The notes under the pieces were generated by a model. The model was not told the origin of the DNA. It made no database searches and worked only from the letters and a program-made list of their open reading frames with translations. A DNA stretch of 64,000 nt from Desertivirga xinjiangensis (GTDB taxonomy: Bacteria > Bacteroidota > Bacteroidia > Sphingobacteriales > Sphingobacteriaceae): NCBI RefSeq assembly GCF_024436435.1, contig NZ_JAFMZP010000007.1, positions 1 to 64,000 on the forward strand. The letters are read 5' to 3'. Within the stretch, counting starts at the first letter, position 1. Each line of letters starts with the position of its first letter. A program made the position numbers and the translations under genes. Shown here piece after piece: positions 1 to 64,000 of this stretch.

Positions 1-72
1 TGTATAGCTACTTTAGAAATAACAAATCAAGCTGTATAGCTCAATTACTATTAATCCCCTAACCTGTATAGC
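1..72. repeat. Octamer TGTATAGC repeated every 32 bp
   Basis: The octamer TGTATAGC occurs at 1-8, 33-40 and 65-72, exactly 32 bp apart each time, while the sequence between the copies is unrelated. The first copy lies at the window edge, so the array may continue upstream. Regular spacing of a short word near three helical turns suggests repeated protein-binding sites, but nothing here identifies the protein. Confidence 0.5.
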
Positions 73-112
73 CTAATTAGGACGAGACATTACCCCCCCC
101 GCGTATTATTTA

Positions 113-156
113 GACCGTGACTAAACCGTCAATAAACCGTGACTAGACCGTGAACC
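113..156. repeat. Four-copy 11-bp tandem repeat
   Basis: Four adjacent 11-bp units follow the pattern (G/A)ACCGT(G/C)A(C/A)TA at 113-123, 124-134, 135-145 and 146-156, the last one degenerate at its end. The rest of the 637-bp region before the first gene holds no convincing CDS; the only open frame overlaps the riboswitch on the opposite strand. Confidence 0.6.
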
Positions 157-369
157 TAAGGACTTGGTACGGCAGAAGTACCCCCATGGTTCAAGCTTGT
201 ACAGAAGCCATCAAGAGCACGTTAGGAACCCAGTATTGACCGATGCTTGGGTGTTTCTATAGAAATATTTGAAAAGGATAGCGCGGGCATTTAGACCCGC
301 AGGATGGCGGGGCATTCTATAAAGGTAGACAATTTGTATAAATAAATTCAACCAAATAATCCTATCTTT

Positions 370-545
370 GCGACGCTTTTGGTTCCTCCAACTCAGTTGA
401 AGGATTAAAAGGGAACTCGGGTTAGAATCCCGGACAGTCCCGCTGCTGTGTTCTCCATAACGGTTATTCATTCTCAAAGCCACTTTTTTTAATAAAGGGA
501 AGGCAGAGTAACCGGGAGTAAGTCAGAAGACCTGCCTCAAGTATT
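370..545 (+). promoter_or_regulatory. Cobalamin (B12) riboswitch
   Basis: The leader carries the hallmarks of the AdoCbl riboswitch: a GGTTCCTC-like start near 380, the GAATCCCGGACAGTCCCGCTGCTGT core near 426-449, a GCCAC segment near 478, and the B12 box AGTCAGAAGACCTGCC at 521-536. It ends about 95 nt before the start codon of a BtuB-like receptor, the usual arrangement in Bacteroidota, where binding of cobalamin represses expression. A possible -7 box, TATCTTTG, lies at 363-370 just upstream, although I do not see a well-spaced -33 element. The boundaries are approximate. Confidence 0.93.
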
Positions 546-637
546 TAGATTCATAGCTTTCGGGGATTGAAGCTTGATGAAAGTACCTCCGTGTATTCTC
601 ATTTCATATTCCTGTTTTCTATTTCTCACAATTAGTA

Positions 638-2647
638 ATGGCAAAGACTGCAGTTTTTAAAATACTTATATTAACAGCTATAATAAGCGTTTCTAATTAC
701 TCAGGTAGTTATGCCCAGTTAATTGATACCCTAAAAGAGGTAGAGGTGATAGGTAATAGAATAGCTATCGATACAACTTTGAACCCTGCCCAGATCTTAA
801 CAGCTAAACAACTTCAGCGGACCAACAGCTTTTCGGTAGCAGATGCGGTGCGGCACTTTTCCGGCGTACAATTAAAGGATTATGGGGGCGTTGGCGGATT
901 AAAAACCATTAATGTAAGGAGTTTGGGAAGTTTGCATACCTCCGTATTTTATGATGGTCTGGAGTTGGGTAATGCGCAGAACGGGCAGGTCGACCTGGGG
1001 AAGTTCTCCCTGGATAACATAGAAGTCATAGAGCTGTACAACGGACAGTCAGATAAAGAACTTCTGCCGGCCAGGGCTTTTTCCCTTGCTAACAGCCTGT
1101 TTATTCAGTCGAAGAAACCTAATTTTAATGCGGGGGGCAGGTCAAATATTCAGGGCGGCCTTAAAACCGGTAGTTTCGGATTGTTTAATCCTTCGTTCAC
1201 CTGGCAGCAAAAAATTACGAAGCGTATTTATTCTTCGATAAGTTCTGAATGGCAAAAAGCCAGTGGCGCTTATAAATTCAAATTCAGAAATGGCGATTTC
1301 GACACCGTGCGGACCAGGAACAACACAGATCTCGATGCTCTTCGACTGGAGGCAGGGCTTTTTGGAAATGGCGCCGACAGCAGCATATGGGCTATACAGG
1401 CTTATATGTATCGATCGGATCGTGGTTTACCTCGGGCAATAGTCGACAATGTAGATACTTCAAATCAGCGCTTGTCCGATGATGAATTCTTTTCACAGGT
1501 ATCTTACAATAGACCTGTCAGTGACCGTTATCAGGTAATATTAAGAGGAAAATACAGCTACAGTTATAGCCGGTATAAAGATCCCGATTGGCTGGGATCA
1601 AACCCCATCGATAACTGGTATAAGCAAAACGAGCTTTACTTTTCGGTAGCGAACCGCTTTGCTGTCTCTGAAATTTTCAATGTGTCTTTAGCAGCTGACA
1701 TGATTCATAGCATAATGGATGCAAAGATCGACTTAAGCCGCGACGAGGTCTTTCCCCAACCGTCGCGGTTAACCGGTCTTCTGGCTTTGACTTCATCGCT
1801 AAACCTGAAACACTTTGATTTGCAAGGAAGCCTGCTTAGTACAAGCACAAGGGAAACTGTAAAGTTTGGTGAGAGTGCTTATAATAAGCAAGCATTTACC
1901 CCCACACTTTCAGCTGCCTGGAAGCCATTCTTTGAAAGTAATTTTCAGTTGCGAGGGCTTTATAAAAGCAGTTTTCGATTGCCGACCTTTAACGATCAAT
2001 ACTATACTTTGATAGGAAACACTGCGCTAAAGCCGGAGTATTCCACACAATATACCCTCGGAGTATCGTATAGCAAAGCTTTTGAAGGTGCGCTTTCTTA
2101 CCTGTCTATGAAAATAGATGGCTATCATAATAAAATTAAGGATAAAATTGTGGCTATTCCTACTAGTAGTTTGTTTTTATGGACCATGACTAATCTTGGA
2201 AAAGTCGATATCAATGGAATAGAAAGCTCTGTCAAATCAGAACTGAAAGTTTCATCTTCAGGTTTTATTGCTGCCAGTTTGAACTATACTTATCAAAAGG
2301 CGATCGAAGTGACACCTGGCTACTATTATAAACAGGTGATACCCTACGCCCCAAAACATAGTGGTACTGCCTCCCTAAGCCTGATACAGGGAAAGTACAC
2401 TGTAAATTATAATTTTTTATATACGTCTGAGCGCTACGGCTTGAGAACCATCGACAGATTCAGTAATATGAAACCCTGGTCTACGCATGACATCTCTGCT
2501 TCGCGAGAATTCGGGGCTGGAAAAAACAGATTGACCCTCAGGGCAGAACTAAATAACCTTCTCAATAAAAAGTACGCAGTCGTAAGGAACTATCCCATGC
2601 CCGGACGCTCGTTCCGACTGTCAATTAAATATGCATTATCAAATTAA
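638..2647 (+). CDS. btuB: TonB-dependent outer-membrane receptor, BtuB-like (vitamin B12)
   Basis: A 669-residue receptor with a signal peptide (about residues 1-26, ending SYAQ), a plug domain that begins near EVEVIGNR and contains the NVRSLGS segment, and a beta-barrel ending in an antiparallel strand (FRLSIKYALSN). It lacks the carboxypeptidase-like N-terminal extension that many receptors in this phylum have, so it is a short, classical BtuB/FecA-type receptor. It should import a ligand across the outer membrane with energy from TonB-ExbBD. The cobalamin riboswitch directly upstream points to cobalamin or another corrinoid as the substrate. The next gene begins only 7 bp after the stop and is probably co-transcribed. 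The symbol rests on this context, since substrate cannot be read from the barrel alone. Confidence 0.85.
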   Translation: MAKTAVFKILILTAIISVSNYSGSYAQLIDTLKEVEVIGNRIAIDTTLNPAQILTAKQLQRTNSFSVADAVRHFSGVQLKDYGGVGGLKTINVRSLGSLHTSVFYDGLELGNAQNGQVDLGKFSLDNIEVIELYNGQSDKELLPARAFSLANSLFIQSKKPNFNAGGRSNIQGGLKTGSFGLFNPSFTWQQKITKRIYSSISSEWQKASGAYKFKFRNGDFDTVRTRNNTDLDALRLEAGLFGNGADSSIWAIQAYMYRSDRGLPRAIVDNVDTSNQRLSDDEFFSQVSYNRPVSDRYQVILRGKYSYSYSRYKDPDWLGSNPIDNWYKQNELYFSVANRFAVSEIFNVSLAADMIHSIMDAKIDLSRDEVFPQPSRLTGLLALTSSLNLKHFDLQGSLLSTSTRETVKFGESAYNKQAFTPTLSAAWKPFFESNFQLRGLYKSSFRLPTFNDQYYTLIGNTALKPEYSTQYTLGVSYSKAFEGALSYLSMKIDGYHNKIKDKIVAIPTSSLFLWTMTNLGKVDINGIESSVKSELKVSSSGFIAASLNYTYQKAIEVTPGYYYKQVIPYAPKHSGTASLSLIQGKYTVNYNFLYTSERYGLRTIDRFSNMKPWSTHDISASREFGAGKNRLTLRAELNNLLNKKYAVVRNYPMPGRSFRLSIKYALSN

Positions 2648-2654
2648 ATTAAAT

Positions 2655-3731
2655 ATGAAATTCAACAGATTCAGCTGGTTAAAATCAGGTATTATAGCAG
2701 CAACAGTGCTAACTTTCGCTTCTTGTAAAAAAGACGGCGACTCGGACGAGGTACAGGCATTCAACCAGAATGTCTTAGTTTTGAACCAGGGAGGTTTTCA
2801 ACAGAATAATGCCTCAGTAAGCTATTACAATCATGAAACCGGTGCGGTTACCAAAGATATGTACGGAGCAGTCAATGCCAATGCTGGCTTAGGAGATCTT
2901 GCTCAGGATATAAAGGTATTCGGATCAAAAATTTATATTACGGTGAATGGTTCTAACAAAGTGGAAATTCTGGACTCCCAGACCTTTAAAAAAACAAGCA
3001 GTGTAACCATCTCCTCACCGAGATGGCTCGCCTCAGCTAATGGAAAGGTATTTGTGAGTTCGTATGATGACAACGTTTATGTGCTGGATGGAAACACTGA
3101 CCAAATCGTAAAAAAAATAGAGGTTGGACGGGATCCGGAGCATATGGCAGTGGTTGGAAATAAACTTTACGTTGCAAATTCCGGCGGATTGGATTACCCC
3201 CTTTATGAAAATACTGTTTCGGTTATAGACCTGACATCCTTGACCGAATCAAAAAAGATCACTGTAGATATTAATCCCAATCTCGTGCTTGCAGACAAAT
3301 ATGGCGATGTGTATGTTGTAACTGTGGGCGATTATGGAACAATTAAGTCGAATATTTACGTTATAAATTCAAATACAGATGAAGCCAGGGCTCTTAACCT
3401 GCGGGCAACTGGTATGGTAATTAATAACGATGTTGCTTACATTTATAAGGCAGAGTACAGCATGGTGGCTGGTGGCTATGAAATAAGTTATTCTACATTA
3501 AATGTAAAAAATGAAATTCCTGGCCCTAGCTTCATTCGTGACGGTTCTGAAACCGCAATCAAACTTCCATATGGCATTGGAGTAGATTCAGGTTCTGGAG
3601 ATATTTATTTGGCTGACGCGAAAGACTTTCAAGCAGAAGGAACGGTATTTCGGTTTGACAAAGATGGCAAACAGAAAAGTTTCTTTTCCGTTGGTACCAA
3701 CCCTTCTGCCTTTTGCTTTTTAGATAAATAG
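2655..3731 (+). CDS. YncE-like beta-propeller surface lipoprotein, partner of the B12 receptor
   Basis: About 358 residues. The start at 2655 gives a clean lipoprotein signal, MKFNRFSW..., with the lipobox TFASC and the cysteine near residue 24. An earlier ATG at 2631 would overlap the receptor gene by 17 bp and spoil the signal peptide. The mature part contains repeated blades such as KVFVSSYDDNVYVLDGNTD and KLYVANSGG, typical of YncE/DUF5074-type seven-bladed propellers. Genes of this kind often sit beside riboswitch-controlled BtuB genes in Bacteroidota. A cell-surface role in binding or delivering corrinoid is an inference from that context. It shares the riboswitch-controlled transcript and is followed by a hairpin terminator. 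Confidence 0.8.
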   Translation: MKFNRFSWLKSGIIAATVLTFASCKKDGDSDEVQAFNQNVLVLNQGGFQQNNASVSYYNHETGAVTKDMYGAVNANAGLGDLAQDIKVFGSKIYITVNGSNKVEILDSQTFKKTSSVTISSPRWLASANGKVFVSSYDDNVYVLDGNTDQIVKKIEVGRDPEHMAVVGNKLYVANSGGLDYPLYENTVSVIDLTSLTESKKITVDINPNLVLADKYGDVYVVTVGDYGTIKSNIYVINSNTDEARALNLRATGMVINNDVAYIYKAEYSMVAGGYEISYSTLNVKNEIPGPSFIRDGSETAIKLPYGIGVDSGSGDIYLADAKDFQAEGTVFRFDKDGKQKSFFSVGTNPSAFCFLDK

Positions 3732-3737
3732 TATTCT

Positions 3738-3766
3738 GCAGGAGCGATAATATTCGCTCCTGCTTC
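3738..3766 (+). terminator. Hairpin terminator after the B12 receptor operon
   Basis: A perfect 10-bp stem, GCAGGAGCGA at 3738-3747 and its complement at 3754-3763, with a 6-nt loop. It lies just after the stop codon and is followed by a pyrimidine-rich stretch rather than a pure T run. Confidence 0.7.
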
Positions 3767-3862
3767 TTCTCCCCCAAATAAGTCGTTCTTATTTCCCTAT
3801 TCTTCCTTAAATATTAGCACCTTTGCCATCCGAAAAAAAGGTAGGAACGATTAGTATTTAAC

Positions 3863-4705
3863 ATGGATTTTTTACACACAATTTTAGGTGACGACATTCA
3901 GGCAGGCTTGCTGATTATTTTAAATCTGATAGTCATAGAAAGTTTACTATCTGTGGACAACGCTGCTGTTCTGGCAACAATGGTTTTAGATCTGCCAAAA
4001 GAACAGCGCGAAAGAGCATTGAAATATGGTATTATAGGCGCCTATGTCTTCAGGGGGATATGTTTACTGGTTGCGGGCTGGCTTGTAAAAATTTGGTGGC
4101 TTAAACCTCTAGGAGGTTTATATCTCTTATTTCTTGCTGTTTCCTACTTTAAAGGGAAAATGAGTAACTCTGAAAAGGGCGAAGAAACGATAGATAAGAC
4201 TCAAAACTGGTTTTACAGGTCGACAGTAGGAGTGCTGGGGACTTTCTGGTCGACTGTAGCTCTTGTCGAAATAATGGATCTTGCTTTCTCAATTGACAAT
4301 GTTTTCGCTGCGGTTGCATTTACTGATCATATGTTTCTGATCTATACGGGGGTGTTTATAGGAATATTGGCAATGCGCTTTGTTGCGCAGGGTTTTGTTA
4401 AACTGATGGAAAAGTATACCTTTCTTGAAACCATCGCTTTTATTGTGATTGGCGTTTTAGGCTTAAAGCTTACGGCTTCCGTTTACAGCCATTTCGACCA
4501 TAGTGCTGCATTGGCTCAGTTTCTGGATAGTGAGAAATTAGATCTGATGGTATCAGTTTTTACTGTTGTAATTTTTGTGCTGCCTGTGCTTAGCTCTCAC
4601 TTCTTTAATTTTCCGAAGAAAAACATCATTGAAGCTGAATTGGCTCATTCAGCGGAGCATGTTTTGATAGACCAGGACGAGATCCTGGAGAATCAGGACA
4701 GATAG
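3863..4705 (+). CDS. TerC/YkoY-family integral membrane protein
   Basis: A 280-residue polytopic membrane protein with about 7-9 hydrophobic segments. Family hallmarks are the acidic motifs inside helices: SVDNAAVLA around residues 31-38 (Asp32) and EIMDLAFSIDNVFAAVAFTD around 136-155 (Asp139, Asp145). TerC-like proteins are linked to metal-ion export (Mn2+ for Alx/YkoY) and tellurite resistance. The substrate cannot be read from this sequence, and no riboswitch typical of Mn-regulated members is visible upstream. It stands alone, with a strong bidirectional hairpin behind it. Confidence 0.85.
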   Translation: MDFLHTILGDDIQAGLLIILNLIVIESLLSVDNAAVLATMVLDLPKEQRERALKYGIIGAYVFRGICLLVAGWLVKIWWLKPLGGLYLLFLAVSYFKGKMSNSEKGEETIDKTQNWFYRSTVGVLGTFWSTVALVEIMDLAFSIDNVFAAVAFTDHMFLIYTGVFIGILAMRFVAQGFVKLMEKYTFLETIAFIVIGVLGLKLTASVYSHFDHSAALAQFLDSEKLDLMVSVFTVVIFVLPVLSSHFFNFPKKNIIEAELAHSAEHVLIDQDEILENQDR

Positions 4706-4715
4706 CGGTAAAACG

Positions 4716-4746
4716 AAAAAGCTGCTCAAATATTGAGCAGCTTTTT
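4716..4746. terminator. Bidirectional hairpin terminator
   Basis: A 14-bp perfect stem (AAAAAGCTGCTCAA at 4716-4729 and its complement at 4733-4746) with a 3-nt loop. It has T runs on both strands, so it serves the terC-like gene (+) and the small lipoprotein gene (-), which converge here. Confidence 0.85.
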
Positions 4747-4767
4747 ATCTTGCTGAATAAATTCAGA

Positions 4768-4968
4768 TTAGTGAGCAGCTGAATCAGCAGAAACAGAATC
4801 AGTAGCAACAGAATCAGTAGCAGTAGTATCAACAGTTAAAGAAGTGTCGATAGCAGCAGAATCAACAGCAGTTGAATCAGAACCTTCGCCAGTTTTGTTT
4901 GAAGAACAAGCAGCAACTGATAAAGAGATAGCTAAAGCAACGAATCCGAATTTGAATAGATTTTTCAT
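4768..4968 (-). CDS. Small lipoprotein with Ser/Thr/Asp/Ala-rich repeats
   Basis: A 66-residue protein with a lipoprotein signal peptide (MKNLFKFGFVALAISLSV, lipobox VAAC, Cys at about 21). The mature part has low complexity: repeats built on (T/V)(A/D)(T/S)DS(V/A), acidic, with no hydrophobic core. I know no function. It would be an unstructured acidic chain of about 45 residues tethered to a membrane. The codons coding the repeat use near-identical GAATCAG(T/C)AG blocks, which suggests expansion by slippage. It converges with the terC-like gene through a shared terminator. Confidence 0.72.
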   Translation of the reverse strand: MKNLFKFGFVALAISLSVAACSSNKTGEGSDSTAVDSAAIDTSLTVDTTATDSVATDSVSADSAAH

Positions 4969-5115
4969 TTTTGAGGTTAAAGTTTAATAATTAAACAAAT
5001 AATATTTACTGGTTAATACCCGGTACTTAAAAAGGTAACCCTAATGTTTGATTATTTTTTTATTTTTTTTTTTACTTATCATTGGGTTACAATTAGCATA
5101 AAAGCGTATTAAATA

Positions 5116-5682
5116 GTGAGCAAAGAGATAAAGAGGTCAGTACCAACGGATAGTGAAGTTATATTGGGGATCCTGAATGGCTCAAAAGATGTTCTTGAAA
5201 CGGTGTACAAGGCATATTTTCCGATGATCCTACAGTTAGTAGTAATGAATAACGGAACAGATGACGATGCTAAAGACATTTTTCAGGAATCAGTAATAGT
5301 TCTTTACGATAAGGTAAAAAGTGGAAACTTTGAGCTGAACAGTAAATTAAAAACATTTATCTACTCTGTAAGCCGCAGGTTATGGCTTAAGAGGTTAAAC
5401 CAGCTTAGTAGAAACGCTGGAAGGATTAGTGACTTTGAAGATGTTTTACCTGTTGAACAGGACATGGAAAGACATGAGGAAAAGGACTTACAGTTCAGAC
5501 AAATGGAAAGTGCTTTAATGCACCTCGGCGAACCTTGTAAAACTATTATTGAAGACTTTTATATCAATAATAAATCTATGCAGGAAATATGTGCGAAATT
5601 TGGTTATACCAATGCAGACAATGCAAAGAACCAAAAGTACAAATGCCTGCAACGTTTGAAAAAGCTTTTTTTTCAAACCTGA
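5116..5682 (+). CDS. ECF-type RNA polymerase sigma factor
   Basis: 188 residues with the two-domain ECF layout: region 2 at about 25-92 (including the acidic DDDAKDIFQESVIVLYDK helix) and a region 4 helix-turn-helix at about 130-185 (CKTIIEDFYINNKSMQEICAKFG). The start is GTG at 5116, because no in-frame ATG lies upstream of region 2. The next gene starts 16 bp after the stop and encodes a membrane protein with an anti-sigma-like N-terminus, so the two probably form a sigma/regulator pair. The signal it responds to is unknown, although a periplasmic protease partner suggests envelope stress. Confidence 0.85.
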   Translation: MSKEIKRSVPTDSEVILGILNGSKDVLETVYKAYFPMILQLVVMNNGTDDDAKDIFQESVIVLYDKVKSGNFELNSKLKTFIYSVSRRLWLKRLNQLSRNAGRISDFEDVLPVEQDMERHEEKDLQFRQMESALMHLGEPCKTIIEDFYINNKSMQEICAKFGYTNADNAKNQKYKCLQRLKKLFFQT

Positions 5683-5698
5683 TTAACGCGCTAATACA

Positions 5699-6793
5699 AT
5701 GAAAACAACAGAACGGATAGAAGCTTACTTGAGGGGAGAGATGACTGAAGAGGAGAGGGCTGCATTTGAACAACTTAGGGCAACTGATTCTGAGCTGGAT
5801 CAGCAGGTTGTTTCGCATCAGGCTTTCATGGACCAGTTGCGTGACTATGGAGTGCGGCATAAGCTGGTATCAGATATGAATGCTATCCACGAAACATTAG
5901 ATATCGATGAAATAAAGAGCGAAGTTATTCCGCAGAGGTCCATGCTAAAAGTTTTGTGGGCTAAATACCGGATCAATGCTGCTGTTGCCGCTTCGGTGGC
6001 AATTGTTGTTGCATTTTCTACCTTACTGTCGACGGGTTATTTTGCTAAAACCAATGCACTGAATTCGGATTATAACGCTTTGAGAAGACAGATCAGCAAG
6101 CTGACCAGTATTCAAAGGACTCAAAGTGCACAGATGAAAGATATAGCGGGGATCCCATCTTTACCATCGAATCCCGGCCAATATGGGGGAACTGGTTTTG
6201 CACTTTCATCAGACGGTTACCTTGTTACCAATTATCATGTGATTAAAGATGCTGACTCTGTTTATATCCAGAATACAGAAGGCCAGTCTTATAAGGTAAA
6301 AACGATCTATGTTCACCCTCAATATGATATTGCCGTTCTTCAGATAACTGATTCGAACTTTAAATCTCTGAAGGCTTTACCATATACATTTAAAAAATCT
6401 TCAGCGGACGTTGCTGAAGAGGTGTTTACCATAGGTTTTCCAAGAGAAGATCCTGTATATAACAGGGGCTATCTAAGTGCCAGTACTGGTTATCGTGGCG
6501 ATACTGTAGCTTACCAGGTGGATATTCCGGTTTATGAAGGGAATAGTGGTGGCCCATTGTTAGATAGTAAAGGTAATGTTATCGGGATCATCAATGCGAA
6601 GCAAGCGAAAACGGATGGTGTAACATTTGCAGTGAAGTCGGGTTACCTGCTTGAAGCACTGGATGCAATTCCGAAAGATTCTCTTAAAACTGAATTGGTA
6701 CTAAATAAGAAAAATAATCTTTCAAACCTGAGCCGCAAGGATCAGTATAAGAAGATGCAGGAATATGTTTACATGGTTAAGGTATATCAATAG
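5699..6793 (+). CDS. Membrane-anchored trypsin-like serine protease with anti-sigma-like N-terminus
   Basis: 364 residues. Residues 1-80 are a charged cytoplasmic segment that begins like FecR/anti-sigma proteins (MKTTERIEAYLRGEMTEEE). A single transmembrane helix spans about 92-114. The periplasmic part is a trypsin/DegP-like protease with a complete triad: His180 in NYHVI, Asp210 in YDIAVLQ and Ser283 in GNSGGPL. No PDZ domain follows. It lies directly behind an ECF sigma gene in the position an anti-sigma factor normally takes. A plausible reading is that one protein joins an anti-sigma segment to its own periplasmic protease; that the N-terminus binds the sigma factor is an inference. Confidence 0.82.
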   Translation: MKTTERIEAYLRGEMTEEERAAFEQLRATDSELDQQVVSHQAFMDQLRDYGVRHKLVSDMNAIHETLDIDEIKSEVIPQRSMLKVLWAKYRINAAVAASVAIVVAFSTLLSTGYFAKTNALNSDYNALRRQISKLTSIQRTQSAQMKDIAGIPSLPSNPGQYGGTGFALSSDGYLVTNYHVIKDADSVYIQNTEGQSYKVKTIYVHPQYDIAVLQITDSNFKSLKALPYTFKKSSADVAEEVFTIGFPREDPVYNRGYLSASTGYRGDTVAYQVDIPVYEGNSGGPLLDSKGNVIGIINAKQAKTDGVTFAVKSGYLLEALDAIPKDSLKTELVLNKKNNLSNLSRKDQYKKMQEYVYMVKVYQ

Positions 6794-6816
6794 ATATAGG
6801 GAAAAGAATTTTAATG

Positions 6817-6853
6817 AAAAGCCTTGCGATTTGTTCTTCGCAAGGCTTTTTTA
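6817..6853 (+). terminator. Intrinsic terminator of the sigma/protease operon
   Basis: A 13-bp stem (AAAAGCCTTGCGA at 6817-6829 with its complement at 6838-6850), an 8-nt loop, then a run of T. Confidence 0.85.
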
Positions 6854-6942
6854 TTAAGGCTGTATACTGATCTGTACTGATCACCAGGGGCAAGTCCAAA
6901 ACTTGCGGACTTTCTTTCTTCGTCATGAACTTGTTTCGCTTG

Positions 6943-7041
6943 GTCATCCTGACTTGTTTCGGGACCTCCTGCCTGAACAGAGCTTCATGCATACCGTTCA
7001 AGAGGTGCCGAATCCTGAACTTGATTCAGGACGGCATGACG
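6943..7041. repeat. Composite palindromic intergenic repeat, family A, copy 1
   Basis: Two imperfect palindromic modules face each other. Module 1 (6943-6973) resembles GTCATCCTGAACTTGTTTC followed by AGGACCTCTTGCC. Module 2 (6999-7041) is the larger GCCGAATCCTGAACTTGATTC-type palindrome ending GGCATGAC. Related copies lie at 21786-21881, 50099-50130 and 55559-55628. It sits in the gap behind nuoD, and partial copies extend to about 7101, where TTAATTCGCTTCG occurs twice. The 320-bp gap holds no gene. Confidence 0.8.
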
Positions 7042-7113
7042 ATCTGAGCGAGTCTGGCGCTTCAGGTTAATTCGCTTCGCCCTGAACTTAATTCGCTTCG
7101 TTATTTTGATTAG

Positions 7114-8313
7114 CTAGCGGTCAAGTTCTCCTAATACAATATCAATTGAACCTATAATGGCAATCAGATCGGCGATAAGGATGCCTCTTGATATTTCGGA
7201 AATAACATGGAGGTTGTTAAAACTAGGCGCTCTTGCTTTTACCCGCTTAGGGATTTCTGATTTTCCGTCCGTAATAAAATAGTACCCCAGCTCGCCCCTC
7301 GGGCTTTCAGCTCTTAGATAGAAATCTTGTTCTTTTGGTATTATCTTTTTCGGAAGCTTTGCTCTCGGATCAAAATCAGGCGTCCTTTTTAGATCCTTCA
7401 TCAAACGTTCCAGGCATTGTTCAATCATCAGAACAGATTGTTCGATCTCATCTACCCGCACCTTAAACCTGTCCCAGCAATCTCCTGTAGTCCCCATTTT
7501 TCCTGAACCAACCGGGATATCAAATTCCAGTTCAGGGTAAGCGGAATATTCGTCCACGCGCCGCAAGTCCCATTTTAAGCCTGAAGCCCGGAGCATGGGC
7601 CCCGAGCATCCATAACTGATGGCAACGTCCAGGGGTAGTATTCCTACATTTGCTGTTCTTGATATGAAGATTTGATTTTCTGTGAGCAGTTCATTGAGTT
7701 CAGTCATTTTAGGTCTAAAATAATCAATGAACTCTTTGCACCGTTCTTCGAAACCTACTGGCAGGTCAAAAAAGAGGCCGCCAACCCAAATGTAATTATA
7801 GAGCATTCTCGATCCCGATGCCCACTCTAGCATATTCATAATATGTTCCCGGTCGCGGAAGCACCATAAGAATGGAGTAAATGCGCCGATATCGATACCG
7901 TAAGTGCCCAGGGCAATAAGATGGGAGCCAATCCGGTTTAATTCACAAACTAATACCCGTATATATTCAATTCGTTTCGGAATTTCTTTGTCAATGCCAA
8001 GCATCCGTTCTACACCCATTACCCATGCATGGCTATTGTTCATGGATGCCAGGTAATCCATCCGGTCTGCGAATGGGATAGTCTGCTGATAGGTTAAGTT
8101 CTCCGCATGTTTTTCAAAGCAGCGGTGCAGGTATCCTACGTGTGGAATAACCTCCTTTACAATTTCGCCATCGGTGATCAGTTCCAGGCGCAGTACTCCA
8201 TGTGTTGAGGGATGCTGCGGTCCCATATTCAGAATCATCTCGCTCGATTGCGCTTCGGCAATCAGCTTTTCGTAACGGGTTTTATATGGAGTTTGGGATG
8301 TTGTATTTGTCAT
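7114..8313 (-). CDS. nuoD: NADH-quinone oxidoreductase subunit D
   Basis: 399 residues, the normal length for the 49-kDa complex I subunit, which lines the quinone-binding site with NuoB in the peripheral arm. Hallmarks are [17 protein letters not shown] near the N-terminus, the HVGYLHR segment, and a C-terminus that closes in DIVLGELDR. It follows nuoC by 21 bp in the same orientation. No nuoE or later subunit follows: a repeat-filled gap comes next and then an unrelated gene on the other strand, so the remaining complex I genes must lie elsewhere. Confidence 0.97.
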
Positions 8314-8334
8314 ATCTATAAGCAGGTGTTGTAA

Positions 8335-8832
8335 TCAATCTACCTTAATGCCATGATAATATTCCTGAGCTTTGTAATCTTTTCTCAGAGGATATCCCTC
8401 CCAGTCGTCTGGTAATAAGATCCGCCTTAAATCCGGGTGGTTTTCAAAGTTTATTCCTACAAGGTCATAAGCCTCCCGTTCATGCCATTCAGCTGTCCGC
8501 CATACGGAGTAGACAGACGGAAAAGAGGGAAGCCCCTCCTGGGCACGATCGTAATACTTCTTAACTTTTAAAGTTAACTGCGTTTTATAAGGAATAGAAG
8601 AAAGGTGATACACTACTCCAAACATATTTTCTCCTATCCCATAATCGACTCCTGAAATACATGATAGAAAGTCGAAAAAGGTTTTTTCATTGTCCCGGAG
8701 TTCCAGGCAAACTTCGGCTATTCTATCCGGCTGAATTAATAAGGCTGGTTGTAATCCTGAAATTTCTTCGCCAAGTACAACTTCCTGTCCAAATTTGTCA
8801 GTGAGCAGCTGCTTTATATCTTCAAATCCCAT
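8335..8832 (-). CDS. nuoC: NADH-quinone oxidoreductase subunit C
   Basis: 165 residues, the 30-kDa subunit of the complex I peripheral arm. The family signature WHEREAYDLVGINFENHPDLRRILLP is present over its length, and the protein ends in the expected lysine-containing tail. It is an individual NuoC, not the NuoCD fusion of enterobacteria. It begins 26 bp after pdxH and precedes nuoD, so pdxH-nuoC-nuoD is probably one transcript. Confidence 0.96.
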   Translation of the reverse strand: MGFEDIKQLLTDKFGQEVVLGEEISGLQPALLIQPDRIAEVCLELRDNEKTFFDFLSCISGVDYGIGENMFGVVYHLSSIPYKTQLTLKVKKYYDRAQEGLPSFPSVYSVWRTAEWHEREAYDLVGINFENHPDLRRILLPDDWEGYPLRKDYKAQEYYHGIKVD

Positions 8833-8858
8833 ATCTGCTGTGTTATTTTCCTTCTGAA

Positions 8859-9512
8859 TTACGGAGCCAGACGCACAACTTTCCAGCTTTTTTTGTCGGT
8901 CCTTTTATACATTATCCGGTCATGCAGCCTCGCAGCTCCTCCCTGCCAGAACTCTACTATTTGAGGCTTCAGAATATAGCCGCCCCAATGCGAAGGCTTA
9001 GGCACCTCCTTATCCTGGTACTGCCCCTCAAGATCGTGTAATGCATTTTCAAGCACCTCTCTGTTAGGTATGATCTGACTTTGCTGTGAAGCAATAGCGC
9101 CGAGCTGGCTTGCCTTGGGCCTGGAATGGAAATATCTTTCGGATTCTTCCTTGCTTACTTTTTCGAGATGTCCTTCAATCCGCACCTGGCGCTCTAGTTC
9201 GGCCCAGTAAAACACCATCGCTGCTGACGGATTTTTAGCAATCTCTTTACCTTTTCTGCTGAGGTAATTAGTGTAGAATGTGAAGCCATTATTGTCGAAC
9301 CCCTTTAACAATAGAACCCGTGCCGATGGTTTTCCATCATGAGTTGCTGTAGCCAGGGTCATTACATTGGGCTCGTACAGGTCGGCATCGAGTGCTTCGG
9401 CAAACCATTTGGCAAACTGGCTTATCGGATCGTCGGCCACTGATTTTTCTGATAAGGTTGCAGAGAGATATTCCTGTCTTAAGTTTTGGATCGTTTCTTT
9501 GTTGAGGGTCAT
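8859..9512 (-). CDS. pdxH: Pyridoxamine 5'-phosphate oxidase
   Basis: 217 residues, typical for PdxH, the FMN enzyme that converts pyridoxamine or pyridoxine 5'-phosphate to pyridoxal 5'-phosphate. Visible family motifs are [19 protein letters not shown] in the FMN-binding barrel, the [11 protein letters not shown] and [14 protein letters not shown] segments, and the C-terminal [14 protein letters not shown] and KVVRLAP substrate and FMN motifs. It is the first gene of a tight block with nuoC and nuoD, an unrelated partner that may be a historical accident of gene order. Confidence 0.96.
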
Positions 9513-9519
9513 TATTTCA

Positions 9520-9527
9520 CAAACTTA
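9520..9527 (-). promoter_or_regulatory. -7 box of the pdxH promoter
   Basis: TAAGTTTG on the minus strand matches the Bacteroidota -7 consensus TAnnTTTG and ends 7 nt before the pdxH start codon. No clear -33 element is visible. The spacing predicts a leaderless or nearly leaderless mRNA. Confidence 0.45.
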
Positions 9528-9606
9528 CTAATTGCATTTTCTTTAATGAACTTTACATCTCAAATCTATGTAAAAACATATATTAAAAAATGATTGTTAT
9601 CAGGTT

Positions 9607-10167
9607 ATGCTAAATCCTATTGCTCCCCATACAGGTAGTTTGCTTATTTCAGAGCCATTTATGCTCGATCCTAATTTTAAGCGTTCGGTAGTTTTGCTTG
9701 CGGAGCATAATGAAGACGGTTCGGTAGGATATGTACTGAATCAGAAAAGCGATTATGTGCTGAAAGATTTGATCCCAGAATGCGGTGATGCTATGTTTCC
9801 TATTTATGTTGGAGGGCCGGTGGGTAATGACACGCTGCATTTTTTACACCGTTGCTACGACCGTATGAACAGCGGAATTGAAATCGCAAACGGTATCTTT
9901 TGGGGCGGAAGTTTTGAAACCCTGAAGGTGCTAATCAGCAATGGCCAGATCAACGATCATGAGATCAGGTTCTTTATTGGTTATTCTGGCTGGAGCCTGG
10001 ATCAGCTGGACCGGGAACAGCAGCAAAATTCCTGGCTTGTCACAAACCGGTACAATCCGGAGTTGTTGTTCTCTGAGGAAGAAAATCTTTGGAGGGATAT
10101 TGTTATCGGCTTAGGGCCGAAATATGCCCATATCGTTAATTTTCCGGAAAACCCCCTTTGGAATTAA
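9607..10167 (+). CDS. YqgE/AlgH family protein
   Basis: 186 residues, the full family length. It shows the family pattern near the start, GSLLISEPFMLDPNFKRSVVLLAEHNEDGSVGYVLNQ, the YVGGPVGNDTLHFLH segment, and FFIGYSGWSLDQLDREQ later. The fold is known but the biochemical role of the YqgE/AlgH family is not settled; AlgH was named as a regulator of alginate genes in Pseudomonas. It is a single gene on the plus strand between two minus-strand blocks and converges with purE through a shared hairpin. Confidence 0.92.
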   Translation: MLNPIAPHTGSLLISEPFMLDPNFKRSVVLLAEHNEDGSVGYVLNQKSDYVLKDLIPECGDAMFPIYVGGPVGNDTLHFLHRCYDRMNSGIEIANGIFWGGSFETLKVLISNGQINDHEIRFFIGYSGWSLDQLDREQQQNSWLVTNRYNPELLFSEEENLWRDIVIGLGPKYAHIVNFPENPLWN

Positions 10168-10177
10168 TCTTATGTTA

Positions 10178-10225
10178 AAATTTATAATCAGGATGGATGT
10201 TAGCATCTATCCTGATTATAAATTT
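10178..10225. terminator. Bidirectional terminator between yqgE and purE
   Basis: A 22-bp stem (10178-10199 with 10204-10225, one G-T pair) closed by a 4-nt loop. Its right arm overlaps the purE stop codon by 2 bp. It serves both converging genes. Confidence 0.8.
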
Positions 10226-10712
10226 AATTCAGACCTTCAAGCTCTGTAGCCGATTCTTCGACCTTCAGTTTGAGTTCTTCTTTATAATCCTTTAATCGTC
10301 TCGCAAGGTTATCGTTATTTGTACCCAGGATCTGCGCTGCCAGAATGCCTGCGTTTTTTGCCGCATTTAAAGCAACTGTGGCTACAGGAATACCGTTTGG
10401 CATTTGCAGGATCGAAAGGATCGAGTCCCATCCATCAATGGAATTGGATGATTTAACAGGTACACCGATTACCGGCAAGTGTGTAATGGAGGCAACCATG
10501 CCTGGTAAATGTGCTGCACCGCCAGCTCCTGCGATGATGACCTTCAGGCCCCTGTCGGATGCGGTTTTTGCGTAATTAAACATTCTTTCCGGGGTACGAT
10601 GAGCAGAAACTACAGTGATCTCATAGTCAACACCAAGCTCTTTCAGTATGTCGGCTGCATCCTGCATTACAGGGAGATCAGACTTACTTCCCATTATTAT
10701 GCCTACTTTCAT
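10224..10712 (-). CDS. purE: N5-carboxyaminoimidazole ribonucleotide mutase
   Basis: 162 residues, normal for class I PurE, which moves the carboxyl group of N5-CAIR to C4 in purine synthesis. The phosphate-binding GSKSDLPVM and the [10 protein letters not shown] motif with the catalytic His are visible, as is the glycine-rich [12 protein letters not shown] loop. It follows purK by 24 bp, and the two act in consecutive steps. Confidence 0.96.
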
Positions 10713-10736
10713 TTGTATATTATAATTGTGAATTTG

Positions 10737-11876
10737 TTAAACTTTTACCTTCAGCGTTTCCTGAACGTAACGGGCATTAGCAATAGCTTGCTCCCGGTTT
10801 TGATCAACAATAGTAACGTGGCCCATCTTTCTGAAAGGCTTAGTGAATTTTTTGCCATAAAGATGAACGTAAACTCCCGGAAGTTTCAGGATTTCGTTCA
10901 TCCCCTCATAGTCTGCTAAACCCTCGTATCCTTTTTCTCCCAGTAGGTTGATCATTACTGCATGATCAATTGGCCGGGTATCACCCAGGGGCAGATTGAA
11001 GATAGCGCGTAAGTGCTGTTCAAATTGTGATGTCCGGTTACCTTCTATACTATGATGTCCGCTGTTATGCGGCCGCGGAGCCAGTTCATTGACCAGGACC
11101 TTCCCGTCTTTTGTTAAGAACATCTCCACAGCCAGCAGTCCGTTTATTTTAAACGTATCGGCTAATTGAGTGGCAATCTGTTCCGCTTCTTTTTGAATTT
11201 CAATGGGAAGGGTCGATGGGGATATTAAAAACTCAACAAGGTTGGCATCCGCGTTGAATTCCATCTCTACGCAAGGAAAGGTTTGGGTTTCGCCATTGTC
11301 GTTTCTTGCGACAATAACTGCAATCTCTTTCTCGAAATCAACCCATTCCTCAATGATGCTCGGGGCTTCAAATGCGTTCTCCAGATCAGCCTCCGACTTT
11401 ATTTTATAAACGCCTTTACCGTCATAGCCGTCTTTCCTTAGTTTTTGGATATATGGATACTGCAGGTTTGCGTTCTTCAACGCTTCTTTTGAAGAAATAA
11501 GTTGAAAAGGAGCTGTTGGGATATTATTTTGCTTGAAAAATTCTTTTTGAAGCCCTTTGTCTTGTATCAGGCGGATCACCCGGGGTTGCGGGTAGACTTT
11601 AACACCCTCGTCTTCCAGTTTTTGAAGAGCGTCGACGTTTACTTTTTCGATTTCAATAGTGAGGACGTCCGTGTGTTTTCCAAAATTATAAACGGTTTCG
11701 TAGTCAGTTAAGGATCCCACCACAAACTTGTCACAGAGTTTCTTACAAGGGGCCTCAGGATCAGGATCCAGCACACGAATATTTACATTATAGTTAATCG
11801 CCTGCTGGATGAGCATACGTCCTAACTGCCCTCCGCCAAGAATTCCTACACGTAAATCACCATAAAATGCTTTCAT
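10737..11876 (-). CDS. purK: 5-(carboxyamino)imidazole ribonucleotide synthase
   Basis: 379 residues, an ATP-grasp enzyme that uses ATP and bicarbonate to carboxylate AIR to N5-CAIR, the substrate of PurE. The N-terminal GILGGGQLGRMLIQQA motif, the central RKDGYDGKGVYKI ATP-grasp loop and the ELAPRPHNSGHHSIEG motif are all present. It lies 68 bp behind nuoB in the same direction, so nuoA-nuoB-purK-purE could be read as one transcript, although a separate promoter in the gap is possible. Confidence 0.96.
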   Translation of the reverse strand: MKAFYGDLRVGILGGGQLGRMLIQQAINYNVNIRVLDPDPEAPCKKLCDKFVVGSLTDYETVYNFGKHTDVLTIEIEKVNVDALQKLEDEGVKVYPQPRVIRLIQDKGLQKEFFKQNNIPTAPFQLISSKEALKNANLQYPYIQKLRKDGYDGKGVYKIKSEADLENAFEAPSIIEEWVDFEKEIAVIVARNDNGETQTFPCVEMEFNADANLVEFLISPSTLPIEIQKEAEQIATQLADTFKINGLLAVEMFLTKDGKVLVNELAPRPHNSGHHSIEGNRTSQFEQHLRAIFNLPLGDTRPIDHAVMINLLGEKGYEGLADYEGMNEILKLPGVYVHLYGKKFTKPFRKMGHVTIVDQNREQAIANARYVQETLKVKV

Positions 11877-11944
11877 AGCTGCAAGTTTAGCCTAAATCTC
11901 TGAAATTTCCGAATAAGACATCGTTATGTGAAGTTTGAATGATC

Positions 11945-12430
11945 TTATTTGCTTGTCATCAGGCTTTCTTCCTGGATCTTTTTTTGCAACTCCAATATTC
12001 CCCCAATCAGGGCTTCCGGACGAGGGGGGCATCCCTGAACGTATATATCAACAGGAATTATTCTGTCGACACCTTTCACTACATGGTATCCATGCTGCCA
12101 ATAGGGGCCGCCACAATTTGAACATGAGCCCATCGAAATTACATACTTGGGATCAGGCATCTGTTCATAAAGTCGTTGTATCCGCTCGGCCATTTTAAAC
12201 GTCACTGTTCCCGCAATAATGATCACATCAGCTTGTCTGGGAGAAGGGCGGGGAAACACTCCGAACCTGTCAAGGTCATAGGTGGATGCCATGGAACCCA
12301 TCATTTCGATAGCACAACAGGCTATACCAAAACTAACAGGCCATAGTGAAGATAACCTGGCCCAGTTTAATAAGTCGTCAAGTTTAGTAATTATCACACC
12401 GCCATCCTGTGGCATTCTGTCGAGGCTCAT
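11945..12430 (-). CDS. nuoB: NADH-quinone oxidoreductase subunit B
   Basis: 161 residues, the PSST subunit carrying iron-sulfur cluster N2, which passes electrons to quinone. The four cluster ligands are visible: the tandem Cys38-Cys39, Cys103 in GSCSNCGG and Cys134 in [11 protein letters not shown]. The start codon overlaps the nuoA stop codon (ATGA-type overlap), a mark of translational coupling. Confidence 0.97.
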
Positions 12431-13026
12431 TATCCGTTATTTGGTTTTCTGAAAGTTGGCTTAAAAGCAGGTTTTGATAAGCTTGGGCCGGGCTTAGGTA
12501 CATCCGATGAAATTGGTTCTGGTTCTGTGCCGGCATTAAAGCTCCTGACAACATATACCTCCTTATTAATACGATCGTAAGCCGACTTTGGTATGGCAAT
12601 ATCCACATGTGGAATTTGCTGAGCAGGCTTGATCCAATCCAGATCACCTCTGCGCCAAACGTACACCAGGCCAAGAATTAATATCCCTACAAACACAAAC
12701 ATCTCAATTAAGGTTAGCCAACCCCACATTGGAGCTGCCGCCAGCAAGGACTTCTGACCGAAAACGGTAGCCCATGGAAAAATGAACACCATCTCTACAT
12801 CAAATAAAAGGAAGATAAGTGCTACAACATAGAACCGAGAATTAAATTGAATCCATGAATTGCCTGTTGGTTCTTCACCACATTCGTAAGATGTTAGTTT
12901 TAAATAAGTAGGCTTTTTGGGAGCCAGAATGACCGAGAGGAAAACCGTAGCTGTTACCAAAAGTATCCCCAGTATTAGGAAAATAAATATTTTTCCGAAC
13001 TCGCTTAGCTGAGAAACCTGTTCCAT
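12430..13026 (-). CDS. nuoA: NADH-quinone oxidoreductase subunit A with C-terminal extension
   Basis: 198 residues with three membrane helices (about 12-33, 69-90 and 99-123). The conserved loop [20 protein letters not shown] between helices 1 and 2 identifies NuoA, whose loop lies at the junction of the two arms of complex I. The usual length is about 120-150 residues. This one adds roughly 60 residues after RRGDLDW, ending in a Pro/Lys-rich tail ([19 protein letters not shown]). nuoB starts inside the last codon. Confidence 0.95.
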
Positions 13027-13031
13027 ACCGT

Positions 13032-13039
13032 CAAAACTA
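13032..13039 (-). promoter_or_regulatory. -7 box of the nuoA promoter
   Basis: TAGTTTTG on the minus strand fits TAnnTTTG and ends 5 nt before the nuoA ATG, which again predicts a leaderless or very short leader. No -33 match was found. Confidence 0.4.
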
Positions 13040-13130
13040 AGGATTTTCTGCAGGAGTTTATTTTAAAGCTTTGAAAAATACACCTGTATTACAATTGTGG
13101 ATAAATAATAGCGTTAAGATTCATCACCTG

Positions 13131-13161
13131 TTTGAAAAGTGAAAAAATGCTCCTATATTTG
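13131..13161 (+). promoter_or_regulatory. Promoter of rpmH-rnpA
   Basis: TTTG at 13131-13134, a 19-nt spacer, then TATATTTG at 13154-13161. This is an essentially perfect Bacteroidota primary sigma promoter (TTTG-N19-TAnnTTTG), 39 nt before the rpmH start codon, and the best-formed promoter in the window. Confidence 0.85.
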
Positions 13162-13200
13162 CACTCTTGTTTTTAAAAGCTACAAAGTTGATATAAAGTC

Positions 13201-13359
13201 ATGAAAAGAACATTCCAGCCTTCTCAAAGAAAAAGAAGAAATAAACACGGTTTCAGAGAGCGTATGGCCACTGCAAATGGTAGAAGAGTATTAGCATCGA
13301 GAAGAGCTAAGGGTAGAAAGAGATTGTCAGTTTCTGACGAGCGTCGTCATAAAGCATAA
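13201..13359 (+). CDS. rpmH: 50S ribosomal protein L34
   Basis: A 52-residue, very basic protein starting [20 protein letters not shown] and ending [12 protein letters not shown]. It matches L34 over its whole length (conserved KRTFQPS and [10 protein letters not shown]). L34 is a component of the large ribosomal subunit. It is followed 34 bp later by rnpA, the near-universal rpmH-rnpA-yidD order. Confidence 0.98.
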
Positions 13360-13393
13360 TTTTTGATTCTGGCCTTCGCTGAAGGCTAATTCA

Positions 13394-13786
13394 ATGTATT
13401 CATTTAGAAAAGAGGAACGGTTATGTAATAAAAGGCTTTTAGATAAGCTTTTTCATAATGGTTCTTCTTTTCTTTTATACCCTTTCAGGATAGTTCATCT
13501 ATCCGAAGCGCTTCCGGCGGAAATTCCTTCTCAGGTGGTTATTGGTGTGCCTAAAAGAAAGTTTAAGCGTGCCGTAGACCGCAACCTGATTAAACGACGG
13601 ATCCGTGAGGCTTTCAGGCTCAATAAAGAAGAGTATCTTTATACTTTCCTGAGGCAGCACAATGTCGGACTGATATTTTCAATCAATTTTGTTGGTAAAG
13701 AAATCGGCGACTATGCCTTCCTTGAAAAGAAGTTAATCGCAGCAATGAAGCAATTAACCAAATCGTATGATAAGGATATTGATTGA
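13394..13786 (+). CDS. rnpA: Ribonuclease P protein component
   Basis: 130 residues. RnpA binds the catalytic RNA of RNase P and helps position pre-tRNA 5' leaders. The signature helix [18 protein letters not shown] (the RNR motif) is present, preceded by [11 protein letters not shown]. The start gives [10 protein letters not shown], close to the canonical F-x-K-x-x-R-L opening. The RNA subunit gene is not in this window. Confidence 0.96.
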
Positions 13787-13787
13787 T

Positions 13788-14012
13788 ATGGTTAAATGGC
13801 TGATAGGAGGTATGTTTCTCCTCATTATCAAGCTGTATCAATTTTTTTTGTCTCCTCTTTTGGGAGCATCCTGTCGTTTCAGTCCTACGTGTTCGCAGTA
13901 TGGGGCTGAGGCCATAAAAAAATATGGTCCTTTCAAAGGCGGCTGGTTAACCCTTAAGCGACTCGCCAGTTGTCATCCATGGGGAAGACACGGCCATGAT
14001 CCGGTTCCCTGA
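13788..14012 (+). CDS. yidD: Membrane protein insertion efficiency factor YidD
   Basis: 74 residues with a short amphipathic N-terminus ([20 protein letters not shown]) and the family core [18 protein letters not shown] with conserved cysteines, then [12 protein letters not shown]. YidD assists YidC-dependent membrane protein insertion. The start chosen is the ATG right after the rnpA stop. An ATG at 13767 would add 7 residues and overlap rnpA by 20 bp; both are possible. Confidence 0.94.
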
Positions 14013-14044
14013 ACTGCATATTCTAACCTGTATTTAAGCTCTGT

Positions 14045-14734
14045 ATGGCATTAATCCTCCAAATAGAAACTTCGACATCTTCGTGTTCAATTGCTTTATC
14101 TGAGAATGGAACGACTCTCTTCGTTAAAGAGCAAAATGAACGGAATATTCACGCAAGTCATATTACCTTATTTATCGAAGAAGTGTTAACGCTTGCGGGA
14201 AAGAAACCCGCGGATCTAAATGCAGTAGCGGTTAGTATGGGGCCTGGTTCTTATACGGGCCTGCGGATTGGTGTTTCTACTGCAAAGGGCTTGTGTTATG
14301 CATTGGATATTCCACTAATAGCTGTAAACACTTTGAAAGCGATGGCTTCAGGCATGCTGAAAAAGTCGCCGGATCAGGACGTTTTATTGTGCCCCATGAT
14401 CGATGCCAGAAGAATGGAGGTATACATGGCTGTTTATGATTCTGCCTTAAATGAACTGACACCCGTTGAAGCAAAAATTATAGACGCGGATTCTTTCAGG
14501 GGTTTTCAAAACAAAAAACTTCTGCTTTTTGGAGATGGCGCTGAAAAATGCCGTCAGGTACTCGAAACCTGCCAGAATATAAGTCTTAATACTGGTCATG
14601 TTAATTCGGCTGGAGATCTGAGTATGTTGGCTTACGAAAAGTATAAGAATTCCTCGTTTGAGGATGTCGCCTATTTCGAACCTTATTACCTTAAAGATTT
14701 TCTGGTAACTCAGCCTAAAGCTAGCGTTTCTTAG
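14045..14734 (+). CDS. tsaB: tRNA threonylcarbamoyladenosine biosynthesis protein TsaB
   Basis: 229 residues of the ASKHA-type fold. The N-terminus ILQIETSTSSCSIALSENG and the VSMGPGSYTGLRIGVSTAKGL motif define TsaB, which partners TsaD and TsaE in making t6A37 on ANN-decoding tRNAs. It follows yidD by 32 bp and may be part of the rpmH transcript. Its last 14 bp overlap the end of the converging gene on the minus strand. Confidence 0.95.
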   Translation: MALILQIETSTSSCSIALSENGTTLFVKEQNERNIHASHITLFIEEVLTLAGKKPADLNAVAVSMGPGSYTGLRIGVSTAKGLCYALDIPLIAVNTLKAMASGMLKKSPDQDVLLCPMIDARRMEVYMAVYDSALNELTPVEAKIIDADSFRGFQNKKLLLFGDGAEKCRQVLETCQNISLNTGHVNSAGDLSMLAYEKYKNSSFEDVAYFEPYYLKDFLVTQPKASVS

Positions 14735-16181
14735 ATTTTGAGGTAAATATTTTTCCGAAGAAGCTTTTTTCTCCAGGTTTCTTTAGTCCCGGAACACGAT
14801 CAGCGGTGTTGTAACGCTCGAGAATAGGTCCAACTTTTAAAGCGAAACCCATATACATATTGATTGCGGTATAACCCCTGCCCCGGTTAGCGTCCGACTG
14901 CATAATCCCACTAAATGCGGTATATGTTTTCGCTATCTGGTCACTTCCAATAAAGAAATCGAGATTGGGAGATTTCACAAGGAATTGCCCCCCGATTTCC
15001 AGGGTCTTATTAAGGTTGTATGTGGTACTTGCACTAAAATTCAGGGACCTCCATCTGTAAGTATTCACCAGTGCTATCTGCCCATTTTTATTAAACAGGC
15101 TCTTTGAAAGGATAAGATTTGGCTGGTATGAATTGAAATCCCTGTTTATTAAAAGTTCTGCTCTGGTATCTAGAAGAGAGGTGAATTTGCCTGTTGTGAC
15201 TGGGTTTTGTAATATATTTTTTTCAATCTCTTCCTTCAGTTTAGTTCCAGCATTTTTAGCTTCAGCATCTTCCAAAGAAATAGTTTGATCAATCTTGTGC
15301 AGATATGGTTGTTTGCGCCATAAAATAAATCCGAGGTCTTTGATATTTCCCAGGAAAAAGAACCCGTGTTTATTCCTGTAATTCGTACTTAATGTTAATG
15401 CTGCTCCCGGATTCTTTATATTAGGAATCAGTAACAGAGGATCAAAGCTGTTGTACAAAAAGTTAGTGAGATAAGAACCTTTCAGGCGGCTGCTGAAGCT
15501 GTGGTTGATTTCGTCGATATTTAGGCCGGAATCCTCTATTGAAAGTTTAGTATACCCAATACCGCTTAGATAGCTCAGTTTTGCACCGAAAGCTAACCGT
15601 CTGTTGTAGTTTTCCCGGTAGGAGAAACTAAATTGATGATAGGCCTGACCTTCGCCCTTATTATTAAAGATGTTGCTGTTCTCACCATTAATAAGGTATT
15701 TGTAATTATCAAAAATGGACAGGGTTTCGTTGGTAATATGATAAGCAGCCTGAGTCTTTACTTGCCAGGAAAAGCCGATCTCCCGATTGTACTGTATTGA
15801 CCTGAACATACGAAACATAAAAATATAAGCGTTTTGTGCTATCGAGATGTTGTTCGTCTCTTTACTATCAAGGTCAATGCCGCTGGCATCAAGTGGCAAT
15901 CCATAAATGGCTTTTCTGAGAGTATTGTCTGCAGGGCCTTTGGCCTGCAATGTTAGTCCTCCATTTGGGACGAAAAAGTTAAAAGCATACCGGCGGCTGC
16001 TATCTGGCTGAAATGTTTTTTGAGATGGGTTTTCGAAAGCATCAAATAGTGTCCCGGTATTATACATTGCCCATTGTTGGGCGGATACATCGGTAACATT
16101 CAAAAATAGGGAAGCACATAGTATGAAACCCAATAACCTTGAGTTACAATTTGTAGGCAGATAAAAAATAGTCTTTATCAC
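14721..16181 (-). CDS. Putative outer-membrane beta-barrel protein (DUF5723-like)
   Basis: 486 residues with a signal peptide ending DVSAQQ and a body rich in alternating aromatic and polar strands (for example YHQFSFSYREN, AFGAKLSYLSG, YTAINMYMGFALKVG). It resembles the DUF5723 group of predicted outer-membrane proteins in Bacteroidota; function is unknown. The start is a GTG at 16181, inside the end of the upstream gene (38-bp overlap), so translation is probably coupled. A TTG at 16133 is an alternative. The 3' end overlaps tsaB by 14 bp. The C-terminus is basic (FGKIFTSKSKKR), unlike a classical barrel end. Confidence 0.68.
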   Translation of the reverse strand: MIKTIFYLPTNCNSRLLGFILCASLFLNVTDVSAQQWAMYNTGTLFDAFENPSQKTFQPDSSRRYAFNFFVPNGGLTLQAKGPADNTLRKAIYGLPLDASGIDLDSKETNNISIAQNAYIFMFRMFRSIQYNREIGFSWQVKTQAAYHITNETLSIFDNYKYLINGENSNIFNNKGEGQAYHQFSFSYRENYNRRLAFGAKLSYLSGIGYTKLSIEDSGLNIDEINHSFSSRLKGSYLTNFLYNSFDPLLLIPNIKNPGAALTLSTNYRNKHGFFFLGNIKDLGFILWRKQPYLHKIDQTISLEDAEAKNAGTKLKEEIEKNILQNPVTTGKFTSLLDTRAELLINRDFNSYQPNLILSKSLFNKNGQIALVNTYRWRSLNFSASTTYNLNKTLEIGGQFLVKSPNLDFFIGSDQIAKTYTAFSGIMQSDANRGRGYTAINMYMGFALKVGPILERYNTADRVPGLKKPGEKSFFGKIFTSKSKKR

Positions 16182-18759
16182 CGGTTATCAGATATTGATG
16201 CGTATCGTTTTTAATTTTTGCTACAAGGAAATAGCCGCTCCCTTTTACCGGAAAGCCCCTGGCCAGAGTTCCCTCATCCGTTAACAAAAGTAAACGATTA
16301 TTTTCTCCGTCGTTCAAGCCCAATTGAAATTTGTACTTATTAGTGTGAAAGAACAGAGGTTTCGTTTTTAAGGGCTTGTTAAAATTGTATGTAAAAAGCG
16401 GACTTTCTTCAGAACTGAACACGTTCAGGCCATTTTTGTCCAGATATATAAACTCAGCGCTCTCGTCCCCGGCAATATTTTGATAGTCAAATGTAAAGTC
16501 GCCCTGTGGCTCAAATAGTTTTTTCGACTTTATTGAACCTTTAAAAGAGATTTTTACGAGTGCTCCACTGCTGTCGGCAGTAATTACTTCTGAATTGCTC
16601 CCAGCACTAAGTTCTAAGCCGATCGGATTTTTAAGCGGTCTGCCATATGCTATGTTTTTAATCAGCGTACCATTCTGGTTATAGAAGTAGAAGTTTCCGT
16701 TTTGAGTGGCTGTAATCAAATAGTCGGTGCCCTCTAAAGAAGCGGTTTTCAGATCAAAAAGGATTTTCCCGCTCACTGTTTTATTCCAATCCGGAAGTTT
16801 GGTGCCTTTTAGATCATAAGCCATTATAACATTTCCCGCGGGAATAAATAACCTGGCATCGGAGTTCGAACTGCTTAAACTTAGGCCAAATGTTGAATTG
16901 TAAGGTAAATTAACTGGAAAGCCTTGTTCGGCCTCACCCCCAATATTCATCCGGTAAAGCTTTCCGGTGGTGTTAAATAAAATGGAGCCATCACCTGGCT
17001 GCTGAATCTGACCAAGTATCTTGCTTTCAAGTTGTTTGCTCCATAACTTTTCGCCTTCAGCGGAAATTGCGTACAGGATATTGGACCTGTCCTGCACCAG
17101 TATTAATTGCGTCTCTCCATTCTGAACAGTTTGGGGTGTAATAGCCAGGCGCCCGTTAAGTTTAATTTTCCAGGCAGCTTTCATTTCACTGTTATTGTCG
17201 GAAATGTAGTTTATATAGATATTAGTAAAGAAATGTTCAGCATCGGCGCTCCATTGATAGGAGAGCCCATAAAAGTTCTTTAAACCATAGTTTTTACTAG
17301 TAAAGGCTCTGGAGTAATTCTGTTTAAGGCTGGTTCTTATAATTCTTTCCGACTCTTTCTGATTGATGAAGTAGAGAATGTTGCTTTGATTGGCTACCAG
17401 CTGGCTGAACTTGACGAATTCAGATTTCTTTGCCAGAAATTTTTCCTGTTCATAGTTTTTAAGGTAATTAGAGATGACGCCCGGGGTATTAGCAACAATA
17501 AGGTAATTGTCAATCACCGAAAAGTACGGGCGCACGAATGGTTTTAAAGGATCTCCCAGAAAAGCATATAGAATATGTGAATAATTAAACTTGCTTACAG
17601 ACTCGCCGGCTGGTGATGCTATTAGCTGCATAGCAAAGTTCAGTTTCCTTCCGTTTTTTAATTTGATAATGGCAAATTTTTCCCGGTAGGATGTTTCAAT
17701 AACTGAAAATTCATTGGCAAGTAAAGGCCTCATATCTGTTTCCAGATCAATCCCTGATTTCTCTTTGATCAGGCGCAGATGATTTTGGAGTATTGCTGAT
17801 TCTTTTCTTTTATCAAAGAGGACTTGAAGACGCTTCTGAAAACCACTATAATCAGACAAACCGAAGGCTATGAAATTGGCGGCATTGTCAGGGATGATAT
17901 TCTTGATGTCGTTTTTAACAGGGTGCTGATGCAAAAAAATGTTGAGATAACTGGGTGCGGTTGTATCAGGCTTGCTAATACCGTTGAACATTAAAGCATC
18001 ACTTTTAAAGTTCATGTTTAAAGATGAAATGCCTTTGAGGTTGCTGATCAGGTTTCGGTTGCCGTTCGCCTTCCCTTTGATGAAATGGTTGAGAAAGGCC
18101 GAAACCTTTTCATGATTAACAAACAGATTTACCGGAGAGTTAAGGTTCTGACTGCTTTGAGATTTGATCTCGTTGATAAAGTTCTCGTCAAGTTTAGGTG
18201 TATTATTATCAATACTCGTTTCCAGCAGTTCTTTGGAAAAGCTTCCGGTAGCGGCTCCATTTTCAATGAACAGATAAAAAGTTTTCTTCAAGCTGGGCAA
18301 AGACAATTGATACAAGCCAGGCCTTTCTGCTTTTTTTACCGACAGGTCATGAATTTCGGAAAGCAATTCTTCGATGTTACTTGTTTTCAGATCGTCGTTC
18401 AGGTTAATAGAATATAGAAAGTGAACGGAATCATTTTTTGCAGGGTGGAAGGACACAAAGATTTTTTTTTCCTGTGTAGCCTCTGCAAGCTGCGGTTCTC
18501 TGAGTAAATACTGCTGAAGTTGTTCTATTTCCTCAGCCCTGGATTTTCCTATAATTGCATCAAAAAGTTCGTAGTCGCTGAAAATATCGTAGAAGGACTC
18601 ATCATTGTTGAAGTTAAGTATCAGGGCTGCGTCTTGCGGAATATGTCTGAGAACCCTGTCCAGATTGTTTTGAGATCCGGAGATCTCAGAAAAATATTTT
18701 ATGGCCATTGCAACAACGGCTACGAGCAGGACAAAAGTTAATATTATTGTGTTTCTCAT
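16144..18759 (-). CDS. Large membrane-anchored envelope protein with C-terminal propeller-like region
   Basis: 871 residues. One N-terminal transmembrane helix (about 3-23) anchors it, with the bulk probably periplasmic. Residues 35-500 resemble DUF3352-type proteins (VLRHIPQDAALILNFNND at the start). From about residue 535 on, short repeats such as NILYAISAEGEKLWSKQL, KLYRMNIGGEAEQGFPVNL and NFYFYNQNGTL look like blades of a PQQ-like beta-propeller. I do not recognise a function. The tight overlap with the following predicted outer-membrane protein suggests the pair works together, perhaps linking inner and outer membranes. Confidence 0.72.
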   Translation of the reverse strand: MRNTIILTFVLLVAVVAMAIKYFSEISGSQNNLDRVLRHIPQDAALILNFNNDESFYDIFSDYELFDAIIGKSRAEEIEQLQQYLLREPQLAEATQEKKIFVSFHPAKNDSVHFLYSINLNDDLKTSNIEELLSEIHDLSVKKAERPGLYQLSLPSLKKTFYLFIENGAATGSFSKELLETSIDNNTPKLDENFINEIKSQSSQNLNSPVNLFVNHEKVSAFLNHFIKGKANGNRNLISNLKGISSLNMNFKSDALMFNGISKPDTTAPSYLNIFLHQHPVKNDIKNIIPDNAANFIAFGLSDYSGFQKRLQVLFDKRKESAILQNHLRLIKEKSGIDLETDMRPLLANEFSVIETSYREKFAIIKLKNGRKLNFAMQLIASPAGESVSKFNYSHILYAFLGDPLKPFVRPYFSVIDNYLIVANTPGVISNYLKNYEQEKFLAKKSEFVKFSQLVANQSNILYFINQKESERIIRTSLKQNYSRAFTSKNYGLKNFYGLSYQWSADAEHFFTNIYINYISDNNSEMKAAWKIKLNGRLAITPQTVQNGETQLILVQDRSNILYAISAEGEKLWSKQLESKILGQIQQPGDGSILFNTTGKLYRMNIGGEAEQGFPVNLPYNSTFGLSLSSSNSDARLFIPAGNVIMAYDLKGTKLPDWNKTVSGKILFDLKTASLEGTDYLITATQNGNFYFYNQNGTLIKNIAYGRPLKNPIGLELSAGSNSEVITADSSGALVKISFKGSIKSKKLFEPQGDFTFDYQNIAGDESAEFIYLDKNGLNVFSSEESPLFTYNFNKPLKTKPLFFHTNKYKFQLGLNDGENNRLLLLTDEGTLARGFPVKGSGYFLVAKIKNDTHQYLITGDKDYFLSAYKL

Positions 18760-18767
18760 CGAATAAA

Positions 18768-18775
18768 CAAAATTA
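18768..18775 (-). promoter_or_regulatory. -7 box upstream of the 871-residue envelope protein gene
   Basis: TAATTTTG on the minus strand fits TAnnTTTG and ends 8 nt before the start codon. No -33 box is clear. Confidence 0.4.
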
Positions 18776-18835
18776 GCTTTTTAAAGCCATGAAATCGTAT
18801 CAGGATTACTAAATTAGCACATCTTTAAATATAAA

Positions 18836-19216
18836 ATGGACAGAAAAGTAGCGGTTACAGCCTGTATTTTTGGAGTACTTGCTGTTATAAGTGGTGCGTT
18901 TGGTGCTCATGGTCTTAAGGCTGTGTTAGATGAGACGCAGTTAGAACAATGGAAAACGGCGGTCAGCTATCAGTTTTACCATACCTTCGCCTTGCTGTTT
19001 CTTTCACTTTTTCATGTGAAAAGCAAGCTTCTGAATACGGCATACTGGGGCTTTACTCTTGGAATCATTCTTTTTTCGGGCTCAATCTATCTTTTATCAA
19101 CAAGAAATATTACTGGATTTGACTGGGTGTTTTTAGGTCCTGTTACACCTGTTGGCGGGTTGTTTTTTATTATCGGATGGATGTGCTTATTAACAGCGGC
19201 TATTAAAAGTAAATAA
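18836..19216 (+). CDS. DUF423 family membrane protein
   Basis: 126 residues with four hydrophobic helices. The DUF423/YgdD pattern is visible: GVLAVISGAFGAHGLK near the N-terminus, the WKTAVSYQFYHTFALL segment, and TPVGGLFFIIGWMCLL at the end. It is a small inner-membrane protein of unknown role. Its stop codon abuts the priA ATG (TAAATG), so the two are probably translated from one message. Confidence 0.93.
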   Translation: MDRKVAVTACIFGVLAVISGAFGAHGLKAVLDETQLEQWKTAVSYQFYHTFALLFLSLFHVKSKLLNTAYWGFTLGIILFSGSIYLLSTRNITGFDWVFLGPVTPVGGLFFIIGWMCLLTAAIKSK

Positions 19217-21697
19217 ATGCTTGAATTTAATGAGCTTAAAGCCGACCGGAAAACGTATTTTGTAGATGTTATATTGCCTTTAGCCATCCCCAAAACCTAC
19301 ACCTACCGGGTGCCATTCAGTTTAAATGATGGGCTGTCGGTTGGAAAAAGGGTAATTGTTCAATTTGGCAAAAGCCGGATCTACACAGCGATAATTCTCG
19401 GGATCTCTGAGCTGGCCCCTTCGGGTTATGAAGCAAAATATATTCTGGATATTCTCGATGAGGAGCCTATTGTTAACGATCGGCAGCTGCAGTTGTGGAA
19501 GTGGATTGCCGATTACTATATGTGCTCGATTGGGGAAGTGATGCAGGCTGCATTGCCCGCTGCACTGAAGCTTGCCAGTGAAACGAGAATAACCCTTTTA
19601 GATGCCTCATCTTATGATAAAAGTAGTTTAAGCGACAAAGAATACCTTGTGGTTGACGCGCTCGAAATCCAGCCGGAGTTAAAGGTAGGGGACATTGCAA
19701 AACTGCTGGGACAAAAGACAGTATTTCCTTTATTGAAGTCGCTGTTCAATAAGGGAGTAATTCATATTTCAGAGGAAATAATTGAGCGATATAAGCCAAG
19801 AAAAAAAGCCTTTATTAAACTAAGCCCCGAATTTAATGATCCTGACAGCAGGAAAGCCTTATTCGAAATCCTTGAAAGAGCTCCCAAGCAATTGGATGCC
19901 TTGCTGGCTTATATCAAGTTAAGCAGGGAGCAGAAAGATATTACGAGGGAGCTGCTTCAGGAAGAATCTGGCTGTAGTGTAGCTGTGATCAAAGGCCTGA
20001 TCGAAAAGGGGGTTTTTATACAAGAAAACCGCGTTGTTAGCCGCCTGAATGCCCAGGAAATTGGTTTATTAAAGAACTTCGAATTGAGCAAGGGACAGGA
20101 AGATGTGCTTTCCAGTTTAAAATTGCAGTTTGAAGAGAAGGATGTTGTTTTATTGCACGGTGTCACCTCATCAGGTAAAACACTGCTGTATATCAGGCTC
20201 ATTGAAGAAACCATCAGCAAGGGCAGACAGGTTCTGTACCTCCTGCCAGAAATTGCCCTGACAACCCAGTTGATCGAACGGTTACGTCAATACTTCGGCA
20301 ATAAGATAGGTATTTACCACTCTCGCTTCAGTGACAATGAACGCGCCGAAGTTTGGAATAAAGTGCTGAAGAAAGAATATAACATAGTGCTTGGAGCACG
20401 TTCATCCGTCTTTTTGCCCTTTTCTGATCTTGGATTAATTGTGGTCGACGAAGAGCAGGAAACGTCCTATAAACAATTTGATCCCGCACCGCGGTACCAT
20501 GCCAGGGATTCTTCAATCTATCTGTCTCATCTTCACCAGGCGAAAGTGCTGCTGGGATCGGCAACGCCATCCCTGGAAAGTTTTTTCAATGCGAAATCTG
20601 GCAAATACGGCTTTGCCGAGCTTCCCGAGCGGTTTGGCGTTTCGCAATTGCCGCAGATTGATATTGTAAGTATAGGGGAAGAGGTCAATAAGAAGACCAT
20701 ACAGGGACATTTTACCCGCGTTTTGACAGATGCCATGAAAAATGCTCTGGCAAATAAAGAGCAGATAATCTTGTTTCAAAACCGGAGGGGATATACACCT
20801 ATTTCAATTTGCAGGACCTGTGGTTTTTTACCAAAATGCATCAATTGTGATGTAAGCCTGACCTATCATAAGAGTACGGGGAAGTTGCATTGCCACTATT
20901 GCGGGTATAAGCAGGATACTATTTCAATTTGCCCGGCTTGCGGATCTGCACATATCGAACAAAAAGGGTTCGGAACAGAAAAGATCGAAGACGACCTGCA
21001 ATATATTTTCCCGGAGGCCAGGGTAGCCAGGCTGGATCTGGATACTACCAGGACAAAGAACAGTTTTCAGCAGATCATCGGCGATTTTGAAGAAGGTAAA
21101 ATTGATATCCTCGTGGGAACGCAGATGGTTGCTAAAGGACTGGATTTTGGCCACGTTACTGTCATTGGAATTATAAACGCAGACGGGCTGTTGAACTTTC
21201 CGGACTTCCGGGCGTATGAACGCAGCTTTCAGCTACTCTCACAGGTTGCTGGCAGGGCCGGCAGACGCGAAAAGGTTGGTAAGGTAGTTATTCAAACGAA
21301 TAATGTAAGGCACCGCGTGTTAGACCAGGTACTTACTAATGATTATTCAGAACTTTACAAAACAGAGATCCTTGAACGCAATAGTTTTCAATATCCGCCT
21401 CTCTTCCGGTTAATTAAAATGGATGTAAAACACAAGGATCCAATGCTATTGAGTGAAATGGCTCTAAGACTCGCAATGGAGTTAAAAAAGAGCTTTGCCC
21501 ATCGTGTGATAGGCCCTGAAGAGCCATTGGTAGGACGCATCCGCAACTTTTATATTAAAACCATTTATATAAAGATTGAGCGCAACGGAATTTCAATTTC
21601 AAAAGTAAAAGAGTTTTTAAAAGAACTGCTATTGAAGTTTGAGGCTGATAAAAATAATAAGGGGTCTTTTGTACAGGTCGACGTAGACCCTTATTGA
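19217..21697 (+). CDS. priA: Primosomal replication protein N' (PriA helicase)
   Basis: 826 residues, full length. PriA restarts stalled replication forks by loading the replicative helicase. In order: an N-terminal DNA-binding domain (VILPLAIPKTYTYRVP), Walker A (HGVTSSGKT near 313-321), the motif II box VVDEEQETSYKQ near 409-420, an eight-cysteine zinc region (CRTCGFLPKCINCD ... CHYCG ... CPACG), and helicase motifs V-VI (GTQMVAKGLDF, QVAGRAGRRE). Motif II reads DEEQ where E. coli PriA has DEEH. Confidence 0.96.
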   Translation: MLEFNELKADRKTYFVDVILPLAIPKTYTYRVPFSLNDGLSVGKRVIVQFGKSRIYTAIILGISELAPSGYEAKYILDILDEEPIVNDRQLQLWKWIADYYMCSIGEVMQAALPAALKLASETRITLLDASSYDKSSLSDKEYLVVDALEIQPELKVGDIAKLLGQKTVFPLLKSLFNKGVIHISEEIIERYKPRKKAFIKLSPEFNDPDSRKALFEILERAPKQLDALLAYIKLSREQKDITRELLQEESGCSVAVIKGLIEKGVFIQENRVVSRLNAQEIGLLKNFELSKGQEDVLSSLKLQFEEKDVVLLHGVTSSGKTLLYIRLIEETISKGRQVLYLLPEIALTTQLIERLRQYFGNKIGIYHSRFSDNERAEVWNKVLKKEYNIVLGARSSVFLPFSDLGLIVVDEEQETSYKQFDPAPRYHARDSSIYLSHLHQAKVLLGSATPSLESFFNAKSGKYGFAELPERFGVSQLPQIDIVSIGEEVNKKTIQGHFTRVLTDAMKNALANKEQIILFQNRRGYTPISICRTCGFLPKCINCDVSLTYHKSTGKLHCHYCGYKQDTISICPACGSAHIEQKGFGTEKIEDDLQYIFPEARVARLDLDTTRTKNSFQQIIGDFEEGKIDILVGTQMVAKGLDFGHVTVIGIINADGLLNFPDFRAYERSFQLLSQVAGRAGRREKVGKVVIQTNNVRHRVLDQVLTNDYSELYKTEILERNSFQYPPLFRLIKMDVKHKDPMLLSEMALRLAMELKKSFAHRVIGPEEPLVGRIRNFYIKTIYIKIERNGISISKVKEFLKELLLKFEADKNNKGSFVQVDVDPY

Positions 21698-21726
21698 GTT
21701 GTATGTTGTGAGTTATAAGTTATACT

Positions 21727-21918
21727 GGATCAAGTGGAAAAGTTGGGGCGGCTAAGCGCATTAGTGCCAAACTTTTTAATACGGTCGTCATGCCGATCCT
21801 GAATCAAGTTCAGGATTCGGCAACTCTTGGACTATAAAGGACATGCTTAAGCAAGAGGTCCTGAAACAAGTTCAGGATGAAGAAGGAAAGAACATCCCCC
21901 AACTTTTCCGCTTGATCC
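21727..21918. repeat. Nested inverted repeat with family A element, copy 2
   Basis: An outer 22-bp inverted repeat (GGATCAAGTGGAAAAGTTGGGG at 21727-21748, its complement at 21897-21918 with one mismatch) encloses a family A composite element at 21786-21881. The inner element is in inverted orientation relative to copy 1: the GGCATGAC-type module comes first (21786-21829) and the AAGAGGTCC-type module second (21851-21881). It lies between converging priA and the next gene and may end both transcripts. No CDS is present in the gap. Confidence 0.75.
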
Positions 21919-21933
21919 GTTATACTTCTTACA

Positions 21934-22680
21934 TTAATACAATTCTCCAAAATTATATTGGAGAGATAACATTCCAACTGGTTTGAAAAGGAATTCCCAT
22001 TTAGTGTAATCTGTGAAAGTAGGAGTCCTGTTAAAGTTTTCGCCGAAATAGGTCTTTTCCTGTTTTTCGTAACTATATAGCAAGTCCAGGCTACTTTCTG
22101 CGGCGATAGTAAAATGATTGACAATGTTAAATTTGAGTCCGAACAGAGGAGCCAGCGAGAAACCATTTTTTTGGGTCTTTACATCATAGGAGGGGTATCC
22201 CGAGTTTTCAATGGCTCTGGACTTACCTTTGAAAATATTTCTCCTGAAGCCAATGTCAAAGCCAAAATATGGTTGTACAGCCGAATACATGAAATTTCTT
22301 TCAAAACCCAACCTCAAAGCATTATCCGAAAGCTTGCCTTCCACTTCTTCACATTCAGCACATTCGTTCCTGAACGATATCCTGTCTGAAAAGAAGTTTC
22401 CCGAAATCCTGTAGCTTATTTGATTGTCGTTAATCTTTAGAATAAGGCCCGAAAGGTATTGCTTTTTAAACTCTTCGGCATCCACCTGGTTTAAGATCTT
22501 AGGAAATTCCTCATAGCCGAATGCTTTTATGCCTATTGTATATGAATAGAGCTTTTGTGTTTTATATTTTGGAAAGTCAGTATTCCTGGAAGCAACCCTG
22601 ATCAGAGTACTGTCGACTTTCCTTATTTGAGACTGACTGATAAATGGGATTAGTAATAAAAGAAGTAGAATTCTCTTCAT
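21934..22680 (-). CDS. Putative outer-membrane beta-barrel protein
   Basis: 248 residues with a signal peptide (MKRILLLLLLIPFISQSQ) and a pattern of amphipathic strands ending SLQYNFGELY, in the manner of small 8- to 10-strand porin-like proteins. Two cysteines sit close together in ECAECEE near residue 107. I do not recognise a specific family or function. It is monocistronic, converging with priA and divergent from pcm. Confidence 0.68.
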   Translation of the reverse strand: MKRILLLLLLIPFISQSQIRKVDSTLIRVASRNTDFPKYKTQKLYSYTIGIKAFGYEEFPKILNQVDAEEFKKQYLSGLILKINDNQISYRISGNFFSDRISFRNECAECEEVEGKLSDNALRLGFERNFMYSAVQPYFGFDIGFRRNIFKGKSRAIENSGYPSYDVKTQKNGFSLAPLFGLKFNIVNHFTIAAESSLDLLYSYEKQEKTYFGENFNRTPTFTDYTKWEFLFKPVGMLSLQYNFGELY

Positions 22681-22814
22681 ACAGTGGAGCTTAATTTGTG
22701 CTAAAATAAGTAACTTAAGTCACTTAATTATTAAAAATGATTTTTATACAACTCATTTTTAAAGAAATAAGAGAACGGCCAGTTCTTTAATTTTAGGATG
22801 TTTCAAAGGAAGCG

Positions 22815-22822
22815 TATTTTTG
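22815..22822 (+). promoter_or_regulatory. -7 box of the pcm promoter
   Basis: TATTTTTG fits TAnnTTTG and ends 6 nt before the pcm ATG, predicting a leaderless or nearly leaderless mRNA. Confidence 0.4.
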
Positions 22823-22828
22823 TATTAG

Positions 22829-23488
22829 ATGGCATATAAGTTCGTAGACAATTACCGTGAAAAAGGGGCAAGGAAGAAACTGGTAACCTTGCTGGCAGAC
22901 GAGCGAAAAATTGAAGATAAAGATGTCCTGGCTGCCATTGGTAAAGTTCCCCGTCATTTTTTCTTTCCGGAAACGTTCTGGGTTCAGGCTTACAAGGATA
23001 TTGCTTTTCCAATTGGAGAAGGGCAGACCATCTCTCAACCTTACACCGTAGCCTATCAAACCCAGTTGCTACATATAAAGAAAGGCGACAAAGTTTTGGA
23101 AATAGGCACAGGCTCTGGTTATCAAACCTGTATCTTACTAGAACTAGGCGGAACCGTATATACCATTGAACGCCAGGAAAAGCTTTACGAGCGTGCGAAA
23201 TTGTTCCTTGGTAAAATGGGCTACAAACCCATGTTCTTTCTGGGCGACGGTTCGAAAGGTATTGCAGAGCATGCGCCATACGACAAAATTCTTGTAACAG
23301 CAGGTGCTCCATTCGTGCCTGAAACATTGCTTAAACAGCTGAAAATTGGCGGAATATGTGTGATTCCTGTAGGTGATGAACAAAGTCAGAAAATGATCAC
23401 CATATTCAGGGTTAATGAAACCGACTATGAACGGATTGAACTGGATACGTTCAGATTTGTTCCTCTTGTTGGTGACCAGGCCTGGTAA
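22829..23488 (+). CDS. pcm: Protein-L-isoaspartate O-methyltransferase
   Basis: 219 residues. It uses SAM to methylate isoaspartyl residues in damaged proteins so that they can revert. The family motifs are clear: VPRHFF, PIGEGQTISQPYTVA (substrate site), the SAM-binding VLEIGTGSGYQTCILLELG, and the late KILVTAGAPFVPE. Length is normal. Its stop lies 1 bp from the end of the converging smpB gene. Confidence 0.95.
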   Translation: MAYKFVDNYREKGARKKLVTLLADERKIEDKDVLAAIGKVPRHFFFPETFWVQAYKDIAFPIGEGQTISQPYTVAYQTQLLHIKKGDKVLEIGTGSGYQTCILLELGGTVYTIERQEKLYERAKLFLGKMGYKPMFFLGDGSKGIAEHAPYDKILVTAGAPFVPETLLKQLKIGGICVIPVGDEQSQKMITIFRVNETDYERIELDTFRFVPLVGDQAW

Positions 23489-23489
23489 G

Positions 23490-23939
23490 CTATATTTTCA
23501 TTGCCCTGCTCAACTCGATCTTGCCTTCCCGTTCCTTAATTGAATCTCTTTTGTCGAACGTTTTCTTACCTTGGGCCAGCCCGATTTCAAGTTTGGCAAA
23601 GCCTCTTTCATTGATAAATAGTGCCAGGGGAACAATAGTATACCCTTTTTCTTCCGATTTATCGCGAAGCTTCTTTAATTCTTTTTTGTTAAGCAAGAGT
23701 ATGCGGTCGCGTTTTTGTTCATGGTTGTAAAAGGAACCATGCGAGTACTCGGCGATATGCATGTTCCTCACATATAATTGCTGGTTGAGAAAGCCGCAAA
23801 ATGAATCGTTGATATTTACTTTTCCTTGCCTTATCGACTTAATTTCAGTCCCTAAAAGCTGAAGGCCTGCAGTATACTTGTCAAGTATATGGTATTCAAA
23901 ATATGCTTTTTTATTTCTTATATTAATATCACTTTTCAT
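23490..23939 (-). CDS. smpB: SsrA-binding protein
   Basis: 149 residues. SmpB binds tmRNA and brings it to stalled ribosomes. The signature NKKAYFEYHILDKYTAGLQLLGTEIKSIR, the ERGFAKLEIGLAQGKK segment and the KRDSIKERE tail motif are present. No tmRNA gene is visible nearby. It converges with pcm and lies 53 bp downstream of the mntR-like gene in the same direction. Confidence 0.97.
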   Translation of the reverse strand: MKSDINIRNKKAYFEYHILDKYTAGLQLLGTEIKSIRQGKVNINDSFCGFLNQQLYVRNMHIAEYSHGSFYNHEQKRDRILLLNKKELKKLRDKSEEKGYTIVPLALFINERGFAKLEIGLAQGKKTFDKRDSIKEREGKIELSRAMKI

Positions 23940-23992
23940 TGTTGTCTTCTTTAAACCTTAAACAGTATTCTTCATGCTGTGTTTATCCCTGA

Positions 23993-24649
23993 TCAGATAA
24001 TTAAAATATTATCAGCAAATTTTTGTGATACAACAATGGTGTTGCTGTTGATCACAATTTCCATTGATCCGTCATAAGGCTGCCTTCCAATCACTTTGAT
24101 GTGGGTATTTATTCCTAGTTCCAGCTGGCTTACGTACTTAAGAAAAGCCACGGTATTGTCTTTGACTGCTACCATCCGGCAGGTCGTCCCCTCTTTAACT
24201 TCCGAAAGAGTTTTTCTAAACGAGGGTTTAAGTTCGCCTTTTGCGTTTGGAATAGCATCTCCATGAGGATCATATTCAGGAAAGCCCAAAAACTTGTCTA
24301 ACTTGTCGACTAATTTTTGAGACTGGATATGTTCTAATTGTTCGGCCACTTCATGTACTTCATCCCAGCTGAAATCTAATTTTTCATGCAGAAAAGTTTC
24401 CCAAAGGCGATGTTTCCGAAGTATTTCTACCGCTTTCTCCCTGCCGCTTCCCGACAAGGATATCTTACCGTATTTCTCATAAACTATGAGTTTTTTCTCC
24501 TTTAACTTCTTAAGCATGTCTGTAGCTGTAGCAGGTTTAACACCTAAGTATGAAGCAAGTTCGTTTGTTCCGGCTTCGTTTTTATGCTCCACTTCTATGG
24601 TGATATGCAACAGCGCTTTCAGGTAATTCTCTTCAGTAAACGACAGCAT
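23993..24649 (-). CDS. DtxR/MntR-family metal-dependent transcriptional repressor
   Basis: 218 residues in three parts. The winged HTH at about 1-65 includes GVKPATATDMLKKLKEKKLIVYEKYGKISL. The metal-binding and dimerisation helices at about 70-130 contain HRLWETFLHEKLDFSWDEVHEVAEQLEHI, which carries the usual Glu/His ligands. A C-terminal FeoA/SH3-like domain follows at about 145-218. DtxR/MntR proteins bind Mn2+ or Fe2+ and then repress uptake genes. It is divergent from a TonB receptor, with a palindrome between them, and a similar palindrome precedes an Nramp transporter 4.6 kb away. An MntR-like role is likely, but the metal specificity is inferred. Confidence 0.9.
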   Translation of the reverse strand: MLSFTEENYLKALLHITIEVEHKNEAGTNELASYLGVKPATATDMLKKLKEKKLIVYEKYGKISLSGSGREKAVEILRKHRLWETFLHEKLDFSWDEVHEVAEQLEHIQSQKLVDKLDKFLGFPEYDPHGDAIPNAKGELKPSFRKTLSEVKEGTTCRMVAVKDNTVAFLKYVSQLELGINTHIKVIGRQPYDGSMEIVINSNTIVVSQKFADNILII

Positions 24650-24681
24650 GGGATAAAAATACCAAAAAAAAGCTATATAAA

Positions 24682-24701
24682 AAGTTAGGTATATCTAACT
24701 T
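24682..24701. promoter_or_regulatory. Candidate DtxR/MntR operator between repressor and TonB receptor genes
   Basis: A 20-bp inverted repeat, AAGTTAGGTATATCTAACTT, with one mismatch. Its core TTAG-N6-CTAA (24685-24698) resembles the DtxR-family box and recurs in front of the Nramp gene at 29326-29339. It sits 13 bp upstream of the receptor's -7 box, where a bound repressor would block the promoter. Confidence 0.7.
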
Positions 24702-24713
24702 GTAAAGTTTTGT

Positions 24714-24721
24714 TATATTTG
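24714..24721 (+). promoter_or_regulatory. -7 box of the TonB receptor promoter
   Basis: TATATTTG fits TAnnTTTG and ends 17 nt before the receptor ATG. The palindromic operator at 24682-24701 covers the place where the -33 region should be. Confidence 0.6.
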
Positions 24722-24738
24722 GTCTGAAAATTTGCGAT

Positions 24739-26985
24739 ATGAAACTATTGTACTCTATTTTCCTGATCCTGATTGCTTTCGACGCCCGTTCACAAAATAG
24801 CGTCGTTACCGGAATGATAAGTTCGAAAGGCGTTCCCGTGCAATTTGCAAGCGTAAAAAACCTGGAAAAATCTTTGGGAGCAAGTGACAGCACCGGGCTT
24901 TTTATGATAAAAGATCTGAATGCAGGAAAATATTCCTTTCGAGTACATGCCGTTGGATTTCATCCTTTAACAAAGACAGTACAATTAGGAAATAGCGACA
25001 CGCTGAGACTGGACTTTGATTTGAGCCCTTCATCATCCAGTTTGAACGAAGTGGTTGTTTCAGGAACATTAAAAGAGGTAAGCAGGCTTGAAAGTCCGGT
25101 GCCAGTGGAAGTTTACAGTCCGGCATTCTTTAGAAAGAATCCTACTCCTTCTATTTTCGAAGCATTGCAAAATGTGAATGGCGTTCGTCCGCAAATTAAC
25201 TGCAATGTCTGCAATACCGGAGATATTCATATAAATGGTCTGGAAGGTCCTTATACCATGGTAATGATCGATGGAATGCCGATCGTGAGCAGTTTGTCGA
25301 CGGTTTACGGTTTATCCGGAATTCCTAATTCGCTGATTGAACGAGTAGAAGTTGTAAAGGGCCCGGCCTCTTCCCTGTACGGGTCAGAGGCTGTAGGAGG
25401 CCTTATTAATATCATCACAAAAAAACCATCAACGGCCCCTGCATTTTCAGCAGATGTTCTTTCAACCACATGGGCTGAAGTGAATACTGATCTGGGTTTT
25501 AAATTTCAAGCTGGAAAGGCCTCTGTTTTGACTGGTCTGAACTACTTCAATTATCAGAACCCAATAGACAATAACCGGGACCACTTTACTGACGTTACAC
25601 AACAGCACCGGATGTCTTTATTCCAGAAATGGGTTTTTAAGCGAAAGGATGATCGTATGTTTTCTCTGGCCGGGCGCTATTTTTATGAGGACCGGTGGGG
25701 TGGCGAAATGAACTGGGACAGGAAGTTCAGGGGGGGAGATGTGATTTACGGCGAAAGCATATATACTAACCGTTATGAGCTATTGGGCGTATATCAGCTT
25801 CCGGTTAAAGAGAAATTGTTATTTGCGTTTTCATACAATAAGCACGAGCAAAACTCGGTCTATGGAACAACCACATTTCTGGCGGATCAGCAAATTGCTT
25901 TTGGGCAGCTCACGCTCGACAAAAAACTGTCCAGGCACGATCTTTTGGTAGGAGCCGCCCTGAGATATACTCTGTATGACGATAATACAACCGTGACAGG
26001 AGGGGGGCTTTACCAGCCTGATAAGGTATGGCTGCCCGGAGTCTTTCTGCAGGATGACATTTCTCTGCATGAGCGGCATAACTTATTGCTTGGGGCGCGT
26101 TTCGACTATAACTCCAGCCACGGGAAGATTTTCACTCCGCGGCTTGCTTACAAGTGGAAAGTTAATGGAGCTAATATTCTGCGGCTAAATGCAGGTACCG
26201 GTTTCAGGGTTGTTAATTTATTCACCGAGGACCACGCAGCGCTGACCGGCGCCAGGGATGTGCTTGTTATCGATGATCTAAGACCTGAAAAAAGTTATAA
26301 CGCCAATCTGAATTATATCAGAAAGCTGTTTACAAAGAATGACAATCCGGTCAACCTGGAATTTACGGCCTGGTATACGCACTTTACTAACCGTATAGTA
26401 GCCGACTATGAAACTGATGTGAATAAAATCATCTACGATAACCTGAGTGGCTATGCTGTGTCAAGAGGGCTAAGCGCCAATCTGGACATGGCGTTTAATA
26501 GAGGGGTAAAGGTACTTGCAGGGATCACTTTGATGGATGTATTTACGGTAGACAAAAACTTAGGGCAATCCATAAAGAAGAGGCAAATGCTTACCGAGCC
26601 CTGGATGGGTACCTGGGCTCTGACAGTGCCCTTTAGAAAGCTGAACTTGTCCTTTGATTATACTGGAAATATCTACGGTCGGATGAATTTACCAACTTTA
26701 GGGGAACTCGATCCGAGGAGAAAAACATCACCGGTATGGAGCCTGCAGAATATTCAGCTGACTTACACGGTTAAAAAGTTTGAACTGTACGGAGGTATCA
26801 AAAATTTGCTGAACTGGACACCCAACAGGAACAACCCTTTTATTATCGCCCGTACCAACGACCCGTTTGATAAAAATCTGGATACAAATAATCCATACGG
26901 CCTCACCTTCGATCCTACGTATGTATACGCGCCAAATCAGGGAATGCGCGGCTTTTTAGGGCTGCGTGTAAATATCAGGAAGTAA
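24739..26985 (+). CDS. TonB-dependent receptor, probably for a transition metal
   Basis: 748 residues. Signal peptide (about 1-19), a carboxypeptidase-like beta-sandwich domain (about 20-100, VVTGMISSKGVPVQFASV), a plug domain with the double-cysteine motif NCNVCNTGD and GPYTMVMIDGMPIVSS (about 150-180), then a 22-strand-type barrel ending in GLRVNIRK. It should take up a ligand through the outer membrane with TonB energy. Placement divergent from an MntR-like repressor, with a shared palindromic operator, suggests manganese or iron as the cargo. No SusD-type partner follows. Confidence 0.9.
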   Translation: MKLLYSIFLILIAFDARSQNSVVTGMISSKGVPVQFASVKNLEKSLGASDSTGLFMIKDLNAGKYSFRVHAVGFHPLTKTVQLGNSDTLRLDFDLSPSSSSLNEVVVSGTLKEVSRLESPVPVEVYSPAFFRKNPTPSIFEALQNVNGVRPQINCNVCNTGDIHINGLEGPYTMVMIDGMPIVSSLSTVYGLSGIPNSLIERVEVVKGPASSLYGSEAVGGLINIITKKPSTAPAFSADVLSTTWAEVNTDLGFKFQAGKASVLTGLNYFNYQNPIDNNRDHFTDVTQQHRMSLFQKWVFKRKDDRMFSLAGRYFYEDRWGGEMNWDRKFRGGDVIYGESIYTNRYELLGVYQLPVKEKLLFAFSYNKHEQNSVYGTTTFLADQQIAFGQLTLDKKLSRHDLLVGAALRYTLYDDNTTVTGGGLYQPDKVWLPGVFLQDDISLHERHNLLLGARFDYNSSHGKIFTPRLAYKWKVNGANILRLNAGTGFRVVNLFTEDHAALTGARDVLVIDDLRPEKSYNANLNYIRKLFTKNDNPVNLEFTAWYTHFTNRIVADYETDVNKIIYDNLSGYAVSRGLSANLDMAFNRGVKVLAGITLMDVFTVDKNLGQSIKKRQMLTEPWMGTWALTVPFRKLNLSFDYTGNIYGRMNLPTLGELDPRRKTSPVWSLQNIQLTYTVKKFELYGGIKNLLNWTPNRNNPFIIARTNDPFDKNLDTNNPYGLTFDPTYVYAPNQGMRGFLGLRVNIRK

Positions 26986-26991
26986 TACTTG

Positions 26992-27414
26992 TTAAGGTTG
27001 TTTTTGCTGAAGCTGCCGTGACCAGTCCTTCAGCAAAAGCGCCCAGCGATCAATACTTTTCTGATCTTTAAACTCGTACCACATATTAGTTGTTCGATCT
27101 TTTTTAATGATCCTTACCGAGTGTGGCATTTGATCCATGACCTGCAATATCAACTCTGTGTTGTTGCCCGTTTCAACAGTAACATACTGAAATGGCCCCT
27201 TTGCGGCGGCGGCCTCCGTTCTTTTCAAATTATCGAATAACTCGTCTATCACAGCCATGTCCAGCTCAATGGAGGGAGCCGCAGTTTTTGTTTCCGGGTT
27301 CAGCGGACCATAATATCTGGCGTTTTTTATGTGTTTAGTTTCAGACTGGCAAGCAATCACTAAAAGCAGGGAAAAGAGGATGAATATATATCGTTTGTTA
27401 ATTCGCTTCCGCAT
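26992..27414 (-). CDS. Small lipoprotein downstream of the metal transporter
   Basis: 140 residues starting MRKRINKRYIFILFSLLLVIAC, a lipoprotein signal with lipobox LVIAC. The ATG at 27414 is preferred over a TTG at 27420. The mature part is hydrophilic with alternating strands and helices and a tryptophan-rich end (MWYEFKDQKSIDRWALLLKDW). It is not a family I recognise. It starts 8 bp behind the Nramp-UspA gene and converges with the TonB receptor 6 bp away, so it is probably co-transcribed with the transporter and may share its metal response. Confidence 0.75.
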   Translation of the reverse strand: MRKRINKRYIFILFSLLLVIACQSETKHIKNARYYGPLNPETKTAAPSIELDMAVIDELFDNLKRTEAAAAKGPFQYVTVETGNNTELILQVMDQMPHSVRIIKKDRTTNMWYEFKDQKSIDRWALLLKDWSRQLQQKQP

Positions 27415-27422
27415 GCACAAAC

Positions 27423-29291
27423 TTAAATAATCAAAACCGGTATTCCCACTTTGTGTCTTACAGAATCCAGAGTGGTACCGAACACAAGATCGCTCAAACC
27501 CTTATGCCCGTGCGCGCCCATTACAAGTAAGTCAAATTTATTCCTTTTCGTAAGATCGGTTATGGCTTTGGATGCATTCCCGTAGCCGATAAGAACACTT
27601 GCCTGGTAACCAAGCGTCTCGAGGTTATGCCGGTATTTTTCAACGTTTTCAACGTCACTTTTTGTTTCAAAATCCATTACCTTCTCTCCATGGTAGCGTG
27701 CACCTGCAGTTTCTACAATGTGGATCAGGTAATAGTGAGCATGCTTGCCGCCCTGGATCAAGGCATGGCGAATGGTGTTCTTATCCTTGGACGAGAAGTC
27801 CAGCGTAATGCCGATCCGGGAATAGGTTACACTCTCGATTTCGCCAATATCTATTGCTTCCCCATGAGGGATGTTGGATATTTTCTTGCCAGGCTTAATT
27901 AAGGGGGTTAAGAGCACGTATAACAGAAGCAGGAAAACTGCAATTACCAGGGGAAGGACAAAAGCAAATACCCACCAGTTGTTTGGTGTTGAGGTAACCC
28001 AGCCATAAACTTCTTCAAATACGAGTTTTACATTTAAACTGATGATGATCAGGGCGCTTGTCCAGGCTAAAATTTTAACCCAGTGCCTGATCGCAAAGAC
28101 ACCCATTTGCTTTTTATCTGAAGTAAAATGTATCAGGGGAATGATTGCAAATCCCAGTTGCAGGCTTAGTACAACCTGGCTTAATACCAGCAGTTCTCCA
28201 AGAGCATCCTCTCCAAAATAAAGAATAGTAAAAAAGGCCGGCGCAATAGCTAAAAGCCTTGTGATCAGTCTCCGTATCCAGGGCTGGATACGGAGGTTCA
28301 AATGACCTTCCATAACAATCTGGCCAGCTAATGTGCCCGTAATCGTAGAACTCTGTCCCGATGCAATAAGTGCAATAGCAAAAAGAGTAGGAGCCAGGTT
28401 GCCGAATATGCCTTCAAGAAGCTTATGCGCATCCTGGATCTCAGCAACTTCATAAAAACCATTTTTGAAAAAAGAGGCTGCAGCAAGGATCAAAATGGCT
28501 GCATTCACAAAAAAAGCCAGATTTAACGCTATAGCTGTATCAATAAAATTGTATTTAATCGCTTCGCGGATACCCTTCTCTGTCCGTTCAATTTTCCGGG
28601 TCTGAACAAGTGAAGAATGAAGATAGAGATTATGAGGCATTACAGTGGCTCCAATAATGCCGATAGCAATGTAGAGCGCATTACCACCGGGAAGAGAAGG
28701 CTTAAAGCCCCGGGCAACCTCTGCAATGTCGGGCCTAATAATAAACATTTCTGCAAGGAAGGAAACTCCCACAATAAAAACCATGGATACGATGAACGTT
28801 TCCATCATCCTCATACCCTTGTTCATTAGAAACAGCAGCAAAAAAGTGTCTAACACCGTTATTGATATACCCCAGATGAGTGGCAAGTCAAAAAGAAGGT
28901 TTAAGCCTATGGCCATACCAATGATCTCCGCCAGATCGCACGCTATAATGGCTATTTGCGCTAAGCCATATAAGGGCAGATTTGCCCAGCGCGGATAGGC
29001 ATTCCTGGAAGCCTGTGCCAGGTCGAGCCCCTTTACAATTCCGAGTCTTGTGCTAAGTGACTGAAGAAGCAATGCAATCAGGTTCGACATCAGCAGCACC
29101 CAGATGAGCTTGTATCCAAACTGGCTGCCTCCAGCAATGTCTGTGGCCCAGTTGCCCGGGTCCATATAACCAACACTTATCAGGTAGGCGGGTCCAATAA
29201 ATGCAAAAAGTTTTCGCCATCCGGTTTTTCCGTTTGTACTTACTGATGAATGTACCTCTCCCAGTGACTCGCTGTATTTGCCTGATGCCAT
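27423..29291 (-). CDS. mntH: Nramp-family divalent metal transporter fused to a UspA domain
   Basis: 622 residues. The first 430 or so form an Nramp/MntH transporter: the metal-binding DPGNWATDIAGG in helix 1 (Asp44, Asn47) and MPHNLYLHSS in helix 6 are intact, with about 11 hydrophobic helices. From about residue 475 a universal stress protein domain follows, with a nucleotide-binding pattern at the end (VMGAHGHKGLSDLVFGTTLDSVRHKVGIPVLII, that is G-x2-G-x9-G-T). Nramp proteins import Mn2+ or Fe2+ with protons. The cytoplasmic Usp domain may sense ATP or stress, but this is inferred. A palindrome like that of the mntR promoter lies just upstream. Confidence 0.92.
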   Translation of the reverse strand: MASGKYSESLGEVHSSVSTNGKTGWRKLFAFIGPAYLISVGYMDPGNWATDIAGGSQFGYKLIWVLLMSNLIALLLQSLSTRLGIVKGLDLAQASRNAYPRWANLPLYGLAQIAIIACDLAEIIGMAIGLNLLFDLPLIWGISITVLDTFLLLFLMNKGMRMMETFIVSMVFIVGVSFLAEMFIIRPDIAEVARGFKPSLPGGNALYIAIGIIGATVMPHNLYLHSSLVQTRKIERTEKGIREAIKYNFIDTAIALNLAFFVNAAILILAAASFFKNGFYEVAEIQDAHKLLEGIFGNLAPTLFAIALIASGQSSTITGTLAGQIVMEGHLNLRIQPWIRRLITRLLAIAPAFFTILYFGEDALGELLVLSQVVLSLQLGFAIIPLIHFTSDKKQMGVFAIRHWVKILAWTSALIIISLNVKLVFEEVYGWVTSTPNNWWVFAFVLPLVIAVFLLLLYVLLTPLIKPGKKISNIPHGEAIDIGEIESVTYSRIGITLDFSSKDKNTIRHALIQGGKHAHYYLIHIVETAGARYHGEKVMDFETKSDVENVEKYRHNLETLGYQASVLIGYGNASKAITDLTKRNKFDLLVMGAHGHKGLSDLVFGTTLDSVRHKVGIPVLII

Positions 29292-29308
29292 GTGTTTTGT
29301 ATGTTTTA

Positions 29309-29316
29309 CAAATCTA
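29309..29316 (-). promoter_or_regulatory. -7 box of the mntH promoter
   Basis: TAGATTTG on the minus strand fits TAnnTTTG and ends 17 nt before the mntH ATG. It overlaps the left arm of the palindrome at 29311-29332. Confidence 0.55.
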
Positions 29317-29339
29317 ATATTTAAATTAGATTAGTCTAA
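29311..29339. promoter_or_regulatory. Candidate DtxR/MntR operator(s) at mntH
   Basis: Two overlapping palindromes: AATCTAAT-N6-ATTAGATT at 29311-29332, and TTAG-N6-CTAA at 29326-29339. The second matches the core found in front of the TonB receptor (24685-24698), including the T before CTAA. Both overlap or flank the mntH -7 box, as expected for metal-dependent repression. Confidence 0.65.
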
Positions 29340-29391
29340 AAATAAAATAAACTTTCAAATTGTTTTAACTTGCGGCAATTTTAAGATCGCG

Positions 29392-29880
29392 ATGCCTTAC
29401 CAACCAGATAAAATAGATTTACAGATACTAAAAATCCTCCAGCAAAATGGAAGGATCACCAATCTACAGCTGTCCAGCGAGATAGGTTTATCGCCTGCCC
29501 CCACGCTGGAGAGGGTTCGAAAACTGGAGAATGCCGGCATTATAAAAAATTACCATGCTGTCATAAATGAGGAAGAGCTCGGGCTTGGAATCAAAACTTT
29601 TATCCAGGTTCAGCTGGACTTTCACACCAGCAATACCATTCAGCGTTTTGCAGACGAGGTGAAAGAAATAGAAGAAGTAGTAGAGTGTCATCATGTAACG
29701 GGCGGCTGCGACTTTATACTTAAGGTTTTCGTAAAGGATATCAAATCATATGAAAAACTGATCATGGAAAAGATCAGTAACATCAGCGTGGTGAAAACAT
29801 TTCAGACAATGATGATCCTGTCCACCAGTAAGGATGAACCTGTAATGCCTCTCGATTATAATGGGGCAGAACTTAGTTAA
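29392..29880 (+). CDS. Lrp/AsnC-family transcriptional regulator
   Basis: 162 residues. An N-terminal HTH (IDLQILKILQQNGRITNLQLSSEIGLSPAPTLERVRKLENAGII) is followed by a RAM/ACT-like effector domain (about 70-145, with VECHHVTGGCDFILKVFVKD). The family senses amino acids and either activates or represses. It is divergent from mntH across about 100 bp, so its own promoter could be affected by the operators there. Target and ligand are unknown. Confidence 0.94.
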   Translation: MPYQPDKIDLQILKILQQNGRITNLQLSSEIGLSPAPTLERVRKLENAGIIKNYHAVINEEELGLGIKTFIQVQLDFHTSNTIQRFADEVKEIEEVVECHHVTGGCDFILKVFVKDIKSYEKLIMEKISNISVVKTFQTMMILSTSKDEPVMPLDYNGAELS

Positions 29881-29901
29881 GCTTGTTTATCACATTGTGC
29901 C

Positions 29902-30573
29902 TTAGCTCAGCGTCCAGTCAATCTCCTGCTGTCCTTGTTTCTTCAAAATTTCGTTGGCTTTGGAGAAGTGTTTGCAGCCATTAAATCCCTGGGCGAGGGG
30001 AGAAGGATGCGGGGCTTTCAGGATAAAGTGTTTGTCTTCGCTGATGAGAGATGCTTTGGACTGTGCATATCTTCCCCAGAGAAGAAATACAATCCCTTCC
30101 CGTTGCTCAGCCAGCTTCTGAATAGCCGCATCCGTAAATTCTTCCCATCCTTTTTTCTGATGAGATGCGGCTTCGCCTGCACGAACCGTGAGTGTAGCAT
30201 TTAAGAGCAGAACTCCCTGGTCGGCCCATTTGGTTAGATCACCGTGGGGGGGAGTTTTGAAATCAGGGATTTCACTGGAAAGTTCTTTATATATGTTCCG
30301 TAAAGATGGAGGAACCGGTACTCCTTTTTGCACTGAGAAAGAAAGACCATGCGCCTGGTGTGCACCATGGTAAGGATCTTGTCCGATAATGACCGCTTTA
30401 ACCTTATCGAAGGGAGTGTGATTGAATGCATTAAAAATAAGATTCCCCGGAGGGTAAACAGTCTTACCCGCATTCTTCTCCGCCTGAAGAAAAGACTTCA
30501 GATTTTTCATATATTCCTTTTCAAATTCGGGTTCAAGAATTTTTCTCCATGACTCTTCTATTTGTAATGCCAT
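29902..30573 (-). CDS. ung: Uracil-DNA glycosylase, family 1
   Basis: 223 residues, full length. The catalytic water-activating motif GQDPYHG carries Asp66, and the leucine-loop motif HPSPLA carries His189; the VLLLNATLTVRAGEAASH segment is typical of Ung. It removes uracil from DNA to start base-excision repair. It converges with the upstream lrp-like gene and stands alone. Confidence 0.97.
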   Translation of the reverse strand: MALQIEESWRKILEPEFEKEYMKNLKSFLQAEKNAGKTVYPPGNLIFNAFNHTPFDKVKAVIIGQDPYHGAHQAHGLSFSVQKGVPVPPSLRNIYKELSSEIPDFKTPPHGDLTKWADQGVLLLNATLTVRAGEAASHQKKGWEEFTDAAIQKLAEQREGIVFLLWGRYAQSKASLISEDKHFILKAPHPSPLAQGFNGCKHFSKANEILKKQGQQEIDWTLS

Positions 30574-30646
30574 AATTGTTCGTTTTTTTGTTTAAGCGGC
30601 TAAATAAGCAGATATTTGGGCCACAAAATAAAAGAAATAATAAACG

Positions 30647-31207
30647 ATGCCGAATTTTTTTAGGTTAATAATAGCTTTTGCGATTCTGGGTGCTGCTGTA
30701 TCACTGATGGTTTTTGGCCATTGGGTCTGGGGGGTGCTTGTGTTTTTACTGTCAATATTGGTTTTTGTAACCTTTTTCTTCAACGAGAAGATGCTTATCG
30801 CTCAATTTTATCTGAGAAAAGAGGATATGACAAAAGCCGAGCTATGGTTGGGTAAGATCAAGGACTACGAAAAGGAACTGATCAAAGCTCAGCATGGCTA
30901 TTATAATTTGTTAATTGGATTGATAGAATCAAGGAAGGCACCAATGCAATCGGAAAAGTACTTTAAGAAAGCGCTTGCCTTAGGAATGACCATGGAACAT
31001 AATATTGCTCTTGCTAAATTGAGTTTGGCCGGTATTGCAATGGCTAAGCGTAATAAACGTGAAGCTACAATGTATCTTCAGGAGGCAAAGAAGGCAGATA
31101 AAAACAAGTTGTTGGCTGAGCAGATTAAAATGATGCAGGGGCAAATGGCACAGATGGACAAAACCGTTATTCAAACAAGAGGCGGTGGAGGATTTAGAGG
31201 AAGATAA
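30647..31207 (+). CDS. Membrane protein with tetratricopeptide-like repeats
   Basis: 186 residues. Two close hydrophobic helices at about 5-23 and 26-45 form a hairpin anchor. They are followed by helix pairs (AELWLGKIKDYEKELIKAQHGYYNLLIGLIESR and SEKYFKKALALG) that look like TPR units facing the cytoplasm, and a Gly/Arg tail (RGGGGFRGR). I do not recognise a named family and cannot assign a role. It stands alone and is followed by a repeat-filled gap. Confidence 0.72.
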   Translation: MPNFFRLIIAFAILGAAVSLMVFGHWVWGVLVFLLSILVFVTFFFNEKMLIAQFYLRKEDMTKAELWLGKIKDYEKELIKAQHGYYNLLIGLIESRKAPMQSEKYFKKALALGMTMEHNIALAKLSLAGIAMAKRNKREATMYLQEAKKADKNKLLAEQIKMMQGQMAQMDKTVIQTRGGGGFRGR

Positions 31208-31288
31208 ATATTTAGAAATATGGTTTGACTGTCCATAGTGTTGTGGGTTTGGAGGTATGGTTGCCGACTACGGATTGTTTAATAAAAG

Positions 31289-31389
31289 AGAGTCTCTGAC
31301 TCGTTAAAGCGTTATATCAAACGCCTGGTCGAGTCGGAGACTCTTTTTTATTGTTGAATCCGGAGAGCGCTTCGCTAACTCTCCGGACA
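31289..31389 (-). repeat. Composite palindromic repeat, family B, copy 1
   Basis: Read on the minus strand, a hairpin GTCCGGAGAG ... CTCTCCGGA (loop around TTAGCGAAGCG) is followed by TTCAACAATAAAAAAGAGTCTCCGACTCG and, after a spacer, its near-complement GAGTCAGAGACTC. A closely matching copy lies at 57029-57126, and degenerate copies lie at 50338-50395 and 63252-63329. It fills most of the 225-bp gap between two converging genes and has T runs usable as a terminator. No gene is present. Confidence 0.8.
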
Positions 31390-31432
31390 AATAAGGCAGA
31401 CAGCTGTCTACTGTACAAAGAGAACTGCAGTA

Positions 31433-33070
<1,638 letters not shown>

Positions 33071-33079
33071 TTAGAGGTG

Positions 33080-33087
33080 CAAAAGTA
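33080..33087 (-). promoter_or_regulatory. -7 box of the ABC-F gene promoter
   Basis: TACTTTTG on the minus strand fits TAnnTTTG and ends 18 nt before the start codon. It shows that this stretch is promoter, which supports the later start chosen for the divergent gene. Confidence 0.5.
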
Positions 33088-33145
33088 TCGAATATCAATA
33101 AGATATACCAGTTCGCTGAAAAGATTTATTTTAGCTCACCGTTTT

Positions 33146-33688
33146 ATGACAAAGGAAGAGTTATCAAAGGAACTTTCTGTTGCCTTCACCAAAAAAAGGG
33201 CCATAGAACTTGCTATAATCGCAGCAAAGGATCCGGCAGCAGTCGACCTGCTTATCGATCTTAGTTTTCATAAAAATCAAACTTATGCTTTCAGAGCATC
33301 ATGGATACTTGATAGTGTTTTTGAGATCTGCCCTGAATCTTTAGAAAAGCATGCAAAGGCTTTTATCGGAAGTTATCCCAAACAAAATAACCCAAGCTGC
33401 CAGAGGCATTATACCAGGATAATGATGAGTTTAAGCTCAAAGCCAGGATTTTTAGACGCTTTACCGGCTGATCAGATTGAGCAGATCATTGAATCAAGCT
33501 TTGATTGGCTTACACGGGAAGCTTGTCCGGTAGCCGTTCAGGTAAATTGTATGGATGTATTGTACAACCTCAAAGGCTTTGATCCCTGGGTTGCTCAAGA
33601 GCTCGAGGCGGAGATCAGGTTTCTGATGCAAAATGGAACAGCAGCTTTACAATCACGCGGAAAGAAACTGCTGAAAAAGCTGAAATGA
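33146..33688 (+). CDS. Helical-repeat (HEAT-like) protein of unknown function
   Basis: 180 residues from the ATG at 33146 (MTKEELSKELS). An in-frame ATG at 33077 would add 23 residues but overlaps the divergent promoter. The protein is almost all helical, with repeated helix pairs such as AIELAIIAAKDPAAVDLLIDLSFH and YAFRASWILDSVFEICPESLEKH reminiscent of HEAT repeats, and it ends in a lysine-rich tail. I do not recognise a family with a known function. It is a single gene, followed by a strong hairpin. Confidence 0.68.
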   Translation: MTKEELSKELSVAFTKKRAIELAIIAAKDPAAVDLLIDLSFHKNQTYAFRASWILDSVFEICPESLEKHAKAFIGSYPKQNNPSCQRHYTRIMMSLSSKPGFLDALPADQIEQIIESSFDWLTREACPVAVQVNCMDVLYNLKGFDPWVAQELEAEIRFLMQNGTAALQSRGKKLLKKLK

Positions 33689-33747
33689 ATTATGAGTTAT
33701 GAATTATGAACGGACATCCATAACTCATAATTCATAACTCATAATTC
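33687..33747. terminator. Long ATTATGA-type hairpin between converging genes
   Basis: A 22-bp perfect stem (33687-33708 with 33726-33747) built from GAATTATGAGTTATG units, with a 17-nt loop. A looser version lies at 46041-46080. It overlaps the stop codon of the upstream gene and lies 9 bp from the ppnP stop, so it probably serves both. Confidence 0.7.
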
Positions 33748-33755
33748 TTAAAACC

Positions 33756-34037
33756 CTATTTATATTTACAAAGGTATGAGGTTTGCTGCTGCGCCTTTAC
33801 CTTAAATGATGAATTTGCCGGAACTTCAAATGACTGGCCATTCCTATAAACTACCCAGTCCTGCGCTTCCGGTAAAAGAGCTTCCAGTGCACCTTCTATA
33901 ACCACCATTGTTTCATGTTGAGAAGTGCCGAATTCGTATTCACCTTTTTCTATAACTCCTATGGTAGATTTTCCTTCAGCTGATTCATAACCCAATGATT
34001 TTACAGCTCCATCAAAATATTCGTTTACATTTATCAT
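33756..34037 (-). CDS. ppnP: Pyrimidine/purine nucleoside phosphorylase PpnP
   Basis: 93 residues, the whole of the small cupin-like PpnP (YaiE/DUF1255) family, which cleaves nucleosides with phosphate. The core IGVIEKGEYEFGTSQHETMVVIEGALEALLP and the closing NSSFKVKAQQQTSYLCKYK match it. The chosen start, MINVNEYFDGAVKS at 34037, is the family start; longer in-frame readings upstream run through the promoter and have no homology. Confidence 0.93.
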   Translation of the reverse strand: MINVNEYFDGAVKSLGYESAEGKSTIGVIEKGEYEFGTSQHETMVVIEGALEALLPEAQDWVVYRNGQSFEVPANSSFKVKAQQQTSYLCKYK

Positions 34038-34041
34038 GTTG

Positions 34042-34049
34042 CAAACATA
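34042..34049 (-). promoter_or_regulatory. -7 box of the ppnP promoter
   Basis: TATGTTTG on the minus strand fits TAnnTTTG and lies 4 nt before the ppnP start codon, predicting a leaderless mRNA. Confidence 0.45.
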
Positions 34050-34117
34050 AAAAATTAGGAATTTATTGAGGAATTTCCGGGTTCGAATAATTATTAATTT
34101 ATTTGCCACAAGTAAAG

Positions 34118-34327
34118 ATGAAGAACAATATGGATTGGACGAGGGTCGAAGACGGTTTGCCCGACCGTGAAATGGATTTGCTGGTTTGCACAAGTACCTA
34201 TTACATTGGGATAGGGTGGTATTATATGGATACAAGGCAGTGGGATTTTGAGATCCAAAAACATACAGAGGCAGACCTGGGAGAGGTTACCCATTGGATG
34301 CCTTTGCCGAAGCCTCCGGAGAATTAG
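34118..34327 (+). CDS. Small DUF551-like protein
   Basis: 69 residues from the ATG at 34118. It has the DUF551 look: a W-x-x-V-x-D-G-L-P-D opening (MDWTRVEDGLPDRE), a central YYIGIGWYYMDTRQWDF, and the closing VTHWMPLPKPPEN. Such proteins are common in phages and mobile DNA, but here the gene sits alone on the chromosome between ppnP and the end of the FecR operon. Function is unknown. Confidence 0.75.
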   Translation: MKNNMDWTRVEDGLPDREMDLLVCTSTYYIGIGWYYMDTRQWDFEIQKHTEADLGEVTHWMPLPKPPEN

Positions 34328-34330
34328 GGA

Positions 34331-36181
34331 CTAGAAGAAGCTCAAGCCAATATTCCATCCAAACCAACCTTTCAGGTCTTTCTTGCCAATATTAAAAGTC
34401 TTAATTTCATTAGGAACAAAACTATAGTTTTCGACTGCCGAAGTTTGATTTGAGTAAAATACGTTAAAAGAAGGTCCGGCAAATACCGAAATGAGCTTAA
34501 CCGGCTTATAATGGATCAAGAAATTAGCTTTTTCAAGGATGTTGGTATAATTCCAGCTTCCCTGGTATATTTGATAATGGCTGATCTCCGGATGAAGGCT
34601 GAACTTTCTCAGCAACTGGATCTCTTTTCCCAAACCTGCACTAAACGAGTATAATTTGCTTGCATTACCACCATTTGCCCCTCCCTGCAGGACAGTATAA
34701 AGTCGCGAGGTTCCTGTTTTAACAGCGAGGTTGAAGGCTTGCAGTTCTGTAGAAAAAACAGAAATTGAGTGATACCCTCCTTTTCTCGCCAGGTTTAAAA
34801 GTCCGATATTGTATCCGCTGATACTGTCAGTAATATTAAGCAAACCGACCTGGGTACCGTCTACTTTACCTGCAAAATTGAGCAGACCAACTTGTGTACC
34901 CTTGAGCTTTCCTGCACTGAGATTCATTACTCCGGCAACCTGGACACCTTGTACCTTTCCTGCGGTGTTTATCACGCCAGTAGCTTGTACTCCTTGAATA
35001 GTTCCTGCAAGATTAATTACTCCTGAGGCCTGAGTTCCCTTCAGACTCTTTGCCAGGTTAATAACTCCCGCACCCTGGGAACCCTGCACATGTTTATGAG
35101 AAAGATTCGCCACCCCTGCAACCTGCGCACCCTTAACCTCCTCCTTTGTCCGGTTAAGTACTCCTGCAGCCTGGACCCCTGTCAGGCCGCCCCTTAGTTC
35201 ATTCAACACACCTGCAAACTGGGAGCCGGTGACACTGTCGAGCACCACATTATAAACGCCTGCGGCCTGAATTCCAAGGACCGATTCACCAACAATATTA
35301 AATACTCCCGCAAATTGCCCGTATCTGACTCCTTTTTTGTTGATGTTAAATATTCCGCCAATTTCTAATCCTTCTACTCCAGCGGTGTAACCACCCATAA
35401 TATTTACCGACAACTTGTTGACGATCTGTGAGCTCATCATACCCTGTGTGCTCAGACCCGGAGTAAATGAAAACTGAAAAGGGCTGTCAGCAAAAAAGTT
35501 TCCAATATTAACATCCTGCATTCTCTGTTTCGAGGACGTTAAGAATCTGACGAACCTCGCCTTTGACACCCGGTAGAAAGCATTATATCCATTTCCCCCG
35601 TCCGCCTGATTTTCGTCAGAACCTACTTTTACATCGGAGAGTACCATAATGGTAGTATCCCTGTAAAATTCTTTACTGAATGTTAAGGCTATTGCGGGAT
35701 TATAGGTTTTAATCTTAAGATTAAAGTGCCCGTGTTTATCCGTTATTGTAGAGCGCAACTGCTTTTTGTCGTATACACTGGCACTTCTGAGTCTGGCCCC
35801 CGAAAGGTCATCAGACACAAAGCCACTGATGTGATACGTTTGATCAGATTTTGTTACCTTCTCCGGTATAAAGTTTAATCTTAAAGGAGCATAACGGAGT
35901 ATCAGGTAATTTTCAGCTTCTTTATACTCAAACTTGTTATCCAAAATGTGATTAAGAACTTCTTTCACACTCCAGTCATCTGCATAACAGTTAATCAGAC
36001 TGTCAGAAGGAATACTTTCGCTATTATATGAAAAGGTAAATTTCCCCTCAGACTCAATCAGGTGCAGAACCTCGGCAACACTTTTTTGCCTTACGTTCAT
36101 CGATATTCTCTTGTTTAAAATGCTTTGCCCAAAGGCGAAGTGGCAAATCAGGCTCAGGGTAATTACAACGAAAGTTCTCAT
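34331..36181 (-). CDS. STN-domain outer-membrane protein with about 13 GxQxAGVxN repeats
   Basis: 616 residues. Signal peptide 1-19 (ending AFGQS). STN domain about 25-96 (KSVAEVLHLIESEGKFTFSYNSESI). Carboxypeptidase-like sandwich about 116-185. Then about 13 tandem units of 14-17 residues at 271-468 with consensus G-x-Q-x-A-G-V-x-N, as in GVQAAGVLN, GTQASGVIN and GTQVGLLN; the last three drift to VGLLN. The C-terminal part (470-616) is strand-rich and ends in FF like an outer-membrane protein. The repeats resemble the LA_2272-type surface repeats and may stack as a solenoid. It lies 15 bp behind fecR in the slot normally held by a TonB receptor, yet it has no plug or TonB barrel. Function is unknown. 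Confidence 0.85.
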   Translation of the reverse strand: MRTFVVITLSLICHFAFGQSILNKRISMNVRQKSVAEVLHLIESEGKFTFSYNSESIPSDSLINCYADDWSVKEVLNHILDNKFEYKEAENYLILRYAPLRLNFIPEKVTKSDQTYHISGFVSDDLSGARLRSASVYDKKQLRSTITDKHGHFNLKIKTYNPAIALTFSKEFYRDTTIMVLSDVKVGSDENQADGGNGYNAFYRVSKARFVRFLTSSKQRMQDVNIGNFFADSPFQFSFTPGLSTQGMMSSQIVNKLSVNIMGGYTAGVEGLEIGGIFNINKKGVRYGQFAGVFNIVGESVLGIQAAGVYNVVLDSVTGSQFAGVLNELRGGLTGVQAAGVLNRTKEEVKGAQVAGVANLSHKHVQGSQGAGVINLAKSLKGTQASGVINLAGTIQGVQATGVINTAGKVQGVQVAGVMNLSAGKLKGTQVGLLNFAGKVDGTQVGLLNITDSISGYNIGLLNLARKGGYHSISVFSTELQAFNLAVKTGTSRLYTVLQGGANGGNASKLYSFSAGLGKEIQLLRKFSLHPEISHYQIYQGSWNYTNILEKANFLIHYKPVKLISVFAGPSFNVFYSNQTSAVENYSFVPNEIKTFNIGKKDLKGWFGWNIGLSFF

Positions 36182-36196
36182 ACTTAAGGCAATGAC

Positions 36197-37168
36197 TTAT
36201 CGAAGAATAAATTGCTTTCCTTCTTTATCCACCTTTATTTTAAATGTTTCTGAAATGATAGCGAGTATTTGCTCTACCGGCTGGTCCTTGAATACAGTGG
36301 TGAGAGGCAGCGACTTCACTGCAGGGTTTTCTATTTTTATTTCAACGTTATAAGCTTCCGCCAATACCGAAACCAATTCTGACAGCGGTGTAGCTTCACA
36401 TACAAATTCCCTGCTACGGTAATAATTATATAATTTGCTATCCGAGGCATCTTTTGTCAGATTACCGCTTAAGGAGTCAACTTCTGCCATTTCTCCCGCC
36501 CGAAGTTCTACCACGTCAGCATTTTTTGCAACCTTCACAATTCCGGTCTCTACTATCACCACTGTTTTGCCTTCACGACTTTTAATATTAAATGAAGTCC
36601 CGACAACGGTTACCTTAACATTGTTAACGCTGATGACGAAAGGCCTGCTTTTGTCTGGCTCAATATTGAAAAATGCTTCTCCTGTTAATACAACCGCCCT
36701 GGTGTTGCCTTTGAATTTTTCAGGGTAACGCAAGCTGCTGTTTTTGTTCAGAGTTATTATTGATCCGTCAGATAGGGTATCAATCAGAATGTTATCGACA
36801 CTGTTAAGGGCTACCACTTGCGAAGGTGAATTTTGGTATTGATGATAAACAAACCAGGCAGCAGTGCAGCCAATAATGAGAACTGCTGCTATTCTGATCC
36901 AATAGGTCAGAGAGCGTACTGGGGGTTCATGTTTTTTAAGTTTTATGCGTTCTTCAAAACGTTCCCATGCGGCATCCCCGCTCACCGTGCTGCTCATCAC
37001 CGCTTGTTCAGTATTATCCCATATCAGTTTGAAATGTTCAAAATACCTGCTGTTTTCCTTTGAACTTTGGATCCATTGCTCAGCAGAAGCCGCTTCTTCC
37101 GGGCTCGCTTCTCCTGCCAGATATTTTACCAGAAGCTCGTCGTTCATATTTGAATTATCCACGTTCAT
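36197..37168 (-). CDS. FecR-family anti-sigma factor
   Basis: 323 residues. An N-terminal cytoplasmic helical part (DELLVKYLAGEASPEEAASAEQWI), one transmembrane helix at about 89-108, then the periplasmic FecR domain (SVDNILIDTLSDGSIITLNKNSSLRYPEKF, GEAFFNIEPDKSRPFVI) and a C-terminal STN-like domain (FVCEATPLSELVSVLAEAYNVEIKI). FecR proteins bind the sigma factor inside and read a signal from an outer-membrane STN-bearing partner outside. It overlaps the sigma gene by 4 bp (ATGA). Confidence 0.94.
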   Translation of the reverse strand: MNVDNSNMNDELLVKYLAGEASPEEAASAEQWIQSSKENSRYFEHFKLIWDNTEQAVMSSTVSGDAAWERFEERIKLKKHEPPVRSLTYWIRIAAVLIIGCTAAWFVYHQYQNSPSQVVALNSVDNILIDTLSDGSIITLNKNSSLRYPEKFKGNTRAVVLTGEAFFNIEPDKSRPFVISVNNVKVTVVGTSFNIKSREGKTVVIVETGIVKVAKNADVVELRAGEMAEVDSLSGNLTKDASDSKLYNYYRSREFVCEATPLSELVSVLAEAYNVEIKIENPAVKSLPLTTVFKDQPVEQILAIISETFKIKVDKEGKQFILR

Positions 37169-37797
37169 CTCTTTCTGTTAAATAAGTCAAATAATATAAA
37201 CAGGATAAGAGGCAGAAACTCGGTGAGTTTCAGTCGCATGATTTTTAACGCTTTACCCATTTGATTCTCCACCGTTTTAATCGACAGACCTAACTGATCG
37301 GCGATTTCCTGGTACTTTAGCTGTTCAAACCGGCTCATCTGAAAAATCAAACGGCATTGCTGCGGTAGGTCGTTCAATGCCGATAGGATCTGCTTTTCCA
37401 GTTCAGATGCAATTACTTTACCCTCCGTTTGCTCCTGTGCTTCTTCCATTGTGTTAGAATAATGCAATTGATAATCAGCTTTTACTTTCTGGTGTTTCAG
37501 GTAATTCAAACTTTCATTGTGTACGGCGCGGTACAAGTACGCTTTCAGCGATGCCTGGACATTAAGTTGATCCCTCTTTTCCCATATTCGGACGAAGACG
37601 TTCTGAACAGCTTCCTCGGCAAGAGCCTCATCCTTTACAAACATCATAGCATATGAATGAAGGCTTGTAAAATACTGCTTAAAAATCCTTTCAAACGCTT
37701 TATTGTCGCCTGTTTGAAGTAACTGGATATCTGTTAATGCGGTTGCCTCCACTAATGAACTTTGGGTTACGTCCCTCAAAGATATAGCTTTAATCAA
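37165..37797 (-). CDS. ECF sigma factor, FecI-like
   Basis: 210 residues. Region 2 at about 30-100 (AFERIFKQYFTSLHSYAMMFVKDEALAEEAVQNVFVRIWEKR) and region 4 at about 135-195 (LPQQCRLIFQMSRFEQLKYQEIADQLGLSIKTVENQMGKAL) are complete. The start is uncertain: TTG at 37797 gives 15 extra residues, and GTG at 37752 begins at EATALTDIQLL. There is no in-frame ATG before region 2. It is first in a three-gene operon with fecR and the STN-repeat gene. Confidence 0.9.
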   Translation of the reverse strand: MIKAISLRDVTQSSLVEATALTDIQLLQTGDNKAFERIFKQYFTSLHSYAMMFVKDEALAEEAVQNVFVRIWEKRDQLNVQASLKAYLYRAVHNESLNYLKHQKVKADYQLHYSNTMEEAQEQTEGKVIASELEKQILSALNDLPQQCRLIFQMSRFEQLKYQEIADQLGLSIKTVENQMGKALKIMRLKLTEFLPLILFILFDLFNRKR

Positions 37798-37882
37798 TTG
37801 TTCTTTTAAGGTGATACAATTTAAAAAGAAAATACCCCTACGCGTGCCAACAAAATTCTAAATAAAATTATTTATAAGCTTA

Positions 37883-38479
37883 ATGAAACTTCCACTATCG
37901 TTTTATCGAAGACCCGACGTGGTGCTTATTGCAAAGGAGCTTTTGGGTAAGTATATTTTTTCAAACATCGATGGCGCTTTTTCTGGAGGTATAATCGTAG
38001 AAACAGAAGCATATAGAGGACCTGACGATCTGGGTTCGCATGCGTATAATAACAGGCGAACAGCGCGTAATGAAATGATGTACGCTGCCGGTGGCGTGGT
38101 ATATATGTATATCTGTTACGGCATCCATGACATGTTAAATATTGTAACCGGCGAACCTGAAGAGTCGCATGCTATATTAGTCAGAGCCATAGAGCCTGTC
38201 GAAGGTATGGAGTTTATGCGCGAACGAAGGAAGGTATTTGACGATGACAAACGCTTATGTAAAGGACCAGGAGCATTGGGAAAGGCTCTGGGTTTAGGAA
38301 AACAACAAAATGGGATCTCGCTGGCAGGCGACGAAGTTTGGCTTGAAGACAGGGGATTTATTGTTTCCGCCGAGTCTGTTGTAGCCGCCCCCCGAATTGG
38401 ACTAAACATTGCGGAACCTTACAAGAGCATTCCCTGGAGATTTTATATTAAAGGAAACAAGTTTATTAGCCGGAAGTGA
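37883..38479 (+). CDS. 3-methyladenine DNA glycosylase (AAG/MPG family)
   Basis: 198 residues. The family pattern is present: ELLGKYIFSN, IVETEAYRGPDDLGSHAYNNRRTARNEMMY with the catalytic Glu, GGVVYMYICYGIHDMLNIV, and AILVRAIEP. It excises alkylated purines in base-excision repair. It is divergent from the ECF operon with 85 bp between start codons. Confidence 0.95.
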   Translation: MKLPLSFYRRPDVVLIAKELLGKYIFSNIDGAFSGGIIVETEAYRGPDDLGSHAYNNRRTARNEMMYAAGGVVYMYICYGIHDMLNIVTGEPEESHAILVRAIEPVEGMEFMRERRKVFDDDKRLCKGPGALGKALGLGKQQNGISLAGDEVWLEDRGFIVSAESVVAAPRIGLNIAEPYKSIPWRFYIKGNKFISRK

Positions 38480-38539
38480 CAAAGTTTCAATTGTTTTCAA
38501 ACCATCTCTCGCTGCATATGTTTTTTATAAAAAAAAGCG

Positions 38540-39034
38540 ATGCAAAGTACCCGAGATAATATTGAAAAGATGAAAGAGCTTATTCAGGGCATTGAAATTG
38601 CCATGCTCTCCACTCTTCATGAAGATGAAATTAAGACCCGGCCGATGGCAACCACCGAGGTGGATCAGGAGGGAAATATCTGGTTTTTTACAGACGAGTA
38701 CTCTGAGAAGGTTAGTGACCTCCAGGAGAGACATAAAGTTTGCCTAAGCTATTCGCATCCCGGAAAAGATTCATACGTTACCGTGAACGGTTACGCGGAA
38801 GTGGTGAACGATAAGGATAAAATGATTGCATTGTTTAGTCCGGTGGTTAAACGCTTCTTTCCCGGGGGAATAGATGACCCACGCTTATCTTTATTGAAAA
38901 TAATACCTTATCAGATGGAATATTGGGAAAGTCATTCAGAAGATGGAATGCTTCACTTTATGGGAGTGCTGGGCTCATCTCCTATAGCTGACGAGGATTT
39001 GCATCATGATGAACATGGGAAAATAAGCTTTTAG
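38540..39034 (+). CDS. Pyridoxamine 5'-phosphate oxidase-like general stress flavoprotein
   Basis: 164 residues of the split-barrel flavin-binding fold. MATTEVDQEGNIWFFTDEYSEK, SYSHPGKDSYVTVNGYAEVV and YWESH are typical of the B. subtilis YdaG-type general stress proteins. It probably binds FMN or a deazaflavin; the substrate is unknown. It lacks the PdxH C-terminal motif and is not the vitamin B6 enzyme. A paralogue lies at 50442-50972. Confidence 0.87.
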   Translation: MQSTRDNIEKMKELIQGIEIAMLSTLHEDEIKTRPMATTEVDQEGNIWFFTDEYSEKVSDLQERHKVCLSYSHPGKDSYVTVNGYAEVVNDKDKMIALFSPVVKRFFPGGIDDPRLSLLKIIPYQMEYWESHSEDGMLHFMGVLGSSPIADEDLHHDEHGKISF

Positions 39035-39038
39035 ACCA

Positions 39039-40022
39039 TTGTTCGTCCGCTCAGATCTGATTTCTTTCATACATCACACATGGTATAAGCGGTGTTGTTA
39101 CCTACTGCTTGCAATTTCTATCCTTGCCTGTAACGAAACAGATCCCGGGCCTGTTAAGATAAAGGAGGCCAGGCTACTCCGGGCGAAGAAAATGACTTAC
39201 CCTTCGGGTTCAACACTGAGTTTTTATAAAGATCAGCTCTATCTAATGGGGGATGATGCCCCGCACATGCTGATCCTCGATACTGCTTTTCTTATAAAGG
39301 AAAGAATACCGGTCTTTTCCTCGGAGACCGTGCGAATAAATAAAAGTGTGAAGCCCGACATTGAAGCCGGCGATTTCATTCAGGAGGGAGAGGAAAGTAA
39401 TGTGTGGCTTTTCGGCTCCGGTTCTGTGCCGGGGTACCGGGACAGTCTTTTTAGATATAATGTCGCTAACGGGAGCGTGCGCAGAGATGATCTGGGTGTT
39501 TTATACGATAAAATTAAGGAGCTTGGGGTAAGAGAATTAAATATTGAAGCTGCGTCCCTCGTAAAACAAAAAATGCTGCTTGGGAACAGGTCCGCAGCGC
39601 TTAAACCCGATTATCTGATAAGCATTCCTTATAAATTGACAGAACTGGAGACCACTGCTATAAGACGTATCCAACTTAAGCAGCCAGAAGCAACCGCAGG
39701 GATATCTGGCATGGCGTACGATGAAATTAACGACCGGCTGTTACTCACCTTTTCTACAGAAGATACAGCTAACTCTTATTCGGATGGTGAAACTGGGGAC
39801 AGCTTTCTGGCATTAATTGATAACATTTCCGCTAAATATGAATCTGATTCTCTGTCTGTTGATGTATGGCTGCCACTTGCCTCTGTTGATTCCTCCTTCA
39901 AAAAAATGAAGATTGAATCTGTTGCGATTACAAGATCTGCAGGAAAAGAATACGATCTTATACTTGTAGCTGACAACGACGATGGGAACACAATACTATA
40001 CAAGATATGGATTAGTCTTTAA
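39039..40022 (+). CDS. Lipoprotein with propeller-like body, unknown function
   Basis: 327 residues. The signal peptide (YKRCCYLLLAISILAC) has a lipobox at ILAC (Cys near 31). The start is a TTG at 39039, because no ATG lies between the previous gene and the signal peptide. The body contains repeated short strands (LSFYKDQLYLMGDDAPHMLILDT, GMAYDEINDRLLLTFSTED, AITRSAGKEYDLILVADNDDGN) like a six- or seven-bladed propeller. I cannot name the function. It follows the stress flavoprotein gene by 4 bp and may be co-transcribed with it. Confidence 0.7.
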   Translation: MFVRSDLISFIHHTWYKRCCYLLLAISILACNETDPGPVKIKEARLLRAKKMTYPSGSTLSFYKDQLYLMGDDAPHMLILDTAFLIKERIPVFSSETVRINKSVKPDIEAGDFIQEGEESNVWLFGSGSVPGYRDSLFRYNVANGSVRRDDLGVLYDKIKELGVRELNIEAASLVKQKMLLGNRSAALKPDYLISIPYKLTELETTAIRRIQLKQPEATAGISGMAYDEINDRLLLTFSTEDTANSYSDGETGDSFLALIDNISAKYESDSLSVDVWLPLASVDSSFKKMKIESVAITRSAGKEYDLILVADNDDGNTILYKIWISL

Positions 40023-40072
40023 ATGATTGTATTTTTTACTATCTTCCAACCAAACAAACCAATTGCTGAACA

Positions 40073-43000
40073 ATGTTGTTAAGGAGAATACTTTACATGG
40101 TGTTTTTTACCTGTATTGTTTTCGGTGCCCTACGGTCAGGGGCGCAAGGCACCTCAAATAAAGGAACAGACTTTTGGGTGGTATATGCAGGGCATGTTGA
40201 TAGTACGGCATCAAGGCTTACTTTATTTATCACTTCTGAAACTGCTTCTAACGTAACTATAACTGCTGGGAACGATACTTTGAGCAAGGTTTCACTTATT
40301 GCAAATCAGGCAAGAGCCGTGGTAATTAACCCAAATCAGGTTGACGTATACGTAGATATCCGAGATGGAATAGAGAGCCAAAAAGGCATTCATATAAGTT
40401 CGGATAAACCGGTGGTCGTTTATTCAATGATTTCACATGAGGCCAGATCTGCTGCTTGCTTAGTTTTTCCCACCAGGGCCTTAGGCAGCGATTATTATGC
40501 CATAGCTTATGATCAGATAGAAAGTTCCCGCTTCGAAACCCGCTTGTCGCAATTCACCATTGTAGGTGTAGAGGATAGTACAAAAATTGAGATCACCCCT
40601 AGTCAGAATAGTGTGGCTAATGCTGCTCACAGAGCCGGAGTTCCCTTCGGGATAATCCTTAATAAAGGAGATGTTTATCAATACCAATCAACCGGAGATC
40701 TATCGGGTTCGAGGATCCGGACGGCAACCGGCTGCACTCCATTTGCCGTGTTTTCGGGCAGCTCGAAGAATGGCTTTTGTGAAGACGGCAATACTACAAA
40801 CCCAAATAGTCCTTCCGGGCATGATAATTTATACCAGCAGCTGCTACCGGTTACTGCATGGGGTAAGAATTTTATATCAGCGCCCTTCTATAATACTCTA
40901 CATGGAAGTGTAGACATATATCGCATCCAGGTGGCCGAAGATAGTACCACCGTTAAAATAAATGGATCAACAACATCAATCAATGGGGACACACTCGCGA
41001 ACCCCTATATGAAAGGAAGTATAATTACTTTTTTCAGCCAGGAGGCGAATGTGATAAATGCCGATAAGCCTATCAATGTTACGCAGTTTCAAACGTCGCA
41101 GAACTGTAATCCGCAAAACGAGGGTTACCAGGGTAACCAAATCCCATATCCAGGCGACCCGGAAATGACCATACTTAATCCTATTGAGCAGACTTTAAAG
41201 GATGTCACCGTGTATTCAGCCATTTCTACTGCCGCAGCCCCAACCTCCATTACTAAGCATTTCATCAATGTAATTATCAAAACGGTCGACGCCGGTACCT
41301 TAAGTGTTGACGGAGCGCTTATACCAGCAGCCAATTTTACCCCTATCAACGCCGAATACAGCTATACCGTCATCGATGTCACTCAATCCTCACAGACTAA
41401 TCCAACGCATCGTGTACGGGCAGACGGAGGTTTCGTAGCCATTGCTTACGGATACGGGCAATTTGAATCATATGGCTATCTGGCGGGATCGGATCTGAAA
41501 AATTTGAATAAATTCATTCTCCCTGAGAATTCCTCAACGGGACAAGCCCTCACTTCTGGATGTACAGGAAGTCCATTCAATTTATTTGTAGTGCTGCCTT
41601 TTATGACCCCAAGGTTGACATGGGAGCTGGACAGCGGGGTGATCATTACTGACACTAATCCGCAGTACACAGTAATAACCCAGAATGGAGAAACTTTATA
41701 TAAGTATAAATACCTCAACACAAGTCTTTCTTATCCAGAACCGGGATCGTATCTTATCAAAGCCAGCGCTATTAATCCTGCGCCCATTGGCTGTGACCCG
41801 AATGAAGTGATCGAGCTTAGTTATGAAGTTTTCGATTTTCCTATAGCTGATTTTCAGACCTCTGCTCCATTGTGTCAGGGACTTCCGGTAATTATTACAG
41901 ACAAAAGCTCCGGAAATGGGCAAAATATAAGTAAATGGCACTGGGATTTCGGCGACGGAAGCCCGGTGGAAACCCGCTTATCTGCCGATCCATTTACACA
42001 TGTCTATGCGGCAAGCGGTAATTACACCATCAGTCTTGTTGTTGAAACGGGTTGTCTTTCTCAAGCCAAAACCCTGGCAGTAAATGTAAATCCCTCAGCT
42101 ACAGCCAGGTTTGTTTATACTGCCCCTGCCTGCGAGACTTTGGAAGTGGCTTTTACTGATCAGTCTGTAATTAGTGCAGGATCTGTGGAGAAATGGATTT
42201 GGGATTTTGGAGATCCGGCTTCTGGCCTGAAAAACGTATCTGATATTCAGAATCCTGTCCATATCTTTTCGCAAAGCGGAACTTACCGGGTTAAACTAAC
42301 AGTAACAAGCGATCAGGGCTGTGCTACAGCAACAGAGCTTGATGTGATTGTTAATATTTTACCTCTTGCAAACTTTACCGTGCCAGAGGTCTGTCTGACA
42401 GATGCAGCCATTTTCGTTAATACCACAAGCTTTGCTGGTAATGCCGCTGAATTACATTATACATGGGACTTTGGCGATCCCGATGGCGTGAACAATATCT
42501 CCCAACAAAAAGACGGTGCGCATAGGTTCAGCGGCGAGGGCGACTTTAGGGTGCGGCTGACAGTAACATCGGCAAGCGGATGTAAGACCATTGAGGAAAA
42601 GATAGTCACAGTAAGCAGCCCTAACCCCCAAGCTGACTTTTCTATGAGCCAGGGATCAATTTGCAGCGGCTCCGAAGTAGTGTTTGAAGACAAGTCTTCG
42701 GTACGAACGGGCAGTATCACCCGGATAGAATGGTACTTCGACGATACGGAACATGCTAACAGCCCGTCATTCTCCCTTGCAGAGGATAACCCTCAGGATG
42801 TTCCTGGCAAGAAGTATTCTTTTACCTATCCCGTAACTCATAATACAACACCAAAATTGATCAATGTGAGAATGAGAGTCTTTTCGGGCGAAAATTGCTA
42901 CAATGACCATGTTCAGCAGCTGACCATTACGGGAAAGCCGCAGATTGAATTTAACCCTTCTGTTGCGGTTTGCGAACAGGACGATGCGTTCCAGCTAAGC

Positions 43001-43678
43001 GCCCGGGAGATCAACGGCTTCGCTGCAAGCCAGGAGCGATATTCAGGTGATGGAGTTTCTCCGGAGGGAATATTCAATCCCAGGCTTGCAGGTGTGGGCA
43101 ACCATACCATAATTTATACATTCATAACAACTGATGGTTGCCAGGAAGAAGGATCGCAGACTATCCGTGTGAATCCAATGCCGCAGATAAGCGAGATATC
43201 CGATGTTACCATGATCAGGGGAGGGGAGGTCAGGTTGCCTGTTGAAGCGGAGGGGCAGAACCTCACTTACAAATGGACACCATCTGCCGGTCTGAGCAAT
43301 GATGGCGTTCTGAACCCCGTAGCGTCGCCTGCAGAGGAGACCTCATATCAGTTAACCATAAGCAGTGGGGCAGGCTGTACTATTACGGCAAATGTTCTTG
43401 TTAAAATTAAAGAATCGCCCGAGATCCCAAACGCTTTTTCGCCAAATGGAGACGGAATTAACGACACCTGGAACATTCCATATCTTCAAACACTGCCAAA
43501 GGCAACTATTAAAATATTTAACAGGTACGGCCAGGTGGTTTTTTCTTCAGGTCAATACCATGAAGCCTGGGATGGAACCGATCATTCAAAAGAGCTCCCT
43601 TCAGGAGTATATTATTATATCATTGAGCCTAATAACGGGAAAAAGCGGCATTCGGGCTCAATAACATTGCTTAGGTAA
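40073..43678 (+). CDS. Secreted PKD-domain protein with T9SS type B sorting domain
   Basis: 1201 residues. A signal peptide (about 1-24) is followed by an IgGFc-binding-like domain (about 28-440, beginning GTSNKGTDFWVVYAGH). Several PKD domains follow (from about 600, marked by HWDFGDGSP, IWDFGDP and TWDFGDP), then Ig-like modules. The C-terminal gliding-motility/type B sorting domain starts near IPNAFSPNGDGINDTWNIP and ends GSITLLR. Such proteins leave the cell by the type IX secretion system and stay on the surface or are shed. Ligands are unknown. It starts 51 bp after the lipoprotein gene. Confidence 0.93.
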   Translation: MLLRRILYMVFFTCIVFGALRSGAQGTSNKGTDFWVVYAGHVDSTASRLTLFITSETASNVTITAGNDTLSKVSLIANQARAVVINPNQVDVYVDIRDGIESQKGIHISSDKPVVVYSMISHEARSAACLVFPTRALGSDYYAIAYDQIESSRFETRLSQFTIVGVEDSTKIEITPSQNSVANAAHRAGVPFGIILNKGDVYQYQSTGDLSGSRIRTATGCTPFAVFSGSSKNGFCEDGNTTNPNSPSGHDNLYQQLLPVTAWGKNFISAPFYNTLHGSVDIYRIQVAEDSTTVKINGSTTSINGDTLANPYMKGSIITFFSQEANVINADKPINVTQFQTSQNCNPQNEGYQGNQIPYPGDPEMTILNPIEQTLKDVTVYSAISTAAAPTSITKHFINVIIKTVDAGTLSVDGALIPAANFTPINAEYSYTVIDVTQSSQTNPTHRVRADGGFVAIAYGYGQFESYGYLAGSDLKNLNKFILPENSSTGQALTSGCTGSPFNLFVVLPFMTPRLTWELDSGVIITDTNPQYTVITQNGETLYKYKYLNTSLSYPEPGSYLIKASAINPAPIGCDPNEVIELSYEVFDFPIADFQTSAPLCQGLPVIITDKSSGNGQNISKWHWDFGDGSPVETRLSADPFTHVYAASGNYTISLVVETGCLSQAKTLAVNVNPSATARFVYTAPACETLEVAFTDQSVISAGSVEKWIWDFGDPASGLKNVSDIQNPVHIFSQSGTYRVKLTVTSDQGCATATELDVIVNILPLANFTVPEVCLTDAAIFVNTTSFAGNAAELHYTWDFGDPDGVNNISQQKDGAHRFSGEGDFRVRLTVTSASGCKTIEEKIVTVSSPNPQADFSMSQGSICSGSEVVFEDKSSVRTGSITRIEWYFDDTEHANSPSFSLAEDNPQDVPGKKYSFTYPVTHNTTPKLINVRMRVFSGENCYNDHVQQLTITGKPQIEFNPSVAVCEQDDAFQLSAREINGFAASQERYSGDGVSPEGIFNPRLAGVGNHTIIYTFITTDGCQEEGSQTIRVNPMPQISEISDVTMIRGGEVRLPVEAEGQNLTYKWTPSAGLSNDGVLNPVASPAEETSYQLTISSGAGCTITANVLVKIKESPEIPNAFSPNGDGINDTWNIPYLQTLPKATIKIFNRYGQVVFSSGQYHEAWDGTDHSKELPSGVYYYIIEPNNGKKRHSGSITLLR

Positions 43679-43737
43679 GTAAGAAAGACTTTAAGGCACA
43701 CGTGGCACGCGTGCGCCTTAAAATCTTTCTTACTTAC
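43675..43737. terminator. Long hairpin between the PKD protein gene and rpoN
   Basis: A stem of about 28 bp with a few mismatches (43675-43702 with 43710-43737). It begins inside the end of one gene and ends inside the last codons of rpoN. The apex AAGGCACACGTGGCACGCGT recurs almost unchanged at 56988-57007. Confidence 0.75.
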
Positions 43738-45209
43738 AGTTCCTTTCTTAACCGCGCAACCGGTATATTCATCGCTTCCCTGTACTTAGCCACAGTCCGG
43801 CGGGCAATGTTATATCCTTTTTCTTTCAATATTTCAGCAAGTTTCTCGTCGGCCAAAGGATGTCGCTTATCTTCGTTTCCAATACATTCCTCCAGTATCT
43901 TTTTAACCTCTTTGTTAGAAACCTCTTCTCCGCTTTCCGTTTGGATAGCCTCAGAGAAAAACGACTTTAAGAGAAAAGTCCCAAACTCTGTTTGAACGTA
44001 TTTCGAATTGGCAACCCTTGATACTGTCGAGATATCCATGCCTATTTTATCTGCAATATCTTTAAGGATCATTGGTCTCAGGTTACGCTCATCTCCGGTA
44101 AGAAAATAGTCGTACTGATAGTGCATGATCGCGTTCATGGTCTTCAAAAGGGTTTGCTGACGCTGTTTAATAGCGTCTATGAACCATTTTGCCGAGTCGA
44201 GCTTTTGCTTAACAAAGTGAACGGCTTCTTTTAATTTTTTATCCTTCTGTGCAGACTTGTCATAATGTTCGAACATCTCCTGATAAGAACGGCTAACCCT
44301 TAGTTCGGGTGCGTTCTGAGAATTTAAAGTAAGGACCAGGATACCATCATTGTTCGTAATATGGAAGTCAGGAATCACCTGTAGTTGCTTCGTATTAACT
44401 TCGCTCGAATCACCTGGCTTGGGATTTAACTTGAGTATTTCACCGACAATATCTTTAAGCTCTTTAGAACTGATGTTCATAATTCGCTCAATTTTGTCAT
44501 AATGCTTGCGGGTAAACTCATCCAGATAATTTTCTACGATGCGAATCGCTTTAACAATAACCGGGTTATTAAGATCCTTCTTCCTTAACTGTATGAGGAG
44601 ACATTCCTGCAGATCACGGGCACCGACCCCGGCAGGCTCAAAATTTTGAATCACCTTTAGCATGTCCTCAACCTCTTCTTCTTCGGCAAAGACGTTCTGG
44701 GAAAAGGCAAGGTCATCAATCAAAGAAGTTGTAGAGCGGCGCAAATAGCCATCATCATCAAGGCTTCCGATGATCTGCTGGCCGATCAAAAAGTCTTTAT
44801 CAGGGAGGGGTACCAGGTCAAGTTGCTGTTGCAGATTCTCATAAAATGAACTTTGAACCGCAATGGGCATCTCTTTACGCTCCTCTTCATCATCACCATT
44901 TTGATCATATTTTGAGCCGTATTCGTTAACATTATCCTCCTGAAGGTAGTCGTCTATATTAAATTCGTCAAAATCATCGCTGCTTTTATCTTCAGCATCA
45001 AAACTTTCATCAGGATCTTTATCCGGATATTGTTCGACAGGTTCATTAAGATTTGCTAGGCTTAAGTCTTCCAGAGCTGGGTTCTCTTCCAGTTCTTCTT
45101 TTATGCGGGCATCTAAGGCAACAGTTGGCACCTGAAGCAGTTTAATAAACTGTATCTGTTGCGGAGATAATTTTTGTAGTAACTTCTGTTGTAAATTTTG
45201 TCTTAGCAT
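43734..45209 (-). CDS. rpoN: RNA polymerase sigma-54 factor
   Basis: 491 residues. The Gln/Leu-rich N-terminal region I (LRQNLQQKLLQKLSPQQIQFIKLLQVP) is followed by an acidic region II (about 60-120), the core-binding and HTH regions, and the diagnostic RpoN box ARRTVAKYRE at 469-478. Sigma-54 needs AAA+ activators and reads -24/-12 promoters. No activator gene lies next to it in this window. Confidence 0.97.
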   Translation of the reverse strand: MLRQNLQQKLLQKLSPQQIQFIKLLQVPTVALDARIKEELEENPALEDLSLANLNEPVEQYPDKDPDESFDAEDKSSDDFDEFNIDDYLQEDNVNEYGSKYDQNGDDEEERKEMPIAVQSSFYENLQQQLDLVPLPDKDFLIGQQIIGSLDDDGYLRRSTTSLIDDLAFSQNVFAEEEEVEDMLKVIQNFEPAGVGARDLQECLLIQLRKKDLNNPVIVKAIRIVENYLDEFTRKHYDKIERIMNISSKELKDIVGEILKLNPKPGDSSEVNTKQLQVIPDFHITNNDGILVLTLNSQNAPELRVSRSYQEMFEHYDKSAQKDKKLKEAVHFVKQKLDSAKWFIDAIKQRQQTLLKTMNAIMHYQYDYFLTGDERNLRPMILKDIADKIGMDISTVSRVANSKYVQTEFGTFLLKSFFSEAIQTESGEEVSNKEVKKILEECIGNEDKRHPLADEKLAEILKEKGYNIARRTVAKYREAMNIPVARLRKEL

Positions 45210-45220
45210 AAGTTCTGCCC

Positions 45221-45228
45221 CAAAAGTA
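45221..45228 (-). promoter_or_regulatory. -7 box of the rpoN promoter
   Basis: TACTTTTG on the minus strand fits TAnnTTTG and ends 11 nt before the rpoN start codon. Confidence 0.4.
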
Positions 45229-45451
45229 CATATTCCATTGATAAGGGGAAACAGCAGGTACGTTTAAAGCTGTTATTGATCATCTTGTAACGTTTTATGC
45301 ACGAAAAAGATTTTACAGGATGCGAATTATTGCTGCATTTATCTCTATTGCTTTTATTTTGAAGTACTTAAATTATGCCTGGAAGTTCAGAGATTTTTTT
45401 AACAGAAACAAAAAGCCTCCTTTTATATTGTTTACTTCGTAAATTGCACCC

Positions 45452-46042
45452 ATGTTCACAGGTATTATTGAAACTCTCGGCAGAGTTTCTGAAGTAAAGC
45501 AAGATCAGGGGAACCTTCATATTACGATTGTTTCATCTATTTCAGATCAGTTAAAAATTGATCAGTCGGTTGCCCATAATGGCGTATGCTTAACTGTTGT
45601 GGGTATCAATGAGAATAGCCATACCGTTACCGCAGTAGAAGAAACACTTTTAAAGTCGAATATTGGAGAATTGAGAGCAGGCGACCTGGTTAATTTAGAA
45701 CGCTGCATGCAGATGAATGGACGTCTTGATGGACATATCGTTCAGGGGCACGTTGATCAGACAGCTATCTGTGTTGATCTGAAGGAACTTGATGGCAGCT
45801 GGATCTATACTTTTAGCTATGATGCTTCCAAGGGAAACATAACGGTTGAGAAGGGTTCAATTTGTGTTAACGGAATCAGCCTTACAGTAGTAGATTCCCG
45901 CGACGACGCCTTCTCTGTAGCCATTATACCCTATACCAATGCCAATACCAACCTTCAGAATGTCAAACCCGGAAATTCAGTCAATCTGGAATTTGACATC
46001 ATTGGAAAATATGTAGCAAGACTTTTAGGCAATAATAGGTGA
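45452..46042 (+). CDS. ribE: Riboflavin synthase alpha chain
   Basis: 196 residues made of two similar lumazine-binding barrels: MFTGIIETLGRVSEV ... HNGVCLTVVGI in the first half and VQGHVDQTAICVDLKE ... VNGISLTVVDS in the second. The enzyme joins two molecules of 6,7-dimethyl-8-ribityllumazine to give riboflavin. The gene stands alone. The 240-bp gap before it contains a 40-codon frame (45320-45442) but no FMN riboswitch that I can recognise. Confidence 0.97.
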   Translation: MFTGIIETLGRVSEVKQDQGNLHITIVSSISDQLKIDQSVAHNGVCLTVVGINENSHTVTAVEETLLKSNIGELRAGDLVNLERCMQMNGRLDGHIVQGHVDQTAICVDLKELDGSWIYTFSYDASKGNITVEKGSICVNGISLTVVDSRDDAFSVAIIPYTNANTNLQNVKPGNSVNLEFDIIGKYVARLLGNNR

Positions 46043-46080
46043 TGAATTATGAATGATGACCTCGCATATCATTCATAATT
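46041..46080. terminator. ATTATGA-type hairpin between ribE and surE
   Basis: GATGAATTATGAATGATG at 46041-46058 pairs with CATATCATTCATAATTTATC (46065-46084) with small bulges; further CATAACTCATAACTC copies follow to 46102. It is related in sequence to the hairpin at 33687-33747. Confidence 0.55.
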
Positions 46081-46100
46081 TATCACTCATAACTCATAAC

Positions 46101-46835
46101 TCAAAGCGGAGTTTCTTCCATCGCCTTCTTCAAAACCACCTCATCGGTAAGATCGAGGCGCAGAGGAGTAATAGAAACATTACCCTGTTCAACCGCCCAA
46201 CGGTCTGTTCCTTCTTCGGCTGATTCCAGGGGAGTTACGGTAAACCAGTAATGTTTCCTTCCCATAGGATCCGTTCCCGGAACAATTTTACCATCATAGA
46301 GCCGTACTGACTGTCGGGTCCATTGAATATCTTTCGGCTGCTCGGGAAAGTTTACGTTATACAAACCCAGCTCCCTGCTTTCCAGGAGAAGTTCCAGAGT
46401 GCGTTCTACAAAGGGCTCAAGTAAAGCAAAATCAGGCTCGGTTTTTCCTACAGGAGTACTCAGAGCTATAGAGCGAATGCCCAGTAATACGCCTTGCTTG
46501 GCTGCCGCAAGCGTTCCTGAATGCCACATAGAATTTCCCAGATTCGGTCCCATATTGATTCCGGATAGCACAATATCGGTATTAGACCAGAGATGTGTGC
46601 CTAAAGCCACACAGTCTGCCGGGGTTCCGTTCACCCTGTATGCTTCAATCCCTTCAAACTTAATCGGTGAAAGCTTATAGGATAGTGGCCTGGAATGAGT
46701 TACAGCATGACCCATTGATGATTGCTCAACATCCGGAGCTACCACACGTACTTCTCCAAACCGGGAGGCTACCTTTGCGAGAGCTGCAATTCCCGGGCTG
46801 TAAATTCCATCGTCATTGGTTACTAGAATCTTCAT
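46101..46835 (-). CDS. surE: 5'-nucleotidase SurE
   Basis: 244 residues from the canonical [16 protein letters not shown] start at 46835; a longer in-frame reading has no homology. Asp8-Asp9 and the [22 protein letters not shown] segment are the metal and phosphate site of SurE. It hydrolyses nucleoside monophosphates and helps survival in stationary phase in E. coli. It is divergent from the lipid kinase gene. Confidence 0.96.
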
Positions 46836-46942
46836 AGAAAATATATAATTCGTTACCAATGCAACCAAAAATCACATTTGATGTTTTCCTAAAAATATTT
46901 TCGAAAAGATTCATGCTTCTAAAGCAATTTAAAAGGCCCCCA

Positions 46943-47836
46943 ATGATCAAGACTAAGATTATACATAACCCAAAAGCAGGAGATGAAGAGCACTCCCACC
47001 TGGAGCTAATAAAATTGATAGAGTCGCGGGGCTTCTATACGGAATATTCATCCATTAAAGATAAAGACTGGGAAAACATAAGCCACGATGTCGACTGTCT
47101 AGTGGTGGCGGGGGGTGATGGCACTGTTCGAAAAGTTGTTAAAAAGCTGCTTGAAAGAAAGCTGTCAGACAAAAGGTTTCCTTTAGCAGTTTTGCCCCTT
47201 GGTACTGCTAATAATCTGGCACTGACCCTTGGCCTGCCTGAGTCTTCCGAAGAAGTGGTAGATTCCTGGACGAATTTTAAAAAGAAACGTTTCGATGCCG
47301 GCTTAATTTATCGTTTTAAGGAAGCCCGGTTCTTCCTTGAAGGGATGGGGTATGGGGTTTTTCCAGAATTGATATCCAGAATGAAAAAGATCGAAGAAAA
47401 CATGAAGGATACCCCGGAAAAAAAACTGGAAGCTGCCCTGGCTACACTGAACGAGATAGTTTCCTCTTTTGAGCCCGATAGTTTCGAGATTGAGGTTGAT
47501 GGAATGAAACATACCGGTAGATATTTGCTGGTCGAGATCATGAACATACGCTCCATTGGGCCTAACTTAATTTTATCCCCCGATGCAGACCCCTATGATG
47601 GCTGGTTCGATCTGGTACTTATTCCGGAAGATGACAGGGAGCAGCTTTCCGCATACCTGAAGTCGAAAATCGAAGGTGAAGAAATCGAATCCGATTTTAA
47701 TCGCACCCGCTGCCGGAAAATTAAAATCCTGTCTGCGGCTACCAGGCTCCATGTAGACGACGAACTTTTCAAAATAGAAGAGCCTCTGGAGATAGAAGTC
47801 GAGATTCAGGATGGTTTAATAGACTTTCTGACTTAA
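46943..47836 (+). CDS. Diacylglycerol kinase-family lipid kinase
   Basis: 297 residues from MIKTKIIHNPKAGD at 46943; upstream ATGs add residues without homology. The catalytic-domain motifs NPKAG and VVAGGDGTVRKVV, and the PLGTANNLALTLGLP segment, are present, followed by the second beta-rich domain (SPDADPYDGWFDLVLI). Bacterial members phosphorylate diacylglycerol or related lipids with ATP; the natural substrate here is unknown. Confidence 0.92.
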   Translation: MIKTKIIHNPKAGDEEHSHLELIKLIESRGFYTEYSSIKDKDWENISHDVDCLVVAGGDGTVRKVVKKLLERKLSDKRFPLAVLPLGTANNLALTLGLPESSEEVVDSWTNFKKKRFDAGLIYRFKEARFFLEGMGYGVFPELISRMKKIEENMKDTPEKKLEAALATLNEIVSSFEPDSFEIEVDGMKHTGRYLLVEIMNIRSIGPNLILSPDADPYDGWFDLVLIPEDDREQLSAYLKSKIEGEEIESDFNRTRCRKIKILSAATRLHVDDELFKIEEPLEIEVEIQDGLIDFLT

Positions 47837-47961
47837 AAATAAGTCAATTGTGAATACATATCAGACATACTAGGGGCAAAAATAACTTTTTCGCTCTTTT
47901 AAGCGTCATACTGGCACCGTAATTGAACACATACGTTTAAGAAAAACTAAATTTTTAACCT

Positions 47962-48339
47962 ATGAGATTCATAAACAGAAAAGTACACGCCATGTTGGAT
48001 TATATGACGGGTATACTATTAATCGCTTCACCATGGTTGTTTAATTTCGCCGATGTAAACGACGCCAAATGGGTTGCCATCATCGTTGGTGCGATGGTAC
48101 TTATAATGTCTTTCATGACAGATTATGAAGGAGGTGCCAAAAAGACGATATCTATGTCAACCCACTTAACGATCGACATGATCACAGGTATTTTTCTTGC
48201 AGTTTCGCCATGGTTGTTTAATTTTGATGAGATGGTATATTTGCCTCATTTACTTGTTGGTATCTTAGAGATAGGGGCGAGTTTGTTTACCGAGAAAACT
48301 TCTCAGCATTCACATGGTCATATCACACCTGCACATTAA
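47962..48339 (+). CDS. SPW-repeat membrane protein
   Basis: 125 residues with four membrane helices in two similar halves. Each half carries the SPW motif: LLIASPWLFNFADV near residues 20-33 and LAVSPWLFNFDEM near 80-93. This is the two-repeat SPW family, of unknown function. The C-terminus is His-rich (SQHSHGHITPAH). A sigma-54-like site lies upstream at 47912-47926, and a clean terminator follows. Confidence 0.92.
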   Translation: MRFINRKVHAMLDYMTGILLIASPWLFNFADVNDAKWVAIIVGAMVLIMSFMTDYEGGAKKTISMSTHLTIDMITGIFLAVSPWLFNFDEMVYLPHLLVGILEIGASLFTEKTSQHSHGHITPAH

Positions 48340-48360
48340 ATTAACAAGATTCTAAATAAA

Positions 48361-48386
48361 AACCTCGCAAAAGCGGGGTTTTTTTG
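48361..48386 (+). terminator. Intrinsic terminator after the SPW gene
   Basis: AACCTCGC-AAAA-GCGGGGTT (one G-T pair) followed by seven T residues. It ends 34 bp before the next start codon. Confidence 0.88.
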
Positions 48387-48419
48387 TTTAACGGTCACAA
48401 GCTTTTTCTATTTTTAGAA

Positions 48420-50063
48420 ATGATTACGATCGAAGGAAATATTGTAGACATCCATTCACAAAGAATTTATGCTGCGGAGCTGAAAGTTCAGGACGGAAAG
48501 ATCCTGTCTGTGGAAGAAAGGGGCGCGGCCGCGGCCGCGCCATACATTATGCCCGGATTTATAGACGCTCATGTTCATATTGAGAGTTCCATGCTTGTAC
48601 CTGCACAGTTTGCCCGCTTAGCCGTTGTTCAGGGAACTGTGGCCACCATTAGTGATCCCCATGAGATTGCCAATGTATGCGGTATGGAAGGCGTGACGTA
48701 TATGATTGAGAATGGGCTGACTGTTCCTTTTAAATTTCATTTTGGGGTACCCAGCTGCGTTCCTGCCACGAGTTTTGAAACAGCCGGAGCAACCATTAAC
48801 GTAAACGATGTTGACAGCCTTTTGCAGCGGGATGACATCCTGTATTTAAGCGAAATGATGAACTTTCCTGGTGTATTGCACGGAGACCCGGAAGTAATGA
48901 AAAAAATAGAGCTGGCTCAAAAATACGGAAAGCCGGTTGACGGTCATGCGCCGGGTCTGAGAGGGGAAGCCCTGAAGAAGTATGTTGCCGCGGGTATAAG
49001 CACAGATCACGAATGTTTTACCGAAGAAGAAGCTTCGGAAAAACTTCAGCTGGGGATGAAAATACTGATCAGGGAAGGAAGCGCTGCCAAAAATTTTGAG
49101 GCCCTCGTAGCACTATTAAATCACTATCCCGATGCTATGATGTTCTGTAGCGATGACAAGCATCCCGACAGCCTGGCCGAAGGGCACATCAACCAGCTTT
49201 GTGCCCGGGCGGTAGCAAAAGGCATTGACCTGTTCAAAGTTTTGAAAGCGGCATGCGTAAATCCCGTAAAGCATTATAAATTAAAAGTTGGCTTGCTAAA
49301 TTCTGGCGACCCTGCAGATTTTATCATTGTGGAGAATTTACAGGATTTTACGGTGTTAAAAACCTACATCAACGGAACTTTAGTAGCTGAAAATGGCGAG
49401 TCGAAAACCAACCTGCAGTTCTCTGATCAGGCAGAATCGTTTGTTAATCAGTTTGACTGCTCTTTTAAAGAAGCTGCTGACTTCAGCATTCGTTCCGCTG
49501 AATATCCCCGGCAAAATAATTTGATGCCGGTGATCGAAGCTCTGGACGGGCAGCTGATAACTAATAAATTATGGATAAGTCCTTTGTTTGTCGATGATTT
49601 AATAGTCTCTGATGTCGAAAATGATGTATTAAAAATAGTCGTAGTGAATCGCTATCAGGATGCGCCCGTTGCAAAAGCATTTATTAAGAATTTTGGTATC
49701 AGGCGCGGCGCGATAGCCTCTTCTGTTGCGCACGACAGTCATAACATCGTTGCGGTGGGGGTTGATGACGAGAGCATTTGTCGCGCTGTAAACAGCCTGA
49801 TCAAAACGAAGGGTGGCGTTTCCTGTATTGATGGCGATTCAGAGCAAGTACTTCCTTTGCCGGTTGCCGGACTCATGTCTGTAGAAGATGGTTATAAAGT
49901 AGCTGAGATGTATCAGGACATCGATAAGGCGGCGAAAAGCCTGGGAAGTAAGCTCAGTTCGCCCTACATGACCCTGTCATTTATGGCTTTGCTGGTAATC
50001 CCTGAATTGAAGTTAAGTGATAAAGGCCTCTTCGACGGTAAAGAGTTCAGGTTACTGAATTAA
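48420..50063 (+). CDS. ade: Adenine deaminase
   Basis: 547 residues from the ATG at 48420 ([20 protein letters not shown]); an in-frame TTG at 48384 lies inside the preceding terminator. The amidohydrolase signature [15 protein letters not shown], the LHGDPEVM segment, DGHAPGLRG and the MFCSDDKHP metal site are all present, as is the C-terminal Ade domain. It converts adenine to hypoxanthine. Residues 35-39 are a run of five alanines written as a perfect 20-bp all-GC palindrome (48522-48541). Confidence 0.95.
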
Positions 50064-50098
50064 ACGAGATTAAGCGTAATTGGGGAGATCCTTTTCTT

Positions 50099-50130
50099 GT
50101 CATCCTGAACTTGTTTCAGGACCTCTTGCC
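50099..50130 (+). repeat. Family A repeat, copy 3 (partial)
   Basis: GTCATCCTGAACTTGTTTCA plus GGACCTCTTGCC, an isolated module 1 of the family A element, 35 bp after the ade stop. The rest of the 378-bp gap holds two minus-strand hairpins and a family B element; I see no CDS in it. Confidence 0.75.
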
Positions 50131-50164
50131 TGGAAAGGCCTCATAAACATTTTTAAAACGATAC

Positions 50165-50192
50165 AAAAAAGGGTTGAACAAAAGTTCAACCC
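50165..50192 (-). terminator. Minus-strand intrinsic terminator
   Basis: A perfect 9-bp stem GGGTTGAAC/GTTCAACCC with a 4-nt loop at 50171-50192, followed on the minus strand by six T residues (50165-50170). Confidence 0.8.
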
Positions 50193-50265
50193 TACATCTA
50201 CCTATGAAAACGTCCTTTTGGGAAGGACATGTACTTATACCTTAGTTCCCTTCCAATAGTTACAA
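50193..50265 (-). ncRNA. Candidate small RNA between two minus-strand terminators
   Basis: The segment between the terminators at 50266-50288 and 50165-50192 has no reading frame but contains a further hairpin, GTCCTT-N5-AAGGAC at 50212-50228, with an A-rich loop on the minus strand. A roughly 100-nt RNA ending at 50165 would carry two stable hairpins. I could not find a promoter, so it may instead be a double terminator for the stress flavoprotein gene upstream. Confidence 0.3.
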
Positions 50266-50288
50266 GAAAAAAGCATTTTTTTAATGCT
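50266..50288 (-). terminator. Minus-strand terminator of the stress flavoprotein gene
   Basis: A 6-bp stem AGCATT/AATGCT (50272-50288) followed on the minus strand by six T residues. It lies about 150 bp behind the gene that stops at 50442. Confidence 0.55.
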
Positions 50289-50337
50289 CTCTGATTATAA
50301 CTTCTTTTCTGTAGTTTAATGGGGGAGAATTGTGCAG

Positions 50338-50395
50338 TGGAGACTCTTATCTATAGCTGAATCCATAGACACCCTTCGGAAGTCTATGGACAGTC
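50338..50395 (-). repeat. Family B repeat, copy 3 (degenerate)
   Basis: On the minus strand, GACTGTCCATAGACTTCCGAAGGG then TGTCTATGGATTCAG and GAGTCTCCAC. The loop TTCCGAAGGG is identical to the copy at 57029-57126, while the stem has changed from GGAGAG/CTCTCC to ATAGAC/GTCTAT, so the pairing is kept. Confidence 0.65.
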
Positions 50396-50441
50396 AAAAG
50401 ACAGTATAAAGTAGAAAGTATAAAGTCTAATCTGCAAACTT

Positions 50442-50972
50442 CTAAAAGTTAAATTTTTTATTTTCCCCTTCCATATAAGCGTTTCCGGTCAACGTGTTTT
50501 TAACTAATGAAATGATCTGGGTAAGCAGCAGATCGGGCGTATCCCAATATTCTGCCTCTTCCGGAGTGATCTTCAGAAGGCTGATGTTTGGATCTTCTTT
50601 TCCTTCGGGGAACCAGGCCTTGAACCTGTCGCTCCACAGCTCGTTGATCTTAGCCATATCCTGGCTTAATTCGGCTTTTCCATTGATCGTAACATACAAG
50701 TCGTGTTGCGGATTGCTATAATTTAAAACCACATATGGATTAGCAACTATTTCTGCTACTTTCCGGGAGTCTTTTGCAATAAACATCCATATAATGCCGT
50801 CGTCCTTCATCTCAAAGGTATACATCGGGCGACTATGTTGCCGGTTGTCTGCAGTAATGGTAGTTAGCATGGCGATCTTGATGTCCTTTAATTTTCCTGC
50901 CAGCTCCCTTACTTTTTTGATGTGTTCAATTTCCTGAGCTTGTTCCTGTAATGTGCCGTGTAATGGTTCCAT
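50442..50972 (-). CDS. Pyridoxamine 5'-phosphate oxidase-like general stress flavoprotein (second copy)
   Basis: 176 residues from the ATG at 50972 (MEPLHGTLQEQAQEIEHIKKV); a longer frame upstream has no homology. KIAMLTTITADNRQHSRPMYTFE, NYSNPQHDLYVTINGKAEL, FPEGKEDPNISLLKITPEEAEYWD match the general stress protein group. It is more distant from PdxH and similar in layout to the protein at 38540. Its role is probably flavin-dependent, substrate unknown. Confidence 0.87.
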   Translation of the reverse strand: MEPLHGTLQEQAQEIEHIKKVRELAGKLKDIKIAMLTTITADNRQHSRPMYTFEMKDDGIIWMFIAKDSRKVAEIVANPYVVLNYSNPQHDLYVTINGKAELSQDMAKINELWSDRFKAWFPEGKEDPNISLLKITPEEAEYWDTPDLLLTQIISLVKNTLTGNAYMEGENKKFNF

Positions 50973-51091
50973 ATTGAGTAGATATCTTAGTAGGTTATAT
51001 CTTAAAAAAGAAAAAAGTCTTTTTTTGTTTACGGAAATTCCAACAGCATCAATTATCAATATTGTTACCTTCGCATAAATCTTAGAAGCTA

Positions 51092-53440
51092 ATGAATAGA
51101 AAAGTAAAATTTACTTTTTTTAAACGCTCGCCTATATGGTTGTTCTGCTTTTGTTTTTTGGTAAGCCAGACAGCTAAAGCGCAACAGCAGCGGTCCACGG
51201 TAAGCGGAATAATAAAGGATGCGAGTACCGGCGAAACTCTTATCGGCGCATCGGTCCGCTTAATTGAGATCGACAAAGCCGCCTCAAGTAATTCCTACGG
51301 TTTCTATTCCCTCAGTGCACCGAATGGAGAATACAGTCTGCAGATCTCATATATCGGTTACCAGACACTTACGAAAAAGATAAGCCTCGCAGGTAAACTA
51401 ACTTTAAATCTGGAACTTGCTTCCAGCAACCAGTTGCAGGAAGTAGTTATTAGTAGTAAGAGTTCCAATGAGCTTATGAATAGTCCCCAAATGGGCCTTG
51501 AAAAGTTGAACATGGAGGGTGTTAAAAATATCCCGGTGCTGCTGGGCGAGAGGGACGTATTAAAGACCATTCAGCTCTTACCGGGCATAAAGTCGGCAGG
51601 AGAGGGTAACAGTGGTTTTTATGTACGAGGCGGATCTTCAGACCATAACCTCATCTTGCTCGACGAGGCAAATGTATATAACGCCTCACACCTCCTGGGC
51701 TTTTTTTCGACATTTAATTCGGATGCCATTAAAGATGTAGCGGTTTATAAAGGCGGTATGCCTGCTCAATATGGTGGACGGCTGGCATCGGTGCTTGATA
51801 TTAAAATGAATGATGGAAATAGCAAAGAATATACAGCAGAAGGTGGTATTGGTTTGATTTCCTCAAGACTGAAGGTCGAAGGACCGCTGATAAAAGATAA
51901 AGGTTCTTTTATGCTCAGCGGACGGAGAACTTATGCAGACATGTTCTTAAAATTGTCTTCTGATACCGTTCTTAACGGAAGCGCCTTGTATTTTTATGAT
52001 GTCAATGCCAAGGCAAACTATGAGATAAACGATAGAAATACGATGTACCTGTCTGGCTATTTCGGCCAGGACAAACTGGGCTTAAACAAGACCTTTTATT
52101 TCAACTGGGGCAACACTACCGCTACGCTGCGCTGGAACCATATATTCAATAGTAAGATCTTCTCAAATACCAGCCTTATATATAGCGACTACAATTATGC
52201 TATTGAAAATTTGCAAAGTGGGAATGATTTTCGGGTCACCTCTATTATTCGGGACTGGAATTTAAAACAGGATTTTCAGTACTTTACCACCGGGCATACT
52301 TTGCGGTTCGGACTCAATGCAAATCATCATAGGATTGAACCGGGAAAAATAAGCTCTTCTCAGACATCCGAAGTTAATGAGCGAACAATAAGTACGAGGA
52401 ACGGACTGGAACTGGCAGCTTATATTTCGGACGAGTGGCGCGTGTCAGACGTGGTCAGCCTGAACTACGGACTTCGGCTTAGTTCATTTGCCTTACTGGG
52501 TCCGGGCACAATTAAATCCTATGATCAGGATGGGAATACAATTGCAAGCCGGTCTTATGACAAGTCTCAGATCATTAAACATTATTTCTATCCCGAGCCA
52601 AGGTTCGCCATCAATTACAGGCTGGCAGAACAAAGCGCCTTAAAGGCCTCAGTTACCCGCAATACTCAGAATTTGCATTTGTTGTCTAACTCATCAGCAA
52701 GTTTACCTACGGATCTATGGATCATGAGCAGCAATAATGTGAAGCCACAGGTTGCTGACCAGGCTGCCCTGGGCTATTATCTTAATTTTAATAAAGATAA
52801 ATTTGAGTTCTCTGCCGAAGTATATTACAAGAATATGCGGAACCAGATCGACTATAAAAATGCAGCTAATTTAAGGGCTAATGAAAATGTTGAAGCAGAA
52901 TTGCTATTCGGGAAAGGCAGAGCATATGGCATTGAACTTTTCCTGAAAAAGAAATACGGAGACTTTAACGGGTGGATTGGATACACCTTATCACGTACAG
53001 AAAGGTCATTTGATGGAATAGATAACGGAACTTACTTTCCAGCAAAGCAAGACCGCACTCACGACCTTTCATTAGTAGCAATTTATAAAGCAGGGAAACG
53101 TTGGACCCTGTCGGGAACTTTTGTGTATAACACTGGGAATGCAGTTTCATTCCCTCATGGTAAATACCAGCTGGAAGACCGCACCGAATATTATTATGGC
53201 GAGAGGAACAGGGACAGAATGCCCGACTATCACAGGCTGGATCTGGGCGCTACTTTGGAGGGAAAACCAGGAAAGAGATTCACATCCAGCTGGACATTTG
53301 GTTTATATAATGCTTATAACAGGCATAATGCTTACACTATAGAGTTTGAGGATGTGCCAGGCGACGCCACGCGGACCCAGGCAGTACAAACGGCTCTTTT
53401 TGGAATTATTCCATCGGTAACATGGAACTTTAAACTTTAA
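51092..53440 (+). CDS. TonB-dependent receptor with carboxypeptidase-like domain
   Basis: 782 residues. Signal peptide about 1-32 (ending AKAQQ), carboxypeptidase-like sandwich about 36-115 (STVSGIIKDASTGETLIGASVRLIE), plug domain with the FYVRGGSSDHNLILLDEANVYNASHLLGFFS segment, then a barrel. It is paired with a DUF4249 lipoprotein gene that starts 1 bp after its stop, a standing two-gene arrangement in Bacteroidota for import of an unidentified ligand. The receptor lies outside the SusC class. Confidence 0.92.
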   Translation: MNRKVKFTFFKRSPIWLFCFCFLVSQTAKAQQQRSTVSGIIKDASTGETLIGASVRLIEIDKAASSNSYGFYSLSAPNGEYSLQISYIGYQTLTKKISLAGKLTLNLELASSNQLQEVVISSKSSNELMNSPQMGLEKLNMEGVKNIPVLLGERDVLKTIQLLPGIKSAGEGNSGFYVRGGSSDHNLILLDEANVYNASHLLGFFSTFNSDAIKDVAVYKGGMPAQYGGRLASVLDIKMNDGNSKEYTAEGGIGLISSRLKVEGPLIKDKGSFMLSGRRTYADMFLKLSSDTVLNGSALYFYDVNAKANYEINDRNTMYLSGYFGQDKLGLNKTFYFNWGNTTATLRWNHIFNSKIFSNTSLIYSDYNYAIENLQSGNDFRVTSIIRDWNLKQDFQYFTTGHTLRFGLNANHHRIEPGKISSSQTSEVNERTISTRNGLELAAYISDEWRVSDVVSLNYGLRLSSFALLGPGTIKSYDQDGNTIASRSYDKSQIIKHYFYPEPRFAINYRLAEQSALKASVTRNTQNLHLLSNSSASLPTDLWIMSSNNVKPQVADQAALGYYLNFNKDKFEFSAEVYYKNMRNQIDYKNAANLRANENVEAELLFGKGRAYGIELFLKKKYGDFNGWIGYTLSRTERSFDGIDNGTYFPAKQDRTHDLSLVAIYKAGKRWTLSGTFVYNTGNAVSFPHGKYQLEDRTEYYYGERNRDRMPDYHRLDLGATLEGKPGKRFTSSWTFGLYNAYNRHNAYTIEFEDVPGDATRTQAVQTALFGIIPSVTWNFKL

Positions 53441-53441
53441 C

Positions 53442-54233
53442 ATGATACACTACTTCAAATATCTTTTTTTAAGTATAGGGCTTATTGCTTTTTCCTCCTG
53501 CGAAAAAGTAATAGACCTTAATCTGGACTCTCAGGATCCGGCTTTGGTGATTGAGGGTACTGTAGGAAATTTAACGTCAGACCAAATTGTAAAAATTTCA
53601 AGGTCGGTTTCCATAGGTGGAAAAAATGAATTCCCCGGTGTATCTGGCGCTACAGTGACAGTGAGTGACGACCAGGGAAGAATTTATAACTATACTGAAC
53701 AATCGCCTGGAGTGTACATTACAAGAAGGCTGCTCGGTACGCCGGGACGAACCTACTTTTTAAAAGTTACTTTCGAAGGAAAAGAATACAGGGCAAGTTC
53801 AGCAATGCCCTTCCCGGTACACATCGATTCACTTGGTATAACAAGCACCACCATCTTTAGTGACGAACGTAAATCTTTGCAACTGCAATACCAGGATCCT
53901 GCCGGAGTAAAAAACTGTTACCGCTTCATCCTGACGGTGAACGGCGTTAAGTCTAAGACCATCTTTATATATAATGACGATTTTAATGATGGAAACACGG
54001 TAAATAGGGAACTTTTTGATACCGATATTGATATGGAGAGCGGAGACAATGCCGGACTCGAAATACAGTGTATAGATCCTGTTCTTTACCGTTACTGGCA
54101 GGGGCTGGATCAAAACAGGAACAGGGGAGGCGCTTCTACAACTCCTGCAAACCCGGTTTCGAATATCACTAACGGTGCATTGGGCTATTTCAGCGCACAT
54201 ACGCAGCAAATGGAGTCAGTAACAATCCCCTGA
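53442..54233 (+). CDS. DUF4249 lipoprotein, partner of the TonB receptor
   Basis: 263 residues. Lipoprotein signal with lipobox FSSC (Cys near 20), then CEKVIDLNLDSQDPALVIEGTV, the recognised opening of DUF4249, and a beta-rich body. Such proteins are thought to sit on the outer membrane next to the receptor, somewhat as SusD does, although their ligands are not known. It is translated right after the receptor gene. Confidence 0.88.
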   Translation: MIHYFKYLFLSIGLIAFSSCEKVIDLNLDSQDPALVIEGTVGNLTSDQIVKISRSVSIGGKNEFPGVSGATVTVSDDQGRIYNYTEQSPGVYITRRLLGTPGRTYFLKVTFEGKEYRASSAMPFPVHIDSLGITSTTIFSDERKSLQLQYQDPAGVKNCYRFILTVNGVKSKTIFIYNDDFNDGNTVNRELFDTDIDMESGDNAGLEIQCIDPVLYRYWQGLDQNRNRGGASTTPANPVSNITNGALGYFSAHTQQMESVTIP

Positions 54234-54356
54234 GGGTTAATCCACTCGCAATTTTAGAGCTTTGATCGATCTTCTTAATAAATAAACAAGTTCCTGACAT
54301 TGGCATATTGTCAGCGCTTTAATAAACTTGTAAATTAGCAGACCCAAATAAATTTT

Positions 54357-55310
54357 ATGTCTCAGGAAACAGAACATGTACAATGCTTAATAATAGGTTC
54401 AGGACCAGCAGGATATACTGCAGCGATATATGCAGCAAGAGCTGATCTTAAACCCGTTTTATATACAGGGATCGTCCCAGGCGGCCAGCTTACCCAAACA
54501 ACTGATGTAGAGAACTTTCCTGGATATGCCAATGGCATTATGGGCCCGGAAATGATGGAGGACTTCCGTAAACAGGCGGAGCGTTTTGACACCGAGATCC
54601 GGTTCGGATATGTAACATCAGTAGATTTTTCAGACAGGCCACATAAAGTGGTAATAGATGAACATAAGACAATTACGGCCGACACGGTGATCATTGCTAC
54701 AGGAGCTACGGCAAAATGGCTGGGCCTTGAAAGTGAGCAAAAATATAATGGTTTCGGCGTATCGGCCTGTGCCGTTTGCGATGGCTTCTTCTTCAAAAAT
54801 CAGGATGTGGCCATAGTTGGTGCAGGAGACACGGCAGCAGAAGAGGCAACCTACCTGGCAAAATTATGTAACAAGGTGCATATGATAGTTAGACGCGACG
54901 AGTTCCGGGCTTCCAAAGCGATGGTGAACCGCGTGTTAAATACCAAAAACATTGAGGTTCATTATAATTCTGAAACCCAGGAGATTGTTGGAAACGGTCA
55001 GAATGTGACTGGTGTTAAGATCATCAATAAACAAACCCACGAAGAGAAGACCCTTGATGTTACCGGTTTCTTCGTTGCCATAGGGCATAAACCCAATACT
55101 GATATCTTTAAAGGTTGGTTAGATATGGATGAAACGGGTTACCTGATCACCAAACCAGGCACTCCACTAACGAATATCGAAGGGGTGTTTGCATGTGGTG
55201 ATGTTCAGGATAAACATTACCGGCAAGCGGTTACAGCCGCAGGCAGCGGTTGTATGGCAGCCTTAGAAGCGGAACGTTATCTTGCTGCGCGCGAACCGGT
55301 AGAAGCCTAG
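54357..55310 (+). CDS. trxB: Thioredoxin-disulfide reductase
   Basis: 317 residues. FAD-binding GSGPAGYTAAIYAARA, the redox pair Cys138-Cys141 in CAVCDG, the NADPH-binding VGAGDTAAEEATYLAKL and the closing GVFACGDVQDKHYRQAVTAAGSGC are all present. It passes electrons from NADPH to thioredoxin. The gene stands alone; an imperfect palindrome (54294-54314) lies upstream. Confidence 0.97.
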   Translation: MSQETEHVQCLIIGSGPAGYTAAIYAARADLKPVLYTGIVPGGQLTQTTDVENFPGYANGIMGPEMMEDFRKQAERFDTEIRFGYVTSVDFSDRPHKVVIDEHKTITADTVIIATGATAKWLGLESEQKYNGFGVSACAVCDGFFFKNQDVAIVGAGDTAAEEATYLAKLCNKVHMIVRRDEFRASKAMVNRVLNTKNIEVHYNSETQEIVGNGQNVTGVKIINKQTHEEKTLDVTGFFVAIGHKPNTDIFKGWLDMDETGYLITKPGTPLTNIEGVFACGDVQDKHYRQAVTAAGSGCMAALEAERYLAAREPVEA

Positions 55311-55402
55311 ATCTTTTTTGTGTGTTTGTTTCGCAAACCTTTTTTTGCAAACATAATCCGTAGATACTTGTATTCTTTTTGATAAAAAACTAAATGTCTA
55401 TT

Positions 55403-55522
55403 ATGGGAAAAGGAGATCCAAAATCAAAACGCGGAAAGATCTTTATGGGTTCGTTCGGAAAGAAAAGAAAACACAAGGTAAAAAAGGTAACACCAGCCCC
55501 AAAAGAAGAATCTAAAGATTGA
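55403..55522 (+). CDS. 30S ribosomal protein THX
   Basis: 39 residues, MGKGDPKSKRGKIFMGSFGK followed by a lysine-rich tail and an acidic end (KEESKD). It matches the bTHX family (MGKGDxKxKRGKIxxGxxG), a small protein bound to the top of the 30S head. The start at 55403 matches the family; an in-frame ATG at 55394 would add MSI. It is too short for usual gene finders and lies in a gap of 350 bp. Confidence 0.93.
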   Translation: MGKGDPKSKRGKIFMGSFGKKRKHKVKKVTPAPKEESKD

Positions 55523-55558
55523 GAAGGTGTCCAGAAAGTACTTTCTTCGTCATCCTGA

Positions 55559-55628
55559 ACTTGTTTCAGGATCTCTTGTCTAAGCGGTCTAAACAAGTTC
55601 AGGAGTTGCCGAAATAAATTGGCATGAC
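55559..55628 (+). repeat. Family A repeat, copy 4
   Basis: Module 1 (GTCATCCTGAACTTGTTTCA, then GGATCTCTTG) is followed by a shortened module 2 (AAACAAGTTCAGGAGTTGCCG ... GGCATGAC). It lies directly behind the THX gene and ends 37 bp before the next start codon. Confidence 0.75.
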
Positions 55629-55665
55629 ATGGGAGCCTTTTTGGATACGTTTTTTATTTTGCTCA

Positions 55666-56259
55666 ATGGTAAAATCTTCACTTAGGATCCGTACGGCAAT
55701 TCTGCTTGCTATTTCAATCATTACCATACTGTTCCTGGTATTTATGTTTTTTTACATCAAGAGGCAATTCTTTGTGACCAGGACAGAGATAACCGAGGAT
55801 GTTATGATCGAAAAGATCACAAATATCGGCAAGCTCGAGCTGGTAAAATACTCTATGAAGGATGTTATCGAGAAAAAGGTAAGCAGACCAATATTGCCTG
55901 ATAAACGCATTCTTTTCGTAGCGTCCGGAGAAGTAACAGGATGTATTGATCTCACCAAAGTGAAAAAAGAAGATATAAAATCAGGGGTCGATTCCGTTAC
56001 TGTTTTTCTTCCTAAACCAGAAATCTGTTACTCAAAACTGGATCATCAGAAATCTAAAGTGTATGATCTTACCGGGGTATTCCTCCCCGCGGACCGGCAG
56101 GAAATGATTGAGGAAATCTATAAACTGGCCGAACAGAGGATTCTTCAAAATGCCCGTGAACTCAACATTCTTCAAAAAACGGAAGAAAACGCTTTGCTGA
56201 TTTTTAAGCCTCTCATGGAAAATATTGCAGGCAAGAAGGTCGGGATCCGGTTTAAATAA
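55666..56259 (+). CDS. DUF4230 membrane-anchored protein
   Basis: 197 residues from the ATG at 55666 (MVKSSLRIRTAIL); an earlier ATG at 55624 lies inside the repeat. One N-terminal helix (about 8-30) is followed by a soluble domain with ITNIGKLELVKYSMKDVIEKK, FVASGEVTGCIDLTKVKKEDI and VTVFLPKPEI, which match DUF4230. The function of the family is unknown; it probably faces the periplasm. Confidence 0.88.
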   Translation: MVKSSLRIRTAILLAISIITILFLVFMFFYIKRQFFVTRTEITEDVMIEKITNIGKLELVKYSMKDVIEKKVSRPILPDKRILFVASGEVTGCIDLTKVKKEDIKSGVDSVTVFLPKPEICYSKLDHQKSKVYDLTGVFLPADRQEMIEEIYKLAEQRILQNARELNILQKTEENALLIFKPLMENIAGKKVGIRFK

Positions 56260-56341
56260 GCTTGCTCTGCTTTGTGCACTGGTTTGCTTTTCGGAAGATT
56301 TATTAATATTTTGCAAGGCTGAATAGTTCAGCGTGTTCATT

Positions 56342-56980
56342 ATGAGAATATTTCTTCGTCCCCTGGCACTAAGTTTATGTGCATTTATGGTATCCTGTGT
56401 TTCAGAGGAACTTCCAAAGCAGGCAAATACACCTGCTGTTAAACCAGGCTTGCCACAGCCATTTAGATTCCACAAAGCAGTCGAGGTTACGCCAGGCCTT
56501 ACATTTGATATTTTGAGTTGGGGGCGCGGTTCTGAACATATTGGCGCATATATAATTCTCCGTTCCGATTCAACCGCTGCGGAATATCGTTCAACCACCG
56601 GTGAGCTCGAAGGGGAGATCACTGATGTCTGGAATATGGATATGGACGCCGATGGAAATCCTGAAATCTTTATTCAGGCCAAAGGGCAGGATGAAGACAC
56701 TTATCTTAACATGTACATCTATGAATTCAGGGAGAACGGATCCTCCCAGCAAATTCGCTTCCCGGATCTTACAAGCTCCACAAAAAAAACATATAGGGGA
56801 AAGGATTCTGTTTTTATAAAAGAAGGCGATTTATACCGGGAGTTTCCAACATATGATTCAGCTGATACCGCCGCCGTAAAACCTACTGGTAAAAAGACGC
56901 TGAAGTATTTATTAAGAGGAAACAGCTTTTCAGTACAAGAGATAAAGGAAGAAGATTCGGGTAAGAAAGATAATAGATAG
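56342..56980 (+). CDS. Lipoprotein with a calcium-binding-like loop, unknown function
   Basis: 212 residues from the ATG at 56342; a GTG at 56333 is the alternative. Lipoprotein signal with lipobox MVSC (Cys near 19). A D-x-D-x-D-G loop, MDMDADGNPEIFI (Asp100, Asp102, Asp104), resembles the calcium loops of VCBS/FG-GAP-type repeats, but only one such loop is present. The remainder is beta-rich with no recognised family. It follows the DUF4230 gene by 82 bp. Confidence 0.7.
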   Translation: MRIFLRPLALSLCAFMVSCVSEELPKQANTPAVKPGLPQPFRFHKAVEVTPGLTFDILSWGRGSEHIGAYIILRSDSTAAEYRSTTGELEGEITDVWNMDMDADGNPEIFIQAKGQDEDTYLNMYIYEFRENGSSQQIRFPDLTSSTKKTYRGKDSVFIKEGDLYREFPTYDSADTAAVKPTGKKTLKYLLRGNSFSVQEIKEEDSGKKDNR

Positions 56981-57028
56981 TAGTTGTAAGGCACACGCGG
57001 CACGCGTTTGCTAAAATAAACTCATCCT

Positions 57029-57126
57029 GTCCGGAGAGTTCCGAAGGGCTCTCCGGATTCATCAATAAAAAAGAGTCTCCGACTCGCTAAGCGTCCGGTT
57101 TAGGCGCCTAAGAAGTCAGAGACTCC
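57029..57126 (+). repeat. Composite palindromic repeat, family B, copy 2
   Basis: GTCCGGAGAG-TTCCGAAGGG-CTCTCCGGATTCA, a 10-nt linker, AAAAAGAGTCTCCGACTCGCTAAG, a spacer, then GAAGTCAGAGACTCC. It is the best match to the copy at 31289-31389. At 56988-57007, just before it, lies a second copy of the block shared with the hairpin at 43692-43711. The 233-bp gap holds no gene. Confidence 0.82.
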
Positions 57127-57213
57127 CCATTCATTGGATAATCTGTAGTCCCCCCATCACCGGCCCCTGCTACAGACTACAGACAGACGCCAGTACAGGA
57201 AATTAAAGACGTC

Positions 57214-57642
57214 TCACTCAACTTCCAGTGCTTCAAAAGCAATCATTCTTTCCCGGTGAGCTTCAGGGATCATCGCAGGCCTGTTTTCCTCATAATCAAA
57301 AAATACACAGGTGGTTTTTCCGGTGGTGCAAATAATTTCGCCTTCCGGCTTCTTCAGCGTTAAAATATATTCTACGTCGAAACTGCAATTTCCAACCCTG
57401 GCTGTCCGTACATAAGCATATACTTCGTCATTCAGATAAATAGGCTTCACATATTTTATCTCAGCCTTCCCAATCATAATTCCTTTAGTCTTACTGCTCC
57501 AGCTTGTTAACTGTTTCCAATACCCTGTATGTGCAATCTCAAAATAGGTGAGGTAAACATTGTTGTTCACTATTCCGAAAGCATTCAGGTCGGCGAATCT
57601 AACTGTAATATATGTCTTGTAGTTATAAGCTGATAAATTCAT
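57214..57642 (-). CDS. Hotdog-fold thioesterase (YbgC/4HBT-like)
   Basis: 142 residues of a single hotdog domain. VRFADLNAFGIVNNNVYLTYFEIAH aligns with the FxDxDxxGHVNNxxY signature of acyl-CoA thioesterases. The second Asp of that motif, which is catalytic in the 4HBT/YbgC type, is Asn here and the His is Ile, so activity or mechanism may differ. It stands alone and is divergent from hsp20. Confidence 0.85.
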   Translation of the reverse strand: MNLSAYNYKTYITVRFADLNAFGIVNNNVYLTYFEIAHTGYWKQLTSWSSKTKGIMIGKAEIKYVKPIYLNDEVYAYVRTARVGNCSFDVEYILTLKKPEGEIICTTGKTTCVFFDYEENRPAMIPEAHRERMIAFEALEVE

Positions 57643-57777
57643 TTTAGGACAATTTGTCGTGTTGTGTTGGGTTTATAATGTCAAAGTGGCTGTTATTTGT
57701 AACGTTTAAGCCATGGGTAATGTTTGGTACAACAGTTGAAAATGTATGATCAAAAAGATAAATAAAAATTAAATTAT

Positions 57778-57784
57778 AGGAGGA
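57778..57784 (+). promoter_or_regulatory. Strong Shine-Dalgarno of hsp20
   Basis: AGGAGGA ends 7 nt before the hsp20 ATG. Full AGGAGG sites are rare in this phylum and in this window, so the gene is probably set for high translation. Confidence 0.6.
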
Positions 57785-57791
57785 AATCAAA

Positions 57792-58232
57792 ATGACACTT
57801 GTAAAATTTGGAAATGGAAACAGCGCAAAAACACTAAACCCTTGGTTAACTGATGTTTTTGATTCTTTTATCAATGATTCTTTTGTTTCTGACCGGATGA
57901 CTACCCGCGTACCTGCGGTTAACATCGCTGAAACTGAAAATGCTTACCACATTGAACTTGCTGCTCCAGGGCTGAATAAAGAAGATTTTAAGATTAACCT
58001 GGAGAAAAATGCGTTAAGCATTTCGGTAGAGAAGAAACAAGAAACATCAGATGAGAATAAGCGCTTTAGCCGTAAGGAGTACAGCTATTCTTCATTCGTT
58101 CGCACCTTCACTCTTCCAGATACTGCCGACCAGGCAAATATCGAAGCTGAATACATTGACGGTATATTAAAGATTAATGTTGCTAAGAAAGAAGAAGCGA
58201 AACTTTTAACCAGAGAAATAGCTATAAAATAA
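57792..58232 (+). CDS. Small heat shock protein, Hsp20/alpha-crystallin family
   Basis: 146 residues. The alpha-crystallin domain spans about 35-140: PAVNIAETENAYHIELAAPGLNKEDFKINLEKNALSIS, a central YSSFVRTFTLPDTAD, and the ADGILKI-like EYIDGILKINVAKKEE. It holds unfolding proteins until ATP-dependent chaperones act. A rho-independent terminator follows 20 bp after the stop. Confidence 0.96.
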   Translation: MTLVKFGNGNSAKTLNPWLTDVFDSFINDSFVSDRMTTRVPAVNIAETENAYHIELAAPGLNKEDFKINLEKNALSISVEKKQETSDENKRFSRKEYSYSSFVRTFTLPDTADQANIEAEYIDGILKINVAKKEEAKLLTREIAIK

Positions 58233-58252
58233 TCCTGCTGACCTTTCAGGAT

Positions 58253-58284
58253 AAAAGCGCTGCTTAAAAAGCAGCGCTTTTTTT
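58253..58284 (+). terminator. Intrinsic terminator of hsp20
   Basis: A 13-bp perfect stem AAAAGCGCTGCTT/AAGCAGCGCTTTT (58253-58265 with 58269-58281) with a 3-nt loop and a T run. Confidence 0.9.
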
Positions 58285-58317
58285 GTGCATTTGAACTATC
58301 CACTTTAAAAAAAAATC

Positions 58318-58325
58318 TAAATTTG
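58318..58325 (+). promoter_or_regulatory. -7 box before the 438-residue conserved gene
   Basis: TAAATTTG fits TAnnTTTG and ends 5 nt before the ATG at 58331. Confidence 0.4.
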
Positions 58326-58330
58326 GCAGT

Positions 58331-59647
58331 ATGCACAGAGAGATACCTGAAACCAAACGAAAAGCATTAAGAATTAACCTTGATCCTGCAATTTATGGCA
58401 CTTTCGCCGAAATAGGTGCAGGGCAGGAGGTGGCCCGGAACTTCTTCACTGCAGGGGCAGCTTCTGGTACCATTGCAAAAACGATGTCGGCCTATGATAT
58501 GGTTTTCAGTAATTCAATTTATGGCGTTGAGAAGTCGGGAAGATATGTCAGCAAATCCAGGCTGCAAAAAATGCTTGAACATGAGTTCGGTCTTCTTTCA
58601 GAGCGGCTTATCGGCGAAAAATATGCAGGGCATAAATTTTTTGCATTTGCCGATACAGTGAGTATGCTCAATTTCAGTAAAACCAACGATCCTCATGGCT
58701 GGCTGGGTATACGGTTCCAGTCAACCCCGGGCGGCGAAGCCAGTGAGATCATTTTGCATGTTCGCCTGCTCGATAGCGATAGTAGTCTGCAGCAAAATGT
58801 ATTAGGAGTTATTGGTGTTAACCTGGTTTATGCCGCCTATTATCATAGTGACGACATACAGGTAATGATAGAGTCCCTGGTTGACAACTTATCAGTAGGT
58901 TCTGTTGAGATAGACCTGATCAACCTTCGTGGACCAGTTTTCAAAGGTGCGAACGATCGTCTGGTGAACCTCTATCTGATTGCAAAAGGCTTTTCAGGCG
59001 CGGCTATCTTCGATAAAAATGCCAATGCCTGCCAGTCCAAAGACTTGTTGTACAAAAAAGATATCATGATCCTTCGTACCAAGTTCAAACAAAAGTCGAC
59101 CCCGAATTTTGACCTATTTAACCGGGCTGTAGAGCAGTTCAAGCGATCGCAATCGATCAATGACGATAATCTCATAGTAATGATAGAGGTGCTGATGTCG
59201 AATGATATCGGGTTGGAAAAAGATCAGGAGCTAGGGGTAAATGAACTGGAAGACTTTGCCAAGAGAGCAGAAGAGCTCTGTGCTACCGGGAACAACGTCA
59301 TTGTATCCAATTTTACACGTAATCATAAAGTAGCTCAATATCTTTCCAGGGTTAACCCCCACAGTGTTGGAATATCCACCAATATTGCCAACCTTAAGCG
59401 GATCTTTGACTCCTCTGGTTTTGGTGAGAACTATACCGATGAGCTTCTTGCATATGTAAGCGACCTGTTCAGCCGGAATGTAAAGCTTTATGCCTATCCT
59501 TATCTCGACAAGAAAAACAACGAAATCATCACTACTCACAATATGCCGGTATCCGCAGAAGCCAGGCCTTTATTTGAATTCCTTGTTCAGAATAAATACA
59601 TCAGCAATATTGAGAGCTACGACGAGAAAGATGTAAAAACAGTTTAG
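58331..59647 (+). CDS. Conserved cytosolic protein of unknown function (GAGQEVARNFF type)
   Basis: 438 residues with no signal peptide or membrane helix. The N-terminal block ALRINLDPAIYGTFAEIGAGQEVARNFF, then AASGTIAKTMSAYDMVFSNSIYG, is a strongly conserved signature that I recall from uncharacterised proteins of Bacteroidota and cyanobacteria, sometimes mislabelled as TonB-dependent receptors or nucleotidyltransferases. Nothing here supports an outer-membrane role. The body reads as mixed alpha/beta, with NVIVSNFTRNHKVAQYLSRV near 320. Function is unknown. Confidence 0.82.
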   Translation: MHREIPETKRKALRINLDPAIYGTFAEIGAGQEVARNFFTAGAASGTIAKTMSAYDMVFSNSIYGVEKSGRYVSKSRLQKMLEHEFGLLSERLIGEKYAGHKFFAFADTVSMLNFSKTNDPHGWLGIRFQSTPGGEASEIILHVRLLDSDSSLQQNVLGVIGVNLVYAAYYHSDDIQVMIESLVDNLSVGSVEIDLINLRGPVFKGANDRLVNLYLIAKGFSGAAIFDKNANACQSKDLLYKKDIMILRTKFKQKSTPNFDLFNRAVEQFKRSQSINDDNLIVMIEVLMSNDIGLEKDQELGVNELEDFAKRAEELCATGNNVIVSNFTRNHKVAQYLSRVNPHSVGISTNIANLKRIFDSSGFGENYTDELLAYVSDLFSRNVKLYAYPYLDKKNNEIITTHNMPVSAEARPLFEFLVQNKYISNIESYDEKDVKTV

Positions 59648-59754
59648 CATGTTCAGGGTTAGCTAGTATTGATTAACTGAATTAATTTATTAATGAATCA
59701 TCGCTTAAGAGGATGATCGATCATTTCTTGAACAAACTCTGAATAGATCAAGCT

Positions 59755-60402
59755 ATGCGGCCAAAAATAATTTACGTTTACGATGCACTTTGTGGCTGGT
59801 GTTATGGCTTTAGTCCCGCGATGCTGGCTTTAAAGGACCTTTATTGCGATCAGTTCGATTTCGAAGTGATCAGCGGGGGAATGATGACAGGGCTGCAAAC
59901 AGGTCCGGTTTCGGTGGTGGCACCCTATATCCAGACTGCTTACAAAACTGTAGAGGAAACTACAGGTATCAACTTTGGAGAAGGTTTTTTGAAACAAGTG
60001 GAAAAGGGCAGCATGATCCTCGACTCTGAGAAACCCGCTATCGCTCTTTCCGTATATAAATCTTACCATCCCGAAAATACCCTGCAATTCGCATACGACA
60101 TACAGCAATGCATTAATTTCGATGGGAAAGAGCCAAATGACGATGATATGTACAGGTATCTGGCAGTCAATTTTGGTATCGATCCTGATGAGTTTGTACA
60201 TAAGATGCGTGAAGAAGAATTCAAACAGGCTGCTTATTACGATTTCGCATTGACCAAGCAACTTCGGATAGACTCATTTCCTGCAGTTTTGATCCAGTCG
60301 GCCGACAACTATTTTTTCCTTATCGCCAGGGGATATGCCAGCCAGGAGACCATGGAGCTGCGCATAGAAAATGTTTTAAAAGATATGAGCAAAAGTGGTT
60401 GA
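59755..60402 (+). CDS. DsbA-family thiol-disulfide protein (FrnE-like)
   Basis: 215 residues with no signal peptide, so probably cytosolic. A thioredoxin-like fold with Cys13-x-x-Cys16 in DALCGWCYGFSP, a helical insertion, and a cis-Pro loop at SFPAVLI. These features match the FrnE/2-hydroxychromene isomerase branch of DsbA-like proteins, which act as intracellular oxidoreductases. The substrate is unknown. Confidence 0.9.
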   Translation: MRPKIIYVYDALCGWCYGFSPAMLALKDLYCDQFDFEVISGGMMTGLQTGPVSVVAPYIQTAYKTVEETTGINFGEGFLKQVEKGSMILDSEKPAIALSVYKSYHPENTLQFAYDIQQCINFDGKEPNDDDMYRYLAVNFGIDPDEFVHKMREEEFKQAAYYDFALTKQLRIDSFPAVLIQSADNYFFLIARGYASQETMELRIENVLKDMSKSG

Positions 60403-60423
60403 TCAATGAAGTAATCAGCAACA

Positions 60424-62607
60424 TTAAACGTTTTCTATGACCGGAGCCGGGCCGGAAGGAACCTGTGCTTTCTCCTCATTCTTCATTTTCTGCACAATTT
60501 TCAGGAGATCCCCGGAAACGGTATGAATGAATTCCAGTTGCTCAGAAATGAGCTTCGTATCAACAGATTCTTCATTGCTCACAGTCAATTCAAGAAAGCG
60601 CAAATCAGCTTCCTTAAACTTTTCAGCTTCATCGGCTGACAGTCCAGATATACCTTCACAAAGCAGGTAGAGAGATTTTCGCAGGTTCTTAATATGCTGC
60701 AGGGTGATCAAGGTTTCCTGGTTCGTTTCCCCATGTTTAACAGAAGAGATCAGGGTTGCTATATAAGAAGAAAGCGTGTGATTTAATACAATAAATTTAT
60801 TCACCTCTTTAACATCTTTTTGTTTGCTTTTTGGTTCAGAAAGCATCCTTTGAAGGGCAGAGGCCATGTTCGCTGAATGTACATAAACCTCCTTCCGGGC
60901 CAGTTTGTACTCAGTAAGATCAGGGCCTTTCCCGGCCAGCATTTTCGCCGCTTCCGCCAGGTAATTATAATTAGCTATGAGCAATTTTTTCATATGACTT
61001 TTAAGATTCCTGTATTCCCAGGCAGGAAAAATAAAATTACTGGCTAAGAGGGCGATAAAGGAACCGATGAAGGTGTCTATTATTCTTTCACGGACGATAC
61101 TCAAACTGCCAAAACCAATAAAACTCAGCATAATTAAGATGAAAGGGGTCAGGAAAAGAACACTTACCACGTAGTTTAAACGCTGAAAGCTATAAGCCAG
61201 GATCATGAAGACAAGAAGAAATGCGAACCGCAGGTTATGATCATCCACAAAATGTATGATGAGCGCGCCTGCAAGCCCGCCAATAAATGTGCCGATCAAA
61301 CGCTGGTAATTTCGCTCTTTCGTGAGGCTAAAAGCGGGCTTTAGAATCACAAGGATGGTTAGTAGGATCCAGTAACTGTGACTGCCCGTGGTAAATTGAC
61401 CTACGAGATATCCTATTACACAAACAATAGCCACCCTAACCGAATGCCGGAAGACCGAAGAGTCGAAACCTAAGTTATCACGAAACAGCTTAAGGTCTAT
61501 GGTTTGATGAGAAACGAACCTGCCGAGATCTTTTTCTGTACCTATAGTGCGGGGTTCAAGCTTCGTCTGGTTAAAATAGCTGTAAATATTATGAATACGA
61601 TTAATAATATTCCTGACGTTTATCAGGATCTTTTTCAGCACCAGGTTATTATCTACCATGTCTATATGGTATTTTAACTGTTCAAGCTGCGGCTGAAAGT
61701 TATGCAAGGGCCTGGGGCGCTCATTAGCAGTCACATCCTGCCCGATATTTTCAAGTTCGTCGGCAATGTTCTGAATAATGACCTGAAATTCCCGTAAAAC
61801 AGACAGGCCTTTAAATGAGCTATGTATCTCTTTGTAATCGTAATGGGTGGCCATACTCTGCTCGAACAGATCAACAATATCTGAAAACAGGAGAATTAGC
61901 AGGCGGGCAGTATTTGTAGGCTCCTTAGTGATCATGCGGGTTTTAAACAAAATTTCCCTAACCACATCCTGTTGCTGATGCACAATGATCTGCTGGTCGA
62001 TCAACTTTTTATAGTTGGAATCAATGTTCACCTGGGGATCATAAAAGTTCGCCTTGAGTTTAAGATAAGAAGACACTTTCCCTATACATTCACCTAGCGA
62101 CTGCTGTGCCATGCGATAGGGTTGAAACTGAGAAATAGCCACACTGAGCCCTACATACCATACTCCGCCTATAAGCAAGAGGCCGGCATATTGCAGCAGC
62201 TCCAGGATGCTGAAGTGGCGGTCAATGGTCAGGACCATGATGATGAGCACGCCCGTTCCGATGGATGAAGCCCTGTTCCCATAGATGCTGAACATCGAGA
62301 AAAAGAAACAAAGAAGAAATATTTCAAGTACCAGCAAGGTTGGGTGCTGGTTGATCAAACCGGTCAGCAACGCCGTGAAGATCATGAAAGCAATGCTGGC
62401 AAGCATGCCATTCCGCTTATGCGACACCGGCCCGGGATTATCCGGGATACTGGTAGTGATGGCACCCAAAGAAACAACGATCCCCGTTTCCAGGTGTCCG
62501 GCCTGAGCAAAGAGCAACGGAGGCAGTAGTACACCAAAGGTGATCCGGAGTCCATCAGTAAAATACTGGCTGAAAATGAAGTTCTTAATCTCTTTTGTTT
62601 GCTTCAT
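60424..62607 (-). CDS. FUSC-family membrane protein (YccS/FusC-like)
   Basis: 727 residues. Two blocks of about six transmembrane helices (about 15-170 and 385-545) are each followed by a cytoplasmic helical part. The second block has GSHSYWILLTILVILKPAFSLTKERNYQRLIGTFIGGLAGALI, the typical FUSC motif. The family resembles aromatic-acid exporters such as AaeB, but substrates are mostly unknown. It has no adjacent membrane-fusion partner gene. Confidence 0.88.
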   Translation of the reverse strand: MKQTKEIKNFIFSQYFTDGLRITFGVLLPPLLFAQAGHLETGIVVSLGAITTSIPDNPGPVSHKRNGMLASIAFMIFTALLTGLINQHPTLLVLEIFLLCFFFSMFSIYGNRASSIGTGVLIIMVLTIDRHFSILELLQYAGLLLIGGVWYVGLSVAISQFQPYRMAQQSLGECIGKVSSYLKLKANFYDPQVNIDSNYKKLIDQQIIVHQQQDVVREILFKTRMITKEPTNTARLLILLFSDIVDLFEQSMATHYDYKEIHSSFKGLSVLREFQVIIQNIADELENIGQDVTANERPRPLHNFQPQLEQLKYHIDMVDNNLVLKKILINVRNIINRIHNIYSYFNQTKLEPRTIGTEKDLGRFVSHQTIDLKLFRDNLGFDSSVFRHSVRVAIVCVIGYLVGQFTTGSHSYWILLTILVILKPAFSLTKERNYQRLIGTFIGGLAGALIIHFVDDHNLRFAFLLVFMILAYSFQRLNYVVSVLFLTPFILIMLSFIGFGSLSIVRERIIDTFIGSFIALLASNFIFPAWEYRNLKSHMKKLLIANYNYLAEAAKMLAGKGPDLTEYKLARKEVYVHSANMASALQRMLSEPKSKQKDVKEVNKFIVLNHTLSSYIATLISSVKHGETNQETLITLQHIKNLRKSLYLLCEGISGLSADEAEKFKEADLRFLELTVSNEESVDTKLISEQLEFIHTVSGDLLKIVQKMKNEEKAQVPSGPAPVIENV

Positions 62608-63146
62608 GCTGTTGCCTTAACTACAGGCCAATTTATGAAATATGCATCAATTCCCCCTTTTTAAGGAAACAAATACTGGTATGAAAAGTTCGTGACGGCA
62701 GAGCGCTGGAAAAAAGGAAGCTCATCAAGGTGTTTTCAGGCAGGTTTTGAACCTCAAAGATCCCTCTCAGATCGCTTGAGATTTAAAAACCTCATTTCTA
62801 AACGAATAAGCCACTTTTTTAACAAGAAAAAAATACGATTTTTCTTGGTTCGTATTATTTTAGTTTGTAAATTAGATACTATCAAACAACGTTCATTGAC
62901 AGCCTGGATTAACCTCTGATAGATGTTCGAGTTAAATGCTCAGAAGGATGTTTATTACGTTCATAAATGGTGCAGATAAATTGGATATGTCCATAAAGCT
63001 GTCCGCAGGTGAAATTTGTAGAAGTGATTATATTCTACGGAATTAATAATGCTAATCAAGATTGGGATCCTTCTTAAAGGAAAACCAAAAACGTCAATTT
63101 AGTAACGGGTTTGAAGGACTTTAATAGTTAAGGCTGTTAAAGTTTA
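62608..63146. other. Gene-poor stretch, no convincing gene
   Basis: About 540 bp. A 75-codon frame from a GTG at 62692 is basic and low in conserved character, and I do not accept it. A 10-bp A/T-rich hairpin lies near 62820-62850 (AACAAGAAAAA with TTTTTCTTGGTT). A T-rich promoter-like region (62845-62880) is followed by about 270 bp without a reading frame up to the terminator at 63147, so an untranslated RNA is possible. Confidence 0.4.
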
Positions 63147-63188
63147 AAACGGGAGTTTTGATTTGAAAGGATCGACTCCCGTTTTTTT
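63147..63188 (+). terminator. Orphan plus-strand intrinsic terminator
   Basis: A 10-bp perfect stem AAACGGGAGT/ACTCCCGTTT (63147-63156 with 63175-63184) with an 18-nt loop and a T run to 63188. No plus-strand gene precedes it for 2.7 kb. Confidence 0.75.
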
Positions 63189-63251
63189 ATGTTCAATAAT
63201 TCCTGACGCTCGCGGATCCTATACTGGCGCTCGCATGCCATATGCTCGCAC

Positions 63252-63329
63252 TCTCTGTTCGCTAGAGTTCGCGTCAGCGGCTCTACGGATTCAGAAATGA
63301 AAAAGAGTCACCGACTCGCTAAGTCGATA
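63252..63329 (+). repeat. Family B repeat, copy 4 (degenerate)
   Basis: CTCTACGGATTCAG, a linker, then AAAAAGAGTCACCGACTCGCTAAG. The first hairpin is eroded, and the GAGTC module is preserved with one change relative to 57029-57126. Confidence 0.65.
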
Positions 63330-63404
63330 TTTTTAACTTCTAACAAATCTCTGCTCTATCTATTTTTCTTGCCATAGGAAAAGTCCTCCAACACAAACTT
63401 TGCA

Positions 63405-63412
63405 TAACTTTG
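63405..63412 (+). promoter_or_regulatory. -7 box upstream of the VOC gene
   Basis: TAACTTTG fits TAnnTTTG. It lies 120 nt before the VOC start codon, so this gene would have a long leader. A reading frame without a start codon overlaps the leader (63413-63543). Confidence 0.45.
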
Positions 63413-63532
63413 AGATCCAAATTAGAACATTTGCCCAATGGACAGTGTTTTTATCTAAACAGTCTGAAGATATCATCGATGCCTTGCCGCTGAAAGGTAA
63501 CAGTCTGGCAATAAAACTTAAAGACTATCAAA

Positions 63533-63922
63533 ATGAATACGTATAAACCCTTAGGCTATAATTCACTCTCTCCTTATCTCATTATTGATGATGCACAAAA
63601 GTTTGTAGACCTAATGAAAGCAATTTTCCAGGCAAAAGAATTGAGACGATATGACCATGATAACGGGAAGATCCTCCATTGCGAACTGCAGATCGATGAC
63701 AGCGTGATTATGATCAGCAACAGTACCGATCAGTATCCGGCCAACAAAACAATGCTGCACCTCTACGTTCCGGATGTTTTCACGACCTTCGGCAAAGCGA
63801 TAGAAAACGGTTGCGAGATCATCGAAGAACCTGTCAATAAAGGGGGCGATCCGGACACGAGAGGCTCCTTCTACGATTTCGCCGGAAACTATTGGTCTGT
63901 AAGCACACAGCTAACGCAATAG
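63533..63922 (+). CDS. VOC-superfamily protein (glyoxalase/PhnB-like)
   Basis: 129 residues, with one VOC module set (YLIIDDAQKFVDLMKAIFQAKELRRYDHDNGKILHCELQIDDSVIMIS, then HLYVPDVFTTFGKAIENGCEIIEEP and GSFYDFAGNYWSVST). The His and Glu residues expected for a metal site are partly present. The family includes glyoxalases and resistance proteins; the substrate is unknown. The last 78 bp of the window hold no gene. Confidence 0.88.
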   Translation: MNTYKPLGYNSLSPYLIIDDAQKFVDLMKAIFQAKELRRYDHDNGKILHCELQIDDSVIMISNSTDQYPANKTMLHLYVPDVFTTFGKAIENGCEIIEEPVNKGGDPDTRGSFYDFAGNYWSVSTQLTQ

Positions 63923-64000
63923 CGGCAATACCGCCAGTAAACACAAGTAAAACATCCAGGAAATTTTAGTATCCTGTCAATCCTTAGGAAACCCGATATC

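What the first reader, a model, noticed from the sequence alone, without database searches (positions are those of the whole stretch)
34331..37797. Sigma/FecR operon whose output gene is an STN-domain repeat protein and not a TonB receptor
Seen directly: an ECF sigma gene, a FecR-type anti-sigma gene overlapping it by 4 bp, and 15 bp later a gene for a protein with signal peptide, STN domain, carboxypeptidase-like domain and about 13 GxQxAGVxN repeats of 14-17 residues. Established: in the Fec-type pathway the STN domain of a TonB receptor contacts FecR to release the sigma factor. Here no plug or TonB barrel is present. The signalling domain is joined to a repeat stack with an Asn at almost every repeat, in the manner of an asparagine ladder in a beta-solenoid. 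Inference: a surface-signalling module that senses something with a repeat stalk and does not transport it.
Basis: partly seen in the sequence, partly recalled or inferred. Interest (0 to 1): 0.72.

Follow-up and report, generated by a model that had tools for sequence, protein, structure and literature searches.

The report
Fec-type sigma switch without a transporter
A bacterial surface-to-gene signalling operon that normally uses a nutrient receptor as its antenna here uses a small membrane-anchored protein with a repeat stalk, probably switching on a separate transporter from a distance; it is a conserved variant of a well-known system.

Summary
The operon is real: ECF sigma (37165-37797), FecR anti-sigma (36197-37168) and a 616-aa STN-repeat protein (34331-36181), all minus strand. 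In the 80 best of 266 relatives, FecR lies directly upstream in 78 and sigma in 76. The other 31 FecR genes of this genome are each followed by a receptor gene with a plug; this one is not.

The barrel's loop pattern suggests that the solenoid lies in the periplasm: a spacer, not a surface stalk.

A promoter motif trained on other species (CRTAGGGGTR-N12-GTTGTMNTA) sits before this sigma gene. It also precedes a second solenoid-barrel gene (with DUF2807) in the same genome and, with two mismatches, an STN-less TonB receptor with DUF4249. So sensing seems uncoupled from transport and controls it in trans. The FecRs form one clade, next to a FecR with an ordinary STN-receptor; some relatives keep an STN-less form of that receptor beside the operon.

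Verdict: new variant of Fec-type cell-surface signalling. Ligand and TonB dependence are untested; STN-FecR docking was inconclusive.

The parts
37812..37842 (-). Promoter motif CGTAGGGGTA-N12-ATTGTATCA upstream of the sigma gene
   Evidence: Position-weight matrix trained on 21 sites of other species scores 23.7 here; next best in the window 9.0. Core pattern TAGGGGTR-N13-TTGT has 2 exact hits in 5.5 Mb.
37165..37797 (-). ECF sigma factor (TIGR02985); TTG start, true start uncertain
36197..37168 (-). FecR-type anti-sigma factor (FecR + FecR_C)
   Evidence: modelled periplasmic part matches PupR CCSSD 6ovk_R at Z 22.1, rmsd 2.9, 206 residues aligned
34331..36181 (-). STN-solenoid-barrel protein, 616 aa
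36125..36181 (-). residues 1-19, signal peptide (by eye)
   Evidence: sequence only; no signal-peptide program run
35888..36112 (-). residues 24-98, STN domain
   Evidence: beta-alpha-beta order; PilQ N0 and DotD, E 0.02-0.05; below cut-off
35630..35887 (-). residues 99-184, carboxypeptidase-regulatory-like domain
   Evidence: (below cut-off)
35492..35629 (-). residues 185-230, linker, low confidence
   Evidence: pLDDT 40-58
34781..35491 (-). residues 231-467, beta-solenoid of LA_2272-type repeats, about 14 rungs
   Evidence: pLDDT above 90 from about residue 301, 51-86 before it; beta-helix HxuA 260-442 Z 12.0 rmsd 3.3, GlmU 279-469 Z 13.1 rmsd 10.2; NF047436
34334..34780 (-). residues 468-616, 8-stranded outer-membrane beta-barrel
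   Evidence: OprF 4rlc Z 14.1 rmsd 2.7 122 aligned, OmpA 1bxw Z 12.7, NspA 1p4t Z 13.5; alternating hydropathy clear in six of eight strands over 21 rows

Best explanation
It is a Fec-type cell-surface-signalling operon in which the signalling (STN) domain is carried by a non-transporting protein. The third gene makes an outer-membrane-anchored transducer. An 8-stranded C-terminal barrel holds it in the outer membrane. A periplasmic beta-solenoid of about 9-14 rungs (about 4-7 nm) and a carboxypeptidase-like domain reach down and present STN to the periplasmic part of FecR. When the barrel loops, the solenoid or a partner senses a signal, STN contact changes, FecR is processed, and the ECF factor transcribes its own operon and others that share the promoter: a second, STN-less solenoid-barrel protein with a DUF2807 protein, and an STN-less TonB receptor with a DUF4249 protein. 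Shown here: operon conservation, predicted architecture, shared promoter motif, one FecR clade in the set tested. Inferred: topology, STN-FecR contact, direction of signalling, regulon function. Unknown: the signal.
For: Operon: FecR directly upstream in 78 of 80 loci, sigma in 76 of 80 (two of the four misses are cut by contig ends, two are orphans). In 20 regions from unnamed relatives, many of them the same records as in the 80, sigma in 20 and FecR in 20, one of these by eye. Contrast: each of the 31 other FecR genes over cut-off in this genome is followed by an 884-1229-aa gene with a plug match over cut-off. Fold; FecR periplasmic part like PupR. Promoter. A site with 2 mismatches before STN-less TBDR-DUF4249 in this genome; that TBDR is 70% identical to TBDRs next to the operon in two relatives, where an exact core site also precedes them. 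FecR tree: 32 of 32 on one side of a branch, SH-aLRT 99, next (96) to the FecR of an 884-aa STN-TBDR. STN-less TBDRs beside the operon in 12 of 80 loci, and in L070 and L078, are 38-52% identical to that TBDR from its residue 108-122 on, i.e. after its STN.
Against: No docking of STN on FecR was obtained: the joined FecR-STN chain gave pTM 0.44. The core motif pattern was written after I had seen this genome's two sites, so adds only that no other exact site exists. Genome-wide counts of the core in 20 relatives (36) do not exceed the reversed pattern (35); 20 of the 36 lie in the loci, but several of those are sites from which the motif came. With up to 3 mismatches the reversed control gives more hits (48) than the motif (13) in this genome, so the TBDR-DUF4249 site rests on position and relatives. 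Against the first control set (upstream of other ORFs, 1% level 29.7) the window's site (23.7) does not pass; that set held regulon promoters. 9 of 80 loci show no motif over score 10. Two relatives keep the STN protein without sigma or FecR. Relative placement of domains is not determined (pTM 0.55).
Confidence: 0.68

Rival explanations
1. The solenoid is surface exposed, as in an autotransporter passenger or surface adhesin, and directly binds an extracellular target; STN is released or reaches FecR only before export.
For: NCBIfam calls the repeats 'surface repeat'; beta-solenoid N-terminal to a C-terminal barrel is the autotransporter order (recalled); beta-helix HxuA and a phage tail fibre are among the matches.
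Against: The barrel is predicted with 8 strands and matches OmpA/OprF/NspA-type barrels, too narrow to pass a passenger (recalled); tight turns and the 25-residue loop put both ends on the periplasmic side (inference); an exported STN could not meet FecR, yet FecR stands next to the gene in 78 of 80 loci.
Confidence: 0.12
2. A broken or remodelled Fec system: the STN protein is a decoy or remnant, and the sigma/FecR pair is driven by other STN receptors in trans.
For: 31 other FecR-linked receptors exist in the genome; the STN hit is below Pfam's cut-off; two orphan copies lack sigma and FecR.
Against: Gene order is kept over many genera and at least three families named; STN residues F48, F50, S51, Y52, D60 and S61 are invariant in 21 rows chosen for matching the whole protein; its FecRs group together.
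Confidence: 0.12
3. The STN-less TonB receptor of the regulon is the true ligand receptor and hands the signal to the STN protein by direct contact in the outer membrane, i.e. one receptor split in two polypeptides.
For: In some loci an STN-less TBDR, related to the STN-TBDR of the neighbouring FecR branch, lies beside the operon behind the same motif; similarity to that receptor begins after its STN.
Against: The TBDRs are of two different families in different lineages; no physical contact was tested; by a size filter plus two loci seen in the other set, I identified such a receptor in only 17 of the 80 loci.
Confidence: 0.25

Closest known systems
Fec/Pup/Fox-type cell-surface signalling (FecA-FecR-FecI, PupB-PupR, FoxA-FoxR-FoxI)
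   Same: ECF sigma and FecR in one operon; FecR periplasmic fold as in PupR 6ovk; a predicted outer-membrane protein with N-terminal STN
   Different: the STN carrier has no plug and an 8-stranded barrel with a solenoid; a transporter without STN seems to be a target in trans
LA_2272 surface repeat family (NF047436) and VC2662 family (NF047437)
   Same: repeat over cut-off for NF047436
   Different: STN and carboxypeptidase-like domains added; operon with sigma and FecR; VC2662 match far under its cut-off (27 of 140 bits)
OmpA/OprF/NspA/OmpX-type 8-stranded barrels
   Same: predicted fold of residues 468-616
   Different: barrel is C-terminal, with a large part N-terminal to it; 5-14% identity in the listed rows
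Neighbouring system of the same genome, G000:C5 (sigma, FecR, 884-aa STN-TBDR)
   Same: nearest FecR by tree among those tested; a similar motif lies in its sigma-FecR gap
   Different: STN-receptor: STN and Plug matches just under Pfam's cut-offs, plug over cut-off in the genome search
BT2172-BT2173 type TonB transporter with DUF4249 (PMC11003636, passages read)
   Same: receptor plus DUF4249 gene pair as in the proposed regulon
   Different: the passages read do not link the pair to a sigma/FecR/STN-solenoid operon; not compared by sequence here

Membership tests
Fec-type cell-surface signalling | ECF sigma gene beside a FecR anti-sigma gene | tested here: met
Fec-type cell-surface signalling | FecR periplasmic part with the PupR-type fold | tested here: met
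   6ovk_R Z 22.1, rmsd 2.9, 206 aligned of 213, on a predicted model
Fec-type cell-surface signalling | outer-membrane protein with N-terminal STN domain | tested here: met
   by model and weak Foldseek matches; Pfam STN below its cut-off; outer-membrane location is inferred from the predicted barrel
Fec-type cell-surface signalling | STN carrier is a plugged TonB-dependent transporter | tested here: not met
   no Plug (E up to 1) or on this gene; model shows solenoid plus 8 strands
Fec-type cell-surface signalling | STN binds FecR | tested here: inconclusive
   joined chain, pTM 0.44
Fec-type cell-surface signalling | sigma transcribes its own operon | tested here: inconclusive
   shared promoter motif upstream; no transcription data
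Fec-type cell-surface signalling | signal needs TonB energy | not testable with these tools
   no TonB-box search was run
LA_2272 repeat family (NF047436) | repeat score over the curated cut-off | tested here: met
   30.5 against 25 bits
Type V autotransporter | C-terminal 12-stranded barrel that exports the solenoid | tested here: inconclusive
   model has 8 strands after residue 468 and the best matches are 8-stranded barrels; BrkA and EspP barrels appear in Foldseek only at E 0.08-0.1

The most novel reading that the evidence does not exclude
A TonB-independent class of cell-surface signalling: a non-transporting outer-membrane barrel carries STN at the end of a periplasmic solenoid 'ruler' of variable rung number, reads the state or depth of the envelope (or a loop ligand), and controls a separate, STN-less transporter and its own STN-less paralogue in trans.
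Probability: 0.35. Interest if true: 0.76.

Novelty: new variant of a known kind. Interest (0 to 1): 0.63.

Why it matters
In Fec-type signalling the receptor that imports the ligand also reports it, so sensing, TonB energy and transport are hard to separate. Here sensing seems to sit on a barrel that cannot transport. That makes it directly testable whether TonB energy, plug movement or mere STN release drives FecR processing. The operon is found in Sphingobacteriaceae, Chitinophagaceae and Dyadobacter, so at least one FecR/sigma branch there does not use a TonB receptor as its own antenna.

Tried and rejected
A longer promoter pattern had the spacing one base too short and hit neither known site; repeated with the right spacing. 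The first control for the promoter matrix (450 regions upstream of other ORFs in the same loci) was unfit: its top scores (32.1, 31.1, 30.4, 30.2, 29.7) equal those of sites before DUF6134-like, receptor-size and epimerase genes listed, so it held the same promoters. By its 1% level (29.7), 1 of 75 sigma regions passes and the window does not. I used reversed sequences instead (maximum 6.0 over 75; 10 hits against 97). Of those 97, up to 21 are training sites. Docking of STN on FecR: inconclusive. Comparing residues 1-184 of the window protein with the 31 receptors gave best hits of 23-26% identity to receptors other than the C5 one, so the source of the STN itself is unresolved. Literature: searches (open-licence PMC papers only) listed no paper that I recognised, from title and start of abstract, as describing an STN-solenoid output of a FecR operon. 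A 2022 review of ECF signalling has no occurrence of the word STN in its main text (PMC9249621, passages). One paper prints the gene name 'STN and carboxypeptidase regulatory-like domain-containing protein' in a Parabacteroides expression table (PMC12893687, passage), so such proteins are already named in databases. Families not listed by the structure searches are not excluded.
Full report
What is there. Three genes on the minus strand form a tight operon. The sigma factor belongs to TIGR02985 and the second gene is a FecR anti-sigma factor with both FecR and FecR_C over cut-off. The third encodes 616 residues. Pfam finds CarbopepD_reg_2 and STN only below its cut-offs, while NCBIfam's LA_2272 surface-repeat model is met.

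Conservation. A search of 201 genomes of the same family gave matches at E <= 1e-20 in 75, in 15 of 25 genera. A scan of GTDB contigs confirmed 266 relatives, of which the best 80 were kept; titles include Pedobacter, Mucilaginibacter, Chitinophaga, Niastella and Dyadobacter. Among those 80, FecR lies directly upstream on the same strand in 78 and sigma in 76. L102 and L165 lack sigma because the contig ends; L146 and L151 show neither gene. In 20 regions chosen from the matches, all 20 have the order sigma-FecR-STN protein (FecR of L078 recognised by eye). Over 395 genomes of the phylum, 20 match at E <= 1e-40; seven of these (G279, G305, G316, G361, G444, G476, G555) list only query residues from 231 or later, i.e. 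solenoid and barrel without STN.

Uniqueness in the genome. One search listed 39 matches to FecR_C. By position and context, 32 are FecR genes, six are STN domains of receptors, and one is a 462-aa hydrolase-like protein. I compared the positions by hand: each of the 31 FecR genes other than the window's has a Plug match over cut-off within about 1.4 kb downstream, in genes of 884-1229 aa. The window's FecR has none.

Architecture. An alignment of 21 family members (A1) gave an AlphaFold2 model with mean pLDDT 84 and pTM 0.55. Residues 99-184 match MG/C3 domains. Residues 231-467 match beta-helices in four of the 50 rows shown (HxuA Z 12.0, rmsd 3.3, 164 aligned; GlmU Z 13.1 but rmsd 10.2; a phage tail fibre; a tapirin). 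Residues 468-616 match 8-stranded membrane barrels (designed barrel 6x9z Z 14.4, OprF Z 14.1, NspA Z 13.5, OmpA Z 12.7). Foldseek alone gave no match at E <= 0.001. Strand alternation of hydropathy over 21 rows is clear in six of the eight strands, with differences of 1.6 to 3.5, and weak in strands 3 and 4, with 1.1 and 0.6. The hairpins that close strands 1-2, 3-4, 5-6 and 7-8 include the longest loop (25 residues, 578-602), and the opposite side has the tightest turn (2 residues, 562-563). By the usual rule for such barrels (recalled), the long loops are outside, both ends are in the periplasm, and the solenoid is therefore periplasmic. This is an inference. Solenoid length varies from 145 to 240 residues, about 9 to 14.5 rungs, in the 21 members, while the barrel stays at 142-153 residues. 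At 0.48 nm per rung (recalled) that is about 4-7 nm.

FecR. The modelled periplasmic part matches PupR's signalling domain 6ovk_R (Z 22.1, rmsd 2.9, 206 aligned) and Parabacteroides BDI_1681 (Z 23.2). In the PupR paper both subdomains are needed to bind the PupB signalling domain (PMC7186176, passages read). A joined FecR-STN chain with 23 paired rows gave pTM 0.44, so no interface is claimed.

Promoter and regulon. In the upstream regions of the STN-less solenoid-barrel genes (REP), the best spaced word pair occurs in 21 of 43, against 3 in shuffled sequence. AGGGG-N15-TTGT occurs in 22 of 43 (21 of 42 without this genome's own copy) and in 14 of 75 sigma upstream regions, the window among them. 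A matrix trained on the 21 REP sites of other species scores 23.7 at 37812-37842 and 28.0 at this genome's REP. Over the maximum of reversed sigma upstream sequences (6.0), it finds the window, 15 of 18 loci with REP downstream, 6 of 34 without REP, and 0 of 22 with REP upstream. In the last class many loci have the site before REP instead. Over the 80 loci (1.06 Mb) there are 97 hits over score 10, up to 21 of them training sites, against 10 in reversed sequence. Of the 97, 28 precede REP, 18 precede sigma, 33 precede another ORF and 18 precede none within 180 bp. By my reading of that list, 13 of the 33 precede a 776-815-aa ORF and 17 a gene whose start resembles MIPALIIWLFKKY. One gene of that kind, in L079, is DUF6134 and is followed by an epimerase and an SDR gene. 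Several of the large ORFs are STN-less receptors. At least one hit over 10 occurs in 71 of 80 loci, against 10 of 80 for reversed sequence. In 20 relatives the exact core pattern has 36 hits, no more than its reversed control (35). By my comparison, 20 of the 36 fall within the operon or REP loci (one, in G144, placed by its 4.3 kb distance), but several are sites the motif was learned from.

In this genome. The core pattern, written after seeing both sites, has two exact hits in 5.5 Mb: before this sigma gene and before the REP-DUF2807 genes on another contig (one hit for the reversed pattern). REP is 405 aa without STN and is followed by DUF2807. Allowing three mismatches in a longer pattern gives 13 hits (reversed control 48). 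Three have two mismatches or fewer: REP (1), the window (2) and C22:62025 (2); C5:24800 is one of ten with 3. The C22 site lies just upstream of an 811-aa receptor with carboxypeptidase-like domain and plug but no STN, followed by DUF4249. That receptor is 70% identical to those next to the operon in L067 and L068, where an exact core site also lies directly before it. The C5 site lies between sigma and FecR of the neighbouring system.

Origin. In a tree of 61 FecR proteins (29 receptor-type of this genome; 32 of this system, from the window and 31 picked loci), the 32 form one side of a branch (SH-aLRT 99). Their nearest neighbour is the C5 FecR (96) (quick search, no bootstrap; the only receptor-type FecRs included are this genome's). 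The C5 receptor is 884 aa with an STN match just under Pfam's cut-off (27.3 of 28.4 bits). STN-less receptors beside the operon in 12 of 80 loci, and in L070 and L078 (same records as L091 and L155), align with it at 38-52% over nearly their whole length, starting at its residue 108-122, after its STN. Receptors of 787 aa in L067, L068, L087, L088 and L096 are a different family (21-26% in partial alignments). A simple reading is that the STN moved from a receptor of the C5 type to a solenoid-barrel protein while the receptor stayed as a target; the direction is not proven.

How it probably works. Reported: in Fox signalling the signalling domain binds the anti-sigma factor and shields it until the signal comes (PMC11637429, passages). 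Inferred: here the same STN-FecR contact is carried by a non-transporting barrel, and its periplasmic solenoid bridges the distance. With no plug present, the usual route by which TonB pulls on the receptor is missing, so release may follow another cue: loop ligand, envelope state, or contact with the STN-less receptor. The signal is unknown.

Noticed in passing
G000:C23:94390-94572(-), L198: An STN/FecR_C-like N-terminus on a 462-aa hydrolase-like protein (by eye) rather than a receptor.
   Followed up: no
L146:5977-7797 and L151:5980-7761: STN-solenoid-barrel genes with no sigma or FecR found in the fetched stretch.
   Followed up: partly
L079:2001-4511 and similar loci: In a number of Pedobacter and Mucilaginibacter loci a DUF6134-like gene, an epimerase (HpnA model below cut-off) and an SDR gene stand ahead of sigma, behind the same promoter motif.
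   Followed up: partly
window 40073-43678 (+): 1201-aa secreted repeat protein whose C-terminus looks like a type IX secretion sorting domain (by eye).
   Followed up: no
L260:9801-9831(-) (G000:C5:24800-24830): A promoter-like site of the same kind lies between sigma and FecR of the neighbouring system, so the two sigma factors may share or cross-read promoters.
   Followed up: partly
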